From contig NZ_NQLA01000026.1 in the NCBI RefSeq assembly GCF_002252705.1, positions 1 to 45,621 on the forward strand: a stretch of DNA of 45,621 nt, read 5' to 3'. The position numbers were made by a program, and so were the translations under genes. Of this stretch, positions 1-45,621 are shown piece after piece. The notes under the pieces are model-generated. The model worked only from the letters and a program-made list of their open reading frames with translations. It was not told the origin of the DNA and made no database searches. Position 1 is the stretch's first letter, and every line of letters starts with the position of its first letter. The DNA is from Vulcanococcus limneticus LL. GTDB lineage: Bacteria; Cyanobacteriota; Cyanobacteriia; PCC-6307; Cyanobiaceae.

Positions 1-166
1 TCTTGAACTTACAACACCGGTGGCTCGCGCCTCCTTCGTCGTAAGTCGCCTCAGAATTCCGCTCGGGTTCCCCCGGTGGCTCCTTGGCGCCGCGCGCTCG
101 CCTCTCGGCTCCCGCGCAGTCCAAAACCATAACACCCCTCTCCCCGATCTGGCAAACGGGTCGGGG
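1..166. other. Left-edge spacer, no supported gene
   Basis: No recognisable gene is seen between the window edge and the stop codon of the phosphatase gene. On the minus strand a frame opens with ATG at 128-130 after a purine-rich stretch and stays open to the edge, but its translation (Arg/Gly/Glu-rich) resembles nothing I know. On the plus strand ACTTACAAC (8-16) can pair with GTCGTAAGT (38-46) around a smaller GC hairpin, so a structured RNA or leader running off the edge is possible. The decamer CCGGTGGCTC occurs twice (17-26 and 73-82). Confidence 0.3.
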
Positions 167-985
167 TCAGGAGGGCAGATCACCCGCCACCAGGGCCTCG
201 GCCCAGGGCAGGAAGGTGGTCAGGGTCTCGTCGTTGCGAGCAGCCAGCACGGGGTAGTCGGCCCGGGCCAGGTCTTCGCCGGGCACCAGCTGGGCCGGAT
301 CCTGCAGTAGCCAGCGCAGCGGACACCGCAACTCCGTGAGCACCAGCCAGGCCGCCGCCAGATCCCAGATCTTGGGGGTGGCCTCCAAAGCTGCAACGGT
401 CTGGCCCATGGCCACACTCACCAGGTTCAGGCTGGCCACCCCAAACAGGCGGATCTTGCCGGGAAAGCGCCGGTTGGGCAGTTTCTGCAGCACGCCGATC
501 GAACGGCTGCAGAGCGAGGCGCAGCCGGCCACCTGGGTCCGGGCCGAGGGGGGAGCCAGCCGTTTGTGGTTGCGCCAGGCCCCCCCGCCGCGAACCGCCA
601 CGATGCGCTGACGCAACGGCGGCACATCCAACACCGCCAGCACCGGCACGCCCGCCTCAAAGCGGGCGATCGAGATGGCCCAGTAGGGGATGCCGGCCGC
701 GAAATTGGTGGTGCCATCGAGGGGATCCACCACCCAGAAGGCGGAACTGCGGGGCACCGACTGGCTGCCCTCCTCGCTCAGCACCCCCTCGCCAGGGAAC
801 AGCTCGGCCAGACCAGCCACCAGGGTGGCATCACTCCAGCGGTCACAGGCGGTGATCAGGCTGCCGTCGGGCTTGGCCTCTGAATCCAGCTGACCGAAAT
901 CCTGGCGCTGGCGCTCGGCCACCCGATCCAGCAGGGCTTCGAAGGCCGCCAGTTCAGTGGGAAAGGCAGGGGAGGAGACCGTCAT
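167..985 (-). CDS. Inositol monophosphatase family protein
   Basis: Predicted Mg2+-dependent sugar-phosphate or inositol-phosphate phosphatase of the IMPase/SuhB/HisN superfamily, 272 aa and probably cytosolic. The metal-binding core is visible: Glu pair at 71-72 (SEEGS), DPLDGTTNF at 87-95, and the second signature IWDLAAA around 206-212. The start chosen is the ATG at 983-985. It overlaps the stop of the upstream PucC-type gene as ATGA, so the two are probably translationally coupled. A longer in-frame extension to 1150 lies wholly inside the upstream gene and is Pro/Arg-rich, so I rejected it. The exact substrate (myo-inositol-1-P, histidinol-P, fructose-1,6-bisP) cannot be told from sequence; family membership is secure. 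Confidence 0.9.
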   Translation of the reverse strand: MTVSSPAFPTELAAFEALLDRVAERQRQDFGQLDSEAKPDGSLITACDRWSDATLVAGLAELFPGEGVLSEEGSQSVPRSSAFWVVDPLDGTTNFAAGIPYWAISIARFEAGVPVLAVLDVPPLRQRIVAVRGGGAWRNHKRLAPPSARTQVAGCASLCSRSIGVLQKLPNRRFPGKIRLFGVASLNLVSVAMGQTVAALEATPKIWDLAAAWLVLTELRCPLRWLLQDPAQLVPGEDLARADYPVLAARNDETLTTFLPWAEALVAGDLPS

Positions 986-2292
986 CCGAGTTCCGCGACA
1001 AGGACGCGCTGCAGGATCTGGCCCGTATCGGCCCGGAACTGACGCAGGTTGATCCGCTCCAGCAGCACCAGGGCGGCCAGGGCAATGGCCACCTCGATCA
1101 GCAGGACAGCGGCAAAGGGCAGGAACACGCCATCCCCAGGCTGGATCCAACGGGCCAGATCAAGCAGGCCGCCCCCCAGCAACTTGCCCAGGGCCCGCGA
1201 GATGGCCTGGGCCAGGCCCCACACACCCACGAAGGTGCCGGCGGCCTCGGGCAAGGTGAGATCGAGCATCAGACACAGGGTGCTGTTGGTGCCGATCCCA
1301 GACGCGATGCCGAACAGCAGCATCACCAGCTGGAGGAGCGGCACCCGGGCCGTGAGGCCCACCAACACCAGCAGCAGCAGGCTGACCATGATCAGCTGGC
1401 AGCCGAGCCGGGCACTGGCGAACTTGCCGAGCCGGGGCACGATCCAGAACCCCGCCAGCAGCAACCCGGCCAGGGTGCCGATGCCCCAGGTGGCGCTGAG
1501 GGAGGCCGTGGCCGCGATCGGCATCCCGAACACGTCGGCCCCGTAGCTCTCCAGGATCGGATCCTGCAGGAACAGGGCCAGGGTGAACAGCAGCAGGAAG
1601 GCGAAGAACACGAGCACCTGCCGGCTGGAGGTGATCAGGCGCCAGGCCTGGGGCAGGGTGAGGGCGTCGTCCCGATCGGCGCTGCTGCTGCGGTCACCGG
1701 ATGCGGCCGGCGCTTCCATGCCATGGGTGGCCACCACGCTGAGCAGGAACACCACCGCAGCCACCTTGGCCATGAAGCCGAGCAGCACCGGCTGCAGCAG
1801 GGCCGGATCGGTGACGCCATCGATGCCCTTGAGGCTGAGGGCAGTGGCGATCGCCCCCGCCACGATGCCGACCGTGAGCATGCACCAGATCAGACCAACG
1901 GCCCGGGGACGTTCCTGCTCATCGGTGAGGTCGATCACCAGGGCCAGGTAGGGGGTGCTGGCCAGGGAAATCGCCAGGCCATAGAGGGCAAACAGACCGC
2001 AGAGGGCCACAACTCCCGCGGCAATGGCGCTGGAGCTGCCGCTGGCCAAGGCCCCATGCAGCGAAAAGATCAACGGGATCGACGCCACCGCCAGAGCCGA
2101 GAACAGGGCGGATCCCAGGCGGATATAGGGGACGCGATGGCGCCCGGCGAAGGGATGGGCATCGGAGATCTGCCCGAACAGCACCCGGGATGGGGCCATG
2201 AACTGCTCAAAGGCCAGGGCCCCGCCCACCAGCAGGCCGGGGAACTGCAGCTCGCTGAGCATCACCCGGTTGAGCATGCCCGCGAAGATCAC
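982..2292 (-). CDS. PucC/BCD-family MFS carrier
   Basis: Polytopic inner-membrane protein of the PucC (BCD) branch of the major facilitator superfamily; about 12 hydrophobic segments can be picked out. PucC relatives in phototrophs are linked to pigment handling and antenna assembly, so a role with chlorophyll or chlorophyll-proteins in the thylakoid is an inference. Family features are the N-terminal FAGMLNRVM segment, LVGGALAFEQF and the GQISDAHPFAGRHRVPYI loop after the second helix. The only canonical start is GTG at 2290-2292. The same frame continues upstream to an in-frame stop at 2386-2388 and encodes LRLGLFQGCLGCLA, which matches the start of helix 1 in relatives, with no ATG, GTG or TTG; a CTG at 2356-2358 may be used. 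Its stop overlaps the phosphatase start. Confidence 0.85.
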   Translation of the reverse strand: MIFAGMLNRVMLSELQFPGLLVGGALAFEQFMAPSRVLFGQISDAHPFAGRHRVPYIRLGSALFSALAVASIPLIFSLHGALASGSSSAIAAGVVALCGLFALYGLAISLASTPYLALVIDLTDEQERPRAVGLIWCMLTVGIVAGAIATALSLKGIDGVTDPALLQPVLLGFMAKVAAVVFLLSVVATHGMEAPAASGDRSSSADRDDALTLPQAWRLITSSRQVLVFFAFLLLFTLALFLQDPILESYGADVFGMPIAATASLSATWGIGTLAGLLLAGFWIVPRLGKFASARLGCQLIMVSLLLLVLVGLTARVPLLQLVMLLFGIASGIGTNSTLCLMLDLTLPEAAGTFVGVWGLAQAISRALGKLLGGGLLDLARWIQPGDGVFLPFAAVLLIEVAIALAALVLLERINLRQFRADTGQILQRVLVAELG

Positions 2293-2428
2293 GGCCAGGC
2301 AACCCAGACAGCCCTGGAACAGGCCGAGGCGCAGCAGGCGGGGGAGGGGGAGAGTCAGCTGGCCACCTTCAGCTGGGAGTGGAGGTTAGGACGAAAGCGG
2401 AGCTTGTCAGCAACACGCGGCGGCTGGC

Positions 2429-4231
2429 TCAGCTGCCGGCAGGGGCCGGGGCGCGGCGGAGGGTGGCCTGGCATGCGGGCTGCAGGGGCTCGGGCGGCAC
2501 GGGCACGTCGATGCCGGTGCTGGGCTTGACGGCACCGAGGTTGGGGGGCTTGCAGACGGCCACCGTGTCGAGGCCGGTGCGGCGACGCAGCTCGGCCAGG
2601 CTGCTGTTGTACTGGGCAAGGGCCTGGGAATAGCGCACCTCGGCGTTCGTGAGGTCACGCTGGGTGTCGACCACCTCCCGCTGGGTGCTCACGCCGGCCT
2701 GGAAGCGCAGACGGGCCAGGCGCAGGGATTCGCGGGTGGAGATCACCTCGCGGGAGGTGGTCTGGATGTCGCGGTTGTTCTTGCCCAGTTCGGCGAAGCT
2801 GCGTTCGACCTCGAAACGCACCGTGTCGCGCTGATCGGCGAAGCGGAAGGCATTCTCCTGGGCCCGCTGCTTGAACTGGCGCGACTCAGCCGCAGCCCGG
2901 CCGCCGTCAAATAGGCGCCAGCTGAGGTTGAGGCCCACGGCGTTGCTCACCTGATACTGGTATTCGCTCCAGCTGATGGTGTTGGAGCCGACACTGGAGC
3001 CACCGGCGAAGCGCTCGGCCGAGAAGTTGTTGAAGATGTTCAGGAAGGGCTGAACGGCTCCCAGGGCAGCGTTGGCCTGGCTGTTCGACACCGAGATGTC
3101 GAGGATGGCGTTGCTGAGCTCCTCGCGGAAGGCGTAGGCCGCGATGATGCTCTCCTGCAGCGACGGCGTCCAGACGCCCAGGGCCCGCAGGGGTTCCTTG
3201 GCGGTGGGGGTGATGTTCTGGGGCAGATTCAAGATCCGGGCCAGGTCGCGGCGGGCGACGGTCTGGTCCGCGATCGAGTTGGTCAGCAACTGCTGGTCGC
3301 GGGCCAGCTGGGTCTCGGCCTCGAGCACCTCCAGCTTGGTGGCCACCCCGGCCTGGAAGCGGGCCCGGGCGTCGCGCAAGCTCACCAGCGAGGCCCGCAC
3401 CGACTCCTGGCCGATCCGCACCCGGTCATCGGCGAGCTGGAGCTGGAAGTAGGCCTGGGCCGCCAGCAGCCGCAGCTCCCGCAGACCGATCAGGTACTGG
3501 TTCTTGGCCTTTTCGAACTGATCGCGGGCTGCGGCGATCTGGGGAACCCGCTGGGGGTTGATCAGGGCCCAGTTGATGCCCAGGGTGGCCTGGGCGCCCC
3601 CGAGCTTGGTATACGAGAGTCCGTCTTGGGCAAAGGAGCCATCCGGCAGGGCGTTGTAAGACTCGGCCTGGAACAGGCCCGGAGCGTTCTGGGCGTTGAG
3701 GGTAACCGTGGGGTACCAGGCCGCAATCTGGGCTCGCAGGTTGGACTTGGCCTGCTCCACCTGGCTGGCGATGGCCTTGAGGTTGGGGTTGTTCACCTCC
3801 GCCAGGTTTTCGACCTCCCGCAGATCCAGGGGCCGCAGCTCGCGGATCATCACCTGCTGGACCGTGGTGGGCAGGGCCAGGGTGGCCGGAGCCGCCAGGC
3901 GCTGCAGGGCCGGATCCAGCTTCGTGGCGGCGGGAGTCAGCACCTTGGGGTTGGATTTGGGCCGGGAGCCCTTGACGCTCGGGGCCAGCGGCAGGATCTG
4001 CTGCTGGGGATCGAGGTTGGGGAAGGAATTGACGGGCGGGGGGGGAGCGGCGGGCGCCTGGACGGGACTTGCCGTGGTGCCACGGGTGGACTGGGCCACC
4101 TCGGCCTGAGCCGCCGCTGGACTCGCCTGGCCAGCAGCCGGGGCCACGACCTCGGCCCGCACGGGGGTGACCGACACGGGAGCAAGACAGGCCCCCGTGA
4201 GTGCAAGCCATGCCTTCCAGGAACGTCCCAC
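2429..4231 (-). CDS. TolC-family outer-membrane efflux protein
   Basis: Outer-membrane channel component of tripartite efflux or type I secretion systems, 600 aa. A signal peptide ends near residue 26 (PVRA). A Pro/Ala-rich linker of about 100 residues follows, then the two repeated helical OEP domains (about 130-360 and 370-565) with their typical Gln/Ala/Arg-rich coiled-coil helices and VSLRDARARFQAGV and LRLARLRFQAGV repeats. The start is GTG at 4229-4231; no in-frame ATG precedes the signal peptide. The C-terminus has two extra Cys and a Pro-rich tail. No membrane-fusion protein or ABC/RND pump lies next to it, so it probably serves as a shared TolC. It sits 34 bp downstream of the PDZ/radical SAM gene, same strand. 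Confidence 0.92.
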   Translation of the reverse strand: MGRSWKAWLALTGACLAPVSVTPVRAEVVAPAAGQASPAAAQAEVAQSTRGTTASPVQAPAAPPPPVNSFPNLDPQQQILPLAPSVKGSRPKSNPKVLTPAATKLDPALQRLAAPATLALPTTVQQVMIRELRPLDLREVENLAEVNNPNLKAIASQVEQAKSNLRAQIAAWYPTVTLNAQNAPGLFQAESYNALPDGSFAQDGLSYTKLGGAQATLGINWALINPQRVPQIAAARDQFEKAKNQYLIGLRELRLLAAQAYFQLQLADDRVRIGQESVRASLVSLRDARARFQAGVATKLEVLEAETQLARDQQLLTNSIADQTVARRDLARILNLPQNITPTAKEPLRALGVWTPSLQESIIAAYAFREELSNAILDISVSNSQANAALGAVQPFLNIFNNFSAERFAGGSSVGSNTISWSEYQYQVSNAVGLNLSWRLFDGGRAAAESRQFKQRAQENAFRFADQRDTVRFEVERSFAELGKNNRDIQTTSREVISTRESLRLARLRFQAGVSTQREVVDTQRDLTNAEVRYSQALAQYNSSLAELRRRTGLDTVAVCKPPNLGAVKPSTGIDVPVPPEPLQPACQATLRRAPAPAGS

Positions 4232-4265
4232 CGCCTACTGACCCGGATTACTCGTTGGGCAGAGC

Positions 4266-5657
4266 TTAGTGAGTGGATCCCCAATCAGCCAGGCATCCGG
4301 CCACGACGTCATCTGCCCCATGCACCAACCGGATCGGCACCGGCAGCTGCGCCGCCACGGCCTCCAGGGTCTGGTCGTCGAGGAACACCGGCTCGCCCTG
4401 GCGCAGGGTGACCGCCGGCAGCAGCAGCTCCTCCCCCAGGTCGCGGCCGGCCAGACCCTCCAGCAGATCGGCCCCGGTGAGCAGGCCCGTCACCACCTGG
4501 TCCTGGCCCCAGTAGGGGCTTGGGAGCCCATACAGCAGCACCTCCAGACCCGCCACGGCATTGAGCCGATCGACGGCCGGCTGCAGGGCCTCGGCCACCA
4601 GCTTGCCCACGACCCAGCTCACCCGCCGCGGGGCGGGCAGAGAAGCCGGCAGCTCAGCGGTGGCCTCCTCCATCGCCTCCAGGAAGGCGCGGATACTGCC
4701 GACGCCATTGCCCTCCTGGGGCAGGTCCTCGTAGGCATCCCGCGGGGGCAGCGGCAGGCCCGCCATCAGATACCACTCATCGGAAAGCCAGGCGAAGCGG
4801 CTGCCGAACCGGTCGCGGAAGTGCTGCTGCAGTGGCTCCACCTGGGCGATCACGCGCCGGGCGCAGGCCCAGTCCACCGGCTCCAGGCCATCGCCCTCGG
4901 GGCGGAAGCGGGTGAGACCCACCGGCACCACCGCAGCCGAGAGCACGGCGGGCCAGTCGCCAGCGGCGAAGCCCGCCAGATCCAGCAGGGTGCGCTCCAG
5001 GGCCGGGCCGTCGTTGAGGCCGGGGCACACCACCACCTGGGCGTGGATCTGCAGCTGCCGCTCGGCGAACCAGGCGAGCTGCTCCATCAGGAGGGCCGCC
5101 CGCGGGTTCACCAGCAGGCGCGAGCGCAGCTCGGGATCCGTGGCGTGGACCGACACGAACAGGGGTGAGAGGCGCTGTTCCTCGATCCGCCGCCAGTCGG
5201 CGGCGGTGAGGTTGGTGAGGGTCAGGTAGGAGCCGTAGAGGAAGCTGAGGCGGTAGTCGTCATCCTTGAGGTAGAGGCTGCGGCGGTGGCCCGGCGGCTG
5301 CTGGTCGATGAAGCAGAAGGCGCAGGCGTTGTTGCACTGCTTGAGGCCGTCGAACAGGGCCTCGCTGAAGCCGAGCCCCAGGCCCTCGTCCGCGTCCTTC
5401 TCCAGCTCCACCACGTGGACGGTGCCATCAGGGTCCTGCACCTCCAGGGTGAGGTCCTCGGCCCCCACCAGGAACTGGAAGTCGATCAGGTCGCGCGGGC
5501 GAACCCCATTGACGCTCAGCAGCCTGTCGCCGGGCTGGAAGCCCAGCTCCTCGGCGATGGAACCCGGCTCCACCAGCTCCACCAGCGCCGGCTGGGGCAG
5601 GCGCTGGTGATCGCCCAGATCCGCCAGGGCGATGCCGGCCGAGGGTTCATTCCACAC
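4266..5657 (-). CDS. PDZ/DUF512 radical SAM protein (TIGR03279 type)
   Basis: Putative iron-sulfur protein of the cyanobacterial TIGR03279/DUF512 family, 463 aa; its reaction is unknown. Residues about 25-85 form a PDZ-like domain (LVELVEPGSIAEELGFQPGD). Then comes a radical-SAM cluster motif CNNACAFC with Cys 108, 112 and 115, followed by FIDQQPPGHRRSLYLKDDDY, which is characteristic of the family. The C-terminal DUF512 part includes YLMAGLPLP and a GNGVGS loop. I chose GTG at 5655-5657 because the frame upstream is Arg/Pro-rich and overlaps uppP by more than 100 bp. From this GTG the protein begins directly before the conserved PDZ start, 26 bp after the uppP stop. Expected to be nearly universal in cyanobacteria. 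Confidence 0.88.
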   Translation of the reverse strand: MWNEPSAGIALADLGDHQRLPQPALVELVEPGSIAEELGFQPGDRLLSVNGVRPRDLIDFQFLVGAEDLTLEVQDPDGTVHVVELEKDADEGLGLGFSEALFDGLKQCNNACAFCFIDQQPPGHRRSLYLKDDDYRLSFLYGSYLTLTNLTAADWRRIEEQRLSPLFVSVHATDPELRSRLLVNPRAALLMEQLAWFAERQLQIHAQVVVCPGLNDGPALERTLLDLAGFAAGDWPAVLSAAVVPVGLTRFRPEGDGLEPVDWACARRVIAQVEPLQQHFRDRFGSRFAWLSDEWYLMAGLPLPPRDAYEDLPQEGNGVGSIRAFLEAMEEATAELPASLPAPRRVSWVVGKLVAEALQPAVDRLNAVAGLEVLLYGLPSPYWGQDQVVTGLLTGADLLEGLAGRDLGEELLLPAVTLRQGEPVFLDDQTLEAVAAQLPVPIRLVHGADDVVAGCLADWGSTH

Positions 5658-5683
5658 AGGCGGCCTGGCTCTGCTCGTTGGCC

Positions 5684-6556
5684 TCAGTCTGCGACGCCGC
5701 TGAACCGGCCGGCCCAGAGCAGCAGCGACAGGCCGAACAGCAGGCGATAGCCCACGAACCACCAGGTGCTGTGCTGCTGCAGGAAGCGCAGCAGCCAAGC
5801 GATGGCCAGCCACGACACCACCGCGGCCGTGACGATGCCCACCAGAAGGGGGATCGCCCCTCCGGCGACGGGCTTGGCCAGCGCCTCCTTCAGCTCGATC
5901 AGGCCGGCCAGGGTGATGGCGGGAATCCCCAGCAGGAACGAGAAACGGGCGGCATCGGCCCGGCGCCAGCCGTCAAACAGCGAGGCCGTGAGGGTGCTGC
6001 CGGAACGGGACACCCCAGGTACCACGGCCAGGGCCTGGGCCAGGCCCACCACCAGACCGTCCCGGACCCGCACCTCCGCCAGCAGGCGGCGACGGCGGCC
6101 CAGCCGCTCGGCCAGGGCCAGCAGCAGGGCCATCGCAATCGACACCCAGCCGATCACCGGCAGGCTGCGCAGCAGGGAGTGGTCGTAGTCGGGGATGTAG
6201 CGCTTGATCGCCAGGCCCGCCACCAGGATCGGCACGGTGCCCAGCAGGATCGCCAGGCCCAGGCGGGCCTCGGGCTCCTGCCAGTCGCCCTGGCGGCTCG
6301 CCCGCAGCATGCCGCCCCCCACGTCCGCCAGGTCGCGGCGGAAGTAGGCGAGCACCGCAACGATGCTGCCCAGCTGGATCACTGCCGTGACGGCGACGCC
6401 AGGATCGCCCCAGCCCAGCAGCAGGGGCACCACCTTGAGATGGGCGGTGCTGCTGATCGGCAGAAATTCGGTGAGGCCCTGCACCACCCCCAGGACAACG
6501 TAGCGCCAGGTGGCCTCCCACACCCCGATGTCCTGCGGCGAGGCGATCGGAAGCAT
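5684..6556 (-). CDS. uppP: Undecaprenyl-diphosphatase UppP
   Basis: Integral membrane phosphatase (BacA/UppP) that dephosphorylates undecaprenyl diphosphate, recycling the lipid carrier for peptidoglycan and other envelope glycans. The protein has 290 aa, normal for the family. The first signature is QGLTEFLPISSTAHL at 26-40 with the catalytic Glu at 30. The second is GVSRSGST at 181-188 with Arg 184. About eight hydrophobic helices are visible. ATG at 6554-6556 is the natural start. The gene is the first of a same-strand run with the radical SAM gene 26 bp downstream. It is a known bacitracin-resistance determinant in other bacteria. Confidence 0.97.
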   Translation of the reverse strand: MLPIASPQDIGVWEATWRYVVLGVVQGLTEFLPISSTAHLKVVPLLLGWGDPGVAVTAVIQLGSIVAVLAYFRRDLADVGGGMLRASRQGDWQEPEARLGLAILLGTVPILVAGLAIKRYIPDYDHSLLRSLPVIGWVSIAMALLLALAERLGRRRRLLAEVRVRDGLVVGLAQALAVVPGVSRSGSTLTASLFDGWRRADAARFSFLLGIPAITLAGLIELKEALAKPVAGGAIPLLVGIVTAAVVSWLAIAWLLRFLQQHSTWWFVGYRLLFGLSLLLWAGRFSGVAD

Positions 6557-6741
6557 GGGCGCGGGTTCAGGAGCTTGGCGCCGACCCTATGGCGGCGCCG
6601 CTTCCTTGACCAGCACGGGGAACACGCCCGGGCCATCCCGCCGGAACCAGGGTGTGGGCCGCCGGATCCACGGGGCCCCTGAACCGCATCGCCCCTGAAC
6701 CGGTGCGTCCCTTAAGGTTGATCACCTTTCTTCACAACCAG

Positions 6742-7521
6742 GTGCTCGGGGTCCGGCCCAACCTTGCCACCAGAACGCCGGCCCAGTCGCTGCCTGCACC
6801 CCAGGTTCTGGCCCTGACGGCCGCTGAGCTAGGGCGCTGGCAACTGCAGCACCGTGACGGCCTGGCCACCGCGGCGGCCCTGCTGGTGGCCCTGCCCGTG
6901 TTTCTGCAGGCCCCCTGGGTGCGGATTCATCCCTTCAGCGCCGCCCTGGCCACCCTGCCGCTGCTGCTGCTGGGCCTGGCCCTTGAGCGCCTGGCGCAGC
7001 AGCGCCCCCGCAGCATCGGCTGGTCCGACGCGGGCCCGCTGCTGGTGGGGTTCAGCGGCAGCTGGCTGGGGGGCTGCCTGTTCTGGGGCTGGTTCCGCCT
7101 GCACCCCCTCTGGCACCTGCCGATCGAAGCGTTTGCCCTGCCCCTGGCCCTGGGGGGCCTGTGGACCAGGCGCTGGCGCATGGCCGCCAGCTTCTACCTG
7201 GCCTCGCTGCTGGGCACGGCCTGCACCGATGGCGTCATGGCCCTCACCGGGGTGATGGGCCACTGGATCGCTGTGCTCGAGGCGGCGCCGGCGGATGCCG
7301 CGCTGCGGCTGCAGCAGGCGGCCCAGGGAGTGCTCGAGCCCCTGCCCCTGGCCGTCGTGAGCCTGGCGGGCACGGCCTTGGCAGCCCTGTGCCGGCGCTA
7401 CTGGTCCCACCCTGATCCAGCCTGGCGGCTCGCCGCCTCGGCCCTGGCCACCACCCTCGCGGTGGACGGCCTGTTTCTGGCCGCCGCCCTTTGGGCGCCG
7501 CACCTGAGCGGCCTGATCTGA
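6742..7521 (+). CDS. DUF3120 membrane protein
   Basis: Cyanobacterial membrane protein of unknown function that I assign to DUF3120, about 259 aa. Seven or so hydrophobic segments are seen, beginning with LATAAALLVALPVFLQAPWVR and including the conserved-looking GSWLGGCLFWGWFRLHPLWHLPIEA loop. The start is uncertain. GTG 6742 is chosen because it leaves a short tail before helix 1, but the frame is open further up with GTG at 6703 and 6652. It is followed by psbU on the same strand, and this neighbourhood (DUF3120, psbU, nadB) seems conserved in marine relatives from memory. The 12-mer GGCCTGATCTGA containing the stop codon is repeated 26 bp downstream. Confidence 0.7.
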   Translation: MLGVRPNLATRTPAQSLPAPQVLALTAAELGRWQLQHRDGLATAAALLVALPVFLQAPWVRIHPFSAALATLPLLLLGLALERLAQQRPRSIGWSDAGPLLVGFSGSWLGGCLFWGWFRLHPLWHLPIEAFALPLALGGLWTRRWRMAASFYLASLLGTACTDGVMALTGVMGHWIAVLEAAPADAALRLQQAAQGVLEPLPLAVVSLAGTALAALCRRYWSHPDPAWRLAASALATTLAVDGLFLAAALWAPHLSGLI

Positions 7522-7658
7522 CGGGCTGCCCGAAGGGCCTGATCTGAAGAACTGCAAAAGCCTTCAGGGCCGGGGCCGGAGCCGAGGCGGCCCACCTGTA
7601 GGTTTGCAGCACAGACTGCCCCGCAGTCGCTCAGATCCCCGTTCAGACGGAGTTTTCG

Positions 7659-8036
7659 ATGAAACGGCTGGTTTCCTGGCTCATGGGCGGCGTGCTGCTG
7701 GCCGGCCTGCTGCTCGGCCTGGTGATGCCTCCCAGCGCTCAGGCCGCCGAGCGCCGCAATGTGGCGGACCAGAAGCTCGCCGAGCGCGGCGACAAGGTGG
7801 ACCTCAACAATTCGTCGGTGCGGCGCTTCAAGCAGTACCCCGGCTTCTATCCCACCCTGGCCGGCAAGATCGTGCTGGGTGGCCCCTACGAGAACGTCGA
7901 CGACGTGCTCAAGCTCGACCTGACCGAGCGCCAGAAGGAACTGTTCGAGAAGTACAAGTCCAACTTCACGGTCACCGCCCCCTCGATCGCCCTCAATGAA
8001 GGCTTCGACCGGATCAACGACGGGCAATACCGCTGA
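7659..8036 (+). CDS. psbU: Photosystem II extrinsic protein PsbU
   Basis: The 12-kDa extrinsic lumenal subunit that caps the oxygen-evolving complex of photosystem II and stabilises the Mn4CaO5 cluster, chloride requirement and thermotolerance. The precursor is 125 aa with a Sec-type signal peptide ending in PPSAQA at about residue 29; the mature part is 96 aa. The helix-hairpin-helix-like core is clear: KVDLNNSSVRRFKQYPGFYP, then LAGKIVLGGPYENVDDVL. ATG 7659 has GGAG six to ten bases upstream. A strong intrinsic terminator lies about 80 bp past the stop, so it is probably transcribed with or without DUF3120 but not with nadB. Confidence 0.98.
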   Translation: MKRLVSWLMGGVLLAGLLLGLVMPPSAQAAERRNVADQKLAERGDKVDLNNSSVRRFKQYPGFYPTLAGKIVLGGPYENVDDVLKLDLTERQKELFEKYKSNFTVTAPSIALNEGFDRINDGQYR

Positions 8037-8118
8037 GGGGCGATCAGATCCTGCGGTTCGTTGACCCCAATCCCGGTCCCCAAACCTCAGCTCTCGTATC
8101 CTTTGTTCAGTGGTGAAC

Positions 8119-8148
8119 GCCGTCGGGCCCTCCCGGCGGCTTTTTTTT
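8119..8148 (+). terminator. Intrinsic terminator after psbU
   Basis: GCCGTCGGG (8119-8127) pairs with CCCGGCGGC (8132-8140) across a 4-nt loop, with one G-U wobble, and is followed by eight T residues (8141-8148). It separates psbU from nadB, whose ATG is 41 bp downstream of the T-tract. Confidence 0.9.
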
Positions 8149-8188
8149 GGCTTCACGGCTGTTCCAGGCCGGCAGTGGTGAACGCGGA

Positions 8189-9835
8189 ATGGGCGAGCTG
8201 GTGGACGTGGTGGTGGTGGGCGGCGGGGCCGCCGGCCTGATGGCCTGCCTGGAGCTGCCCGCGGGCCTGCGGGTGCTGCTGCTGAGCAAGGAGCGGGCCC
8301 CACGCTCCGCCAGCCGCTGGGCCCAGGGCGGCATCGCCGCCGTGACCCGCCCGGAGGACAGCTTCGCCAGCCACATCGCCGACACCCTCAAGGCCGGCGC
8401 TGACCTCTGCGATCGCGCCGCTGTGGAGCTGCTGGTGCGCCAGGCCCCAGCCTGCGTGGAGCGGCTGCTGCAGCTGGGCATGGACTTCGACCGCCAGGAC
8501 GGGGGCCTCAGCACCACCCTGGAGGCGGCCCACAGCCACCGGCGCGTCCTGCACGCCCAGGACCGCACCGGCGGCGCCCTGGTGGATGCCCTGGAACGGG
8601 AGGTGCTGCGCCGCCCGGGGCTGGAGCGGCGCCTCGATGCGGTGGCCCTGCAGCTCTGGATGGAGGCAGGCCGCTGCTGCGGCCTGCAGGTGCTGGAGCA
8701 GGGACGCGTGCACTGGATCGGCGCCCGGGCGGTGGTGCTGGCCAGCGGCGGCGGTGGCCACCTGTTCGCCAACACCACCAATCCGGCCCAGGCCAGCGGC
8801 GACGGGGTGGCGATGGCCTGGCGCGCCGGCGCCGCCATCCGCGACCTGGAGTTCGTGCAGTTCCACCCCACGGCGCTGATGCTGCCGGGGGCCCCCCACT
8901 TCCTGATCTCCGAAGCGGTGCGCGGCGAGGGGGCGCGGCTGGTGGAGCCGGATGGGAGCAGCCCGGTGGCCCAGCTGGCCGGGGGTGATCTGGCTCCCCG
9001 GGACGCCGTGAGTCGGGCCCTGGTGCGGCGCATGCGCGAACTGCGTCTCAGCCATGTGGGCCTGGACCTGCGGCCGGTGGGCCGGGCGCGGCTGGAGCAG
9101 CAGTTCCCCACGATCCTGGGTCGCTGCCGCGAGCTGGGCCTGGAACCGCTGGAGGGGCCGATCCCCGTGGCGCCGGCAGCCCACTACTGGATGGGCGGCA
9201 TCCGCACCGACCTGGCCGCGGCCACCAGCCTGAGCGGGCTCTACGCCGTGGGGGAGGTGGCCAGCACTGGCGTACACGGCGCCAACCGCCTGGCGAGCAA
9301 CTCGCTGATGGAGTGCCTGGTGTTCGCCCGCCAGCTGCGGCAGATCGAACTGGGCGCACCGCCCAGGAGCGTCTCGCCGCAGCCCCGGACAGAGCCCGAC
9401 GGCGCCAACCCAGCGGCGGTTCTGACCAGCTCCGATCCCGAGGAGCTGCAACGGCGCATCCAGCAGCTGCGCCAGCGCTGCTGGCAGGTGGCAGGGGTGG
9501 AGCGACATGCCGCTCCCCTCGCCGATGGACTGCAGCGGATCCGACGCGAGCGCTGCGCGATGGAGGCCACCCCGGCGCTGCAGCGCATCCTGGCCAGCCC
9601 CCCAGAGGTGGAACTGAGCCTCAACAAGGCCTCCCAGCGCTGGCTGAGTGCCGCCCAGGAGTTGAGCCAGCGCCTGGCCGTGGCGGAACTGCTGCTGGAG
9701 TCAGCCCTGTTCCGGCAGGAAAGCCGGGGCGGCCACTACCGCGTGGATGCCCCGGCGGCCCAACCGTTCTGGCAGCGCCACAGCCTGCAGCAGCGGGGGC
9801 GGCGGATCAGCACCGAGCCGATCGGGGCGGGCTGA
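8189..9835 (+). CDS. nadB: L-aspartate oxidase NadB
   Basis: FAD enzyme that oxidises L-aspartate to iminoaspartate, the first step of de novo NAD synthesis (with NadA). 548 aa. It has an N-terminal dinucleotide-binding motif (VVVVGGGAAGLMA, 7-19), the active-site region SRWAQGGIAAV (42-52), the LASGGGGHLFANTTNP FAD loop, EFVQFHPT, and AAHYWMGGIRTDL followed by GLYAVGEVASTGVHGANRLASNSLMECLVF. The C-terminal helical domain is complete. ATG 8189 is preferred over TTG 8147, which lies inside the psbU terminator. The choice of NadB over succinate dehydrogenase flavoprotein rests on the short C-terminal domain and the SNSLMECLVFARQ segment. Confidence 0.96.
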   Translation: MGELVDVVVVGGGAAGLMACLELPAGLRVLLLSKERAPRSASRWAQGGIAAVTRPEDSFASHIADTLKAGADLCDRAAVELLVRQAPACVERLLQLGMDFDRQDGGLSTTLEAAHSHRRVLHAQDRTGGALVDALEREVLRRPGLERRLDAVALQLWMEAGRCCGLQVLEQGRVHWIGARAVVLASGGGGHLFANTTNPAQASGDGVAMAWRAGAAIRDLEFVQFHPTALMLPGAPHFLISEAVRGEGARLVEPDGSSPVAQLAGGDLAPRDAVSRALVRRMRELRLSHVGLDLRPVGRARLEQQFPTILGRCRELGLEPLEGPIPVAPAAHYWMGGIRTDLAAATSLSGLYAVGEVASTGVHGANRLASNSLMECLVFARQLRQIELGAPPRSVSPQPRTEPDGANPAAVLTSSDPEELQRRIQQLRQRCWQVAGVERHAAPLADGLQRIRRERCAMEATPALQRILASPPEVELSLNKASQRWLSAAQELSQRLAVAELLLESALFRQESRGGHYRVDAPAAQPFWQRHSLQQRGRRISTEPIGAG

Positions 9836-9874
9836 TCCACCGGAGCCGGTAAATCAGCGCCACCAGAGCGAGGT

Positions 9875-10816
9875 TCAGAAACCGCTGGGCCCCTTGTAGC
9901 CACTCAGGTCTGCCAGCTTCGCGAGCGGCTTGACGCCGGAATCCAGCTGACCGTTGATCTCCCAGGTGGGGAAGCCCTCGATCTTCTTGGCGTCGCAGAG
10001 GGCCTTCTGGCTGTTGCGACCGTCGGGGGCGCACTCGATCACCGTGAGCTTGGCGGTGGCCTGCTTGCCGAACAGCTCTTTCTGCTCATGGCAGTGGGGG
10101 CACCAGTAGGCCGTGTACATGCGGGCGCCACTGGCGCTGAGGTGCTCGGCCAGGGCCAGCTTGGCGGGGCTGCTCTCAGCCACAACGGCCGGAGGCACCC
10201 CCTGGCCGAGGGAGCCGTCCGGCCGGTTGGCCGAGGCGGCCCAGCCCAGGCTCACCACCCCCACCAGCAGGGCCGTGATCACGCCCCGGAACAGCAGCTG
10301 GCCCCGGTCCTCCCAGTCGCCACCCACCAGGCTGAGCACGAACAGCGACAGGCTCAGCAGGGCCGAGAGGATGCAGAAGGGGCAGCAGTCGCGGATGCCG
10401 AAGGCCATCACCCCCACCAGCACCGCGCTGAACACCGCCATGGCGGTGCTGAGCAGGAACAGCCCCCAGAGACTCGGCTGGGACAGCCGGGCCCGGACCT
10501 CCCCCTGCAGCACCAGCGGCACCACCGCCAGCAACAGGACGGCGCTGTAGGCCAGGAAGCCGAACAGGGAGAGGGGCTGGCCGAACAGGCTGCCCCAGGC
10601 GCTCGCCAGCACCTTCTCGCAGCCGTTGCAGCCGAAGAACGCCTCTTTCGGGCAGGTGAGAGCCCCGATCAGGCCCCATTTCTTGAGGGTGACCGAGCCG
10701 GTGTCGATGGCGCCGATCGTGGCCAGCACCGCAATCGCCACCCGCACCCACTTGCGGCCGGGATCGCTGCGGCGCCGGCTGCTGCCGAGGCGCTCGCTCA
10801 GGCGGGAGGAGGTCAC
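9875..10816 (-). CDS. VKOR-thioredoxin fusion disulfide-forming enzyme
   Basis: Membrane oxidoreductase of the vitamin K epoxide reductase family fused to a thioredoxin-like domain; it transfers electrons from folding lumenal or periplasmic proteins to quinone, making disulfides. 313 aa. The N-terminal part has about five helices, with loop cysteines C63 and C66 (CNGC) and the quinone-proximal CPFC at 145-148. The C-terminal domain carries the CPHC redox motif (239-242). Start GTG (10814-10816) overlaps the stop of btpA as GTGA, so the pair is coupled. Cyanobacterial and plant homologues (LTO1) assist photosystem assembly, which fits the btpA and psbU surroundings. Confidence 0.94.
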   Translation of the reverse strand: MTSSRLSERLGSSRRRSDPGRKWVRVAIAVLATIGAIDTGSVTLKKWGLIGALTCPKEAFFGCNGCEKVLASAWGSLFGQPLSLFGFLAYSAVLLLAVVPLVLQGEVRARLSQPSLWGLFLLSTAMAVFSAVLVGVMAFGIRDCCPFCILSALLSLSLFVLSLVGGDWEDRGQLLFRGVITALLVGVVSLGWAASANRPDGSLGQGVPPAVVAESSPAKLALAEHLSASGARMYTAYWCPHCHEQKELFGKQATAKLTVIECAPDGRNSQKALCDAKKIEGFPTWEINGQLDSGVKPLAKLADLSGYKGPSGF

Positions 10817-11703
10817 GGGGCCATCTCGATCTGGGGCGATTGTGGCAGCAGTCCCGGCAGCTGCAGCCTCAGGGCCCGCACCCGCTGCCCATCCACCGGA
10901 CTGGCCAGCTGGCCGCCGCGCTTGAGGGCGGACCCCACGATCAGGCCATCACAGCGGCTCGCCAGGGCGGCAGCCGTCTCCAGCGTGGCGCCGCTGCCCA
11001 CCAGCACGGGGGCCCCTGGCACCACCTGGGCCGCGGCACTCCGGGCCTGCTCCAGATCGCCCAGGGCCGTGGGCTGACCCGTGCCGCTGCCCGACACGAT
11101 CACGGCATCGGCGCCGCCGCGCTCCAGGGTGTCGCGCACGGCCTCCTGCAAGGACAGCGGCGCCAGGGGCGCCCCGTGCTTCACCAGCACATCCGCCAGG
11201 ATCGCGATGCCGTCAGCCCCGCCGGATCCGGCGCCGCGGCCATCGGCCCCCAACAACCGCCGTCGTCGCAGCAGCTCGGCCGCCGGCCCCTCAATCAGTC
11301 CCTGGTCCGTGACCGTGGCGCCGGTGAGCACGTTCACCCGGATGAAGCGGGCGCCGCTGGCCGCGGCGATGCCCAGGGCCGCCAGGGCGTCGTTGCGCAG
11401 CACATTGATCCCCACGGGGCGCTCCTGGGCCATCGCCACCACGGCCGTGGCGATGCGGGCCATCGCCGCCACCGTTTCCGGCGGCACGGCGCTGGCGAAG
11501 AAGGGGACATCGCCGAAGTTCTCCACGATCAGGCCATCGGCGCCGCCTTCCAGATAGGCCAGGGCATCCGCCAGAGCCGCCCGTTCCACGGCAGGCAGGT
11601 CGCCGGCCCAGCGCGGCGAGCCCGGCAGCGGCCGCAGGTGCACCACCCCGATCAGGGGACAGGCCTGGGCGAACAGGCGCTGCCAGCGGGAAGAGTCAGC
11701 CAT
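10813..11703 (-). CDS. btpA: Photosystem I biogenesis protein BtpA
   Basis: BtpA/SgcQ family TIM-barrel-like protein, 296 aa. In Synechocystis BtpA is a peripheral thylakoid protein needed for accumulation of photosystem I reaction-centre proteins, and that role is inferred here. Family features include PLIGVVHLRPLPGSPRW near the N-terminus, GGADGLIVENFGDVPF, RPVGINVLRNDALAAL, ARFIRVNVLTGA, GADAVIVSGSGTG and the GLIVGSALKRGG phosphate-loop-like segment. ATG at 11701-11703. It is divergent from rimO across a spacer holding a tandem repeat and is followed without a gap by the VKOR fusion gene. Confidence 0.95.
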   Translation of the reverse strand: MADSSRWQRLFAQACPLIGVVHLRPLPGSPRWAGDLPAVERAALADALAYLEGGADGLIVENFGDVPFFASAVPPETVAAMARIATAVVAMAQERPVGINVLRNDALAALGIAAASGARFIRVNVLTGATVTDQGLIEGPAAELLRRRRLLGADGRGAGSGGADGIAILADVLVKHGAPLAPLSLQEAVRDTLERGGADAVIVSGSGTGQPTALGDLEQARSAAAQVVPGAPVLVGSGATLETAAALASRCDGLIVGSALKRGGQLASPVDGQRVRALRLQLPGLLPQSPQIEMAP

Positions 11704-11791
11704 GGCGGCAGGGAACGGGGCCGAGGGACGTCTGGGTAGGGTGAAGGATTGGCCGGCGCGCGGTCAGCGGTCAACGGCAGGGATCGTGCCT

Positions 11792-11881
11792 CAACGACCC
11801 CTACCTAAACGATCCGTGCCTCAACGATCTGTACCCCAACGATCCGGGATCCAACCATCCGTGATCCAGAGATCCCGGCCA
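11792..11881. repeat. Degenerate 15-bp tandem repeat, six units
   Basis: Six consecutive 15-bp units with consensus near CAACGATCCGTGNCC: 11792-11806, 11807-11821, 11822-11836, 11837-11851, 11852-11866 and 11867-11881, the last ones more diverged. It lies in the btpA-rimO divergent spacer, 42 bp before the rimO ATG. Because 15 is a multiple of three, an overlapping plus frame (11702-11926) reads Pro-Gln-Arg-Ser-Val-like pentapeptides and ends ATGA-fashion on the rimO start, but I do not call it a gene. Confidence 0.75.
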
Positions 11882-11922
11882 CCGATCCCAGTCCCAGCCA
11901 GTCCGCAGCCGTATCAGACGCC

Positions 11923-13341
11923 ATGAGCCAGAACGCCGGAGACGCCGCTCCCCGCAGCCCTGCTGCACCGGGCAAGACCGTGGCCTTCGCCCACCTGGGC
12001 TGCGAGAAGAACCGGGTGGACACCGAGCACATGCTCGGCCTCCTGGCCCAGGCGGGCTACGGCGTCAGCGCCGACGAAGCCGACGCCACGGTGGTGGTGG
12101 TCAACACCTGCAGCTTCATCCAGGAGGCACGCGAGGAGTCGGTGCGCACCCTGGTGGAGCTGGCGGAGCAGGGCAAGGAACTGATCATCGCCGGCTGCCT
12201 GGCCCAGCACTTCCAGGAGGAGCTGCTGGAGAGCCTCCCCGAGGCCCGGGCGATCGTGGGCACCGGCGACTACCAGCACATCGTGAGCGTGCTGGAGCGG
12301 GTGGAGGCCGGCGAGCGGGTGAACCAGGTGAGCGCCAACCCCACCTTCGTGGGCGATGAGCACCTGCCCCGCTACCGCACCACCAGCGAGGCCGTGGCCT
12401 ACCTGAAGGTGGCCGAGGGCTGCGACTACCGCTGCGCCTTCTGCATCATTCCCCACCTGCGTGGCGACCAGCGCTCCCGCCCGATCGAATCCATCGTGGC
12501 CGAGGCGCAGCAGCTGGCGGCCCAGGGGGTGCAGGAGCTGGTGCTGATCAGCCAGATCACCACCAACTACGGCCTTGACCTCTACGGCAAGCCGAAGCTG
12601 GCGGAGCTGCTGCGGGCCCTGGGGGAGGTGGAGATCCCCTGGATCCGGGTGCACTACGCCTACCCCACGGGCCTCACCGCCGAGGTGCTGGCGGCCTACC
12701 GGGAGGTGCCCAACGTGCTGCCTTACCTGGATCTGCCGCTGCAGCACAGCCATCCCGAGGTGCTGCGGGCGATGAACCGTCCCTGGCAGGCCGAGGTGAC
12801 CGGCGGTGTGCTGCGCCGCATCCGCGAGCAGCTGCCCGAGGCCGTGCTGCGCACCACCTTCATCGTGGGCTTCCCCGGCGAAACCGAGGAGCAGTTCCAG
12901 CACCTGCTGGATTTCGTGGCCGAGCAGCAGTTCGACCACGTGGGCGTGTTCACCTTCTCGCCCGAGGAAGGCACCCCCGCCGCCCAACTGCCCAACCAGG
13001 TGCCCGCCGAGGTGGCGGCAGAGCGCAAGGACCGGCTGATGGCGCTGCAGCAGCCCATCGCCGCGGCGCGCAACGCCAGCTGGGTGGGGCGGATCGTGGA
13101 TGTGCTGATCGAGCAGGAGAACCCGAGCACCGGCGACATGCTCGGCCGCTGCGCTCGCTTCGCCCCCGAAGTGGATGGCGAGGTGCGGGTGCTGCCAGGC
13201 GAAGGGGGCCTGTGCGCCGCCCCGGGCACGATGGTGCCAGTACGCATCACCGCCGCCGACACCTACGACCTGGTGGGCGAGGTAGTGGGGGCCAAGGCCA
13301 TGGTGGGCGAGGCCCTCGCCGCCCGGCAGGCAGGCGCTTGA
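11923..13341 (+). CDS. rimO: Ribosomal protein S12 methylthiotransferase RimO
   Basis: Radical SAM methylthiotransferase that adds a methylthio group to Asp of ribosomal protein S12. 472 aa, three domains. The N-terminal UPF0004 domain has the cluster cysteines C27 (LGCEKN), C63 (NTCSF) and C92 (AGCLA). The radical SAM core has C167, C171 and C174 (CDYRCAFC), then [15 protein letters not shown]. The C-terminal TRAM domain spans about 395-460. The [14 protein letters not shown] signature identifies RimO rather than MiaB. ATG 11923. The stop overlaps the TTG start of the following MFS gene by 4 bp. Confidence 0.97.
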
Positions 13342-14687
13342 GCCTGCCGAAGGCCCCCAGCCCGGCCCCCCGAGCCGACGAGGCCCCGAGCCGGTCCCCC
13401 GGGCGGCCCCCCATTGCTGCGCAGTCACCGCTCCTGGCCCTGCGCGCTGGGCTCGGAGGCCTGCGCCGCCGCCTCACCCGCCAGCAGCGCACCACCTTTC
13501 TGCTGGCCTCCGGACTGAGCACAGCGGGATCGTTTGCCGGCCTCACGGCCAAGGGCTGGCTGCTGATGCACGGCAGCTCCAACCCGCTGCTGCTGGCCCT
13601 GCACTTCGCCCTGCTCACCCTGCCCACCCTGGTGGTGAGCGGCCCTGCGGGCGTGCTGACCGACCGGCTCGGCAGCGAGCGGGTGCTGGTGCGGGCCCAG
13701 TGGGGCCTGTTCGCCGCCGCGGTGCTCGGCGCCATCGCCATCCCGATCAGCACGGGCGCCACCCAGGCGGCGCTGCTGCTGCTCAGCACCCTGGGCATCG
13801 GCACCGCCAGTGCCTATGAGCTCACGGCCCGCAACAAATACGTGGCCCTGCTGGTGGAAACCCCGGAGCAGCTGGGGCCTTACCTCACCAGCTTCTCGGT
13901 GATCTTCAACGTGGGCAAGCTGGTGGGGCCGCCGCTGGGGGGGCTGCTGCTGGCGGCCACCGGCCCCACCCTGGCCCTGGCCCTCGATGCCGCCACCTAC
14001 CTGCTGCCGATCAGCACGCTGCTGTGGCTGATGGCCCCGCACAGCGAGCGGGAGCAGCGCAGCCAGCGGGGTGAGGCCGCCAGCCTCGCCACTGCCTGGC
14101 GCGAGTGCGGACCAGGCCTGCGCCACGTGCTGGTGTTCACGGCCGTGGCCTGCCTGGTGGGCTTCTTCCACCCGGGCCTGGCGCCGCTGATGGCCAGCCG
14201 CCTGCTGGGGCCGAGCCCCCAGGAGCTGGGGGTGTTCACCAGCGTGGTGGCGGCCGGCAGTATCTGTGGAGGCGTGCTGCTGCAGCGGCGGGCCAACCTG
14301 CTGGGCGAGCGGCCGGGCCTGCTGCTGGGCCTAGCCACCCTGGTCACCGGCGTGGCGCAGGTGGGCCTGGCCCTGCCCTGGAGCCCGCAGTGGGGGCTTG
14401 CGATGGCCTTCTTGATCGGAGCCGGCACCGCCTGTCTGCTGGCGGGCACCAATCTGCTGATCCAGGTGCACGCGCCCCAGAGACTGCGGGGCCGCATGGC
14501 AGGCCTGGGCCAGATCGCCTTCCTCGGCGGTGGGGGCCTCAGCGGCCTCATGGCGGCGGGGCTGACGCTGCAAGCGGGCTTCAGCGCCTGCTTTGCCCTG
14601 CTGGGCAGCCTGGGGGCGGCGCTGGGCGTCTGGCAGCTGCTGCAACGCCGCCGGCTGCGGCTGGAGGCCCGATTCACTGTCGGGTAA
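13338..14687 (+). CDS. MFS transporter (EntS-like exporter type)
   Basis: Twelve-helix major facilitator protein of the MFS_3/EntS-like group, 449 aa; substrate unknown, export of a small molecule likely. After a Pro/Arg-rich cytoplasmic tail of about 40 residues it has the MFS loop [16 protein letters not shown] between helices 2 and 3, the [13 protein letters not shown] region, [15 protein letters not shown] and a second-half loop [13 protein letters not shown]. No ATG is available before the first helix. TTG at 13338, overlapping the rimO stop as TTGA and preceded by GGCAGG repeats, is the best start. Coupled expression with rimO is likely, though no functional link is obvious. Confidence 0.85.
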
Positions 14688-14732
14688 CCGGCGAAGCCGA
14701 GGGCGCAGCCTTGGTGTGGGGGGCCGGAGCCC

Positions 14733-14825
14733 TCAGATCAGCTTGACGCCGCGCAGCACCAAGGAGATGGCGGCTGCGGTGGCCAGACCACCACCCACCA
14801 GAGCCAGATAGATCGCGGCACCCAT
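14733..14825 (-). CDS. petL: PetL-like 30-aa cytochrome b6f small subunit
   Basis: A 30-codon gene encoding one transmembrane helix (YLALVGGGLATAAAISLVL) followed by the C-terminal RGVKLI. The known PetL subunits of cytochrome b6f are about 31 residues, single-span, and end in IKLI or IRLI, which is why I assign this as PetL. The small size makes this only moderately certain; another tiny photosynthetic subunit is possible. An extended -10-like element (TGC TGTAAT on the minus strand) lies 28 bp upstream of the ATG. The gene is divergent from the radical SAM gene and tail-to-tail with the MFS gene. Confidence 0.6.
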   Translation of the reverse strand: MGAAIYLALVGGGLATAAAISLVLRGVKLI

Positions 14826-14852
14826 GGGCAGCCATCCCAATACGTCGTGGTC

Positions 14853-14861
14853 ATTACAGCA
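14853..14861 (-). promoter_or_regulatory. Candidate extended -10 of the petL-like gene
   Basis: Reading the minus strand, TGC-TGTAAT ends 28 bp before the ATG of the 30-codon gene. That matches an extended -10 hexamer and would give a leader of about 20 nt. No clear -35 is seen. It is one of the few AT-rich hexamers in an otherwise GC-rich spacer. Confidence 0.45.
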
Positions 14862-14979
14862 GAAAGGCCGCCCACTCCGTGGCAGTCGCCCTAGGCTGCT
14901 ACGCACCACCAACCGGTCCGCTCCCCGCGGGGCCAGGCCGAAACTCTTCCGGTCCCCCCGGGACGTCACCCCGATCGGC

Positions 14980-16590
14980 ATGCGCACCCTCTTCGTCTAC
15001 CCGGAGTTCCCGAAGACCTTCTGGAGCTACGAGAAGATCCTCGAGCTGGTGAACCGCAAGGTGCTGCTTCCGCCGCTTGGTCTGGTGACCGTGGCGGCCC
15101 TGCTGCCCCAGAGCTGGGAGATGAAGCTGGTCGACCGCAACGTGCGGGAGGTCACCGAGGCCGAATGGGCTTGGGCCGAGCTGGTGGTCATCTCCGGGAT
15201 GATCGTGCAGAAGGCCGACATGGCCGTGCAGATCGGCAAGGCCAAGGCCCGGGGCCTGCCCGTGGCCGTGGGCGGCCCCTTCGCCAGCTCCACCCCCGAC
15301 GCCCCCGAGATTGCCCTAGCGGACTTCAAGATCCTGGACGAGGGCGAGATCACCCTGCCGCTGTTCATTGAGGCGGTGGAGCGGGGCGAGCGGGCGGGCC
15401 GTTTCAGCGCCAACGGCGAGAAGCCCGATGTGACCTCCACGCCGGTGCCGCGCTTCGACCTGCTGGAGCTCGACGCCTATGACTCGATGAGCGTGCAGTT
15501 CTCGCGGGGCTGCCCGTTCCAGTGCGAGTTCTGCGACATCATCGTGCTCTATGGCCGCAAGCCGCGCACAAAAACGCCAGAGCAACTGATCGCCGAGCTT
15601 CAGACCCTGTACGACCTGGGCTGGCGCCGATCCATCTTCCTGGTGGACGACAACTTCATCGGCAACAAGCGCAACGCCAAGCTGCTGCTGCCGGCCCTCA
15701 AGCAGTGGCAGATCGACCACGGCTATCCCTTCAGCTTCGCCACCGAGGCTTCGGTGGATCTGGCCTCCGACGAGGAGATGATGCTGATGATGGCTGAATC
15801 CCGCTTCGACTCGGTGTTCCTGGGCATCGAGACCCCGGATGAGGCCAGCCTCTCAATCGCGGGCAAACACCAGAACACCCGCAGTTCCCTGGAGGAGTCC
15901 GTCGATCGGATCACCTCCTATGGCATCCGGGTGATGGCCGGCTTCATCATCGGCTTCGACGGCGAGAAGACCGGCGCGGGCGATCGCATCGTGACCTTCG
16001 TGAGCCGCACCGGTATCCCCGCCGCGATGATGGGCATGCTGCAGGCGCTGCCCAACACCGGCCTGTGGCACCGCCTGGAGAAGGAGGGTCGCCTGATCCA
16101 GGAGAAGGCCGACGCCAAGGGCGTGAATCAGACCAACCTGCTCAACTTCGTGCCCACCCGGCCGATCCGCGACATCGCCAACGAGTACGTGGATGCCTTC
16201 TGCCGGCTGTATGAGCCGAATGCCTACATCGATCGCGTCACGCACTACTACACCAAGGTGGGCAAGCCCCGCTGGCAGAAGTACGTGCCCACCGTTGCTT
16301 TCGGCAAGGCCAGCCTGCCCTCCTGGACCGATGTGCGCGCCCTGCTGATCGTGATCGGGCGCCAGGGCATCGTGCGCGACACCCGCTGGCGTTTCTGGCG
16401 CTCGATCTTCAAGATCGCCCGCTGCAACCCCGCCAACCTGGAGCAGTTCCTGGTGACGCTCGCCCACAACGAGCACTTCCAGGAGTACAGGGGCGTGGTG
16501 ACCCACGAGATCCAGCAGCAGCTGGCTGCCCTGCCCCCCGAACCGCCCACGGCCCCCGCAGCGGCCGACCGCGAGCTGCAGCCGGCCTGA
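14980..16590 (+). CDS. B12-binding-domain radical SAM protein (DUF4070)
   Basis: Cobalamin-binding-domain radical SAM enzyme with a C-terminal DUF4070-type region, 536 aa. The N-terminal 140 residues form the Rossmann-like B12 domain, with VGGPFASSTPDAPEIALADFKILDEGE but no visible DxHxxG, so B12 would bind base-off without a His ligand. The cluster motif CPFQCEFC has Cys 178, 182 and 185, followed by DIIVLYGRKPRTKTPEQ. VDDNFIGNKRN and AGFIIGFDGE belong to the SAM barrel. The overall family includes the hopanoid enzymes HpnP and HpnJ, but many cyanobacterial paralogues are uncharacterised, so I do not assign a methylase function. ATG 14980 was chosen because the upstream extension is promoter-like and antisense to the petL leader. 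Confidence 0.88.
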   Translation: MRTLFVYPEFPKTFWSYEKILELVNRKVLLPPLGLVTVAALLPQSWEMKLVDRNVREVTEAEWAWAELVVISGMIVQKADMAVQIGKAKARGLPVAVGGPFASSTPDAPEIALADFKILDEGEITLPLFIEAVERGERAGRFSANGEKPDVTSTPVPRFDLLELDAYDSMSVQFSRGCPFQCEFCDIIVLYGRKPRTKTPEQLIAELQTLYDLGWRRSIFLVDDNFIGNKRNAKLLLPALKQWQIDHGYPFSFATEASVDLASDEEMMLMMAESRFDSVFLGIETPDEASLSIAGKHQNTRSSLEESVDRITSYGIRVMAGFIIGFDGEKTGAGDRIVTFVSRTGIPAAMMGMLQALPNTGLWHRLEKEGRLIQEKADAKGVNQTNLLNFVPTRPIRDIANEYVDAFCRLYEPNAYIDRVTHYYTKVGKPRWQKYVPTVAFGKASLPSWTDVRALLIVIGRQGIVRDTRWRFWRSIFKIARCNPANLEQFLVTLAHNEHFQEYRGVVTHEIQQQLAALPPEPPTAPAAADRELQPA

Positions 16591-16609
16591 GCAGGACGCG
16601 CCCGCTGGG

Positions 16610-17008
16610 TCAGTCCTGAATGTAGGGCTGGCCCTGCTCCAGGCAGAGTTCGGCCCGCTGCAGTTCGCGGCCCAGGTAGAGGGCGTGGTCGAGGCAGCTG
16701 ATCGGGTGGGGGCCCTCCCCTTCCGTCAGGGCAATCCCCAGCTCCTTGGCCGAGCGGGCGCGGTAGATCGCCAGCGGCTGGCGTGGACCGGCTCCCCGGC
16801 AGCTGATCACTTCGCCGGTCTCGGGGTCGGTGGCCAGGCCGCGCTCGTCGATGCCGTTGCCGTAGTGCTCGGCGATCAGCTCGCCGGCGGAGTGGTCGAG
16901 CTTGATCAGGAAATAGCCGGCGGCATCGAGGGCGATGAAGCGCTGGGAGAGGTGCTCATCGAGCGCCCGGCGCTGGTCGATACCGAAGCTGGCGGGGGTG
17001 GTGGCCAT
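16610..17008 (-). CDS. DUF4346 protein
   Basis: 132-aa cytosolic protein of the cyanobacterial DUF4346 family, unknown function. The recognisable parts are the N-terminal ALDAAGYFLIKLDHSAGELIAEHYGN and the C-terminal SAKELGIALTE followed by PISCLDHALYLGRELQRAE. From memory the family has distant similarity to methanogen tetrahydromethanopterin methyltransferase MtrA, but no cobamide function can be inferred here. ATG at 17006-17008 is the only sensible start. It lies nine bases from the 3' end of the upstream acyltransferase gene, so the two probably form one transcript, and it converges on the radical SAM gene. Confidence 0.75.
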   Translation of the reverse strand: MATTPASFGIDQRRALDEHLSQRFIALDAAGYFLIKLDHSAGELIAEHYGNGIDERGLATDPETGEVISCRGAGPRQPLAIYRARSAKELGIALTEGEGPHPISCLDHALYLGRELQRAELCLEQGQPYIQD

Positions 17009-17017
17009 GGCTCGATG

Positions 17018-18244
17018 CTACGCAGCGGGGCTGGGGGCATCTCCCAGGGGGAGCGGGGCGGCCGTGAAGGGCAGCTCGGCATTGATCGCCGCGATCTCCT
17101 CCAGCTCCTGGGCGTTCGCATCCGGCAACCAGCGGCGCACGATGGCCTCGAAGCGGGGATGCTGCCAGCGGTGCAGGCTGGCGTGGGGCCGGGCCACGAA
17201 GCCGCGACGACGCTTGTGGCTGCCGCCGGCACCCGGATCGAACTGCTGGATGCCGCGCTGGATCGCCCAGTCGATCGGGGCGTAGTAGCAGACCTCGAAG
17301 TGCAGGTTCTCGATCTCCTCGTCGCTACCCCAGTACCGCCCCCACAGCTCCTGGTCGGTGTGGACGCACAGCGACATCGCCACCGGATCGAGCGGATCGC
17401 CGCGGTGGGCGCTGAACAGCACCAGGTGGGGGCGCAGCTCGGCGGCGGCCTGGGCGAAGAACTCCTCGGTGAGGTACTTGCTGCCCCATGGCCCCCAGCG
17501 GGCGCAGTGCTGCTCGTAAAAGCTGTGCATGCGCAGCAACAGCGCCGGTGGAATCGCCTCGCCCACGATCGGCGTGACCGTGAGGCCAGCGGCAGCCACC
17601 GCCTTGCGCTCCCGCTTGATGTTGCGCCGCTGGTTGGCGTTGAAGCTGGCCAGGTAGTCGTCGAAATGGCGGTAGCCGTGGTTGCTCCACAGGCTCTGCT
17701 GGTGCAGCCAGGTGGCACAGCCGGCGGCCTCGGCCAGGGGCTGCCAGGTGGGATCCACGTAGAGGAAGTTGCAGCTGAGGATGCGGTGCTCGGCGCAGAG
17801 TCCGTCGATCAGCCGCAGCATCAGGGCCGTGAGCGCGCCCGGATCCTCGTCGGGGGCGATGTGGAAGCGGTAGCCCAGCACCGGGCTCACGGGGCTCATG
17901 CCCAGCAACTTGGGGTAGTAACGAAGCCCCAGCTGGCCAGCGAGCTGGGCAAACGACTGGTCGAAGACGAATTCGCCGTAGCTGTGGCCCTTGAGATACA
18001 GCGGCGCCACGGCGATCAGGCTCTCGCCCCGCCAGAGGCCCAGGTGCATGGGCTGCCAGCCCTGGCGCGGCGCGATGCTGCCGGAGCGCTCCAGGGCATT
18101 GAGCCAGCGCCAGGAGTAGAAGGGAAGCCCCGCTGCCGCCGTGAGGGCCTGCCATTGCGCCTCCGGAATCTCAGCCATCGACGCGTGCCAACGGGCCTGG
18201 AGTTCAGCCATGGGCAGGCGACGAACCGCCGGACGGCGGGGCAA
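17018..18244 (-). CDS. FemAB-like GNAT-fold acyltransferase (PF04339)
   Basis: 408-aa protein of the peptidogalycan-biosynthesis or GNAT-like family PF04339, related to FemAB aminoacyltransferases. The substrate is unknown. Typical segments are PFYSWRWLNALERSGS, VAPLYLKGHSYGEFVFDQSFA, YYPKLLGMSPVSPVLGYRF, the basic FNANQRRNIKRERKAV loop, and GRYWGSDEEIENLHFEVCYYAPIDWAI with FDPGAGGSHKRRRGF near the end. ATG at 18242-18244; a second ATG at 18209-18211 (MAELQARW) is a plausible alternative. It is divergent from the small secreted-protein gene with only 45 bp between starts. Confidence 0.88.
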   Translation of the reverse strand: MPRRPAVRRLPMAELQARWHASMAEIPEAQWQALTAAAGLPFYSWRWLNALERSGSIAPRQGWQPMHLGLWRGESLIAVAPLYLKGHSYGEFVFDQSFAQLAGQLGLRYYPKLLGMSPVSPVLGYRFHIAPDEDPGALTALMLRLIDGLCAEHRILSCNFLYVDPTWQPLAEAAGCATWLHQQSLWSNHGYRHFDDYLASFNANQRRNIKRERKAVAAAGLTVTPIVGEAIPPALLLRMHSFYEQHCARWGPWGSKYLTEEFFAQAAAELRPHLVLFSAHRGDPLDPVAMSLCVHTDQELWGRYWGSDEEIENLHFEVCYYAPIDWAIQRGIQQFDPGAGGSHKRRRGFVARPHASLHRWQHPRFEAIVRRWLPDANAQELEEIAAINAELPFTAAPLPLGDAPSPAA

Positions 18245-18289
18245 CGGAACCGGGCCGCAACGCTAACGAGCGGGACCCCGATCAGGCCG

Positions 18290-18799
18290 GTGGGAGGAGA
18301 ACCCCAGGCCCTGCCACGGCTTCTGCTGCTGCCGGCACTGCTGCTGGCGACCGTGCCCCTGCTGGCGGCGCCACCGGCCCGGGCCGACCTGCTGGCCCCC
18401 CTGCTCGGCCTGCTGCGCCCCCAGGTGGAACGCCACCTGGCGGAGCGCTGCGAGGGCTGGCTCAGCGGTGGCGATCCCCAGCTCGCCGCCAGCCTGCGTC
18501 AGCCCTGTCGCCGGCTGGCGGGACCCGCCAGCCGCTGCCTGATCGAGGAGACCTCCCGCAGCGGCCGCAGCCTCGGCGTGGCCAGCGAACTGCTGGCGGG
18601 CCGCATCGGCAGTGACGGCGAAGTGGTGGTGAAGCGCTGTCTGGCCCGGCAGGTGGGGCTACCGCCGGACGCCCTGCTGGCGGTCCCCCTGCGGAATCTG
18701 GAGCGGCGCTTCAGTGGCCGCAGGCCGGAGATGCCAGGCCGAGCGGAGCTGAAGCCCGTGGATCCCGGAGTCTCCGGGGATTCCGAGCCTCAGCCCTGA
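18290..18799 (+). CDS. Small secreted protein of unknown function
   Basis: 169-aa protein starting at GTG 18290 (GTGGGAGG). An N-terminal signal peptide is evident: LPRLLLLPALLLATVPLLAAPPARA, cleavage near residue 32. The mature part has four Cys (CEGW, CRRL, CLIE, CLAR) spaced widely, a periodic Leu/Arg-rich helical character, and a Pro-rich tail. I do not recognise the family. Two disulfides in the lumen or periplasm are conceivable. The frame is open far upstream antisense to the acyltransferase gene, but that part is a shadow; coding character and the signal peptide begin at this GTG. Confidence 0.65.
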   Translation: MGGEPQALPRLLLLPALLLATVPLLAAPPARADLLAPLLGLLRPQVERHLAERCEGWLSGGDPQLAASLRQPCRRLAGPASRCLIEETSRSGRSLGVASELLAGRIGSDGEVVVKRCLARQVGLPPDALLAVPLRNLERRFSGRRPEMPGRAELKPVDPGVSGDSEPQP

Positions 18800-18841
18800 G
18801 ATCCCGCATCAGAACCACAGGATCCCCAGGGGCATCGGCCC

Positions 18842-19543
18842 TCAGTGCCGCCACCTCCCGTAGCGCAGCAGCAGTTCGCCATCGCCGAGGGGCCGCTGCT
18901 CCAGCAGCTCCCAGCCTCCAACCGGCAGGGCCACCCCCTCCGGCAGCCAGCTGTGGGGACCGCCCAGGAGCAGCGGGCAGAGGGTGAGCTGCAGCTGCTC
19001 AACCAGATCCAGGGCCAGCAGCGCACCGGCCAGCTCGGCGCCCCCCAGCAGCACCAGCCGGCCAAGGCCACTGGCGCCGAGGGCCGCTAGGGCCTCGGGC
19101 CAGGAGTTCAGGGGCCAGCTCTGGTCAAAACCGGCGGGCTCGGCCGGCGTCGCCTCGGGGGGCAGAGGCCACAGCAGGCCCCTCCGCAGGGGTTGGCCGA
19201 AGAAGGGCAGGGCCGGATCCAGCTGGCCGCTACGGCTCACGACAATGGCGATGGGCTGCGGGCTGCGCCCGGCACGGCGGCGCTGCTCCAGCAGCTCGGG
19301 CCGGCGGATCAGGCAGGTGTTGCCGTGCAGGCGCAGGGTCCGGGCGCCGATCAGGCAGCCATCGGCCCAGGCCAGGGCCTCCTCAAGCACGCGGCGATCA
19401 CCTGCCCCTCCGAGCTGGGCGGGGCCACCTCCCGGGGGGGCCAGGCGGCCGTCGAGGCTCACGGCCAGCACCAGCCGGATCTGCGGCAGCCCTGGGGCTG
19501 GGTTGGAACCTGCAGGGTCGCGCGGGGAAACGGCCGCCGGCAA
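18842..19543 (-). CDS. RibD C-terminal-type reductase
   Basis: 233-aa NADPH-dependent reductase of the RibD_C/DHFR-like fold. In riboflavin synthesis this domain reduces the pyrimidine ribosyl group; stand-alone copies may act on other pterin or pyrimidine substrates. The motifs seen are IRLVLAVSLDGRLAPPGG, the WADGCLIGARTLRLHG loop, LVLLGGAELAGALLALDLVEQLQLTLCPLLLGG and a final LRYGRW. No deaminase domain precedes it. The start is TTG 19541-19543, four bases after the stop of the pterin-synthase-like gene; no ATG or GTG is available before the conserved core. Coupling to that gene suggests a shared pteridine theme, which is inference. Confidence 0.8.
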   Translation of the reverse strand: MPAAVSPRDPAGSNPAPGLPQIRLVLAVSLDGRLAPPGGGPAQLGGAGDRRVLEEALAWADGCLIGARTLRLHGNTCLIRRPELLEQRRRAGRSPQPIAIVVSRSGQLDPALPFFGQPLRRGLLWPLPPEATPAEPAGFDQSWPLNSWPEALAALGASGLGRLVLLGGAELAGALLALDLVEQLQLTLCPLLLGGPHSWLPEGVALPVGGWELLEQRPLGDGELLLRYGRWRH

Positions 19544-19547
19544 GGGC

Positions 19548-20513
19548 TCAGCCGGCCGCCAGGGCCTCGAGGGCCAGGGGCCGCATGCCCAGCTGGGGCG
19601 TCTCGGCGAACACCTCCGCCGCGTTGTTGGGGCTCTCCTGCAGACGCACCTTGTGCAGGGCGGCACCCGTGGCGGCGATCGGGCCCGTCAGCAGATCGGC
19701 GATATGCAGGGCGATGTTCTCGGCGGTGGGCACCGTCGTGGCGAAGTGGGCCACGTCCTTGTTGAGGAAGGTGTGGTCGAAGGGCTCCACCACCAGATCG
19801 TCCACCAGCTGCTGCAGGACCGCCAGATCGCAGGCCATGCCGGTGCGGGCATCGATTGGACCGCGCACCGTGACATCCAGCAGATAGTTGTGGCCATGGC
19901 CATGGGGCCGGGCGCACTTGCCGTAGATGGCGTCGTTCTGCTCGGGGCTGAGCTCGGGCCGGGCCAGGCGGTGGGCGGCGGCGAAGTGGGTGCGAATCGT
20001 CAGGAAGGCTTCCATGGCATCGCCGATCACGTCGGCCCAGAGCTTGTCGGTTTCGTAGAGGCGCAGACCCATCAGGGGGAGCTGCGGCGCCAGGCGCATC
20101 CAGATGGCGTGCACCAGGGCCTCGGTGGTGGGCAGCATCCCCTCCGGCCTGGAGAGGTCGAACTCCGGCCAGACCTCATTGAGGAAGCGGAAGTCGAGCT
20201 GGCCGGTCACCTCGGCGCGGATGGCGTGCTTCACCTCCGAGAGGTTGAGCACCATCCCATCGGCGTCGAGGCCGCCGCCCATGGCCACGATCAGCTCGTA
20301 GTTGTGGCCATGGCCGGGGGCAATGGCGCAGGGCCCGAAGCGGGCCGCGTTCTGCTCGTCGGTCAGCTCAGGCAGCCGGTAGAGGTGGCTGGCGCTGAAG
20401 GTGGCGCGGCGGGTGATGACGCAGGGCCGGCCGTGGCCATGCGGATGGGCGGCGGCGGGGGCCTCAGGCGCGGCGGGGGCCCCAGGGGGCGCCGCCATCA
20501 CGGGCGGTGTCAT
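19548..20513 (-). CDS. Tandem 6-pyruvoyl-tetrahydropterin synthase/QueD-like protein
   Basis: 321-aa protein with two full PTPS/QueD domains in tandem (about 31-165 and 171-305). Such enzymes convert dihydroneopterin triphosphate to 6-pyruvoyl-tetrahydropterin, or to 6-carboxy-tetrahydropterin for queuosine. Domain 2 has the full set: Cys 200, Zn His 181, 206 and 208, the catalytic pair Asp246-His247 (FDHTFLN), and Glu 293. Domain 1 keeps Cys 62, His 43, 68 and 70 and Glu 154, but has Asp107-Phe108 (LDFRFLN) where the His should be. An Ala/Pro/His-rich tail precedes domain 1. ATG at 20511-20513 is preferred over GTG 20550-20552. Unusual pterins are known in cyanobacteria, so either product is possible. 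Confidence 0.85.
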   Translation of the reverse strand: MTPPVMAAPPGAPAAPEAPAAAHPHGHGRPCVITRRATFSASHLYRLPELTDEQNAARFGPCAIAPGHGHNYELIVAMGGGLDADGMVLNLSEVKHAIRAEVTGQLDFRFLNEVWPEFDLSRPEGMLPTTEALVHAIWMRLAPQLPLMGLRLYETDKLWADVIGDAMEAFLTIRTHFAAAHRLARPELSPEQNDAIYGKCARPHGHGHNYLLDVTVRGPIDARTGMACDLAVLQQLVDDLVVEPFDHTFLNKDVAHFATTVPTAENIALHIADLLTGPIAATGAALHKVRLQESPNNAAEVFAETPQLGMRPLALEALAAG

Positions 20514-20560
20514 GGCAGCGCAGGGCGTGAGGCAGCATCCTAGAAACGTCACCCACTGTC

Positions 20561-21325
20561 ATGGCGGAGTCCGCCCCCGGCGCCGACCAGTCCGCGCAGG
20601 TTCTGCCCTCCACAGCGGCCGCCAAGGCGCCTGGCGACCTTGCTGGCGAGCTGCCTGGCCAAGCGTCCAGCGAGGGGCCCGGGGGCCTACCCACCGGCGT
20701 GCCCACGGAGCTGGCCCGGGGGCTGCGCAGGCGTCTGGAGGGGCTCAACCTCTATCTGGTGGGGATGATGGGAAGCGGCAAGAGTTCGGTGGGGCGCCCG
20801 CTGGCCGAGGCCCTCGGCTATCGCTTCCTCGACGCCGACACCAGCGTGGAGCAGGCGGCCGGCCGCTCGATTCCTGAACTGTTCGCCAGCGAGGGGGAGG
20901 AGGGCTTCCGGGACCTGGAGGCCGCCGTGCTCAACCAGATCGCGGCCTGGCATTCGCTGGTGGTGGCGACCGGCGGCGGCGTGGTGACCCGTTCGCAGAA
21001 CTGGGGCCAGATGCGCCAAGGGGTGGTGATCTGGCTCGATGCCCCCGACCTGCTGCTGCTGGAGCGCCTGGCCGCCGATCCCACGCCGCGGCCGCTGATG
21101 CAGGCCGATGATCCGAGCACCCGCCTGGCAGACCTGCTGAAGGAGCGCCGGCCCCTCTATGCCCAGGCCGATCTCCACATCATCCAGGACGGCCGCCCGC
21201 CCGAACAGGTGGCCTGGCAGGTGCTGGAGGCCCTGCCCGGGATCCTCAAGCAGCGCCCGGCGGGGCCGCACGAGGCCGTGACGGTGCACAACGCCGATGG
21301 GGTGGCGACCCACTCAATCAACTGA
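20561..21325 (+). CDS. aroK: Shikimate kinase AroK
   Basis: ATP-dependent phosphorylation of shikimate to shikimate-3-phosphate in aromatic amino-acid synthesis. 254 aa, longer than the usual 170-190 because of a Pro/Gly/Ser-rich N-terminal tail of about 60 residues and a 20-residue C-terminal tail. Walker A GMMGSGKSS at 68-76, shikimate-binding DAD with Arg in the EEGFRDLEA region, the TGGGVV loop, and lid arginines around DPTPRPLM are all present. ATG 20561 lies only 47 bp from the divergent pterin-synthase-like start, so the two promoters must overlap. It converges on the CRR7 gene with an 8-bp overlap. Confidence 0.96.
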   Translation: MAESAPGADQSAQVLPSTAAAKAPGDLAGELPGQASSEGPGGLPTGVPTELARGLRRRLEGLNLYLVGMMGSGKSSVGRPLAEALGYRFLDADTSVEQAAGRSIPELFASEGEEGFRDLEAAVLNQIAAWHSLVVATGGGVVTRSQNWGQMRQGVVIWLDAPDLLLLERLAADPTPRPLMQADDPSTRLADLLKERRPLYAQADLHIIQDGRPPEQVAWQVLEALPGILKQRPAGPHEAVTVHNADGVATHSIN

Positions 21326-21599
21326 CGGGATCGCCGGTGGCGCCGGGAGGCTCCAGCCGGATCGCAAACCACTGGACCACCTCACCAGGAGTCAGCTCCA
21401 GCTCACAGGCGGTCTCCAGCAGCCGCTCGGCCCGGGCGCGGGAGTCGGGCAGGGCGGCCAGGTCGGAGGGCAGGGGATCGAGCCGATCCAGGTGGGCGGC
21501 GAGCCAGTCCAGGGTCTCGGCGGCGCTGAGCAGCTGCTGGGGGCGGGCCGGCTCCAGCAGGACGTAGTGGTCGAGCTCGCGGATCAGGGGAGCGGACAT
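21318..21599 (-). CDS. CRR7-like protein (NDH-1 assembly)
   Basis: 93-aa protein matching chlororespiratory reduction 7 of plants and cyanobacteria, which is required for assembly or stability of the NAD(P)H dehydrogenase-like complex. Recognition rests on DHYVLLEPARPQQLL near the N-terminus and the C-terminal block ERLLETACELELTPGEVVQWFAIRLE. ATG at 21597-21599 was chosen; the frame upstream (to 21818) is antisense to the neighbouring gene and lacks the family pattern. Its start abuts the leader of the DUF6816-like gene on the other strand. NdhO is encoded elsewhere in the window, so two NDH-1-related genes are present. Confidence 0.78.
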   Translation of the reverse strand: MSAPLIRELDHYVLLEPARPQQLLSAAETLDWLAAHLDRLDPLPSDLAALPDSRARAERLLETACELELTPGEVVQWFAIRLEPPGATGDPVS

Positions 21600-21696
21600 G
21601 CGGCTGACCTGGGGAGTTCCAGCCTGGCGGAGCGGGCGCTGCCCCTGGGGCGGCGCGCCAGGATCGCCCGAACCTCCGGCCCCTGCCAGACCTGCC

Positions 21697-22605
21697 GTGT
21701 CGATCCTGCTCTCGGCCCTGCGGCTCGTCGGGGCGGCAGTCCTGCACCTACGCCGGGCCGTAACGCTGTACCCGGGCCTGCCCATCGTGGTGTGCCTAGC
21801 GCTCGCGCTGGCCCCCACGGCCGCACCGGCCCTCGCGGCCGACGCGGCCTGGCTGGAAAGCCGCCTGGCCAGCTGGCCCGACTGGAGCCTGCCCGCCCCC
21901 CTGCCGCGCCCAGGCCACAGCGATCTGACCTATCCCGCCTGGTTTGCCGGCACCTGGCGGGCCCAAAGCCACGCCCTCTCGGGCCCGGAGCCGGACCTCA
22001 GCTACCTGGTGCGCTTCAGGACCGATCGACGCGGCGCGGTGGTGGGTGATCGGGCCTTCAACGCCGCCGCCATCGGCCAGGCCCTGCTGGGGGAGCAGCT
22101 GCAGGGGGTCCGCAACGATCCCCACAATCCCAACCGGCAGCTGGCCCAGCTCACGGGGGATCGCCAGCTGGAGTCCAGCGTGATCGGCCGGCGCAGCGCC
22201 GCGCCGGGGGCTGGGGGCCAAACCGGTGCGGGAGCCAGCCATGCAGCGGCGGCGGGATCAACGGCCCGGGAGCCAGCCGGCGTGTTCCTGGCCGATGAGC
22301 TCACCCTGCAGATACTGCACGGCCCCGGCGATCCGCGGGTCAGCCGGGTGGAGACCCTCAGCCGCTACCTCAGCCTGGGCCCAGGGCAGATCGAAGCCGA
22401 GCAGTGGCAGACGAGCTATGGCTCTCCAGCCGAGGGCCTGACGGCCTCCGCCCGCCATCCGTGGCACGGCAGGTTGGTGCTGGAGCGGCTGGCTGACGAC
22501 TCAGCAGATGGGGCCCCAGATCCCTCGAGCGTCCTGCAGCCCGCTCAGGGACGCCCGACCTCGGCGCCGATGCGATCGCGCCAGGCGAACAGGGGCTCCA
22601 GCTGA
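21697..22605 (+). CDS. DUF6816-like exported protein
   Basis: Protein of about 302 aa with an N-terminal export signal (VVCLALALAPTAAPALA, cleavage before ADAAWLESRL). The mature region begins WPDWSLPAPLPRPGHSDLTYPAWFAGTW, then YLVRFRTDRRGAVVGDRAFNAAAIGQALLG and DPHNPNRQLAQL, which I associate with the DUF6816 family found in cyanobacteria and thylakoid lumens of plants. Function is unknown; a lipocalin-like beta fold is an inference. The start is uncertain: GTG 21697 and GTG 21787 are both workable, while ATG 21598 gives an implausible Trp/Pro-rich lead. The last 60 bp overlap the convergent GST-like gene. Confidence 0.62.
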   Translation: MSILLSALRLVGAAVLHLRRAVTLYPGLPIVVCLALALAPTAAPALAADAAWLESRLASWPDWSLPAPLPRPGHSDLTYPAWFAGTWRAQSHALSGPEPDLSYLVRFRTDRRGAVVGDRAFNAAAIGQALLGEQLQGVRNDPHNPNRQLAQLTGDRQLESSVIGRRSAAPGAGGQTGAGASHAAAAGSTAREPAGVFLADELTLQILHGPGDPRVSRVETLSRYLSLGPGQIEAEQWQTSYGSPAEGLTASARHPWHGRLVLERLADDSADGAPDPSSVLQPAQGRPTSAPMRSRQANRGSS

Positions 22606-23255
22606 GGATCGTCGGCAATGCCGGGGACGCCCCGGCCCGCCAGAGGGGCACCGGCGGCGGCCGGGAACCTGAGCAGCGACAGCTGGCCCGACACCGCCAG
22701 ATCCGCCAGGGACAGCCGCTCGCCCACCAGGTAGGGCCCAGCCACCACCAGGGCCGTGAGTTGCTCCAGGTTGCGACGCAGCTGCTCCAGGCCGCCGTGG
22801 TCGATCACCTGGCCCACGCCGCTGAGCAGCGGGCCCGGCAGCGCCCCCACCAGGGAGCGCAGCGGGCCCGGCGTGGCTTCCGGCAACAGGGCGCCGCGCA
22901 GCACCGGATCGGCCGCCGCGGCCTGCACCAAGGCGAGCCGGGCCCCGGCGGCCAGGGCCGAGTCGGCCCAGTCTTCGAGCAGCAGCACCCGGGCCCGGGC
23001 GGCGGGATCGGCCGGCAGCAGCGGCGGCGAGGTCACCTTGCCCTCGAGGTGGAGCGCGATGGCGCTGGAGTCCGCGATCACCTCGGAGCCATCCACCAGC
23101 ACCGGCACCTGGCGCTGGCCCGAGAGGCGGAACAGCTCCAGCTGGCCCAGCCCCGGGGTGACCTCGACCACGGCGTAGGCGAGCTGCTTGGCCGCCAGGA
23201 TCAGCCGCACCTTCTCGCAGAAGGCGGAATGGCGGAACTGGTGGAGCTCCAGCAT
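22545..23255 (-). CDS. Glutathione S-transferase-like protein
   Basis: 236-aa GST-superfamily protein. The thioredoxin-like N-terminal domain begins [20 protein letters not shown] with a Ser/Cys pair at the usual active-site position (SAFC), then [26 protein letters not shown], the glutathione gamma-glutamyl-binding SS site. The C-terminal helical domain ends with [26 protein letters not shown], the conserved N-capping box and Asp. ATG at 23253-23255 places the start directly at the beta strand; the extension to 23327 is Arg/Pro-rich and rejected. It converges on the DUF6816-like gene and is divergent from DUF751. Confidence 0.9.
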
Positions 23256-23341
23256 GGGGAACGGGCGGCGGATCGGCCGCCATGGCGACCTCTGGCGGCA
23301 GAGTAGCCAGCACAGACCAGCCGCCACGTCAGCCCAGCGCC

Positions 23342-23548
23342 ATGAGGGACTTCTTCGTCAACGTCACCCGCTACCCCCGCTACCTGATCGCCTTCGGGCT
23401 CGGGGTGCTGAACTCCGTGGTGGAACCCCTGGCCCAGCGCCGCAGCAACCCGGTCACGGCGGTGTCGTTGATCGGTGCGCTGGTGAGCGGGCTGCTGAGC
23501 CTGGGCCTAATCCTGCGTGCCATGGTGAGCCCAGCACCGATCGCATAG
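23342..23548 (+). CDS. DUF751 / Ycf33-type small membrane protein
   Basis: 68-aa protein with two hydrophobic segments, of the DUF751 family that I associate with plastid Ycf33. The recognisable start is [30 protein letters not shown], then [29 protein letters not shown]. Function is unknown. ATG 23342 begins exactly at the conserved N-terminus. The stop is two bases before the rbfA start, so it heads a compact run with rbfA and the GH3 gene. Confidence 0.82.
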
Positions 23549-23550
23549 GG

Positions 23551-24024
23551 ATGGCACAGGGCAGGCGCGTCGAACGGGTGGCAGCGCTGATCCGGCGCGA
23601 GGTGAGCGAGCTGCTGGTGAGCGGCATCAAGGATGAGCGGGTCGGCCTCGGCATGGTGAGCGTCACCAACGTGGACGTGGCCGGCGATCTGCAGCACTGC
23701 AAGATCTTCGTGAGCGTCTACGGCAGCCCTGAGGACCAGCAACAGGTGCTGGCGGGCCTGCGGGCCGCCGCTGGGTATGTGAAAGGGGAACTGAGCCGGC
23801 GCCTCAAGATGCGCCGCACCCCGGAGGTGGTGTTCCAGCTGGATCGGGGCATCGAGAAGGGCACCTCGGTGCTGGGGCTGCTCAACCAGCTGGAGGAACG
23901 GCGCCGCGAGCGGGGCAAGATCCCCGCCGGCACGGACGAAGCGGGGAGCGAAGCGACTCCAGAGGCTGGCCCGGAAGGCAATCCCGAGGACAGCCCAGCG
24001 CCCATCAGCGGCGATGACGCCTGA
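23551..24024 (+). CDS. rbfA: Ribosome-binding factor A RbfA
   Basis: Small KH-domain factor that binds the 30S subunit and helps mature the 5' end of 16S rRNA; needed in the cold. 157 aa. The core covers residues 1-120: [67 protein letters not shown] and a helix LEE. A Glu/Pro/Asp-rich tail of about 35 residues follows, as often seen in cyanobacterial RbfA. ATG 23551, two bases after the DUF751 stop. Confidence 0.96.
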
Positions 24025-24041
24025 ACCGGGACAGCCGCGCC

Positions 24042-25703
24042 ATGACCTCTGACCTGCGCCGCCAGGTGGCCCAGTTGCTCGTGGTGCGCGGCAGCGGCCA
24101 CTGGAGTGATGGCCAGCGCCGCTACCCCCGCTGGGAGCTGCCCAACGCCGAGCTGCATCGGCTGCTGGATGCCGGCGTGGGCGGGGTGATCCTGCTGGGG
24201 GGCAGCGCCGCCGAGCTGCGGCTGCGCACGGACCAGCTGCGGCGCTGGGCGGATGGCCCCCTGCTGCTCTGCGCCGATGTGGAGGAGGGAGTGGGCCAGC
24301 GCTTCGAGGGGGCCAGCTGGCTGGTGCCCCCCCTGGCCGTGGGCCGACTGCATGGCCGCGATCCTCAGCGGGCAGCCGCCCTGGCCGAGCGCTACGGCCG
24401 CTGCACCGGCCGCCAGGCCCGGCTGCTGGGACTGAACTGGGTGCTGGGCCCGGTGTGTGATGTGAACAACAATCCCGCCAACCCCGTGATCAACGTGCGG
24501 GCCTGGGGGGAGGATCCGGCCACGGCGGGGGCCCTGGCGGCGGCATTCGTGCGGGGCTGCCAAGGCGCCGGCGTTCTGGCCTGCGCCAAGCACTTTCCCG
24601 GCCACGGCGACACCAGCACGGACTCCCACCTGGAGCTACCGCTGCTGCCCCACAGCCGCGCCCGATTGGAGGTGGTGGAGCTGCCCCCCTTCCGCGCCGC
24701 CATCGCCGCCGGCGTGGCCGCGGTGATGACCGCCCACCTGCAGCTGCCGGCCCTGGATCCCGAGCGGCCCGCCACCCTCTCGGCAGCGGTGCTCGAGGGG
24801 CTGCTGCGCCGGGATCTGGGCTTCAGCGGCCTGGTGGTGACCGACGCCCTGGTGATGGAGGCGATCGCTGGCCGCCACGGGCCCTCTGAGGCTGCGGTGC
24901 TGGCCTTTGCGGCCGGAGCCGACCTGATCCTGATGCCGGGCGACGCCAACGCCGCCATCGACGGCCTGGTGGCCGCCCTCGAAAGCGGCCGCCTGCCGAT
25001 GGAGCGGCTGGAGCGGAGCCTGGGGCGACGCGCGGCGGCCCTGGCGCGGCTCGGCCCTGCCCCCCTGGAGCCAGTGGACGTGGCCCTTGACGGCCTGGTG
25101 TCAGCCGAGGAGCAGGCGTTGAGCCGAGAGCTGCTGGAGCTGAGCCTGGAGCTGGGCGGCACGCCCGACACGCTCCCGGCCGCCAAGGCCCTGATCTCCA
25201 CCCCGGTGCCCCTGGCCCCTTCGCCAGCCCTCCCCGCCGGCCCTGGCATCAACCTGATCCGGCTGGACACGGCCCTGACCTGCCCATTCCTGCCCGCCAT
25301 GGCACCGGCCCTGCTGCGGCCGACCGCCGCCGGTTACGGAGCCTGCCTGCTCGAGGGCCGCAGTCCCAGCCCCTGGAGCGGCGATCCCCAAGCCCCCTTG
25401 GCCCTGGAGCGGCTGCCGGCGGGGCCGGTGCTGCTGCAGCTGTTCGTGCGGGGCAATCCCTTCCGCGGCAGCGCCGGCGGCGACGAGCCCTGGCCCGCCG
25501 CCCTGGCCCAGCTGCTCGCGGCCGGACGGCTGGCGGGGCTGGCGGTCTACGGCAGCCCCTACCTGTGGGAGCAGCTGCGGCCGCTCGTGCCGGCGGGGAT
25601 CCCGGCGGCCTTCAGCCCAGGCCAGATGCCCCAGGCCCAGGCTCTGCTGCTGGAGCGGCTGGGCCTGGCGGCCGTAGCCCTGGAGGGCGGCTTCACCGAC
25701 TGA
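24042..25703 (+). CDS. Glycoside hydrolase family 3 beta-N-acetylhexosaminidase (NagZ-like)
   Basis: 553-aa GH3 enzyme predicted to release N-acetylglucosamine from muropeptides or chitobiose. The NagZ-type signature KHFPGHGDTSTDSH at 183-196 includes the His/Asp general acid-base dyad; the nucleophile is Asp 268 in VVTDAL; substrate contacts include DVEEGVGQRF (79-88) and VRAWGEDP (152-159). After the catalytic TIM barrel, which ends near 340, comes a C-terminal region of about 200 residues absent from E. coli NagZ, with no recognised motif. No signal peptide is seen, so a cytosolic location is likely. ATG 24042, 17 bp after rbfA. Confidence 0.92.
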   Translation: MTSDLRRQVAQLLVVRGSGHWSDGQRRYPRWELPNAELHRLLDAGVGGVILLGGSAAELRLRTDQLRRWADGPLLLCADVEEGVGQRFEGASWLVPPLAVGRLHGRDPQRAAALAERYGRCTGRQARLLGLNWVLGPVCDVNNNPANPVINVRAWGEDPATAGALAAAFVRGCQGAGVLACAKHFPGHGDTSTDSHLELPLLPHSRARLEVVELPPFRAAIAAGVAAVMTAHLQLPALDPERPATLSAAVLEGLLRRDLGFSGLVVTDALVMEAIAGRHGPSEAAVLAFAAGADLILMPGDANAAIDGLVAALESGRLPMERLERSLGRRAAALARLGPAPLEPVDVALDGLVSAEEQALSRELLELSLELGGTPDTLPAAKALISTPVPLAPSPALPAGPGINLIRLDTALTCPFLPAMAPALLRPTAAGYGACLLEGRSPSPWSGDPQAPLALERLPAGPVLLQLFVRGNPFRGSAGGDEPWPAALAQLLAAGRLAGLAVYGSPYLWEQLRPLVPAGIPAAFSPGQMPQAQALLLERLGLAAVALEGGFTD

Positions 25704-25754
25704 GGCCACTCAGAGGCAACGCTGACCCAATCAGCTGGAGCCGAGGGGCGCGGT

Positions 25755-25793
25755 GGAGGCAGGCCCACTGCCCCTAGCCTCGGGCCTGCCTCC
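25755..25793. repeat. Perfect 12-bp inverted repeat before the GT2 gene
   Basis: GGAGGCAGGCCC (25755-25766) and GGGCCTGCCTCC (25782-25793) are exact reverse complements, separated by 15 bp that contain a TAGCCT -10-like hexamer. The second arm ends 16 bp before the ATG of the GT2-TPR gene. No T-tract follows, so a plain terminator is unlikely; it could be an operator or a structured mRNA leader. Confidence 0.7.
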
Positions 25794-25809
25794 CCGCCGC
25801 CGGCCACCC

Positions 25810-27003
25810 ATGCTCAGCCTGTCGATGATCGTGCGCGACGAGGCGGAGCGGCTGGAAGCCTGCCTGCGCTCGGTGCAGGGCTTCGCCAACGAGCTGGTGG
25901 TGGTGGACACCGGCTCCAGCGACGACAGCGTCGGCATCGCCCAGCGCCTGGGGGCGACGGTGCACCGGATCCCCTGGCCGGGAGACTTCGCCCCGGCCCG
26001 GAACCAGGCCCTGGAGTTCGTCCACGGCGACTGGGTGCTGGTGCTCGACGCCGACGAGACGCTCCGCCCCCAGGCCATCGCGCCGCTGCGGGCCCTGATG
26101 GCCCAGCCCGACGTGCTGCTGATCAACCTGCTGCGCTTCGAACGGGGCGCGGCCCAGTCGCCCTACTCCAGCGTCAGCCGCCTGTTCCGACGCCACTCGG
26201 CCATCCGCTGGAGCCGGGCGTACCACGCCCTGGTGGACGACAGCGTGGCCGCGCTCCAGGCGGCGGAGCCCCACTGGCGTGTCGCCGACTGCCCTGAACC
26301 CGCCCTGATCCACGACGGCTACCGGCCCGAACTGCTGGCCGACGGCCGCAAGGCCGCCCAGCTGCGGCAGGCCATGGAGGCCGAGCTGGCCGAACGCCCC
26401 AACGACCCCTACGCCTGCGCCAAGCTCGGCAGCCTGGAGGTGAGCGAGGGCCGGCTGGCGGAGGGGCTGGAGCTGCTGCGCCGCGGCCTGGAGCACTGCC
26501 CGGAGGGCGCCCACCCCGAGCGTTATGAGCTGCTGCTACACCGGGCCATCGCCGAGGCCCCCAGCGATCCCCAGGCAGCCCGGCTGCTCTACCGCCAGGC
26601 GCTGGCCCTTCCGCTCTCGCCACGGCTCACCCTGGCGGCCCGCCTCAACCTGGCGGCCCTGCTGCTGCACCAGGGCGACCTGGCCGGCGCCGAGGAGCTC
26701 TGCCGCACCGCCACCGCCGTGGCCCCTGAGGTGGGCCTCGGTTGGTACAACCTGGGGCTGATCCGGCGCCGGGCCGGCGATCTGGCCGGTGCCCTGGAGG
26801 CCTATGGCGAGGCCCGGCGGCTCAGCCCTGAGCACGCCGAAACCCACCAGAACCTGGCGGTGGCGCTGCTGCTGGGGGGAGACATCGAGGGCTGCCGCGC
26901 CAGCTTCCGCCAGGCGATCGCGCTGCTGGCGGCCCAGGGCCGCGGCGCCGAGGCGGCCCAGCTGCAGGCCCAGGCCGGCGCGATGGTGAAGCTGGAGGCC
27001 TGA
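25810..27003 (+). CDS. Family 2 glycosyltransferase with C-terminal TPRs
   Basis: 397-aa protein. The first 190 residues are a GT-A glycosyltransferase related to the WaaE/KdtX and SunS group: LSLSMIVRDEAERLEACLRS at the start, VVVDTGSSDDS (31-40), APARNQAL and the metal-binding LDADE at 79-83. Residues about 195-395 form TPR-like helical pairs (for example PNDPYACAKLGSLEVSEGRLAEGLELLRRGLE and GLGWYNLGLIRRRAGDLAGALEAYGEARRL). It probably transfers a sugar to a lipid, protein or peptide acceptor, with the TPRs binding partners. ATG 25810. Four bases separate it from hemD. Confidence 0.88.
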   Translation: MLSLSMIVRDEAERLEACLRSVQGFANELVVVDTGSSDDSVGIAQRLGATVHRIPWPGDFAPARNQALEFVHGDWVLVLDADETLRPQAIAPLRALMAQPDVLLINLLRFERGAAQSPYSSVSRLFRRHSAIRWSRAYHALVDDSVAALQAAEPHWRVADCPEPALIHDGYRPELLADGRKAAQLRQAMEAELAERPNDPYACAKLGSLEVSEGRLAEGLELLRRGLEHCPEGAHPERYELLLHRAIAEAPSDPQAARLLYRQALALPLSPRLTLAARLNLAALLLHQGDLAGAEELCRTATAVAPEVGLGWYNLGLIRRRAGDLAGALEAYGEARRLSPEHAETHQNLAVALLLGGDIEGCRASFRQAIALLAAQGRGAEAAQLQAQAGAMVKLEA

Positions 27004-27007
27004 GCCG

Positions 27008-27832
27008 ATGCCTGATCCAACCCCAGCCACCGCCCAGCACCTGGCCCAGCCCCTGCGGGGCCAGCGCATCGCCGTGACCCGGGCCGAACAGCAGCTGGGC
27101 CAGGCGCGCCGCCTGTTCGAAGAGGCCGGCGCCACGGTGCTGGATCTACCGGCCCTGGTGATCGGTCCCCCCGACAGCTGGGGCCCCCTCGACGACGCCC
27201 TGGCGGAGCTGGAGGACTTCCACTGGCTGATCGTCAGCAGCACCAACGGCGTGGAGGCGGTGGAGGCGCGGCTGCAGCAGCAGGGCCGCTGCCTGGCCGG
27301 CCGGCCGGCCGGGCTGAAGATCGCGGCGGTGGGCCGCAAGACGGCCGCCCGCCTGGAGGCCCTGGGCGCCCCCGCCGACTTCGTGCCGCCGGACTTCGTG
27401 GCCGACAGCCTGATCGAGCACTTCCCGGTGTCGGGCTGGGGGCAGCGGCTGCTGCTGCCGCGGGTGCAGAGCGGCGGCCGCACCCTGCTGGCCGAGGCCT
27501 TCGGTGAGGCCGGGGCGCGGGTCGTGGAGGTGCCGGCCTACGAGTCCCGCTGTCCGGAAGCCCTGCCGTCGGCCACCGCCGCGGCCCTGGCGGCTGGCAC
27601 GGTGAGCGCGATCACCTTCAGCAGCGGCAAGACCGTGCGCCACACCGCCAAGCTGCTGGAGCGCCAGTTCGGCAACACCTGGGCCGAGCGGCTGGCGTCG
27701 CTGGCCCTGGTGTCGATCGGCCCCCAGACCAGCCGGGTCTGCCGCGAGCTGCTGGGCCGGGTGGACGCCGAGGCCCACCCCTACGACCTGGACGGCCTGG
27801 TGGCCGCCTGCGCAGCCGTGCTCAGTCCCTGA
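27008..27832 (+). CDS. hemD: Uroporphyrinogen-III synthase HemD
   Basis: Cyclises hydroxymethylbilane to uroporphyrinogen III, the precursor of heme, chlorophyll, phycobilins and B12. 274 aa. The two-lobed fold shows as GQRIAVTRAEQQLGQARRLFEEAGATVLDLPALVI, then DFHWLIVSSTNGVEAV, LKIAAVGRKTAARLEALGAPADFVP, RLLLPRVQSGGRTLLAEAFGEAGARVVEVPAYES and a terminal AITFSSGKTVRHTAKLL plus SIGPQTSRVCRELL. ATG 27008, close behind the GT2 gene, so cotranscription is likely even though the functions differ. Confidence 0.95.
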   Translation: MPDPTPATAQHLAQPLRGQRIAVTRAEQQLGQARRLFEEAGATVLDLPALVIGPPDSWGPLDDALAELEDFHWLIVSSTNGVEAVEARLQQQGRCLAGRPAGLKIAAVGRKTAARLEALGAPADFVPPDFVADSLIEHFPVSGWGQRLLLPRVQSGGRTLLAEAFGEAGARVVEVPAYESRCPEALPSATAAALAAGTVSAITFSSGKTVRHTAKLLERQFGNTWAERLASLALVSIGPQTSRVCRELLGRVDAEAHPYDLDGLVAACAAVLSP

Positions 27833-27892
27833 GCAGGGGACCTCAGACGTTGAGGGCTGGGAACCCAGGCAAGGACTCCAGGCAAGCGCCCC

Positions 27893-28483
27893 TCAGAGCG
27901 AGAGGGTGAAGCGCTGCTTTCCCTGGCGCAGCGACAGCAGACCGTTCTGGACATCGATGGCGGCTACGGTCCAGCCAGGGGGCAGCATCGGTGGAGTACC
28001 GGAGTCCGGGCAGAAACCGCGGGCGCCGAGGCAGACAGGTCCCGCCTGACCATCCAGCTCAACCATGGCCTTGGATTGGCCAGAGCTGCGAATCACACCG
28101 TTGAATCGAAGCCCGTTCGGCAGCGTGATCAGAACTTTGCCAGGCTGAACAATCGGCGCGAAGGGGTCCAGGCGGCCCTTGGCCAGGGGGCCTACCACCT
28201 GCTGGGGCGATGGCAGCGGCGTGAAGCCTGGGGTGATCGATGCTGAGGCCGGCAGGGGCTTCGCCGGAGCTGGCGGCGGGGGCGGGGCTGCGGGCACCGC
28301 GGAGACATCGGCGGCCGGGGGCGACCCACCACAGCCAGCCAGGAGCAACAGGGTCAAGGCGCCCAGCAGGCTCTGCGCCCGTCGTGGGACCAGCCGTGCC
28401 CCCGGCCCTTGCGGGACCGCGGTTGCGCGGCGCGGGGTTCCCCAGCCCGCGTGTGTCGCTGCCCTCGTCTCAGCCCTTGCCAT
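27893..28483 (-). CDS. Proline-rich lipoprotein with a PilP/GspC-like domain
   Basis: 196-aa predicted lipoprotein. The lipobox LLLLAGC puts the lipidated Cys at 51, after an unusually long Arg/Ala/Pro N-terminal region. A Pro/Ala-rich linker (55-80) follows. Residues 103-196 (GRLDPFAPIVQPGKVLITLPNGLRFNGVIRSSGQSKAMVEL, then PGWTVAAIDVQNGLLSLRQGKQRFTL) resemble the small beta domain of PilP and GspC, which link inner and outer membrane machinery in type IV pili and type II secretion. The resemblance is by pattern only: a DPF motif, a regulated-value strand, then I-x-V and L-x-L-x-x-G strands. It overlaps the SRPBCC gene by 14 bp. Two Cys near 140-147 may form a disulfide. Confidence 0.6.
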   Translation of the reverse strand: MARAETRAATHAGWGTPRRATAVPQGPGARLVPRRAQSLLGALTLLLLAGCGGSPPAADVSAVPAAPPPPPAPAKPLPASASITPGFTPLPSPQQVVGPLAKGRLDPFAPIVQPGKVLITLPNGLRFNGVIRSSGQSKAMVELDGQAGPVCLGARGFCPDSGTPPMLPPGWTVAAIDVQNGLLSLRQGKQRFTLSL

Positions 28484-28916
28484 AGCCGCTTTCCACCAGA
28501 TCGCGGAACCGATCGAGGTTCGCCTGGAGTTCCTTGGTCACAATCCCCCCCAGGATGCTGGGATCCATCAGCGGGGCAAGTACCCCGGGCAGCTCGTAGC
28601 TCACCGTGAGCTTCACGGTGGTGGCGTCCGGGCCCTGGGGGTAGAAGCGCACGGCCCCCTTGGTGGGCAGCCCCCCCACCGATTCCCAGTGGAGCTGCTG
28701 GGCCTCCACCCGCTGGGTGATCCGGGCCTTCCAGTGGAAGCGGAAGCCCTGGGCCGCGAGGGTCCAGTCGGTGAGGTCGGGATCGTCGAGGGTCACCACC
28801 GACTCGATCCAGCGCATCCAGCGGGGCATGGCCTCCAGATCAGCCCAGACGGTCCAGACCCGATCGGCCGGGGCCTGGATCTCGGTGGTGACGCTGTGCT
28901 CGAGCCAACGGCCCAT
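28470..28916 (-). CDS. SRPBCC-fold (START/polyketide-cyclase-like) protein
   Basis: 148-aa protein of the SRPBCC ligand-binding superfamily, unknown ligand. Hallmarks: HSVTTEIQAPADRVWTVWADLEAMPRWMRWIESV at the start, a run of beta strands (FRFHWKARITQRVEAQQLHWESVGG; TTVKLTVSYELPG) and a long C-terminal helix (ILGGIVTKELQANLDRFRDLVES). It lies downstream of crtQ on the same strand, and from memory SRPBCC genes often neighbour the zeta-carotene desaturase gene in cyanobacteria. A role with carotenoids or quinones is therefore a guess. ATG at 28914-28916. Confidence 0.88.
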   Translation of the reverse strand: MGRWLEHSVTTEIQAPADRVWTVWADLEAMPRWMRWIESVVTLDDPDLTDWTLAAQGFRFHWKARITQRVEAQQLHWESVGGLPTKGAVRFYPQGPDATTVKLTVSYELPGVLAPLMDPSILGGIVTKELQANLDRFRDLVESGYGKG

Positions 28917-28985
28917 GGGAGGAGGTGCGGGGGGATCGAACGGAGGGGGCTAGATCAGCGGCGCGCAGATCGGCGCGAGAGCTCT

Positions 28986-29045
28986 GTGGGGGCGGGGGCA
29001 GTGGGCGTGGGGGCGGTGGGAGTGGGGGCGGTGGGAGTGGGGGCG
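28986..29045. repeat. G-rich 15-bp tandem repeat after crtQ
   Basis: Four 15-bp units on the plus strand: 28986-29000, 29001-29015, 29016-29030 and 29031-29045. The last two are identical (GTGGGAGTGGGGGCG). The tract starts 4 bp after the crtQ stop (minus strand) and fills nearly half of the crtQ-SRPBCC spacer. Runs of three to five G on the plus strand could form G-quadruplex DNA. In the transcript the same tract is C-rich and encodes Ala-Pro-Thr repeats in one frame. Confidence 0.8.
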
Positions 29046-29049
29046 TGGA

Positions 29050-30531
29050 TCAGTGGGCAAGCACCGCCTGGCCGGCCAGGGTGACGGGACGATCCAGGAT
29101 CGCTGCCGCGGCCAGGCGGCCGCTCATGGTCGCACCTTCCATCGAATCGATGTAGTCCTGCTTCGTATAGCTGCCGGCCAGGAAGAAGTTGGCCACCGGC
29201 GTGCGCTGATCCGGCCGGTAGGGCTCCATACCAGGCGCTTCGCGATACAGCGACTGGGCCAGCTTGACGACGTTGCTCCACACCAGCGTGAGGCCGGCGG
29301 CCGAGGGGAACAGGCGCCGCACCTGGGCATCGGTGGCGGCCACGATCTCCTCGGTCGTCTTGGGGATCCAGGGATCACCGGGGGTGAGCACGCACTGCAG
29401 CAGCGAACCCAGACCCGGCTTGCGGTAGTCAGCGGGGCTAGCCAGGGCCAGATCGGCGAAGCAACTGAAGTCGGCGTCGGCGGTATAGAGCAGGTTGTCG
29501 AGACCGGCAGGCTGGCTCAGATCGCGGCGAGCGGCCTGTGCTTCTGGGGAATCGCCCAGCTCGGTCACCCAGCCGTCATAGCGGAGCTGCACCGTGGCCA
29601 CCGGCACCGCTTCGAGCTTGTAGAGGTTGTTGAACAGGCTGTGGCGGCGCCAGGCCTCGGGGATCATGCGCTGGATGCCGGGCACATCGCAGGCGGCCAG
29701 GTAGGCATCGGCCTGCACCTGGATCTCGCCCCCGGGGGTGCCCAGGGTGAGGCCGGTCACGCGGATGTCGCCGCCTGGCGCCTCTTCGTAGTGGACCTCG
29801 GTGACCCGATGGCGCAGGTGCAACTGGGCGCCCCGCTGCTGGATGAAGTCGAGGATCGGACCGGTGAGCCAGCGGTGTGGCGAGCCCTTGAGCAGGTTGA
29901 GCTTGGAGGCCTCGGTTTTCGCCGCAAACATCAGGAAGATGGTGAGCATGCAGCGGGCTGAGATGGCCTCGCAGTCGATGAAGCCCAGGGCATAGGCGAT
30001 CGGATTCCACATCCGCTGGATGCTCTGCTGGCTGCCACCGTGCCCGAGGAACCACTGCTGGAAGCTGATGCGATCGAGGTCGCGGATCACCCGCATCGCG
30101 CCGTCGTAGTCGATCAGGCCGCGCACGATCGGACTGGTGCCCAGGGCCAGGGCGTTGCGCAGCTTGTCGATCCAGTCGAGCTGGGGGGTGGTGAAGAAGG
30201 CCTTGAGGCCGTTGAAGGGGGCTCCGAGAGCAAAGCGGAAATCGAGTTCGCGCAGATCACCGCCCGTGTTCACGAACAGGTGGGTGTGGGCCTTGGGCAG
30301 CAGGTTTTCAAAGGCCCCCACCTTGCGCAGCAGGGCGAACAGGTTGGCGTAGTTGAAGAAGAACACATGCAGCCCCATCTCGATGTGGTTGCCGTCCCCA
30401 TCCACCCAGCTGCCAACCTTGCCGCCCATGAAGGGGCGTGCCTCGTAGAGATCCACCTGGTGGCCGGCCTCCACCAGATCCACCGCCGCCGCCAGACCGG
30501 CCAATCCCGCACCCACGATGGCGACGCGCAC
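29050..30531 (-). CDS. crtQ: Zeta-carotene desaturase CrtQ
   Basis: FAD-dependent plant-type (CrtQ/ZDS) desaturase that converts zeta-carotene through neurosporene to lycopene, working with CrtP and the CrtH isomerase at the membrane. 493 aa. Dinucleotide-binding [14 protein letters not shown] (6-19) is followed by [15 protein letters not shown] and [19 protein letters not shown]. Middle conserved segments include [30 protein letters not shown] and [26 protein letters not shown]. The C-terminal FAD/substrate motif is [27 protein letters not shown]. The glycine-rich start and MEGAT signature separate it from CrtP. ATG at 30529-30531, divergent from the A-type Fe-S carrier gene. Confidence 0.97.
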
Positions 30532-30555
30532 CCTGCTGCTCCCTGAGTGGGCACG

Positions 30556-30636
30556 ACTCTATGGAGAGGCCTGCCGGCTGCGGGGGAAGGGGCGGGCGGG
30601 GAAACCGGCCCAGGGCCGGGGCAGGCTCCATAGAGT
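30556..30636. promoter_or_regulatory. Mirror-symmetric divergent promoter (crtQ / A-type carrier)
   Basis: ACTCTATGGAG (30556-30566) and CTCCATAGAGT (30626-30636) are perfect inverted copies. In each direction the arm reads CATAGAGT, so TAGAGT can be the -10 hexamer. It ends 24-25 bp before the crtQ ATG on one side and 25 bp before the ATG of the Fe-S carrier on the other. Inside, CCTGCC (30570-30575) and GGCAGG (30620-30625) continue the symmetry. The centre is GC-rich. I infer two facing promoters with near-identical core elements and possibly shared control. Confidence 0.6.
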
Positions 30637-30661
30637 GGATCCAAACGGTGTCAGGCCAGCC

Positions 30662-31120
30662 ATGACCAGCGAGACCGCGACGGCCACTGCGACCAACCCA
30701 TCCGCAGCCACCACCGCACCGGCACCGGCGGTGGCCAACACCAGTCCACAGGCCACTTTCACGGCCCAGGGCGGCAAGGGCATCCTCGTGACCGAGCCGG
30801 CCATGAAGCAGCTGGCCCTGCTGATGGCCCAGCAGGGGGGCGGCAAGGTACTGCGGGTCGGCGTGCGCTCCGGCGGCTGCAGCGGCATGAGCTACACGAT
30901 GGACTTCGTGGAGGCCAGCACGATCCGCGACGACGACGAGCAGTACGTCTACGAACCGGAAGGCGCCCCCAGCTTCACGGTGGTGAGCGATCCCAAGAGC
31001 CTCCTCTACATCTACGGGATGCAGCTCGACTTCTCCACCGCCCTGATCGGAGGCGGCTTCAACTTCAGCAACCCCAACGCCTCCCAGACCTGCGGCTGCG
31101 GCAGCTCCTTCGCCGTCTGA
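30662..31120 (+). CDS. A-type iron-sulfur carrier (IscA/SufA family)
   Basis: Fe-S cluster assembly carrier of the A-type family, 152 aa; passes clusters from the SUF scaffold to apoproteins, with photosystem I and ferredoxins as main clients in cyanobacteria. The core starts near residue 39 (KGILVTEPAMKQLALLM). The three cluster Cys are present: C73 in SGGCSGMSY, and C144 and C146 in TCGCGSSF. The first 38 residues form an Ala/Thr/Pro-rich tail not typical of the family. ATG 30662 follows a promoter arm shared in mirror image with crtQ. Confidence 0.93.
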   Translation: MTSETATATATNPSAATTAPAPAVANTSPQATFTAQGGKGILVTEPAMKQLALLMAQQGGGKVLRVGVRSGGCSGMSYTMDFVEASTIRDDDEQYVYEPEGAPSFTVVSDPKSLLYIYGMQLDFSTALIGGGFNFSNPNASQTCGCGSSFAV

Positions 31121-31190
31121 AGCCGGCGGGGCCCTCCAGCCTGCCGCCCGAATGGCAATCTGAGGGCACCGCACGTCCAACTGCAGCGCC

Positions 31191-31658
31191 ATGACGGCCA
31201 CCACGCCCGCCACGGGAGACGCCAGCTCCGACGCCAGCACGCCGTCGGCGGGGGCCTCCCTGTTTGAGCAGGCCATCGGCCGCTACCAGCAGGGCGCTCC
31301 CCTGGGCGAGGTGATCGACGACTTCCTGAGCATCACCCAGCAGGAGCCGAGGCTCTCGGCCGGCTGGACCTGCCTGGCCTGGCTGCAGCTGCTCGACAAC
31401 CAGCCCCAGACAGCCCTGCGGGCGGCGCGCACCGCCGTGAAGCTCAACCCCCAGGACCCCCAGGCCCGCATCAACCTCAGCCTGGCGATGCTGGAGACCA
31501 ATGCCAAGGGCGTGCGCGAGCACATCGATCTGGTCAAGCGGATCCGCCTGATGGCCCCCGAGCTGGCGGCCGAGCTGGATGAGTCGATCGCCGATGGCCT
31601 GGCCCGGCGGCCCGACTGGCAGGCCCTGGCGAAGGTCAAGGCCTGGCTGACGGCTTGA
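31191..31658 (+). CDS. TPR-like protein of unknown function
   Basis: 155-aa soluble protein with helical-repeat character: SLFEQAIGRYQQGAPLGEVIDDFLSITQQEP, then LSAGWTCLAWLQLLDNQPQTALRAARTAVKLNPQDPQARINLSLAMLETN, the latter a clear TPR pair. A conserved-looking C-terminal block reads DLVKRIRLMAPELAAELDESIADGLARRPDWQALAKVKAWL. It is probably a protein-protein adaptor, partner unknown. ATG 31191. Its stop overlaps the TTG start of the LpxB-related gene by 4 bp (TTGA), which suggests coupled translation. Confidence 0.82.
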   Translation: MTATTPATGDASSDASTPSAGASLFEQAIGRYQQGAPLGEVIDDFLSITQQEPRLSAGWTCLAWLQLLDNQPQTALRAARTAVKLNPQDPQARINLSLAMLETNAKGVREHIDLVKRIRLMAPELAAELDESIADGLARRPDWQALAKVKAWLTA

Positions 31659-32914
31659 GCGCCCCCATCCTGCTGGTCAGCAACGGCCATGGGGAGGACC
31701 TCAGCGGTGCCCTGATCGGCAGGGAACTGCGCCGCCGGGGCCTAGAGGTGGAGGCCCTGCCGCTGGTGGGCCATGGCCGCGCCTATCTCCAGGCCGGGCT
31801 GCCCCTGCTGGGTCGCACCCGTGAATACAGCACCGGCGGTCTGGGTTACACCAGCGGCAGCGCCCGGCTGAAGGAGGTACTGGAGGGCCAGGCCGTCTAC
31901 CTGGTGCGGCGCCTGCTGCTGCTGTTCCGTATCGCCCACCGCTACGCCCTGATCGTGGTGGTGGGCGACGTGATCCCGGTGGTGGCGGCCTGGCTGACGC
32001 GCCGGTCCGTGGTGACCTACCTGGTGGCCTATTCCAGCCACTACGAGGGGCGACTGCGGCTGCCCTGGCCCTGTGGTGCCTGCCTGCGCAGCCGCCGTTT
32101 CCGACGGGTTTTCAGCCGCGATGCCCTCACCGCCCGCGACCTGAGCCACCAACTGGGCCGGCCGGTGGAGTTTCTGGGCAATCCGTTTTTCGATGGGGCC
32201 CTGGCCCCAGCCGAGCCCCTGGACAGCCCCCCCTCGGCCAGCGGGCCTGGTGGGGAAGCGCCGCGCCAGCGCCTCGGCCTGCTGCCGGGCAGCCGGCTGC
32301 CGGAGGCCCTGCACAACCTGGAGTTGATGCTGCGCAGCCTGGAGCAGCTGGAGGCCCGTTGGCAGTCGCCCAGTCGCCTCGGCATCCATGCGGCCCTGGT
32401 GGGCAAGCTCAGTGGCGAGGCCCTGGCGCCCCTGGCCCAGCGGCTGGGCTGGCGACTGGAGCTGGGGGAGGAAGACCGGGGCTGGCTGCGGCGCGGCCCC
32501 CTGGCCGTGGGCCTGGAGTGGGGCCGCTTCGCCGCGGTGGTGCAGCAGTGCGACCTGCTGCTGGCGTCGGCCGGCACCGCCGCCGAGCAGGCCGTGGGGC
32601 TGGGCAAGCCGGTGCTGCAGTTAGCGGGCGCCGGGCCCCAGTTCACCGAGAACTTCGCCGAGGCCCAGCGCCGCCTGCTCGGGCCCTCCCTGAGTTGCGC
32701 CAGCGGCAGCCCCGGCAGCGAGCAGCAGCTGCGGGGCACCGCCCAGCTCGTGACGGAGCTGCTGGAGCGGCTGGAGCACGATCCGGGCTATCACGCCTCC
32801 CTGGTGACGAATGGCCGCGAGCGGATCGGCAGCCCCGGTGGCACCGCCAGGATGGCCGCCGACATCCGCACCGAACTGCTGGGTGCGGACCCGGCCACCC
32901 AGCCCCATGCCTGA
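31655..32914 (+). CDS. LpxB-related glycosyltransferase (TIGR03492)
   Basis: 419-aa protein of the cyanobacterial/plastid family annotated as lipid-A-disaccharide synthase-related (TIGR03492). The GT-B fold shows N-terminal ILLVSNGHGEDLSGALIGRELRRRG, VVVGDVIPVVAAWLTRR, and the C-terminal nucleotide-sugar segment LLASAGTAAEQAVGLGKPVLQLAGAGPQFTENFAEAQRRLLG. True LpxB differs in the N-terminal GExSGD loop. The acceptor is unknown; marine picocyanobacteria make simplified lipid A, so an envelope lipid is likely. The start is TTG 31655, coupled to the TPR gene. A Pro/Gly/Ser insert near 190-207 separates the two lobes. Confidence 0.88.
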   Translation: MSAPILLVSNGHGEDLSGALIGRELRRRGLEVEALPLVGHGRAYLQAGLPLLGRTREYSTGGLGYTSGSARLKEVLEGQAVYLVRRLLLLFRIAHRYALIVVVGDVIPVVAAWLTRRSVVTYLVAYSSHYEGRLRLPWPCGACLRSRRFRRVFSRDALTARDLSHQLGRPVEFLGNPFFDGALAPAEPLDSPPSASGPGGEAPRQRLGLLPGSRLPEALHNLELMLRSLEQLEARWQSPSRLGIHAALVGKLSGEALAPLAQRLGWRLELGEEDRGWLRRGPLAVGLEWGRFAAVVQQCDLLLASAGTAAEQAVGLGKPVLQLAGAGPQFTENFAEAQRRLLGPSLSCASGSPGSEQQLRGTAQLVTELLERLEHDPGYHASLVTNGRERIGSPGGTARMAADIRTELLGADPATQPHA

Positions 32915-33215
32915 GTCCAGTCCCAACACCGCGGCGGCCAACGCCGCCGCCCCCAGCGCCGCGACCAACCCTGGCCTGCAGCTGCGCCTCAAGGGCTGGC
33001 TCGACGGCCTGCTGGTGGCCGATGTGTTCCTGGTGATCGCTGGCGCCCTGTGGTTCGCCGTGGCGGTACTGCTTCAGGGCCAGGGAATCGGGGGGCCACT
33101 GGCCCTGTTCCAGAGCCTCTGGGAGCCCCTGTTCACCCCCGCCATCGGCCTGTTGATGGCGGCCGCGCTGGTCAGTGGGCTGCTGGGCTGGTGGCAGCGG
33201 CGAGGGCAGGGCTGA
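32907..33215 (+). CDS. Small membrane protein, unknown
   Basis: 102-aa protein with an Ala/Asn/Ser-rich tail (1-27), then two hydrophobic helices: LLVADVFLVIAGALWFAVAVLLQG and FTPAIGLLMAAALVSGLLGWW. The linker GQGIGGPLALFQSLWEPL joins them. I do not know its family. ATG 32907 overlaps the end of the LpxB-related gene by 8 bp, so it is the third member of the TPR, LpxB-like, membrane-protein unit. Its 3' end overlaps the convergent epimerase gene by 44 bp. Confidence 0.75.
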   Translation: MPESSPNTAAANAAAPSAATNPGLQLRLKGWLDGLLVADVFLVIAGALWFAVAVLLQGQGIGGPLALFQSLWEPLFTPAIGLLMAAALVSGLLGWWQRRGQG

Positions 33216-34107
33216 GCTCGGGGTAGCGGAAGGCAAAGCCCTGCTGCTGCAACCGGGCCGGCTGCACCCGCTGGCCCTCCAGCACCACCTGGGCGCCCTC
33301 CCCCAGCAGCAGCTGCAACACCGGCGCCGGCACCGGCAGCAGGCTGGGACGGCCGAGGGTGCGGCCCAGCTCAGCCGCAAAGGCCGCCATGGTGCAGGGG
33401 TTGGGGGCCACGGCGTTGAAGGTGCCGCTGTAGGCCGGATCCTCCAGGGCCGCGGCGATCAGGGCGCAGAGGTCCGTGCGGCTGATCCAGCTCATCCACT
33501 GGCGGCCGCTGCCGATCGGCCCACCGAAACCCGTGCGGAACACCGGCAGCATCTTGCCCAGGGCACCACCGCCTGGGGCGAGCACGATGCCGATGCGCAG
33601 GATCACCAGGCGGGTGAAGGCCGCCGCCTCGGCCGCCGCCGCCTCCCAGGCCTGGCAGAGCCGGCCAAGCACATCGCTGCCGGCTGGACTCGCCTCATCG
33701 AAGCGGCCCGTGAGGCTGGTGCCGTAGTAGCCGATGGCCGAGCCGTTCACGAGCACGGCCGGGGGCTGCGGCCTGGCCGCCAGGGCCGCCACCAGGGCGC
33801 GGGTGGTAGCGACGCGGCTGGATTCCAGCAGCCGCAGCTGGGCCGGAGTCCAGCGCTGCTCGGCGATCGGCTCGCCGGCCAGGTTCACCACGGCCTCGGC
33901 GGCCTGCAGGGCCTCCCTCAGCTCCGGGCGCTGCCAACTGGCTGGATCGGCGGGGTCGGCCTGCAGGCGCTCCAGCCGCGGATCGGTCACGGCGGGCAGG
34001 GGCCGGGGCTGGCGGCTCACCAGGCTGAGCTGGTGGCCCCGCTCCAGCAGCAGCGGCACCAGTTCAGCGCCCACGAAGCCGCTGCAGCCCACCAGCAGAA
34101 TGCGCAC
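33172..34107 (-). CDS. TIGR01777-family NAD-dependent epimerase-like protein
   Basis: 311-aa extended short-chain dehydrogenase/epimerase of the TIGR01777 (YfcH, DUF1731) family. The NAD motif GCSGFVG (8-14) is a slight variant of GxTGFIG. Further landmarks: VVNLAGEPIAEQRW, SRVATTRALVAAL, NGSAIGYYG, RIGIVLAPGGGALGKMLPVF, WMSWISRTDLCALIAAAL and the C-terminal DUF1731 segment PAPVLQLLLGEGAQVVLEGQRVQPARLQQQGFAFRYPEL. A plastid homologue has been tied to cell or plastid division, but the reaction is not known. ATG at 34105-34107. Confidence 0.92.
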   Translation of the reverse strand: MRILLVGCSGFVGAELVPLLLERGHQLSLVSRQPRPLPAVTDPRLERLQADPADPASWQRPELREALQAAEAVVNLAGEPIAEQRWTPAQLRLLESSRVATTRALVAALAARPQPPAVLVNGSAIGYYGTSLTGRFDEASPAGSDVLGRLCQAWEAAAAEAAAFTRLVILRIGIVLAPGGGALGKMLPVFRTGFGGPIGSGRQWMSWISRTDLCALIAAALEDPAYSGTFNAVAPNPCTMAAFAAELGRTLGRPSLLPVPAPVLQLLLGEGAQVVLEGQRVQPARLQQQGFAFRYPELSPALAAATSPAAH

Positions 34108-34251
34108 GCCGAGACCGCACGAAGGTTGGCCGCAGGCTAGGAACCAACACAGGCCCCCAGCGCATGGGGCGGCCGAACCGGCCCGAGAGCACGAGGGCCA
34201 GACCAGACCCAGCGCCAGGGGCTCTAGCCTGGCCCCACCGCCCCCTTTCCC

Positions 34252-34506
34252 ATGGCCGAGACGCCGACAGCGACGCCGAGCCCAGCGCCGACTTGCGCCC
34301 CCCTCAAGAAGGGCAGCCTGGTGAAGGTGAACCGGACCGCCTACGCCGGGAGCCTCGAGGCCGGCGCCAGCGATCCCGTCGCACCCGACTATCTGTTCGA
34401 AGGGCCCGCCGAAATCCTGGCCGTGAAGGGTGACTACGCCCAGCTGCGCTTCCGTCGCCCCGTGCCTGACATCTGGCTGCGGCTCGACCAGTTGTTGGCC
34501 TGCTGA
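34252..34506 (+). CDS. ndhO: NDH-1 subunit O (NdhO)
   Basis: 84-aa subunit O of the photosynthetic NAD(P)H dehydrogenase-like complex (NDH-1), a peripheral-arm protein in cyclic electron flow and respiration. The family core is KKGSLVKVNRTAYAGSLEAGASDP, YLFEGPAEILAVKGDYAQLRFRRPVPDIWLRLDQL. The first 17 residues are a Thr/Pro-rich tail. ATG 34252, with a TAGCCT -10-like hexamer about 27 bp upstream. It lies between a divergent epimerase gene and a convergent J-domain gene. Confidence 0.95.
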   Translation: MAETPTATPSPAPTCAPLKKGSLVKVNRTAYAGSLEAGASDPVAPDYLFEGPAEILAVKGDYAQLRFRRPVPDIWLRLDQLLAC

Positions 34507-34550
34507 GCCCGTCGCCCACGGAGGATCGCCACTCGACTCGCGCCCTGGCC

Positions 34551-35219
34551 TCAGAGTTCCAGCCGCCGGCGCTCCTCATGCAGCCGGGAACGACGACGCT
34601 TGGCCTCCCGCAGCATCTCGCGCCCGTCGTGGAGGTAGCTGTCCACGTAGCCCATCGTGTAGCGCTCCAGCTCGGCCAGGGCGTCCTGGACCTGACTGAG
34701 GCAGTGGTAGAGGCTCAGCCCAAAACCCTGGGCCGAAACCGGACAGGCCCGGGAGCGGTAGAGGCCCACCACCTTCTCCAGCCGGGCCTGGCTCTGCTCG
34801 AGGTAGGCGCAGAACACCTGCATCAGCTGATCGTCGTAGGGATCGGCCGACAGGGCCCGCAACTGGGCCGGGAAGGGGTTGATCACCTGGCCCAGCAGGC
34901 GATCAATCGGGGCGTAGACCAGCTGCAGCCACTGGCCAAGTTCGCTGTCCTGGTCGGCGGCACGGCGACGGCTGCGACCGGGGACCGCCACAGCCGGGGC
35001 CCCGGCCGCTGTGGTCCGCAGCTGGTCGTGGCGCCGCCGCCGATCCACATCGCGAAGCACCTCCCAGGCCGCATTGAGCTCCAGGATCGTGTGGTGATCA
35101 CCGCCGGTGTCGGGGTGGTGCTGCTTCACCAGGGCGCGGTAGGCGGCCTTGATCTCGGCGGTCGAGGCCAGGGGCGGCACCCCGAGCACCTGGTAGGGAT
35201 CAGGGGCAGCCTGGGGCAT
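34551..35219 (-). CDS. J-domain (DnaJ-like) protein
   Basis: 222-aa co-chaperone with an N-terminal J domain (about 7-75) containing HPD at 35-37, so it should stimulate Hsp70 (DnaK) ATPase. No Gly/Phe-rich region or zinc finger follows; instead there is a linker (about 76-100) and a helical C-terminal region of about 110 residues ending in a basic coiled coil (REMLREAKRRRSRLHEERRRLEL). This layout matches type III J proteins in cyanobacteria with unknown clients. The start is ATG 35217-35219 (MPQAAPDPYQVLGV); the nine-codon extension is less likely. Confidence 0.92.
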   Translation of the reverse strand: MPQAAPDPYQVLGVPPLASTAEIKAAYRALVKQHHPDTGGDHHTILELNAAWEVLRDVDRRRRHDQLRTTAAGAPAVAVPGRSRRRAADQDSELGQWLQLVYAPIDRLLGQVINPFPAQLRALSADPYDDQLMQVFCAYLEQSQARLEKVVGLYRSRACPVSAQGFGLSLYHCLSQVQDALAELERYTMGYVDSYLHDGREMLREAKRRRSRLHEERRRLEL

Positions 35220-35265
35220 GCGGGAGCGCGGGTCAGCCCCCATCATCCGAGATCAGCCCATCGGG

Positions 35266-37038
35266 TCAGAACCGGAACGTGGTCTGGACGAGATAGCCGA
35301 AGCTGCTGAGGGTGCCGCGGTCGTTGGTGCCCGGGCCGTAGTTGAGCGTGTACTGGCCCTGGGGCCGGTTGAACCAGAAGACGGCCGGGGTCACGGCGAT
35401 GTTGTCGGTCACCTGGAGCTTGTAGTACAGCTCAAAGGCGAGGCTCTGGTCCTTGGGCTCGTGGAAGTTGCCCACAGGCTTGCCACCGCCGCTGCTGCGA
35501 CAGGCCGGCGGATTCCAGGAGACGCAGGGGGTGTCGCCATCGGTGTTGGTGGCATAGGTCGGCTGCCCGAAGGCCAGGCCAAGGGCATTGCCCTTGGCGA
35601 AGGCGTCCTTCCACACCAGCCCCACCGACCAGGATTGGCTGGCGGCCTTGAAGCCCCGTTCCCCGGCGGGCACGAGGGTGTTGCGGTCGGAGTAGGTGAT
35701 TCGGTTCAGTCCCCAGCCGGCACTGATGGAGGGCAGCCAGCCACTGCGGAACGGCTGCCAGTATCCCGAGAGCGCAAAGGAGTCGGTGGTGCCGCTGTCG
35801 ATTCCAGCCGTCGGCTGGATCTCCACCGCCACCGGGCTGCCGAGGTAGCTCACATTGCTGCCGCTGCGGGTGTAGGCAGCGCTGAGGTTCCAGTTCCTGC
35901 CGGTATAGGCCAGCTGCAAGGTGCCGCTGCCGGCGGAGCCGTCGGTGGCGATCCCCCCCTGGGAGGGATTGCCGCGATTCCCCTGGGCCGCCACATAGGC
36001 GCCACCAAAACTCCAGCCGGTGCTGCGGCCGGCCTGGCGCCACCAGAGGCCGGCACCGGCCCCCAGGTTGAGGTTGTAGGCACCGGGGGCGCCGGCGTAC
36101 TGGAAGATCTGCAGGATGCGATCGGCCGTGTAGAGGCTGGGCCACACCGGCAGCAGATCATCCTGGCGAGCCCTGGCACCCACCACCGCGGTGAGGGCAC
36201 TGCCGATGGGGAACTGGTAATAGAGGCGATTGATCACCACCCCATCCACACAGATGGCACCGGTGCCGCTGCCACAGCTCTCCTGGAAACCAGCCGCCAG
36301 GGCCGTGACCGGCGTGGGCTCGGCACCGAAGCCAGAGGTGGCGAAGTTGCCGGCCCGCAGCTGGGTGCGCAGCAGATCCTTGCCGGTGAAGCTGGTGTCG
36401 AAGTTGAGACGGACGTCGTAGTTGAAGGTGAGCGCTTCAGGCAGCGGAGTGAAGTAGGGAGCCGTGGCCGGATTGGTGTAATAGGGGCTTCGGGTGGTGT
36501 TGCCGCCGTAGTCGAGCCCACCGAGCACCATGCGGGCCTCACCGCGCAGCTTGGTGGTGGTGGAGAACTGGGTCGCCTCCAGCTCACCCACCTTGGCCTC
36601 CAGGCCATCCACGCGGCCTTTCAGCACGGCGAGTTCCTTCTCGAACTCCTTCATCAGGCGCTTCAGCTCGTCGGTCACCTCGGTGATCCGATCGAGGCAG
36701 GCGTTCAGGAGGGCGGCCGCTTCATAGCGGGTGAGAGCCTGCCGGCCCTTGAAGGTGCCGTTGGGGTAGCCGGCTACGCAGCCGTAGCGCTCGATCAGGT
36801 TGCTCAGCGCCTGGTAGGCCCAGTCGGTCGGCTGCACGTCCGAGAACTGGGTGATCGAGGTCACCTGCTCGAGACCAGCAGCGGGCTGCGACGGGTGGGT
36901 GTACTCCGGGAGAGCCCCAGGGTCCAGCGGGGAGGACCACACCCGTTCGGGCCGAACCAGATCGGCGGCCTGGCTGGCCAGGGGGGGCATCAGGCCGCCC
37001 ATTGCCACACAACCCAGAACACACCGCAGCTTGGACAT
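35266..37038 (-). CDS. SLH-OprB outer-membrane porin, copy 1
   Basis: 590-aa cyanobacterial porin of the SomA / iron-uptake-porin type. It has a signal peptide (cleavage after ASQA, about 24), a divergent linker, an SLH domain (about 64-117, FSDVQPTDWAYQALSNLIERYGC and GYPNGTFKGRQALTRYEAAALLNACL) and a coiled coil (about 119-155). The OprB-type beta barrel ends in FGYLVQTTFRF, with C-terminal Phe. The SLH domain binds peptidoglycan-linked polymer, the coil trimerises, and the barrel passes small solutes. Two extra Cys pairs occur in the barrel loops. ATG at 37036-37038. Its codons 56-164 are nearly identical in DNA to those of copy 2. Confidence 0.94.
   Translation of the reverse strand: MSKLRCVLGCVAMGGLMPPLASQAADLVRPERVWSSPLDPGALPEYTHPSQPAAGLEQVTSITQFSDVQPTDWAYQALSNLIERYGCVAGYPNGTFKGRQALTRYEAAALLNACLDRITEVTDELKRLMKEFEKELAVLKGRVDGLEAKVGELEATQFSTTTKLRGEARMVLGGLDYGGNTTRSPYYTNPATAPYFTPLPEALTFNYDVRLNFDTSFTGKDLLRTQLRAGNFATSGFGAEPTPVTALAAGFQESCGSGTGAICVDGVVINRLYYQFPIGSALTAVVGARARQDDLLPVWPSLYTADRILQIFQYAGAPGAYNLNLGAGAGLWWRQAGRSTGWSFGGAYVAAQGNRGNPSQGGIATDGSAGSGTLQLAYTGRNWNLSAAYTRSGSNVSYLGSPVAVEIQPTAGIDSGTTDSFALSGYWQPFRSGWLPSISAGWGLNRITYSDRNTLVPAGERGFKAASQSWSVGLVWKDAFAKGNALGLAFGQPTYATNTDGDTPCVSWNPPACRSSGGGKPVGNFHEPKDQSLAFELYYKLQVTDNIAVTPAVFWFNRPQGQYTLNYGPGTNDRGTLSSFGYLVQTTFRF
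36547..36871. repeat. 325-bp direct repeat, copy in porin 1
   Basis: This stretch, encoding the end of the linker, SLH domain, coiled coil and first barrel residues, is repeated at 38427-38751 with a constant offset of 1880 bp and no gaps. I count about twelve base differences by eye (roughly 96% identity), several of them synonymous. Similarity falls off sharply on both sides. Confidence 0.9.
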
Positions 37039-37090
37039 CACGGGCCACAGATGATGACTCCCCTCAGCGGGGTGGACGGATCGTACAAGC

Positions 37091-37119
37091 AATAAAAAAG
37101 CCGCGGCAATTGCCGCGGC
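37091..37119 (-). terminator. Intrinsic terminator after porin copy 2
   Basis: The 20-bp perfect palindrome GCCGCGGCAATTGCCGCGGC (37100-37119) is followed on the minus strand by T6ATT (37091-37099). It lies 122 bp past the stop of porin copy 2 and 53 bp before the start of porin copy 1, so it should stop transcription between the two and give copy 1 its own promoter or a reduced readthrough supply. Confidence 0.9.
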
Positions 37120-37241
37120 CAGAAGATGAGGTGAACGAGGAATGCGAGGAGACAGAGACTGAGCCGCGCGAGGAAGAACTCCAGGCTCTGGGGCAGGAAC
37201 CCGGACGCAAGGCCCTCAGGCTCCCTATCAGACCAGTGCGA

Positions 37242-38867
37242 TCAGAACTTGAAGGTAGTCTTAACGAGGCCGCCGAAGTTGTTAACAGCAGCACCATTCT
37301 CACCAGCGGCAACACGGGCAGCGTTGCCAAACGCACCCAGCGGATTGCTGAGATAGAAGATGGCGGGAGTCACGCTGATGTTGTCAGTGACCTGGAACTT
37401 ATACCACCACTCCCAGGCGTAACCTGCGTCTTGGGGGGTTCTGTCGCAGAAGTCGCCACAGCTGGTGATGAAAGTGGGCTGACCCACGGCCATACCCAGA
37501 GCGTTGCCCTTGACAAAGGCATCCTGCCACTGCAGGCCGACATACCAGGACTGGCTTGCCACGCCGTCGAAGTTGGCGGCCGCATTGTCCTCGTTGTAGG
37601 AGTTAATGCCCCAGCCAGCGCTGATCGAAGGAACCCAGCCGTTGGTCTTGGGCTGCCAGTAGGCACTCAAGCCGACGGAGTTAACGGTATCGAACAGGTT
37701 GCCGACACCACTGCCACCTAGGACAGCCAGCGGGGTACCGGAAGCAGGGCCGACACCATTGCTGTAGTTATAGACAGCGGCGATACCCCAGTTGCTAGCG
37801 GCATAACCCACCTGAGCAGTACCGGTCTGAGCGGCACAGTCGGTGCCGATGCCACCGCAGTTGTCGAAGTTGTCGTTGGGGCTGCCGTTCTGGGCGTTAC
37901 CAGAAACGTAGTTGAGGCTGAGGTTCCAGCCGTTCTTCTGGTACCAAAGACCAGCACCAGCACCCAGGTTCAGGTTGTAGGCGCCAGGGGCACCGGCGTA
38001 GGTGAAGATGTCGAGGACGGTGTCAGCAGGGTACACACTTGGCCACATGGCCAGCATGTCGTCCTGACGAACCTTGCCGCCCACGGTGGCGGTAAATCCG
38101 TTGCCGATGGGGAACTGGTAGAAGAGGCGGTTGATCTCAACCGAGTCTGCACCGGAAGCACCCTGGAAGGCCACTTCCAGCTGGTTGAGGCCGAGGGCAG
38201 CATCGTTGGTGCCCGTGGTATAGCCGCCACCGAAGCCGGAGTTGGCGAAGTTGCCGGCCCGCAGGGTTGTGCGCAGCAGGTCTTTGCCGGTGAAGCTGGT
38301 GTCGAAGTTCAGGCGAACGTCGTAGTTGAAGGTGGTAGCACCCTCGCTGGCGCGGTAGGCATCACGCAGACCCTCGACACTGCCGCCGAAGCTGTTGGCG
38401 CCCAACACAAAGGTGGCGACACCCTTCAGCTTGGTGGTGGTGGAGAACTGGGTGGCTTCCAGCTCACCCACCTTGGCCTCCAGGCCATCCACCCGGCCCT
38501 TCAGCACGGCGAGTTCCTTCTCGAACTCCTTCATCAGGCGCTTCAGCTCGTCGGTCACCTCGGTGATCCGATCGAGACAGGCGTTCAGCAGGGCGGCCGC
38601 TTCATAGCGGGTCATCGCCTGGCGGCCCTTGAAGGTGCCGTTGGGGTAGCCGGCCACGCAGCCGTAGCGCTCGATCAGGTTGCTCAGCGCCTGGTAGGCC
38701 CAGTCGGTCGGCTGAACGTCCGAGAACTGGGTGATCGAGGTCACCTGCTCGTCGCTGGTGGCGTACTGGTTGACGCCGGCAAGGTTCAGGTCAGCGGCGG
38801 ATGCAGCCACAGGAGCCATCAGGCCCAGGGCAGCAGGCGCCAGAAGAAGCTTCTGGAACAGTTTCAT
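37242..38867 (-). CDS. SLH-OprB outer-membrane porin, copy 2
   Basis: 541-aa porin of the same family as its neighbour: signal peptide 1-24 (PVAASA/ADL), SLH 47-100, trimerising coiled coil 102-138, barrel about 145-541 with terminal FGGLVKTTFKF. The barrel uses more A/T-ending codons than nearby genes, as expected for a very highly expressed protein, and its loops differ from copy 1. ATG at 38865-38867 with TGAGGA as Shine-Dalgarno. Upstream sequence contains GGCGCA-A-TGCGCC (38891-38903), a small palindrome that may be an operator. Likely the major porin, followed by a strong terminator. Confidence 0.95.
   Translation of the reverse strand: MKLFQKLLLAPAALGLMAPVAASAADLNLAGVNQYATSDEQVTSITQFSDVQPTDWAYQALSNLIERYGCVAGYPNGTFKGRQAMTRYEAAALLNACLDRITEVTDELKRLMKEFEKELAVLKGRVDGLEAKVGELEATQFSTTTKLKGVATFVLGANSFGGSVEGLRDAYRASEGATTFNYDVRLNFDTSFTGKDLLRTTLRAGNFANSGFGGGYTTGTNDAALGLNQLEVAFQGASGADSVEINRLFYQFPIGNGFTATVGGKVRQDDMLAMWPSVYPADTVLDIFTYAGAPGAYNLNLGAGAGLWYQKNGWNLSLNYVSGNAQNGSPNDNFDNCGGIGTDCAAQTGTAQVGYAASNWGIAAVYNYSNGVGPASGTPLAVLGGSGVGNLFDTVNSVGLSAYWQPKTNGWVPSISAGWGINSYNEDNAAANFDGVASQSWYVGLQWQDAFVKGNALGMAVGQPTFITSCGDFCDRTPQDAGYAWEWWYKFQVTDNISVTPAIFYLSNPLGAFGNAARVAAGENGAAVNNFGGLVKTTFKF
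38427..38751. repeat. 325-bp direct repeat, copy in porin 2
   Basis: Partner of the segment at 36547-36871, same orientation. Recombination between the two would delete 1880 bp with the terminator and leave one chimeric porin carrying the copy 1 barrel behind the copy 2 promoter and signal peptide. Confidence 0.9.
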
Positions 38868-38978
38868 GGTCCTCACACCAATAGAGGAAGGGCGCAATGC
38901 GCCAGGCCCACAGTGTCTGACGAGGTCAAGGGAGCCACCAGATCGGGTGTGCCAGAACACACGTCGGCTGGGGGGCCG

Positions 38979-41084
38979 ATGGTCCGCGTTTCAGACTGCC
39001 GGCTGACTGCCAGATCCCCCCTGACCAGCCCGTTCGAACGCCGCCCCTGGCTCTGGTGGCTTGCCCTGACAGGGCTCTGGGTCTTGAGCACCGCCGCCGA
39101 CCGGCTCTGGCTGGCCCTGGATCAGCGCCTTCCCGCCTGGGACCAGGCCGATTACCTCAACAGCGCCGTGGACCATGGCCGGGCCCTGGGGCTGTTGGCC
39201 GGCGGTGGCTGGCCTGGCTGGGATGGCCTGCTGGACCTCTCACCCAAGATCCCTCCTCTGGCCTCGCTGGTGAACGGCACGGTGATGGCGATCAGCGGCC
39301 AGGCCCCGGACCAGGCCAGCTGGGCCCTGGCCCTCTGGCACGGTCTGCTGCTGCTGGTGGTGGCCTGCTGGGGGCGGCAGCTCCAGGGGCGCAGCTTCGG
39401 GCTGCTGGCCGCGGCATTGCTGGCCGTCGCCCCGGCCCTGGCCAGCCTGCGGGTGGACTACACCCTGGACTTGCCGGTGAGTGCCGCCTCCGTGCTGGCG
39501 CTGTGGCTGTTGGGTCGCTGGCAGGCACCGCGCGGGGGAGGCTGGTGCCAGGCACTCGCCGCGGCGCTGGCGGTGACCGCCGCCATCCTGGTGAAGCAGA
39601 GCGCCCTGCTGGTGCTGGTGCCGCCCTGCCTCTGGGCCGCGGGGCGGGGGCTGGGGCAGCGGGGCCGCAGGCTGCAGGTGCTGGCGGCCCTGGCGCTGGT
39701 GCTGGCCCTGGTGCTGCCCTGGCTCCACCACAACTGGATCACCACCCTGGGGGGCACCGAGAGGGCCGTCGTGGAATCGGGGGCCGCTGAGGGCGATCCC
39801 ACTGGCCTGGGCCTGGCCAGCCTGCTCTGGTACCCGCGACTCTGGGGCTCCCAGCTGGGGCCGCTCAGCGTGGCGGTGGGCCTGGGGGGGCTGGCCCTGG
39901 CGGCCTGGCGGTGTCACCACAGGCTGCCGTCGCTGCTCCGTCAGCCGCTGCGCGCGCTACCTCCAGGCTGGCCCTGGTTGCTGGGCTGCGGCCTGAGCGG
40001 CTGGCTGTTCACCAGCCTGAGTCCCAACAAGGATCCGCGCTACATCGCGCCGGTGCTCCCCCTGCTGGTCCTCATCCTGGCCTGGGGCTGGCGGGAGCTG
40101 GCGATCTGGCTGCAGCCGCGCCTGGGCCGCCCCGCCTCCGCGGGCCTGCTGGGCCTGGGGCTGCTCGGGGCGACCGGCTTCACGGCCCAGCAGCAGGCCC
40201 AGGCCATCCAGCGGAGTGCGGGATCGCCGGCGGCGGAGGTGATGGCAAGCCTGCGGCAGCGGCTGGGACAGCGTCCCGGCACCGTGATGCTGGTGGCCAA
40301 CAGCGCGGATCTGAACGAGCACACCCTCACCAGCTTCGGCCGTCTGGAGGGGGCCTCGGTGCTGGCCCGCCGGCTGGGGCAACGGCCCCAGGATCACGAA
40401 CCGGTCCTGGCCCAGAGCCAGTGGCTCCTCCTGGCCACCGGGGATCAGGGCACGCGCCGCGCCGCGGCTCGGCAGCTCAGCCGGCGGGTCCGCAGCGACG
40501 GCCGCTTCCAGCTGGTGCAGCGCTGGCCCTGGAGCCAGGGACGCCAGGTGGAACTGTGGCAGCGGCGCCCCCAGGCGGGATCAGCCCAGACCTTCGACGC
40601 GCCATTCATCGCCCTGTCCCGCGGCCTGGAGCGGGGCGTGGTGGGCCTGCCGCCCCTGTTCGCTGCGATCGGCCCCCAGCACCAGCTCGATCCCCACTTC
40701 CTCTACCAGGGCCGGGTCGATCAATGGGCCCGCCGCAGGCTCAGCCAGCGCCCCGACGACCGCGACGCCCTCTGGAGCCTGGCCCTGCTGGAGGTGCTGC
40801 GCAACCGGCCCACCAGCGCCGCCCAGTGGTTCAGCCGGTTGGAGCGGGCCGAGCCCAGCAATCCCTGGCCCGGGGCCTACCGCAGTGTGGTCCTGCTGGC
40901 CGACTGGCGAGCCTGTGCGGCAGGACGCGGACTCGAGACACCAACCACCCAGCCGAGCGCAGCGGCGATCCGCCAGGCCCTCGGCGACCTGAGTCGAGGC
41001 CTCTGCGGCCAGCCCCAGGCCCTGGGGCAGTTGCGTCAGAGCCTGCCGGCAGCCATTGCGGCGGTGAAGTCCCAGATCCGCTGA
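38979..41084 (+). CDS. GT-C (ArnT/PMT-like) glycosyltransferase with TPR-like tail
   Basis: About 701 aa. The N-terminal 430 residues have eight or more membrane helices and the GT39/ArnT-type acidic loop after helix 1 (LPAWDQADYLNSAVDHGRAL), with LSPKIPPLASLVNGTVMA and a LFTSLSPNKDPRYIAPVLPLL segment near the last helices, a typical PMT_2 position. The C-terminal soluble part includes a helical repeat (RDALWSLALLEVLRNRPTSAAQWFSRLERAEPSNPWPGAY). It probably moves a sugar from a polyprenyl-phosphate donor to a lipid or protein acceptor outside the inner membrane. ATG 38979 is preferred; GTG 38913 is an alternative that would push into the porin promoter. Confidence 0.82.
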   Translation: MVRVSDCRLTARSPLTSPFERRPWLWWLALTGLWVLSTAADRLWLALDQRLPAWDQADYLNSAVDHGRALGLLAGGGWPGWDGLLDLSPKIPPLASLVNGTVMAISGQAPDQASWALALWHGLLLLVVACWGRQLQGRSFGLLAAALLAVAPALASLRVDYTLDLPVSAASVLALWLLGRWQAPRGGGWCQALAAALAVTAAILVKQSALLVLVPPCLWAAGRGLGQRGRRLQVLAALALVLALVLPWLHHNWITTLGGTERAVVESGAAEGDPTGLGLASLLWYPRLWGSQLGPLSVAVGLGGLALAAWRCHHRLPSLLRQPLRALPPGWPWLLGCGLSGWLFTSLSPNKDPRYIAPVLPLLVLILAWGWRELAIWLQPRLGRPASAGLLGLGLLGATGFTAQQQAQAIQRSAGSPAAEVMASLRQRLGQRPGTVMLVANSADLNEHTLTSFGRLEGASVLARRLGQRPQDHEPVLAQSQWLLLATGDQGTRRAAARQLSRRVRSDGRFQLVQRWPWSQGRQVELWQRRPQAGSAQTFDAPFIALSRGLERGVVGLPPLFAAIGPQHQLDPHFLYQGRVDQWARRRLSQRPDDRDALWSLALLEVLRNRPTSAAQWFSRLERAEPSNPWPGAYRSVVLLADWRACAAGRGLETPTTQPSAAAIRQALGDLSRGLCGQPQALGQLRQSLPAAIAAVKSQIR

Positions 41085-41098
41085 GGCGACGTTCCGCC

Positions 41099-41821
41099 TC
41101 AGCCCTCCGACTCCGGGCGCCTGGCCGGGAAGGCGAAGGAGCGGGCGTGCAGGAACAACCCCACCGCCATCAGCACCTCAATCGCTTCCTGGTCGTTGCG
41201 GATGCGCTCCCCGAGGGTGATCCAGGAGAGATCCCAGTAGGTGTAGAAGAGCGCCACGACCAGGAAGTAGAGGCTGTACCAGCGGGAAGGCAGCGCATCG
41301 ATGCCGGGCCAAAGACGCCAGCCGAACCAGCCAAAGAACAGGCCTGTGGCAATGAACGAGAGGTGCAGGTAGTTCTGCAGCACCGGCAGGTTGTGCAGAT
41401 TCGTCTCCTTCTGGGCGTTGATCTCCCGGATCGCCTCCAGCCCTTGATGGGTGAGCCGCTCCGCCCAACTGATCTCCTCGCCGGCCACGTAGAAACAGAA
41501 CAGCGCCAGCAGCAGCCAGGCGATCCAGCTCAGTCGGCCCACCTGCCGCCGCCGCCGCCACAGCACCAGCAGCGAACACAGGCAGGCCCCGGCATAGCCG
41601 AGGAACTGCACCCACTCCGCCGGGCCGTCCTCGCCCTTGCGCCAGAGCTCGAACACCCCGAAGGGCAGGAAATACACCACGCCGTAGAGCAGCAGGATGT
41701 AGAGCAGGGGCGCCAGATCCACCGCTGGCCGCAACTCCCCCCAGGGGGTGCGGATGATCCGCTGCGGATGCTCGGCGGCGGCGGCGGCCTGAGCAGGGTG
41801 GGGGACAGCGGAGTGGGGCAC
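41099..41821 (-). CDS. Polytopic membrane protein with EEISW / NLHN motifs
   Basis: About 240 aa with six to seven membrane helices (LLYILLLYGVVYFLPFGVF; FLGYAGACLCSLLVLW; LSWIAWLLLALFCFYVAG; LSFIATGLFFGWFGW; YSLYFLVVALFYTYW). The conserved core is GEEISWAERLTHQGLEAIREINAQKETNLHNL, found from memory in widespread bacterial membrane proteins near polysaccharide genes; paired Glu and the final His suggest a catalytic or metal site. The reaction is unknown. GTG 41821 is chosen; GTG 41896 would leave only 17 bp to the divergent DUF2079 start. Confidence 0.7.
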   Translation of the reverse strand: MPHSAVPHPAQAAAAAEHPQRIIRTPWGELRPAVDLAPLLYILLLYGVVYFLPFGVFELWRKGEDGPAEWVQFLGYAGACLCSLLVLWRRRRQVGRLSWIAWLLLALFCFYVAGEEISWAERLTHQGLEAIREINAQKETNLHNLPVLQNYLHLSFIATGLFFGWFGWRLWPGIDALPSRWYSLYFLVVALFYTYWDLSWITLGERIRNDQEAIEVLMAVGLFLHARSFAFPARRPESEG

Positions 41822-41913
41822 AGGCCTGGCCCGAAGCAGGGCTGACCCTAGCGGGCACGGCCAGAGCCGCCCAAGCCCCCATAGATTTCCGGCCACGCCC
41901 CGTCGGTGCCGCC

Positions 41914-43515
41914 ATGTCCGCAGCCCCCCAGCGCCTCTCTCCGGAGCGGCGAGTACTGCTGGCGGCGGCGCTGTTCGCCCTGGTGGGCCTGCTGCTGCAG
42001 TGGTGGCGCCTGCAGGTGCTCACGGCCTCCTACGACCAGGGAATCTTCCTGCAGGTGCTCTGGAACGGCCTGCGGGGCCACCCCTTCGAGAGCACCCTCT
42101 CCTCCCAGCTCTCGACCAACGTGGTGCATGGCGGCCAGTGGCCCGCCCTCGGCTACCACCGCCTCGGCCAGCACTTCACGCCAGTGCTGGCCCTGTGGAT
42201 CCCGCTGGTGGGTCTGCTGGGGATCTGGGCCCTTCCCGTGGTGCAGGTGGGTCTGATGACCGGCGCGGGCCTGGTGTTGCACCTGCTGGCCCGGCAGCGG
42301 CTGGAACCGGGCCTGGCGGCGATGCTCACGATCGCCTTCTACGGGGCCAACGCGGTGCTGGGGCCCACCTGGGGCAACTTCACCGACCTGTGCCAGCTGC
42401 CGATCTGCGTGTTTGCGCTGCTGCTGGCCCTCGAACACCGCCGGCCCTGGCTCATCGCCCTGGCGGCCCTGCCGATCCCGCTGATCCGCGAGGACACCGG
42501 CGTGCTGCTGGTGGGCATCGGCCTGTGGCTGGCGATCCGCCAGCGGGAGCGCTGGCCAGTGGCCCTGGCCCTGGCCCTCTACGGCGGGGCCTGGGTCGTG
42601 ATCGTGACCAATGTGCTGATGCCGCTGTTCAGCGACGACAATTCCCGCCGCTTCATGGTGGAGAACTTCGGCCAGTACATCCCCGGCCAGGAGCAGGCCA
42701 CCAGCCTGGAAGTGCTGCGCCAGGCCCTGGGCCAACCGCTCACCCTGCTGCGCGAGCTGGTGAGTCCGCCGGGACAGACCCTGCGCTACCTGCTGGGCCA
42801 GGGGCTGCCGCTGATGCTGGTGCCGCTGGTGGCCCTGGACAGCTGGCTGCTGATGGGAGTGCCGATGCTGGGGCTGCTGCTGGCCCAGGGCAGCAACAAC
42901 CCGCTCTCGATCAACATTCGCTACACGCTGCTGGTGGTGCCTGGGCTGTTCGCGGGCACGGTGCTCTGGTGGGAACGGCATGGCCAGGCCTTCCAGTCGC
43001 GCCGGCTACGGGCCGTATGGGCGGGCTGCATCGCCCTGTCACTGCTGTTCACCGTGGGGGGCAACCCAAACCGCAGCCTCTCCTTTCTGATCCCTGACAG
43101 CGTTCAGCCCTGGGTCTACAGCTCACCGCTGGCCCAATGGCACCACGGCCAGCAGGCCCACCAGGCCCTGCAGCTGATTCCGGCGGGAGCGAGTGTGGCG
43201 GCCAACACGCCATTGGTGCCCCACCTGGCCAGGCGCGAAGTGCTGGTGCGCTTCCCCGATGGCGTGACCTATCTGGATCGGGCTGGCCAGGAGCGCCAGG
43301 TGGAGTGGATCGCCGTTGATCTGGATTGGTTCCGGCGCTACGGAGTGGCCTTTCGCCGCGACCAACGGGCCCTGGAGCGAAGCCAGGAACAACTGCGCGA
43401 GCTGGCCGGCCGCTATGGCGTGCAGACCGTCCGAGACGGGGTGGCCGTGCTGCAGCGCGACCGCGCTGACAACCCGGCCGCCCGCCGGGCACTGACTCCC
43501 TGGCTGGAGCCCTAG
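41914..43515 (+). CDS. DUF2079 membrane protein (first copy)
   Basis: 533-aa DUF2079 protein, a GT-C-like polytopic membrane family. About 11-12 helices. The diagnostic region is YDQGIFLQVLWNGLRGHPFESTL, then HRLGQHFTPVLALWIPL, which gives the acidic first loop and the His motif of the family. GNFTDLCQLPICVFALLLAL replaces the usual FHPE segment. The C-terminal part (from about 410) is a soluble alpha/beta region with GASVAANTPLVPHLARREVLVRFPDG. Probably a polyprenyl-phosphate-sugar-dependent glycosyltransferase, substrate unknown. ATG 41914. Confidence 0.88.
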   Translation: MSAAPQRLSPERRVLLAAALFALVGLLLQWWRLQVLTASYDQGIFLQVLWNGLRGHPFESTLSSQLSTNVVHGGQWPALGYHRLGQHFTPVLALWIPLVGLLGIWALPVVQVGLMTGAGLVLHLLARQRLEPGLAAMLTIAFYGANAVLGPTWGNFTDLCQLPICVFALLLALEHRRPWLIALAALPIPLIREDTGVLLVGIGLWLAIRQRERWPVALALALYGGAWVVIVTNVLMPLFSDDNSRRFMVENFGQYIPGQEQATSLEVLRQALGQPLTLLRELVSPPGQTLRYLLGQGLPLMLVPLVALDSWLLMGVPMLGLLLAQGSNNPLSINIRYTLLVVPGLFAGTVLWWERHGQAFQSRRLRAVWAGCIALSLLFTVGGNPNRSLSFLIPDSVQPWVYSSPLAQWHHGQQAHQALQLIPAGASVAANTPLVPHLARREVLVRFPDGVTYLDRAGQERQVEWIAVDLDWFRRYGVAFRRDQRALERSQEQLRELAGRYGVQTVRDGVAVLQRDRADNPAARRALTPWLEP

Positions 43516-43521
43516 AGAACT

Positions 43522-43600
43522 GTCCAGCAACACGCTCCAGCTAAAACGATCCAGACAAATCAGTCCAGGCAAAAAAGTCCTGGCAAAACGATGCCCCTGG
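43522..43600. repeat. Degenerate 14-bp tandem repeat
   Basis: The anchor TCCAG or a variant starts at 43523, 43536, 43550, 43564, 43578 (TCCTG) and 43592 (TGCCC), that is at 13, 14, 14, 14 and 14-bp steps. The fuller unit resembles GATCCAGGCAAAAC. The A-rich half of each unit reads as a T-tract on the minus strand, downstream of the hairpin, so the tract may serve as a run of U-stretches helping termination. Confidence 0.6.
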
Positions 43601-43628
43601 AACCAACCTTGCGGAGGGTCCCAGGGGC
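43593..43628 (-). terminator. Hairpin terminator for minus-strand transcript
   Basis: GCCCCTGGAACC (43593-43604) and GGTCCCAGGGGC (43617-43628) form a 12-bp stem with a 12-nt loop. On the minus strand the one imperfect pair is a G-U wobble, on the plus strand an A-C mismatch, so it is built for minus transcription. ATCGTTTTGCC and then T6 follow downstream on that strand. It ends the unit containing DUF2079 copy 2 and the 17-codon ORF. Confidence 0.75.
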
Positions 43629-43683
43629 TCTCGCCGGGTCCGCTTTGCCGCGGAACCGAATGATCAGGAATCAGGCGCCGAAA

Positions 43684-43737
43684 TCAGCCGGCGTTCTCCG
43701 CGATCAGCAGACCCTGCATGGAACAACTGTGACTCAC
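43684..43737 (-). CDS. Candidate 17-aa small peptide
   Basis: GTG-started ORF of 17 codons: MSHSCSMQGLLIAENAG, stop TGA. It is preceded by AGGAGGAGGTG (43741-43751), the strongest Shine-Dalgarno-like sequence I noticed in the window, with a few bases of spacing to the GTG. It lies 90 bp downstream of DUF2079 copy 2 on the same strand and 55 bp upstream of a terminator hairpin. I do not recognise the peptide. It could be a true microprotein, a leader peptide of a riboregulator, or chance. A second in-frame ATG gives an 11-residue form. Confidence 0.4.
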   Translation of the reverse strand: MSHSCSMQGLLIAENAG

Positions 43738-43827
43738 GGGCACCTCCTCCTTGGTTTGGATGGTTGACAGCCGGCGATGCATCCGGAACAGGGAAACTGC
43801 AGGCGAGCTGCACCGACCCTGCCCACA

Positions 43828-45354
43828 TCACTGCTGACGGGACTTCGCCATCGTAGGGGACTTTGCGGCCGAGCGACGCTCGAACAGCCAGACATCATCC
43901 CGCTGAAACCGGATTGACCAGGCCGGATCCGCCCGCAGTTGGCGCAGCAGCCTCCGGATCAACTTGGGTGAGGCTTTCCAGCTGGCGCGACGGGCATCCA
44001 CCAGCACCTGATCCGCGCCGGAGAGGTTGGCGGCCGACCGGGAACTGAGCAGATCAATGGCTGGACGCCGGGCCAGATGGGCAGCCAGGGCATTGGTGGC
44101 CACCACGGAGGCCCCCGGGTGCACCAGCGCGATCGCCTGTCGGATCGCCGGGGCGTTATCCAGGGAGTCCTGAAACGGGCCCAGGAAGAACGACAGGCGC
44201 GAGAGTGACACAAAGGCGATGAGCGTCCAGCCCACCACCACCGGCAACAGGCGGGGCCTCAGCCAGGCGGGATAACCAGCGCGCCCTGCGGGACCGGCGG
44301 GAGCCAAGGTGGACTGGACCTGGGCCACCAGCAGCGGCACCAGAAACAGCGAATAGTGATGCACCAGATCCTTCAGGCTCGCCTGGGAGGCCAGCAGATT
44401 GAGCAGCAACAGTGGCGCGAACGGCAGCAGGCCCGCCAACAACCCCAAGCGCCGGTTGTGCAAGAGCAGATAGAGAACCGGCGCCAGCAGCAGCAGCCCA
44501 TAGGCCAGGTTGGCCCCTGACAAGAGCTGGCCGACCAGGGAGCCCAGTGCCTGCATCACAAAGCCTGCCCCGCCACCGGAGCCTGCTTCCCTCTCCAGGC
44601 CAAACTTGCCCAGGTGACGGCTGAGGGAGGCGGCCTCACCACCGAAGGCGGGAATCAGCCATCCACCGATCAGAAGCAACCAGCTGGCGGCCAACCCGCA
44701 GAGCACCAAACCGAGCCAGCGGCGCCCCTGCAGCAACAGCCAACCACCAAAGCCCAGCACCAACAGAGCCAGGGAGACTTTGCAGGTGAGGGCCAACAGC
44801 AGGCAGCCGACCACCTGCCAATCGGCGCTGCGACGACGCTCCTCGATCAACACGATCGCCTGCATCACCAGCGGAAAAGCCAGTGTCTCGGGGTGAAAAT
44901 CGAAGATGGCCGTGTTGAACACGACCGGGTAGAGCACCAACACCCACAGGCTGGTGCGGATCGCAGCCGGCCCCAGGTGGCGCCGCTGGGCGAGGCGCTG
45001 CAGGGGGAAGACCGCGGAGGCCAGGGCCGCCGACTGGAGAGCCAACAGGGTGTAGACCGATGGCAGCAGCCGATCAATCCATCCCAACGGGTAGAGCACG
45101 AGGGCGCCGTGATCTCCCAGGATGTGAAATCCCAGAAAACTGCTGAAGGGCGGCAGGCCCTGGCCAATCAGATAGACGGCCTGATCAAAGATGCCCAGAT
45201 CCCAGGCGGAGGTCTGAAACCAGGTGTGACGGAGCACCACGGCCCCGAAATAGAGGGCAAAGGCAGACCAGAAGAACAGCCAGACGGACGGATCAAGCCG
45301 GCCCGACGCGGGGCCCGCAGCGGCTCTCCCCATGCCGGGCAAGAACCTTGGCAT
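43828..45354 (-). CDS. DUF2079 membrane protein (second copy)
   Basis: 508-aa DUF2079 protein with about 11 helices and an acidic loop after the first helix: WFQTSAWDLGIFDQAVYLIGQGLPPFSSFLG, then HILGDHGALVLYPLGWIDRLLPS, and FDFHPETLAFPLVMQAIVLIEERR, the family's FHPE motif, intact here unlike in the first copy. VHHYSLFLVPLLVAQVQS is also characteristic. The C-terminal soluble part has GASVVATNALAAHLARRPAIDLLSS, parallel to the first copy. ATG at 45352-45354; TTG 45369 is an alternative. It begins 41 bp past the psbD terminator hairpin. Probably a polyprenyl-linked sugar transferase. Confidence 0.9.
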   Translation of the reverse strand: MPRFLPGMGRAAAGPASGRLDPSVWLFFWSAFALYFGAVVLRHTWFQTSAWDLGIFDQAVYLIGQGLPPFSSFLGFHILGDHGALVLYPLGWIDRLLPSVYTLLALQSAALASAVFPLQRLAQRRHLGPAAIRTSLWVLVLYPVVFNTAIFDFHPETLAFPLVMQAIVLIEERRRSADWQVVGCLLLALTCKVSLALLVLGFGGWLLLQGRRWLGLVLCGLAASWLLLIGGWLIPAFGGEAASLSRHLGKFGLEREAGSGGGAGFVMQALGSLVGQLLSGANLAYGLLLLAPVLYLLLHNRRLGLLAGLLPFAPLLLLNLLASQASLKDLVHHYSLFLVPLLVAQVQSTLAPAGPAGRAGYPAWLRPRLLPVVVGWTLIAFVSLSRLSFFLGPFQDSLDNAPAIRQAIALVHPGASVVATNALAAHLARRPAIDLLSSRSAANLSGADQVLVDARRASWKASPKLIRRLLRQLRADPAWSIRFQRDDVWLFERRSAAKSPTMAKSRQQ

Positions 45355-45393
45355 CGGCAGGCGCCCCAACAGCGATACAGCCTAAGCCGGCCA

Positions 45394-45419
45394 CAAAAAA
45401 GCGCCCCCTAGGGGGCGCT
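45394..45419 (-). terminator. Intrinsic terminator of psbD
   Basis: Perfect palindrome AGCGCCCCCTAGGGGGCGCT (45400-45419) followed on the minus strand by T6 (45394-45399). It lies 51 bp past the psbD stop and isolates the photosystem gene from the DUF2079 gene. Confidence 0.95.
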
Positions 45420-45469
45420 GGAGACATGAACTGGATCGCCGCATCGAGCAATCCAGCGCGTGACCAGGA

Positions 45470-45621
45470 TCAGAGAGCGTTGCCGCGGGGCAGAACCTCT
45501 TCAGGGAAGACGAAGTTTTCGTGAGGCTGGTCAGCCGGCGCCATCCAGGCGCGCAGACCTTCATTCAGCAGAATGTTCTTGGTGTAGAAGGTCTCGAACT
45601 CGGGATCCTCAGCGGCGCGGA
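45470..45621 (-). CDS. psbD: Photosystem II D2 protein PsbD (3' end only)
   Basis: The last 49 codons plus the stop of the D2 reaction-centre protein; the rest lies beyond the right edge. The translation contains [20 protein letters not shown], then [14 protein letters not shown] and the terminal [13 protein letters not shown], which is the D2 C-terminus. D2 with D1 binds the reaction-centre chlorophylls, pheophytin, QA and the Mn cluster environment. Codon choice is that of a highly expressed gene. The stop TGA is at 45470-45472. psbC often follows psbD in cyanobacteria, but here a terminator follows directly, so this is a stand-alone psbD copy at its 3' side. Confidence 0.96.

Follow-up and report, generated by a model that had tools for sequence, protein, structure and literature searches.

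The window, by which we mean the whole 45,621-nucleotide stretch of the Vulcanococcus limneticus LL contig analysed here, carries towards its end two genes for DUF2079 membrane proteins, and on the minus strand between them lies a short open reading frame. An earlier note, made from the letters of the DNA, had picked out this frame as a 17-codon ORF behind the best Shine–Dalgarno (SD) of the window and ahead of a terminator hairpin. Direct reading of the minus strand bears out the ORF and the strong SD just upstream of its GTG: AAGGAGGAGGTG-CCC-GTG is followed by the 17 codons MSHSCSMQGLLIAENAG and then by UGA. The SD core GGAGGAGGTG occurs twice in the window against an expectation of 0.25, and since by eye no start codon stands at the customary distance from the other copy, at 28918 (+), the label "best" is a fair one. 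The hairpin does have a 12-bp stem on this strand and is weaker on the other: it folds at −34.5 kcal/mol on the minus strand (43585–43635) versus −27.9 kcal/mol on the plus strand. The features at the locus are collected in Table 1.

Table 1. Features at the locus, with positions in the window and the basis on which each was placed.
Feature	Position	Strand	Basis or remark
DUF2079 membrane-protein gene	41914-43515	plus	convergent toward the RNA
Intrinsic terminator, extended GC stem then UUUU	43585..43634	minus	fold z −5.6
Predicted RNA of 259 nt, conserved +1 G through terminator U run	43585..43843	minus	+1 column; whole-RNA fold z −3.1
3' structured domain	43636..43714	minus	P3, P4 and small hairpin P5 at the stop codon
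P3	43714-43706 with 43644-43636	minus	with P4 pairs codons 9–14 to the 3' UTR
P4	43702-43696 with 43655-43649	minus	with P3 pairs codons 9–14 to the 3' UTR
Candidate anti-SD strand directly 3' of the stop codon	43666..43679	minus	can pair with the SD; excludes P5
17-codon frame, GTG start, UGA stop	43684..43737	minus	conserved in relatives
UGA stop	43686-43684	minus	direct reading of sequence
GTG start	43737-43735	minus	direct reading of sequence
SD core, GGAGGAGGTG	43750-43741	minus	5 nt ahead of the start codon
5' structured domain: helix P1, helix P2, CGAAUG-type conserved bulge (here CGGAUG), variable hairpin	43766..43838	minus	covariation
DUF2079 membrane-protein gene	43828-45369	minus	flanks the RNA upstream
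−10 element TACGAT (consensus TANNNT)	43850..43855	minus	fixed position in relatives

Used as a DNA query, a 271-base segment of the locus found matches in 25 of 60 related genomes (its own included), one in each and all within the same family, at 81–93% identity in the 24 non-self genomes. With the SD exact in 84 of 88 copies, this degree of identity upholds the view that so strong a site here is not due to chance, and the conservation of both ORF and SD in relatives is the opposite of the outcome that the earlier note had named as counting against a gene. R1, a covariance model built from 24 sequences and spanning the SD to the 3' domain, matched 203 of 400 Cyanobiaceae genomes, in 39 of 59 genera (146 of 251 among the good genomes), with one match per genome except for four genomes with two. 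A class-wide search with R1 matched 26 of 290 genomes, every one in Cyanobiaceae and none outside that family, and the 13 listed genomes of genus g40 (1.6–1.7 Mb) gave no match. The filters of the genome searches are strict and may have caused misses; when 16 genomes that lack a listed match were searched more sensitively, a single match came back (L231, E 0.003), which on reading was judged chance and rejected as a family member. An exact core pattern matched 110 stretches of titled contigs, with Synechococcus WH7803, RCC307 and WH 5701, Prochlorococcus sp. MIT 0701, and Cyanobium and Aphanothece records as carriers among the 80 matches listed. The pattern is also carried by a contig titled as a Bifidobacterium breve MAG (L133, CALPNT020000072.1), probably a mislabelled bin. 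Viral contigs gave 0 matches to one degenerate pattern and phages and plasmids no blastn match with the queries used, which within the scope of those queries rules out a mobile or phage-borne element. We regard it as almost certain that the RNA is a real gene.

Transcription signals lie at fixed positions around this gene. In 67 of 70 aligned relatives a TANNNT box begins exactly 17 nt 5' of helix P1, and such a box falls within −22 to −14 in 69 of the 70 versus a shuffled mean of 10.7; seven nucleotides after the box stands a column with 67 G and 3 A, which fits a transcription start. No conserved column stands out at −35 in the 70 relatives, and a simple consensus scan listed neither a sigma-70-type promoter nor the terminator of the RNA at the locus. 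By eye, a GC-rich stem followed by a U run is found at the same position in nearly every relative. Judged from the sequence, the −10 element, the +1 base and the terminator point to the independent transcription expected of a dual-function small RNA, and the RNA very probably has its own transcription unit. The spacer that had been called gene-free is mostly so, save that the predicted RNA start at 43843 overlaps the final 16 bases of the upstream DUF2079 frame, which ends at 43828.

The earlier note had placed an sRNA, leader-peptide or microprotein gene at the close of a DUF2079 unit. A conserved minus-strand gene with a small translated-looking frame and a terminator is indeed present; the gene's own conserved −10 box and start base, together with neighbours that change from locus to locus, rule out that it is part of a DUF2079 operon. 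A leader peptide for a downstream gene is ruled out as well, because in the window the gene that follows runs convergently and ends at 43515. With naive ORF calls no fixed partner gene was found, the downstream neighbours differing between loci, and Pfam assigned seven neighbour proteins to DUF2079 (twice, both from the window), PMT_2, LPG_synthase_TM, E1-E2 ATPase and an ABC transporter, with one left without a family. Upstream and on the same strand, psbD, recognised by an exact C-terminal string, ends less than 400 nt away in 27 of 88 loci and lies 0.6–1.4 kb upstream in seven further loci; it was not seen in the remaining 54, many of which are short or cut stretches. The contig end at 45621 truncates a psbD gene in the window itself, which was recognised by eye from its C-terminus.

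For counts of RNA anatomy, 88 copies were gathered from 88 loci using R1. Eight of these (L018, L012, L103, L105, L070, L073, L077 and L085) were skipped in the 5'-domain set as the motif was unrecognised or the contig cut; of the 80 5'-domain sequences left, alignment A3 holds 70 and alignment A4 holds 55. Alignment A5 holds 66 of the 88 copies; it omits near-duplicates as well as variants whose frame is broken, whose 3' UTR is short or which carry long inserts. In the 5' domain, changes on both sides occur in 13 of 16 pairs, with 140 such cells versus 47.7 in shuffled alignments. Cells are paired in 97.5% of cases versus 30–52% when the structure is slid along the alignment, a control that favours the structure, as this came from the alignment of 70 sequences, largely overlapping with the 55 that were tested. 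The window sequence of this domain is not unusually stable by itself (z −1.8, 9 of 200 shuffles as good). Taken over the relatives, covariation very strongly supports the predicted fold of the 5' domain.

R2, a model of the 5' domain, matched once each in 119 of 222 near-complete genomes of the family, and in the class 21 of 290 genomes, all Cyanobiaceae; those R2 places that were compared by eye abut R1 places. A riboswitch shared with other genes is rejected on this single match per genome and on the adjacency to R1 in the places so compared. At least 14 R1-positive genomes have no R2 match, 13 of genus g6 plus G189. In some genus g6 loci such as L018 the 3' part is kept where R2 fails, and their 5' domain looks, by eye, enlarged or altered.

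The 3' domain folds codons of the frame onto the 3' UTR. In a model-fitted alignment, nine of its 25 pairs show changes on both sides versus 2.5 in shuffled alignments, and 96.1% of cells are paired versus 94.8% shuffled. Taken singly the window's 3' domain is mildly stable (z −1.6), and the whole RNA from the window is more stable than its shuffles (Table 1). Two further pairings were considered and dropped, as by eye neither seemed to be kept in diverged members: within the 3' domain a GAUC/GAUC pseudoknot, and for P1 a pairing with a second copy of GCCGGCUGA.

The ribosome site and frame are kept with equal regularity in the R1 copies, bearing in mind that these counts are conditional on R1 because R1 itself contains the SD and the frame. 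The SD GGAGGAGGTG is exact in 84 of 88 copies, the distance from the final GGAGG to the start codon is 5 nt in 84 of 86, and 17 codons plus stop are retained in 86 of 88. The start is GTG in 48 and ATG in 38 of the 86, and its first base has changed in seven events, always between A and G; the stop at codon 18 is UGA in 78, UAG in four and UAA in one of 83 sequences. In-frame stops in codons 2–7 number 0 among 71 distinct frames versus a column-shuffled mean of 6.4 (P(0) = 0.0005), and 13 and 11 in the other two frames. This count applied no filter for inner stops but excluded L025 and L085 by hand, of which L085 has one. Under a null that draws each change anew from the substitution spectrum found elsewhere in the RNA, 15.5 in-frame stop events would be expected and 7 are seen. 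Codon tests were run first with L025, L084, L085, L061 and L071 left out; L061, L071 and L084 were restored for later frame counts, and L025 and L085 stayed out because neither has the 17-codon frame. These features argue that the frame is probably translated.

They also bear on a reading in which the RNA is a purely noncoding small RNA, GGAGGAGGUG serves as a motif for pairing or for binding protein, and the frame is open only incidentally. Conservation that acts at the RNA level is what this would predict, and L025 keeps the fold without the full frame; yet the absence of stops from codons 2–7 (the hand-excluded L085 apart), the restriction of the first start base to A or G, the use of three different stop codons at codon 18 and the nearly constant spacing between SD and start all speak against an incidental frame, and we hold this reading to be distinctly unlikely. 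In L025:1442-1566 (−), whose genome is about 71% complete, one base is deleted and the frame is left with 10 codons; the paired 3' strand of this copy has matching changes, and the helix is kept despite the broken frame. L085 (G080, C1:2023850-2023975) is a second, decaying copy 296 nt downstream of psbD, with the intact copy about 5 kb away; its SD is gone, its third codon is a stop, and the terminator is kept.

The check on codon substitutions came out differently from that on conservation, in that selection on amino acids was not detected in the frame although the frame is preserved. Parsimony on a tree of 83 sequences scored the changed codons in frame as 54 synonymous and 217 other, and gave much the same in the other two frames (49/182 and 56/181). 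Under the substitution null 77.8 synonymous events are expected in the true frame versus the 70 of 324 that were counted, and the BLOSUM score of the replacements, 0.72 versus 0.91 under the null, is not better than the null. Because these values are no better than the null while in-frame stops are avoided, the frame is kept while its residues follow constraint on the RNA.

A rival explanation takes the 17-residue peptide, with its core GLLIAENA, as the product and the folds as mere control of its mRNA. A very strong SD, and a start, frame and stop that persist in 86 of 88 copies, are as expected for such a microprotein gene, as are near-invariant residues (G9, E14 and A16 in 82, 83 and 81 of 83 sequences; L10, L11 and I12 in 77–80) and replacements in codons 8–17 that are milder in the true frame (mean BLOSUM62 −0.29) than in the other two (about −1.4). 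This contrast, however, vanishes under the substitution null, with 19 of 96 events in codons 8–17 synonymous versus 17.6 expected and a BLOSUM score of 0.71 versus 0.78, a test of limited power at 96 events. Moreover, third positions change least in these codons (22 events versus 38 and 36), codons 15 and 17 change mostly to other residues, and codons 2–7 vary freely, with 51 synonymous events versus 60.2 under the null. There may be constraint on a few residues (G9, E14, A16); a microprotein gene appears rather unlikely.

Directly behind the stop codon lies a segment that is able to pair with the SD in a single register. The duplex between the two has a mean z of −1.07 over 73 sequences (below shuffled in the mean, 24 sequences with p < 0.05), versus mean z values between −0.40 and +0.85 for eight other segments. 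Cells of this pairing are paired in 83.0% of cases versus 41–61% when slid; column shuffles give 82.7%, because the SD side hardly varies. Changes on the 3' side preserve the SD pair in 50 of 111 events versus 33.0 expected. In the core segment of the window the predicted fold with this pairing is 3.4 kcal/mol better than the fold in which the SD is free, and among 65 sequences it is energetically favoured in 26 and unfavoured in 39. We treat the SD:anti-SD switch as a candidate and not as a result.

The reading that we place first, at a little short of an even chance, is that of a translated structured small RNA in which the passage of ribosomes, and not the peptide, sets fold and activity. 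The gene would be a nearly always single-copy, independently transcribed structured RNA of Cyanobiaceae, the small cyanobacteria of ocean and lake, and its frame would be translated, the act of translation being what matters. A ribosome crossing codons 8–17 would strip P3 and P4, and one terminating at the stop codon would cover the SD-complementary strand just after it, so that ribosome traffic would switch the RNA from its closed fold to an open one, with an exposed 3' strand, and back. The exposed strand might then pair with other RNAs or lead to decay, making the RNA a regulator gated by the availability of ribosomes. In favour of this translation-gated reading stand the occurrence in 203 of 400 genomes, the covarying folds, the fixed spacing of −10 element, +1 base and SD, a frame that is kept and avoids stops while its amino acids are unselected, the pairing of the frame strand with the 3' UTR, the capacity of the SD to pair with the post-stop segment, and the loss of both SD and frame in the decayed L085. 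Against it, the SD:anti-SD helix draws on one-sided changes, stays within the range of column shuffles and is unfavoured in 39 of 65 sequences, L025 keeps the fold with a 10-codon frame, R2 misses at least 14 genomes that R1 finds, and the 5' and 3' domains of the window taken alone reach z values of only −1.8 and −1.6. A bolder form, a free-standing sensor of ribosome traffic with an ultra-strong site, irrelevant amino acids and two competing folds that switch its activity in trans or its lifetime, is offered as a tentative and somewhat doubtful proposal.

Several known systems come close to such an RNA. Leader-peptide attenuators of the tnaC and ermC type share the short frame, a fold that overlaps it and a downstream terminator, and there, too, the position of the ribosome would decide the fold; in contrast, no structural gene follows the terminator here, the convergent gene ending at 43515 and downstream neighbours varying. 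Type I toxins are hydrophobic membrane peptides that go with an antisense antitoxin RNA, and the window peptide, with a GRAVY of 0.3 and a polar N-terminal half, is not such a hydrophobic peptide. Rfam 15 gave no gathering-score match in the window, and among six of 25 loci searched up to E 5 the sole overlap was a sub-threshold plant microRNA model at the terminator of L018 (23 of 95 bits, E 1.8). A known Rfam RNA, including the glutamine-II "downstream peptide" riboswitch, is rejected on the lack of a gathering match in the window. In dual-function small RNAs, which likewise stand free and enclose a short frame, the peptide serves as a functional product; here, unlike there, no amino-acid selection was found and the frame is a strand of the conserved fold. 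RNAIII and SgrS/SgrT are named as such RNAs in PMC2518516, and VcdRP/VcdP (PMC8672173) is counted with them here.

Among picocyanobacterial RNAs, Yfr6 and Yfr9 of Prochlorococcus MED4, with possible frames of 33 and 44 codons (PMC1242208, PMC2518516), share a length of about 240–290 nt, an internal short frame and conserved flanks with the RNA described here, whose frame has 17 codons and which found no match in the 13 genomes of g40, presumed from genome size to be high-light Prochlorococcus, the kind to which MED4 belongs. Yfr103, likewise structured and conserved, occurs in marine Synechococcus and in some Prochlorococcus, where it is very abundant (PMC5069720), and prompts the alternative that our RNA is an already described picocyanobacterial sRNA, be it Yfr103 or one in transcriptome papers. 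The same paper gives Yfr103 seven paralogues of 290–328 nt in CC9605, whereas the present RNA is about 259 nt long and was matched once in each of the 203 genomes save four, and never more than twice. Likewise, 14 one-contig genomes of genera g5 and g57 have one strong match each (E 1e-25 or better), G080 adding a degenerate one and the remaining 14 matches having E values of 0.9 or worse. Identity with Yfr103 is rejected on this misfit of copy number and length. As for the imperfect palindrome that Yfr103 has at −29 to −58 from the start, columns of the 70 relatives were tabulated upstream to about −40, and between there and about −15 none is strongly conserved. The literature searched gave no description that we recognised as this RNA, and none of its papers had the peptide strings; the RNA may already be listed in transcriptome tables or supplementary files beyond those papers. 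We consider a previously described sRNA unlikely, and the RNA is apparently uncatalogued.

Conserved sequence and covariation from Cyanobium to Prochlorococcus MIT 0701, in an RNA that has no Rfam gathering match, make it a candidate core regulator. Picocyanobacteria account for a large share of ocean photosynthesis and have few protein regulators. If translation without selection on the peptide holds true, the logic of leader peptides would be extended to a free-standing RNA. In four copies from genus g68 (L078–L081) the 3' UTR is much shorter and the stop is UAG; over codons 8–16 they do not differ from the common form, and these codons remain pairable, by eye, with a rewired 3' strand.
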